Positions 1-8,530 of a DNA stretch of 8,530 nt are shown piece by piece. Under the pieces are notes generated by a model. That model had not been told where the DNA came from. It did not search any database and saw only the letters and a list, made by a program, of their open reading frames with translations. The first letter of the stretch is position 1. Each line of letters opens with the position of its first letter. Position numbers and translations under genes: made by a program. The DNA is from Parcubacteria group bacterium (GTDB lineage Bacteria > Patescibacteriota > Minisyncoccia > Minisyncoccales > UBA10102): the NCBI GenBank assembly GCA_016188735.1, contig JACPHF010000057.1:1-8530 (forward strand). Reading direction: 5' to 3'.

Positions 1-340
1 CGGAAAAATTGCTTCCGCGCTTCCTGTCCCAGACGATGTAGTCGGAAGCAACCTCCTCTTTCTTGAATACGGCAAACTCTTCCCTACCTATGATGTCAGA
101 TCCCAGCACCGTGTAGAACGCGGTTTTCAAGCCAAGACGCGAGCATCCGACGGCGACGTTCGCTGAGTTGCCGACCGCGGGAATGCTCGTGAATTTCTTG
201 ATGGGTATTTTTTCCGCGTACACAACACCAAGATATTTCGTCTTGCTTTTTTTGTCTTCCAGGACTTTCGTCTCTTGTTCCAATTCCAAAAACACATCGT
301 GCTGCGTATCGCCAATGGAGATAAGGTCAAAGCGCCTCAT
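1..340 (-). CDS. PfkB-family carbohydrate kinase, N-terminal part (cut by window edge)
   Basis: Only the first 113 codons are inside the window; the catalytic C-terminal half lies beyond position 1. The visible part is typical of the ribokinase/PfkB fold: a first beta strand LISIGDTQHDVF (residues 6-17), then the sugar-binding motif AVGNSANVAVGCSRLG (55-70), the counterpart of the GG-x-x-AN-x-A motif, then TVLGSDIIGREEF (77-89), the usual 'G-x-D-x-x-G' segment. Family members phosphorylate sugars or nucleosides with ATP in the cytoplasm; the substrate cannot be called from this half. The ATG start overlaps the transketolase stop as ATGA, so the gene is almost certainly translationally coupled to the pentose phosphate genes. 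That suggests a pentose or related sugar as substrate, but this is inference. The DTGD-type catalytic motif cannot be checked here. Confidence 0.85.
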   Translation of the reverse strand, partial: MRRFDLISIGDTQHDVFLELEQETKVLEDKKSKTKYLGVVYAEKIPIKKFTSIPAVGNSANVAVGCSRLGLKTAFYTVLGSDIIGREEFAVFKKEEVASDYIVWDRKRGSNFS

Positions 341-1320
341 TTTCTTTGTATTGCCTTCTTTGCGGCTTCCATGATATGCGAATGCGTCAGACCGAACGCT
401 TCCCAAAGCTCCAGAGAAGTCCCCGATTCTCCGAATTTGTCGTGCACGCCGATGAACTCCATGGGGACCGGGTGTAAAAGTCCCAGCATTTCGGCAACGG
501 CTCCCCCCAACCCACCGGCTACTTGGTGTTCTTCTACGGTGACCACGGCTCCTGTCTTTTTTGCGGAACCTGCGATTGTTTCTGAATCCAAGGGTTTTAC
601 GGTGTGGCAGTTCAATACCTCAGCGGAAATCCCCTCTTTCATAAGCTCGCGCGAGGCGAGCAGGGCTTCATGCAACACGGGGCCTGCGGCAACAATGGTG
701 ACGTCTTTGCCTTCCGCAAACACCTCTGCTTTGCCGAATCGAAACGGCGTGCTTTCGGTAGTCATAACGGGCGTTGCTTCCCTTGCAAAGCGCAGGTATA
801 CGGGGCCTAGGATCTCGGCGGCAGCCATGGTGGCTTTTTTTGCCTCCAACGCGTCGCAGGGCACGATAACCCGCATATTCGGGAGCACTCGCATTAACGC
901 TATATCCTCCAGAGCCTGATGGGTAGCGCCGTCGGGCCCCACCGAAAGCCCTCCATGAGCTCCTCCGATCTTCACATTTACGTCATTGAGCGCGATGGTG
1001 GTCCGAATCTGTTCGTTGTTTCTGCCCGGGCTGAATGCCGCGTAAGAAGAGATGAAAGGAATTTTGCCCGCAAGAGCCATGCCGGCAGCCAAAGAAGCCA
1101 TGTTTTGTTCTGCCACTCCCACTTCAATGAATCTGTCGGGGAACGCTTTCTGAAAGTATTCCGAGCGCGTTGACTCGGTAAGGTCCGCGCACAGCACCAC
1201 CACGCTGCTGTTTTTCTTTCCGGCCTCAACCAAACCCTCTCCATACCCGTTGCGCGTAGCAACTTTGGGAACGTCGTGATCAAAAAGTTTCTCTGACAGA
1301 TGTGCTGAAGGATTCACCAT
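337..1320 (-). CDS. Transketolase, C-terminal subunit (split type)
   Basis: 327 residues, covering the pyrimidine-binding and C-terminal domains of transketolase, which moves two-carbon ketol units between sugar phosphates in the non-oxidative pentose phosphate pathway. Visible signatures: EVGVAEQNM (66-74) with Glu71 in the position that activates the thiamine diphosphate pyrimidine ring; SYAAFSPGRNNEQIR (92-106); GGLSVGPDGATHQALEDIA (123-141) with the conserved Asp130 and His134 of the substrate site; and VEEHQVAGGLGG (262-273) in the C-terminal domain. Length and order fit the two-gene transketolases of archaea and many small-genome bacteria. The N-terminal subunit gene ends 6 bases upstream, so the two are presumably made together in equal amounts. 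The ATG at 1320 is the first start after that stop; an AGGA lies a little far upstream, so coupling may matter. 1-Deoxyxylulose-5-phosphate synthase is a relative, but the split layout and neighbours favour transketolase. Confidence 0.93.
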   Translation of the reverse strand: MVNPSAHLSEKLFDHDVPKVATRNGYGEGLVEAGKKNSSVVVLCADLTESTRSEYFQKAFPDRFIEVGVAEQNMASLAAGMALAGKIPFISSYAAFSPGRNNEQIRTTIALNDVNVKIGGAHGGLSVGPDGATHQALEDIALMRVLPNMRVIVPCDALEAKKATMAAAEILGPVYLRFAREATPVMTTESTPFRFGKAEVFAEGKDVTIVAAGPVLHEALLASRELMKEGISAEVLNCHTVKPLDSETIAGSAKKTGAVVTVEEHQVAGGLGGAVAEMLGLLHPVPMEFIGVHDKFGESGTSLELWEAFGLTHSHIMEAAKKAIQRK

Positions 1321-1326
1321 AGTATG

Positions 1327-2184
1327 CTATTCATGTCCTGACGTAATTTTTCCTCCCAGGGTGCGCAGTTCCTGCAGTGCAAGTTTTGCTTCTTCTGGTT
1401 TTGGGGGCTTTCCGTGCCATTCAAACTTATTCTCCATGAAGCTTACCCCTTTCCCCGGGGTCGTGTGGCTGAGGATGAGCGTGGGCTTCTGATGGATGTT
1501 TTGAGCCTCGCTGCATGCGTCAATGATTTCCTCCATGTTATGGCCGTCTATCTCAATGACGTGCCAGTTGAACGCCTCGTACTTTTGCCGCAAAGGTTCC
1601 AAGGGCATGATATCTTCCGTGAATCCGTCTATCTGAATGTTGTTCCTGTCAAGAATGCCGACCAGGTTATCAAGCCGGTTCTTGCCCGCGAACATGGCCG
1701 CCTCCCACGTCTGCCCGCATTCCTGTTCTCCGTCTGACATTAAGCAATAGACCCTCCAGTCCGCCTTATCAATATATTTTCCCACATACGCCATGCCGGA
1801 TGCCTGAGAAAGGCCGGATCCCAAGGGACCCGACGTCGTTTCTACACCCGGAAGACGCTTGCGCTCTGGATGCCCCTGCAGTCTGGAACCGAACTTTCGC
1901 AGGGTTTTGAGCTCTTCTTTTGGGAAATATGCGGTTTCTGCCATTGCGGCATATCTGACCGGGCAGATATGGCCGTTGGACAGGATGAGGCGATCCCTGG
2001 CTTGCCAATCGGGGTTCTTGGGATCGTGGTTCAATACAGAAAAATACAAGGCGGTGAAAATATCCGCCATGCCAAGGGGGCCTGCCGAGTGTCCGGATTT
2101 CGCCTCCACAAGCATCTCAATGATATCCTGCCGAACGGTGTTCGCAAGTATTTCCAATTCTCGAAAAGAATACTGTTTCTGCAT
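1327..2184 (-). CDS. Transketolase, N-terminal subunit (split type)
   Basis: 285 residues forming the diphosphate-binding domain of transketolase. Key positions are intact: AKSGHSAGPLGMAD (28-41) with His32; SNGH (69-72) with His72; GHPE (104-107) with His105; TTSGPLGSGLSQASGMA (116-132); the thiamine diphosphate/metal motif from SDGE (150-153) to LDRNN (178-182); and EWHG (255-258) with His257 near the C-terminus. With the adjacent C-terminal subunit this should form a complete heteromeric enzyme interconverting xylulose-5-P, ribose-5-P, sedoheptulose-7-P, glyceraldehyde-3-P, erythrose-4-P and fructose-6-P. The start at 2184 lies 4 bases after the epimerase stop. No strong Shine-Dalgarno is visible, so translation may depend on coupling to the upstream gene. 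No transaldolase is seen in the window. Confidence 0.94.
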   Translation of the reverse strand: MQKQYSFRELEILANTVRQDIIEMLVEAKSGHSAGPLGMADIFTALYFSVLNHDPKNPDWQARDRLILSNGHICPVRYAAMAETAYFPKEELKTLRKFGSRLQGHPERKRLPGVETTSGPLGSGLSQASGMAYVGKYIDKADWRVYCLMSDGEQECGQTWEAAMFAGKNRLDNLVGILDRNNIQIDGFTEDIMPLEPLRQKYEAFNWHVIEIDGHNMEEIIDACSEAQNIHQKPTLILSHTTPGKGVSFMENKFEWHGKPPKPEEAKLALQELRTLGGKITSGHE

Positions 2185-2188
2185 ATTC

Positions 2189-2824
2189 TCATTGTACCAT
2201 CGCTTCCAGTTTCCTCAATGCCGCGATAGGATCCTTGCTCTTCCAGATGCCGCTTCCCACCACCACATAATCAGCTCCTGCCTCAAATGCCTTTTTGAAC
2301 TCCTCTGGCTCGTTAATTCCTCCGTCCACCCCGAGAAGAATATCGAGAGAAAACATTCTGAGAGCCCGTATCTTTTCTAAGACAGAAGGAATGAATTCTT
2401 GACCCTGCTTGCCTGGATGGACGCTGACAAACAGCAGGGAATCAATCTGTTGCTGCCATTTCTTCACCACATCGAGTTGGGTCTCGGGATTTAAGGCAAT
2501 CCCCCGTTCAAACGAATACTTCTGCATTTCCTGGAATACATGCTCTGGATTCTTCACTCCTTCGATGTGGAATATGACGCGCTTTGCTCCTACTGCCTGG
2601 CATGTTTCAAGATAGCTTGCAGGGTCTTGCACCATGAGATGGATTTCATAATCAAAATCGTCCGCGAGATCTTCAAGAACAGACAACGGAACCGATATCT
2701 CCGGAACGAACAAGCCGTCCATCACGTCAATCTGGACCCACTGCGTATTTCCCGCAAGAATCTTGAGCTTCTTTGCAAGATCGGCCGCGCTGTCCGTGAG
2801 AATTGCTGGGACTATTTTTTGCAC
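2189..2824 (-). CDS. rpe: Ribulose-phosphate 3-epimerase (divergent)
   Basis: 211 residues, a (beta/alpha)8 barrel of the ribulose-phosphate 3-epimerase family, expected to interconvert ribulose-5-P and xylulose-5-P in the cytoplasm. Visible motifs: IDVMDGLFVPE (32-42) with Asp33, EIHLMVQDP (60-68) with His62, and GVDGGIN (165-171) with Asp167, matching three of the four metal/catalytic ligands of characterised enzymes. The fourth, a His two residues before the first Asp (H-x-DVMDG), is Gln31 here. The usual PGFGGQ phosphate loop reads HPGKQGQ (136-142). The start is GTG at 2824, three bases after the rpiB stop; no upstream alternative exists in frame. It sits between the isomerase and transketolase genes, which supports the pentose phosphate role. 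Because of the ligand change, a related sugar-phosphate epimerase activity cannot be excluded. Confidence 0.88.
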   Translation of the reverse strand: MQKIVPAILTDSAADLAKKLKILAGNTQWVQIDVMDGLFVPEISVPLSVLEDLADDFDYEIHLMVQDPASYLETCQAVGAKRVIFHIEGVKNPEHVFQEMQKYSFERGIALNPETQLDVVKKWQQQIDSLLFVSVHPGKQGQEFIPSVLEKIRALRMFSLDILLGVDGGINEPEEFKKAFEAGADYVVVGSGIWKSKDPIAALRKLEAMVQ

Positions 2825-2827
2825 GCT

Positions 2828-3274
2828 CTATTGCTCAATTTGATCAATCTTCTTGATGCGGCGCTCGTGTCTTCCGCCTTCAAAATCCGTTTCCAGCCAT
2901 AGGGTGATGGCGTCAATCGCTTCTTCCTGAGTGATAAATCTTGCCCCAAGACACAGCACATTCGCATCGTTATGCTGACGGGATAACCGCACGATGTCCA
3001 GAGAACCTCCGTAGTATACGGCCGCCCTGATGCCTTTAATCTTGTTTGACGCAATCGCTTCCCCCTGACCTGTCCCTGCAACGGTAATCCCTCTGCTGTC
3101 TTTCTCTGCAGCGACTTTCCGCGCGAGCGGGATGACAAAATCCGGATAATCATCACCCGAATCAAAAGAGGCGGGGCCAAAATCCTGCACGGGAAAACCG
3201 CGTCCTGCCAAATACCGCTTGATTTCTTCTTTCAAGGCAAAGCCCGCATGATCGCCGGCAAGGTATATGTTCAT
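2828..3274 (-). CDS. rpiB: Ribose-5-phosphate isomerase B
   Basis: 148 residues, the normal length for RpiB, a cytoplasmic enzyme interconverting ribose-5-P and ribulose-5-P. Signatures: AGDHAGFALKEEI (6-18), DYPDF (42-46), GTGQGEAIASNKIKGIRAA (67-85), SRQHNDANVLCLGAR (98-112) with the ring-opening His101, and GGRHERRI (133-140) with phosphate-binding Arg/His residues. The catalytic Cys of the E. coli type (just before GTG) is Ala66. The loop instead has Glu72 in the GxGxGE pattern known from the Mycobacterium tuberculosis enzyme, where that Glu is the general base, so activity is expected to be retained. The ATG start overlaps the stop of the DUF6580 membrane protein gene (ATGA), tying this pentose phosphate set to the upstream genes. 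An LacAB-like or sugar-specific isomerase is possible but less likely given rpe and transketolase next door. Confidence 0.93.
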   Translation of the reverse strand: MNIYLAGDHAGFALKEEIKRYLAGRGFPVQDFGPASFDSGDDYPDFVIPLARKVAAEKDSRGITVAGTGQGEAIASNKIKGIRAAVYYGGSLDIVRLSRQHNDANVLCLGARFITQEEAIDAITLWLETDFEGGRHERRIKKIDQIEQ

Positions 3275-3813
3275 GTCCTCAAAGATATGCTTCGTTTCCT
3301 TGCGATGATGTTACCGATGAAAACCGCAGCCTCATATCCTCCAAAAAATACCGCGGCATAGAATACGTCTCCCAGCAAAGTCATTTTGAAGAATGGGAGC
3401 GCCAGGGTATACGAGAGAAGAAGACCCTGAAGATTATGGGGATACCAAGGGGAAAAAATCCAAACGGCGGCGTTGGTGACAAGGTAGAACACCAGAGATC
3501 CCGTAACGGCTGCCAGGAATATTTTCTCAGGCCGTTTCTGCTTTCCCACGATCATGCCCAATATTCCGTAAACCAGAAAGCTCGCATACACCACGGCCAT
3601 GAGCTTCCAGTCATACAGGCCAATGAACAGATCTGAAACCGCCATGGCTCCAAGAGGCAGAAGCAGCAGCCATCTGCTTTTCTGCGCAAGGTATGCGCCC
3701 GCAAACAACGCAAAAGCGCCCATGGGGGTAAAATTGGGAGCATGAGAAAGAAGACGTCCTCCTATGGAAAACAAAAGGGCCGCTGCGATGAAAAGAACGA
3801 GGAATGTCTTCAT
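3271..3813 (-). CDS. DUF6580-like integral membrane protein, putative (B12?) transporter
   Basis: 180 residues, very hydrophobic, with about five or six membrane segments (roughly 3-20, 32-45, 48-66, 71-90, 99-120, 131-166) and a basic tail (ARKRS, 171-175). The conserved pattern HAPNFTPMGAFALFAGAY (24-41), followed by PLGAMAVSDLFIGLYDW (53-69) and LLGDVFYAAVFF (146-157), is what I recall for the DUF6580 'putative transport protein' family, whose function is not established. Its size and polytopic form resemble substrate-binding S components of ECF transporters, but no ECF ATPase or T component is visible nearby. It lies 12 bases after the anchored toroid protein in a cluster headed by a candidate B12 riboswitch, so import of a corrinoid is a reasonable inference. 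It overlaps rpiB by 4 bases. No clear ribosome binding site precedes the ATG. Confidence 0.72.
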   Translation of the reverse strand: MKTFLVLFIAAALLFSIGGRLLSHAPNFTPMGAFALFAGAYLAQKSRWLLLLPLGAMAVSDLFIGLYDWKLMAVVYASFLVYGILGMIVGKQKRPEKIFLAAVTGSLVFYLVTNAAVWIFSPWYPHNLQGLLLSYTLALPFFKMTLLGDVFYAAVFFGGYEAAVFIGNIIARKRSISLRT

Positions 3814-3825
3814 TCAGATAGTATA

Positions 3826-4596
3826 CTACTTTTGGATCAGTTTCCAAATCAGGGTGAGGGCCGAAACAATCGGCTGCACGATCGCGGTATACGCGAGAGA
3901 CGCAACGAGATTTTTTGGCTTTGCGACAGATTCCTGCTGAAGGGTTCTCGTCTCTATGGAGTTTTTCAGCTCTGCGACCTCGCTTCTCAGTTGAGTAATC
4001 TGGGTTGAGAGACGTTCGTATTCCTCCCCTCGGGGGTACTCGGGACTTTCAGCTGTTGCGGCTTTTGGTGCTATTAGCTCTTCTTCTGCCTGCTTTATAG
4101 CTTCTCCTGCCGTTGCTTTTTCAACAACGGCTGGAATATCAAAACTCGTGAGAACATCGCCCCACGATTTGCCCAATGCGGCGGGTATCGCGTACGCCGT
4201 AGCCCATATTCGATTTTCCACGGTTTCATCGTCTGCTCCCACGCTTCCGTCTTCTCTCTGAAAACCTGAAAGAACACCAAGAGGGGTTTTCTCTTCCTTT
4301 GCCCAATCCTGCGGAACTTCCTTCAGCGCTGATATTGCCTGGAGAACCCAAGCTGCGGTATATGCGTTTTCAAATCCTCCGCCCTGCTCCTGCCTGAGTT
4401 TGAGGTATTGTTTTGCCCTGCCGATCGCTCCATTTACATCATCTCTTCCCCCCTGAAACAAGGAAAGTGTCTGTATTGCGGCCGCGGTCATATCTTCGCT
4501 TCCTGCGAACGAACCGTCGCTTTCCTGCCTGGTGAGAATAAAAGAGAGATCTTTTACTATTCTTGCGTCGGCACGGAATCCCGCCTTGAAAAGCAC
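3826..4596 (-). CDS. Toroid-repeat surface protein fragment with coiled coil and C-terminal membrane anchor
   Basis: About 256 residues from a GTG at 4596 that overlaps the upstream TAG (TAGTG). Residues 1-142 carry alpha-toroid repeats of the prenyltransferase/terpenoid-cyclase type, as in transcobalamin and intrinsic factor: LTRQESDGSFAGSEDMTAAA (21-40), KLRQEQGGGFENAYTAAWVL (66-85) and SGFQREDGSVGADDETVENR (110-129). A linker (150-190) leads to a likely coiled coil with heptad-like spacing (190-222), then one hydrophobic segment (229-253) ending in WKLIQK, which should anchor the protein with the toroid outside. It has no signal peptide, so it could not be exported unless fused to the preceding reading frame. 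The natural product is probably one long protein: signal, DUF4430, beta domain, toroid, coiled coil, anchor. The residues read in this frame just before the GTG (LALL) also fit the family, so the GTG may not be a genuine start. Prenyltransferase catalysis is not expected. Confidence 0.75.
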   Translation of the reverse strand: MLFKAGFRADARIVKDLSFILTRQESDGSFAGSEDMTAAAIQTLSLFQGGRDDVNGAIGRAKQYLKLRQEQGGGFENAYTAAWVLQAISALKEVPQDWAKEEKTPLGVLSGFQREDGSVGADDETVENRIWATAYAIPAALGKSWGDVLTSFDIPAVVEKATAGEAIKQAEEELIAPKAATAESPEYPRGEEYERLSTQITQLRSEVAELKNSIETRTLQQESVAKPKNLVASLAYTAIVQPIVSALTLIWKLIQK

Positions 4597-4612
4597 TAGA
4601 AGCGCGAGCCGT
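4590..4612 (-). other. Probable frame disruption joining two halves of a toroid gene
   Basis: The upstream frame ends ILDGSRF-stop and the downstream frame opens LALLVLFKAGF. In intact toroid proteins of this kind the equivalent region runs from a DGxxF turn, through about a dozen residues usually containing a Asn-Asp-Asp-Ile/Phe stretch, into FALLALLKAGF. Both edges of that pattern are present, in two different frames, and the middle is missing. The simplest reading is a short deletion whose length is not a multiple of three. It could be a real mutation, strain variation or an assembly error. The TAGTG arrangement would allow some translational restart, but the second product would lack a signal peptide. 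Confidence 0.6.
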
Positions 4613-5684
4613 CAAGGATCTCCTTGATATAGTCGACTGATGTGCCGTTGCCAGGATTAATGCCAAGCGACATGAGCGCCATGCTTCGCCGTTCAGCATC
4701 CGTGAGCAGTGTTCCGGGGCTGGGAGCCAAAAGAAGATACTGCTTCAGTTTTTCCCTGATGGCCGTCCCCTCCTGTTGCGCTCCCAGGGCAACCGCGGCC
4801 CAGTCGGAAAACAAGGGAGCTCCGAAGGAACCGTCTGTTTTCTGCTGCGACTCAAGGAACCGCACGGCTTTTTGAACATCAAATTGGGCGACAATACTCT
4901 GGAAGGGCGCGCTTTGCGCGGGAATGGGGGCTGAGTGGAATCCTCCGCTTGTATTCGGAGTTCCGACCGAAAGCTGTGTCGTGGGGAAATAGAAATCCTC
5001 CTTGACGCCGACGAGATATTCTCCGGGAGAAGCAAGCTGGAATGTCGCCGATCCTTGCTCGTCAACGGGAGACGTGAGCACCTCTATCGGAGAAAAGGGA
5101 TCTGAAGGATTTTCCCGGGTCACTCCCGCGGTCACTCCGATACGGGACGCCCACGTGTTGCTGACGTATTGGTACGACTCGGCCTGAACCGAAAATTCCT
5201 CGCCCGTATTCACTCCTTGTGAACTCAATCGCACCCGATAATTGTCTCCGAAGAATATCCACACGGTATCTCCCGCTAAAACCGTCTGCTGGTCCATGCC
5301 GACGGAAGGAATATTGCCGTTCACCGCATACTGCCAGTTATCGCAAAACTCCCGAGAAACAGCGGTAACGGTAATGCATTTCACATAGAAAGAGCCGAAA
5401 GAAGAAAAGTACTGCAGGTTGGATATGTGGAATGCTTCCGAGGGTTCATCCAGTGAAACAAGGAGGGCCAGGACGCTTTGATTTGACGCAGTGTGATCTG
5501 TTCCGTCTGAGTCGGTAATCGTTACGGATCCTGTAAGCGGGATCTCTACCGTTGCGTTTTGAACCGCAAGCGTATCTTGGCTGCGAATGGAAAAAGACAC
5601 GGTCGCGGCCTGAACCGAATGCGCAACGCCAAGACCGAAAACCAGCGCACAAACAGATAACAGAAATTTAAATTTCATCCTCAT
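4596..5684 (-). CDS. Secreted DUF4430 / beta-domain / toroid protein, transcobalamin-like (C-terminus broken)
   Basis: About 362 residues from the ATG at 5684; an ATG at 5678 and a TTG at 5696 are alternatives. A Sec signal peptide (KFKFLLSVCALVFGLGVAHS then VQA) should be cut near residue 26. Residues 27-146 resemble DUF4430, the fold of the transcobalamin C-terminal domain, ending in DNWQYAVNGNIPSVGMD (115-131) and GDTVWIFFG (138-146); Cys103 and Cys114 may form a disulfide. Residues 147-240 look like a beta-sandwich module, with DEQGSATFQLASPGEYLVGV at 208-227. From about 268 an alpha-toroid begins (AVRFLESQQKTDGSFG, 273-288; RRSMALMSLGINPG, 332-345). The protein stops at DGSRF, inside a toroid repeat that the next gene appears to continue in another frame. 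The domain set matches corrinoid-binding proteins, with toroid and DUF4430-like lobes clamping the ligand, but B12 binding is inferred. The start overlaps the upstream gene by 17 bases. Confidence 0.8.
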   Translation of the reverse strand: MRMKFKFLLSVCALVFGLGVAHSVQAATVSFSIRSQDTLAVQNATVEIPLTGSVTITDSDGTDHTASNQSVLALLVSLDEPSEAFHISNLQYFSSFGSFYVKCITVTAVSREFCDNWQYAVNGNIPSVGMDQQTVLAGDTVWIFFGDNYRVRLSSQGVNTGEEFSVQAESYQYVSNTWASRIGVTAGVTRENPSDPFSPIEVLTSPVDEQGSATFQLASPGEYLVGVKEDFYFPTTQLSVGTPNTSGGFHSAPIPAQSAPFQSIVAQFDVQKAVRFLESQQKTDGSFGAPLFSDWAAVALGAQQEGTAIREKLKQYLLLAPSPGTLLTDAERRSMALMSLGINPGNGTSVDYIKEILDGSRF

Positions 5685-6090
5685 ATTTCCATTCAATGAT
5701 ATCCTGATTATTTACGAAAACGCTGGAGATCCCCGCCTTCGCCTTTTGACCGTTGACGTAATAGATCCAGAAGCGGCGTCCCTTGAGATCTTCCTGCTTC
5801 CCGTTGATCCCCTCCACGAAATACCCTAGGCCTGGGAATTCCCTGCCGGAAAACTCCATGATTTGATTTGCCCGGGCCTGCTTCATGACGTCGTATACGC
5901 TGCTTCCGGGAATAACCTGCAGCTCGTACGACGCTCCCTCCACAACGAGCCTGACTGCAATTGTCTTTTGATCTTCAATCCTCCCCAAAGAATCCAGAAC
6001 GTTTGGGGCGGCGACATCCTGCTGTCGCAGAGAAAACCCGGCGAGAACCGCAACTGCGCCAAGAAGAACAATGAATGTGATTCGTTTCAT
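5668..6090 (-). CDS. Small secreted or membrane-anchored DUF4430 protein (transcobalamin-C-terminal-like)
   Basis: 140 residues. The N-terminus KRITFIVLLGAVAVLAGFSL (2-21) is a signal peptide or signal anchor, without an obvious lipobox Cys. Residues 42-138 match DUF4430: a first strand pair TIAVRLVVEGASYELQVIPG (43-62), SSVYDVMKQA (63-72), LGYFVEGINGKQED (88-101), then FWIYYVNGQKAKAGISSVFV (107-126) and NQDIIEWKYE (128-137). This is the fold of the C-terminal lobe of transcobalamin and intrinsic factor, and such small proteins are found on Gram-positive and CPR-like cell surfaces. As first gene after the candidate B12 riboswitch it is probably a corrinoid-binding surface protein; this is inference. 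The ATG at 6090 was chosen because the frame upstream of it lies in the riboswitch and terminator and has no protein-like content. AGGAG lies 19 bases upstream, too far for an ordinary ribosome binding site. Confidence 0.85.
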   Translation of the reverse strand: MKRITFIVLLGAVAVLAGFSLRQQDVAAPNVLDSLGRIEDQKTIAVRLVVEGASYELQVIPGSSVYDVMKQARANQIMEFSGREFPGLGYFVEGINGKQEDLKGRRFWIYYVNGQKAKAGISSVFVNNQDIIEWKYEDEI

Positions 6091-6102
6091 AGATTCGATA
6101 AA

Positions 6103-6128
6103 TAAAAAACTCCTGAACGGAATAGGAG
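6103..6128 (-). terminator. Candidate riboswitch expression platform: short hairpin plus six Ts
   Basis: On the minus strand CTCCT (6128-6124) and AGGAG (6114-6110) form a 5-base-pair stem with a 9-base loop, followed at once by TTTTTT (6109-6104). This lies between the riboswitch core and the first gene of the cluster, where a transcription-terminating expression platform is expected. The stem is short, so it may be only the lower half of a switch, and the same AGGAG could instead be a distant or sequestered ribosome binding site. No unambiguous antiterminator was identified. Confidence 0.5.
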
Positions 6129-6157
6129 CGAAGGCGGCCCTGGCACAACGCAAGGAC

Positions 6158-6306
6158 GCAACTACGCTCATATCCCCACCCTCGTGGGCCAATGAACATA
6201 TCTCGCTATGGACAGCCATTCAATCGACCGGGCTGATTACCGTTCCGGGGGAGCGGAGGTTGCATACCTCACTTCCTTTGAATGGCTGCGTGCAATGTGC
6301 TGCCTC
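6158..6306 (-). promoter_or_regulatory. Candidate cobalamin (B12) riboswitch
   Basis: On the minus strand an 11-base-pair stem, CAGCCATTCAA (6288-6278) with TTGAATGGCTG (6223-6213), encloses a core that fits the cobalamin riboswitch. In order: AGGAAG (6277-6272), like the conserved GGGAA; a P4-like hairpin GAGGT/ACCTC (6270-6266 and 6260-6256); then GCTC-CCCCG-GAAC (6254-6242), matching P5 with the CCCCG loop; and GGTAATC (6241-6235), like GGTAAxC. Compared with the usual GCTG...CAAC, the last P5 pair is C-G rather than G-C, so pairing is kept. A partial B12-box-like stretch CACGAGGGTGGGGATATGAG (6186-6167) offers GGGG (6177-6174) to kiss the C-rich L5. GCGACTAC (6321-6314) and GTAGTTGC (6165-6158) could close an outer helix with one G-U pair. 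It sits before DUF4430 genes, as known B12 switches often do. The core match is strong; the 3' side is weak. Confidence 0.72.
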
Positions 6307-6310
6307 TCTC

Positions 6311-6339
6311 TTTGTAGTCGCTGCCTCGTCTCTCGTCAA
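6311..6339 (-). promoter_or_regulatory. Candidate sigma-70-type promoter for the DUF4430 operon
   Basis: TTGACG (6339-6334) resembles a -35 box and TACAAA (6316-6311) a -10 box, separated by exactly 17 bases. Transcription would begin near 6304, just upstream of the riboswitch core. If so, the possible outer-helix strand at 6321-6314 would not be in the RNA, so that helix and this promoter are alternatives. Confidence 0.45.
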
Positions 6340-6364
6340 CCCTACAACCAATTGCTTCCTGTGG

Positions 6365-6383
6365 AAAACTAGCCCTGGGTTAG
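6365..6383 (-). terminator. Weak candidate terminator after the FAD oxidase gene
   Basis: Minus strand: CTAACC (6383-6378) and GGCTAG (6374-6369) can form a stem with one mismatch around a 3-base loop, followed by TTTT (6368-6365). It begins 8 bases after the oxidase stop codon and could separate that operon from the riboswitch-led one. The stem is short, so the call is tentative. Confidence 0.35.
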
Positions 6384-6390
6384 GATGAAC

Positions 6391-8034
6391 TTACGAACCG
6401 ATAATGTGGTTCAGCATGTATTCCATTGTCCCTCCGGTCTTTTTCCCGGGATTGAATATGCCATCGGGATCAAACACGAGCTTTGTCTCTTCAAAAAGCG
6501 CCGTTACCCGTTCTCCATACATCTGCTTGAGAAACGGCGTCCGGATGATGCCATCGTTGTGTTCCGCAGTGATTGAACCGTGAAAATCCAGGACAAGCCG
6601 GTATACTTTTTTACTGAGCTCTCCTATCGTTTTCTTTGCGGCCGGCACATCCTTCATCTTGATGAGCGGGATAACGTGGAGGTTGCCGTCTCCCACGTGG
6701 CCCTGAAGGGTGTACAAAAGATCCGGGTATTCTGTGAGCAGGGCCTGAAGTTTCGGAAGAAAACGCTCGAGGTCTTCCGCCCTCACCACGAGGTCGTCAA
6801 TGAAAGGAGCGGTCCTCATGCCGTGCGCGTGCTTTCGCAAAAGATCGAAGCTTTCCCTTCTCATGACGATGTACTTCTGCGCCTCGGTTTCATTCTTTGC
6901 AATCCGGCTTGTGATGGGATACGCGGCCACCTGGCGTTGCGCGGCCTTGGCCTTTTCTCGCGCTTCCTTGGCGGAATTTCCCGTGAACTCGGCCAAAAGG
7001 ATAAGCTTGGGAATGCCGCCCTGAAGAAGCATGAAAAACTCCGGGATAAACTGCAGGCCCAAAGAAATAATATTTCCTTTCAGCCGTTTTATGAAATCCG
7101 GGAAGAAACGAAGGGCAAGCTTAAACGCGTTATCGTCATACAATTCAAATGTTTCCGGTTTTTGCAGCAGAACCGCGGATGTAATCTCGGCCAGGGGCTC
7201 AAGATCCTTGAGAAACATCACGAGAAGGCAGGAATTCGGCCGCGGGGCAACGAGCCCAAAGGCAATCTCCGTAATAACCCCCAGCGTGCCTTGCGACCCG
7301 CAGAACAATTGCGTCAGATCAAACGTGTCCCTTTCTTTATCCCAAACGTTCCACAAAGCATACCCCGCGGAATTCTTGGAAACCCTGGGTTTGGCTTCTT
7401 GCAGTACATCATAGTTGTCTTGCACGATGTTCCGCATCTTTCGGTATACCTCTCCCTCGAACGTAGCCAGCCGCGTCTTCTCTTCGAGCTCCTGGCGTGA
7501 AAGCGGAGAAAAGGCATACTCGTTGCCGTCGGCCAGCACCACCTTGAGCCGCTTGATGTACCTTTCTGTTTTTCCGTACCGCAGGCTTTTTTCTCCGCCC
7601 GAGTTGTTCGCCACCATGCCTCCGATGGCGCATATCTCCCGCGAAGCCGGAAATGAAGGCAGCAGAAGGTTATGCTTGAGCGTCTCCTTCTCAAAATCGC
7701 GGTACCAGCATCCTGGCTCAACCTGCGCATAGTCGCCCCTGATATCAAGCACCTTATTCATGTGCCTGGTCATGTCCAAGATGATTCCTTCATTTAAGGG
7801 ACCTCCTGACATGTCGCTTCCCCCGGCTCTGCAGGTAACGGAGAGCTTCTCTTCTGGGTGTTCTCGAACAAAAGAAACGATGTGTTTCACATCGTCCCTG
7901 TCCTGGGGAAACAGCACGAGGCGGGGCCGCACCTGAAACAGGCTCGCATCCTTGCTGTAGGAATCCAGAATCTGAGGATTCGAACTGATCTCGCCCCTGA
8001 ACACCTCGCGAATTCGGTCTTCAATTCTGCTCAT
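6391..8034 (-). CDS. FAD-linked oxidase/dehydrogenase, GlcD / D-lactate dehydrogenase-like
   Basis: 547 residues with the PCMH-type FAD fold followed by the FAD-linked oxidase C-terminal domain. FAD-binding signatures: VTCRAGGSDMSGGPLNEG (66-83), IGGMVANNSGGEKSLRYGKT (137-156) and FCGSQGTLGVITE (244-256). C-terminal domain motifs: APFIDDLVV (409-417), QGHVGDGNLHVIPL (444-457) with the His/Asp/Asn/His cluster that handles the substrate in this family, SITAEHNDGI (487-496) and FDPDGIFNPGKK (521-532). Relatives oxidise D-lactate, glycolate or other 2-hydroxy acids, reducing quinone or a partner protein. This protein ends after the NPGK motif and lacks the cysteine-rich iron-sulfur/CCG extension of fused D-lactate dehydrogenases, and no such partner is visible here. 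The ATG overlaps the stop of the SIMPL gene (ATGA). Substrate is uncertain; D-lactate is a reasonable guess. Confidence 0.9.
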   Translation of the reverse strand: MSRIEDRIREVFRGEISSNPQILDSYSKDASLFQVRPRLVLFPQDRDDVKHIVSFVREHPEEKLSVTCRAGGSDMSGGPLNEGIILDMTRHMNKVLDIRGDYAQVEPGCWYRDFEKETLKHNLLLPSFPASREICAIGGMVANNSGGEKSLRYGKTERYIKRLKVVLADGNEYAFSPLSRQELEEKTRLATFEGEVYRKMRNIVQDNYDVLQEAKPRVSKNSAGYALWNVWDKERDTFDLTQLFCGSQGTLGVITEIAFGLVAPRPNSCLLVMFLKDLEPLAEITSAVLLQKPETFELYDDNAFKLALRFFPDFIKRLKGNIISLGLQFIPEFFMLLQGGIPKLILLAEFTGNSAKEAREKAKAAQRQVAAYPITSRIAKNETEAQKYIVMRRESFDLLRKHAHGMRTAPFIDDLVVRAEDLERFLPKLQALLTEYPDLLYTLQGHVGDGNLHVIPLIKMKDVPAAKKTIGELSKKVYRLVLDFHGSITAEHNDGIIRTPFLKQMYGERVTALFEETKLVFDPDGIFNPGKKTGGTMEYMLNHIIGS

Positions 8035-8530
8035 TCAATCTCGTATATGAGACTCACCTGAATGCTCACCTCTTGGGATCCCGGCTCCAAAGATGGGCCC
8101 TTTGCCGGTACGCCCCCCACTCCCCCCATTCCGTAATCAACGTATTGAGGAACGTATATGCTTCCCTCGCTCATCGAGATGAGGCGTCCCAGACGGAATC
8201 CGCCTGACTTGGCAATCGTCTTTGCTTTTTCTTTTGCCTGTTCAATGGCTTGTTCCCGGGCCTGCTGTTCAAGCGTCGTAGGGTCGTCTACGGTGAACGA
8301 AAGGCCGGAAACCGAATTGGCTCCCCGTTCCACCACGCCGGAAAGCATGTCTCCGAGCTTTTCAAAGTCGCGTCCCTTCACTTCCAGCGTCTGGCTCACG
8401 GTGTAGCCGACAATGGTCGGAGGAGGACAGGTTTCTCCGTCATACCTGCACACGCCGTACTGATAGCGCGGCTCTATGCTGTATCCCTGGGTTTTGATAT
8501 CTTTCTCGTCTACTCCCTGGCTTTTCAAAA
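8031..8530 (-). CDS. SIMPL (DUF541) domain protein, C-terminal part (cut by window edge)
   Basis: The start lies beyond 8530; about 165 C-terminal residues are visible. They match the SIMPL/DUF541 family (relatives of E. coli YggE): IKTQGYSIEPRYQYG, then GYTVSQTLEVKGRDFEKLGD, GANSVSGLSFTVDD, the long helix REQAIEQAKEKAKTIAKSGG, and LGRLISMSEG. Such proteins are usually secreted or membrane-anchored and oligomeric, of poorly known function. Two cysteines close together in the insert VCRYDGETCPPP may form a disulfide, in keeping with an extracytoplasmic location. It ends in the stop that overlaps the FAD oxidase start by 4 bases, so the two are cotranscribed; I see no functional link between them. 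The TTG near the window edge is internal, not a start. Confidence 0.88.
   Translation of the reverse strand, partial: LKSQGVDEKDIKTQGYSIEPRYQYGVCRYDGETCPPPTIVGYTVSQTLEVKGRDFEKLGDMLSGVVERGANSVSGLSFTVDDPTTLEQQAREQAIEQAKEKAKTIAKSGGFRLGRLISMSEGSIYVPQYVDYGMGGVGGVPAKGPSLEPGSQEVSIQVSLIYEIE

Follow-up and report, generated by a model that had tools for sequence, protein, structure and literature searches.

A cobalamin riboswitch at the head of a predicted corrinoid capture-and-import operon in a Parcubacteria group bacterium

The window, that is, the whole 8,530-nucleotide stretch of DNA analysed here (contig JACPHF010000057.1, assembly GCA_016188735.1), comes from a Parcubacteria group bacterium; of the named relatives found, Candidatus Wildermuthbacteria and other Parcubacteria stand closest to it. 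This placement among the Patescibacteria, which are thought to live by scavenging, agrees with an earlier sequence-only reading of the same DNA that had pictured a small-genome, CPR-like bacterium. The genome of the window (G000) is 80% complete. On the minus strand, a gene for a FAD-linked oxidase, which ends at 6391, is followed by a leader and then by a DUF4430 gene starting at 6090. The features are, in this order:

6311 to 6339, minus strand: promoter-like sequence TTGACG-17-TACAAA, 49 nt upstream of the match to R1, a covariance model described below
6213 to 6288, minus strand: cobalamin-type aptamer core, matched by R1
6166 to 6197, minus strand: P13/L13 hairpin with loop CGAGGG, folding at -15.3 kcal/mol
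6104 to 6129, minus strand: terminator-like hairpin GCUCCU-9-AGGAGU with a U tract, the hairpin at -5.8 kcal/mol
5668 to 6090, minus strand: DUF4430 protein of 140 aa with an N-terminal membrane segment (PF14478, E 9.4e-16)
4596 to 5681, minus strand: DUF4430 part and toroid start of a large exported protein that is truncated in this contig (PF14478, E 2e-5)
3826 to 4596, minus strand: remaining alpha/alpha toroid in a different frame, with a C-terminal hydrophobic segment (match to P0121)
3271 to 3813, minus strand: DUF6580 membrane protein of 180 aa, S-component-like and a predicted corrinoid importer

All the elements of the minus-strand cobalamin riboswitch core named in the sequence-only reading are present. 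The core is enclosed by P3, an 11-bp stem in which 6288-6278 pairs with 6223-6213 (minus strand), and within it lie the AGGAAG motif, P4 (6270-6256), P5 with its loop L5 (6252-6244) and the GGTAATC/P6 segment (6242-6229); the base of P4 carries a single U x C mismatch. This is the four-helix core P3-P6 with conserved junctions that characterizes the cobalamin riboswitches of clan CL00101. Folding of the 76-nt core yields -28.9 kcal/mol (z -3.05), a value equalled by 1 of 200 dinucleotide shuffles. The search with Rfam models, which had been put forward as a check, went the other way: no match reached the gathering score anywhere in the window, and under relaxed settings RF00174 matched 6271-6228 (minus strand) at 10.2 bits (E 2.1), against a cut-off of 31.5. 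Since 10.2 bits taken alone is weak, the leaders of relatives were tested. R1, built from the leaders of 8 relatives with the window excluded, and run on the window with filters off, matched 6290-6212 (minus strand) at 51.2 bits (E 6.8e-15), the second-best of its 13 listed window matches scoring 9.6 bits. Rfam as the sole judge was dropped, and the window RNA was filed as a cobalamin riboswitch because it is homologous to orthologous leaders that pass Rfam, not on its own score. Judged by covariance-model homology, the riboswitch of the window is real and securely assigned.

The relatives come from a 60-genome sample of the same order that also contains the window's genome; DUF4430 genes are carried by 25 of the 60, this genome among them. 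In many genomes of the same family the gene order is oxidase, leader, DUF4430, DUF4430-toroid, rpiB, rpe and transketolase. From 24 DUF4430 loci of other genomes 20 leaders were excised, and 13 of these gave a match to the cobalamin clan on the gene strand at E <= 0.0013, 7 of them above the gathering score; R1 added L057 and L074. The comparison of homologous leaders that the sequence-only reading had proposed thus places an aptamer in 15 of 20 orthologous leaders. No aptamer was seen in the leaders of L059, L064 and L073, nor in those of L060 and L072, both of which stop at contig edges. L059, L073 and L064 retain promoter-like sequence before DUF4430, and L059 and L073 also keep a terminator-like U tract there, the aptamer being missing between the two. 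The leaders of L061, L066 and L067, which also lack the P6 insertion, match AdoCbl-II best.

R1 matches occur in 18 of the 60 genomes, 8 of which supplied training sequences, and in 17 of the 18 the best match precedes a DUF4430 or toroid gene. The exception is G001, a genome of the same genus, whose 36.8-bit copy lies behind the oxidase gene; DUF4430, DUF6580, NrdJ and the adenosyltransferase all went unmatched in this genome. After this retained copy stand three other genes (L223, G001:C7, 1193-6346): one without a Pfam match, one for an AAA/ClpB-like ATPase and one for a TraG/TrwB-like protein. Across 33 aligned R1 matches 93.7% of cells pair and 14 of 17 pairs vary on both sides; the covariation score of 0.672, which reflects an alignment fitted to the structure, stands against 0.187 after shuffling, and slid structures reach no more than 0.130. 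In a MAFFT alignment of 8 sequences the score was 0.584 versus 0.206, and the number of additional pair types was equalled by 69 of 500 shuffles.

Upstream of the aptamer, a promoter-like pair of the form TTGA(C/A)..T(A/G)nnA(A/T) lies within 110 nt in 21 of the 33 leaders, some of whose flanks are shorter, and at 50-52 nt in 8 leaders of the same family besides the window. A generic consensus scan for promoters and terminators returned 0 promoter-like sites and did not list the proposed terminator either; under its rules a last position without T and loops longer than 8 are disallowed. Downstream, the hairpin CCCACGAGGGTGGG at 6188-6175 (minus strand) presents the loop CGAGGG at the place expected for the partner of L5 in an L5-L13 kissing contact, which we take over from known cobalamin riboswitches; most relatives have a CG(A/C)G loop in this position. 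The terminator-like hairpin with its U tract (6129-6104) ends 14 nt before the DUF4430 start codon. Its 5' arm (6129-6119) is complementary at 10 of 11 positions to 6176-6166, the P13 3' strand. Of the 33 leaders, 26 have a terminator 20-160 nt behind the core; over 30 shuffle rounds the mean was 2.3 and no round exceeded 4. Cognate antiterminator duplexes average -12.0 kcal/mol against -10.7 with swapped partners (p 0.003) in 23 of the 33 leaders, those lacking a found terminator or L13 having been dropped; the duplex of the window reaches -15.1 kcal/mol versus -11.5 with swapped partners. For the window antiterminator by itself, a plain shuffle test gave no significance: 1385 of 2000 shuffles did equally well.

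These observations bear on the alternative that the window RNA is a decayed aptamer, which no longer binds or switches. The Rfam score of the window, the mismatch at the base of P4, the loss of the aptamer in several relatives and the copy kept by G001 in a genome lacking DUF4430 and DUF6580 matches would all be compatible with decay. Set against them are the R1 score, the formation of all four helices, the length of P3, the conserved letters of L5 and J6/3, and an intact set of P13, terminator and antiterminator, and we regard decay as very improbable. A working riboswitch would instead act as follows: without ligand, the P13 3' strand would pair with the terminator 5' arm and transcription would continue, and upon binding of cobalamin L13 would kiss L5, P13 would be held and the terminator would form. 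That the ligand favours the terminator is what we infer from this arrangement. Like the known cobalamin riboswitches (RF00174, RF01482 and RF01689), the window copy has the P3-P6 core with conserved J3/4, L5 and J6/3, a hairpin of the L13 type and a platform of the terminator type, and its orthologous leaders pass gathering scores. It differs in scoring far short of the Rfam cut-off, in lacking a P6 insertion and in the genes it would control, which are DUF4430/DUF6580 genes and not btuB, cob or btuCDF.

The genes behind the leader had been read from sequence as two DUF4430 proteins and an alpha-toroid protein. The DUF4430 pair stands; the separate toroid gene does not. In relatives DUF4430 and toroid form one protein of about 630 aa, and in this contig its gene is broken, the supposed toroid gene being the latter half. 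The ORFs 5681-4596 and 4596-3826 correspond to two parts of the 630-aa relative P0121, the former covering residues 1-362 at 84.5% identity and the latter residues 379-630 at 87.4%; about 16 residues (363-378) have no counterpart in the window, and the frame changes at 4608. Around this point (window 4560-4660, G000:C8) ORF1 ends with TAG and ORF2 begins with an overlapping GTG (TAGTG). The break could be either a mutation or a misassembly.

A profile of 23 relatives of the small DUF4430 protein (A6), searched against the PDB, found as its first matches 4kki (Transcobalamin-1, haptocorrin; E 2.5e-5) and intrinsic factor (E 5e-4), in the beta-domain. Together with the PF14478 match this identifies a DUF4430-type beta-domain of the kind present in transcobalamin and intrinsic factor, and bears out the proposed kinship of DUF4430 with one lobe of these carriers. 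With phmmer, single DUF4430 and DUF6580 proteins gave chance matches alone against the PDB. For the toroid, proposed as the other lobe, the matches favour the fold more than a cobalamin-type specificity: its profile finds squalene-hopene cyclase best in the PDB (1.8e-10), with transcobalamin at 0.45, and 19 full-length relatives match PF13243 (SQHop_cyclase_C) in 18 cases, PF14478 (DUF4430) in 14, PF07678 (TED_complement) in 13 and PF01122 (Cobalamin_bind) in 8, the best of the last at 7e-7. Cyclase and TED models thus match in more relatives than Cobalamin_bind; these results support a toroid fold but no particular ligand, and a transcobalamin specificity for this part was dropped. In P0121 DUF4430 (78-143) precedes the toroid (about 267-514), and the window keeps this order. 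Vertebrate transcobalamin, haptocorrin and intrinsic factor likewise combine a DUF4430-type beta-domain and an alpha/alpha toroid in one protein; in transcobalamin the alpha domain comes first, in agreement with the positions of the PDB matches here. The bacterial proteins thus differ in their reversed order, and the window operon also holds a second, free-standing DUF4430 protein.

Behind the toroid lies the gene for the DUF6580 membrane protein, the structural model of which shows the six-helix S-component-like fold of BtuM. In a second look with VIA-align BtuM was the best structural match; with Foldseek the best PDB E-value was 0.48, and BtuM was absent among the best 50 rows. The DUF6580 profile A1 matches 6fnp_A over residues 7-90 only (E 0.0031); from its length and the alignment, chain A of 6FNP appears to be the CbrT subunit. 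Among 71 DUF6580 members no cysteine is conserved and 43 have none at all, as is the case for the window protein, and a histidine in loop 1, H24, is invariant. The available text on BtuM of Thiobacillus denitrificans (8c7p, 8ovv) describes a similar fold in genomes without an ECF module, with an invariant cobalt-ligating cysteine (PMC6072759). An assignment of DUF6580 to BtuM proper was dropped because this cysteine (Cys80, loop L3) is missing.

In most genomes of the same family DUF6580 lies outside the riboswitch operon. A separate cobalamin riboswitch for it was considered and dropped, none being found in 20 DUF6580 loci scanned at E <= 0.05 (L102-L106 lying outside this set). Of the 60 genomes, 24 have both DUF4430 and DUF6580, 6 have one of the two (1 and 5, respectively) and 30 have neither; nrdJ, a cobalamin adenosyltransferase gene and DUF6580 are contiguous on one strand in 15 of the 60, and nrdJ adjoins DUF6580 in 4 more, such linkage and co-occurrence counts being inflated by shared ancestry. 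In G000 nrdJ and the adenosyltransferase gene are adjacent on another contig, with DUF6580 in the riboswitch operon instead. Among 80 DUF6580 loci on named contigs, chosen by similarity, mostly from Patescibacteria and apparently in part shared with the 60 genomes, same-strand neighbours within the flanks covered include nrdJ (>100 bits) at 26 loci, DUF4430/toroid at 49 and an R1 riboswitch at 20; 61 loci had at least one of these neighbours and 19 had none. The NrdJ_Z cut-off was passed by all 10 reductases checked of the 26. The viral contigs searched gave no match.

Outside the same family NrdJ is patchy, and 6 of the 29 DUF6580 genomes lack it. Four of these six have a protein with a B12-binding domain; the other two, G036 and G039, showed no such domain and no RNR barrel domain of class I/II either. 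In 12 picked genomes, an RNR barrel (class I/II) or a B12-binding domain was present in 8 of 10 with DUF6580 and in 0 of 2 without it. In two genomes without NrdJ, a gene for a B12-binding-domain protein is close to DUF6580, at distances of about 0.1 and 1.5 kb (G042:C2:107349-108268 and G056:C16:214445-216735, respectively). Several nrdJ frames are about 1190-1300 aa long with a split reductase match (G002:C1, G003:C23, G013:C4, G009:C18, G010:C7 and L158 24-3587), suggesting intein insertions. Group I introns (RF00028, about 60 bits) occur among tRNA genes near DUF6580 in L088 (968-1200) and L091 (1891-2102). DUF6580 is also found on contigs labelled Bacteroidales (L194, L200, L202, L210, L211 and L213), without the B12 neighbours sought; these contigs may be either misbinned or transferred.

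It is conceivable that regulation alone concerns B12, the DUF4430 and toroid proteins binding or adhering to something else and DUF6580 carrying another nutrient. DUF4430 and alpha/alpha toroids do occur in other contexts, the best PDB matches of the toroid are terpene cyclases, and DUF6580 often lies outside the riboswitch operon. What speaks against this is that the small DUF4430 profile finds haptocorrin and intrinsic factor first, that DUF6580 adjoins nrdJ and the adenosyltransferase gene or, in G042 and G056, lies near a B12-binding-domain gene, and that both proteins matched by DUF6580 are B12-specific transporters; we consider it improbable. The reading as a corrinoid capture and import operon is favoured by riboswitch homology, the DUF4430 profile, the fold and profile of DUF6580 and its nrdJ neighbours, and a corrinoid role is a well-supported prediction for the operon proteins. 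Established at the sequence level are the aptamer, a terminator-like hairpin, the homologies and the neighbourhoods.

How a corrinoid would cross the membrane is a further matter. The earlier reading had noted no visible BtuCDF or ECF ATPase, and in G000 neither a BtuC-type permease nor ECF-T (PF02361) was found. FecCD matches occur in 11 of the 60 genomes, weak and partial (best 37.4 bits, 5 over the cut-off), with none in G000 and 4 of the 11 carrying DUF6580. None of the 29 DUF6580 genomes, 22 of them with completeness of 90% or more and contamination of 5% or less, gave an ECF-T match, and 2 of the 60 overall did; the same search was positive in 10 of 14 control genomes. An ECF module like that of ECF-CbrT, judged on EcfT, was thus not found. 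The available text on ECF-CbrT of Lactobacillus delbrueckii (6FNP) reports a cluster nrdJ-cbrS-cbrT-pduO, and that solitary CbrT gave no growth support in E. coli (PMC5997447). In both systems nrdJ and a gene for a cobalamin adenosyltransferase accompany a predicted B12 S-component; the present one differs in that no ECF-T was found in DUF6580 genomes and in its DUF4430/toroid partners under a B12 riboswitch. For lactic acid bacteria, a DUF4430 gene adjoining rtpR in Lacticaseibacillus rhamnosus and the annotation 'Additional lipoprotein component of putative cobalamin ECF transporter' have already been published, which similarly ties DUF4430-type/lipoprotein genes to B12 transport and a B12-dependent reductase; the available text of that study gives this as annotation only and does not describe a riboswitch, a toroid or a solitary importer (PMC9963975).

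One alternative keeps the corrinoid uptake operon and makes DUF6580 an ordinary ECF S-component, using an unrecognised module or one in missing sequence. The S-component fold, the A1 match to 6FNP, a transporter that depends on its module to move B12 according to the available text (PMC5997447), the incompleteness of G000 and the reliance of the module's absence on ECF-T would fit this; the distribution of ECF-T in DUF6580 genomes, the whole sample and controls argues against it, as does the fact that in the mapped loci neither T nor A genes were identified next to DUF6580, and we think it unlikely. Module-free import is itself not a given, because DUF6580 has no conserved cysteine, the Foldseek E-value is 0.48 and solitary CbrT failed in E. 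coli.

With a probability of roughly 0.8, then, the riboswitch (6288-6104, minus strand) switches off a predicted corrinoid capture-and-import operon by transcription termination when B12 is plentiful. In this operon, the exported DUF4430 and DUF4430-toroid proteins would hold corrinoid at the cell surface, like the two lobes of transcobalamin, and hand it to DUF6580, which, six-helix and S-component-like, would need no ECF module, in the manner of BtuM. Imported corrinoid would then be converted to adenosylcobalamin, and so retained, by the adenosyltransferase whose gene follows nrdJ on another contig; the recipient would be NrdJ, the class II ribonucleotide reductase that makes DNA building blocks and is the predicted user of the imported B12. 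Module-free import and the order of these events are what we infer. The system would resemble BtuM or CbrT in its working, with transcobalamin-like carriers supplying it, yet it is neither BtuM, having no such cysteine, nor ECF-CbrT, no module having been found, nor transcobalamin, the domain order being reversed. At about even odds, DUF6580 would represent a widespread, hitherto uncharacterised class of module-free cobalamin importers of the Patescibacteria, served by transcobalamin-like DUF4430 and DUF4430-toroid proteins under the control of B12 riboswitches, with H24 ligating cobalt in place of the BtuM cysteine, and feeding NrdJ in cells that depend on scavenged B12.

No description of a B12 uptake route of Patescibacteria was found in the literature searched. 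The system would give DUF4430 and DUF6580, both families of unknown function, a shared and testable role, and R1 finds riboswitches in these genomes that Rfam misses. It suggests that a bacterial relative of the human B12-carrier domain works with a small importer, and it offers a way to test transport by S-component folds without an ATPase.
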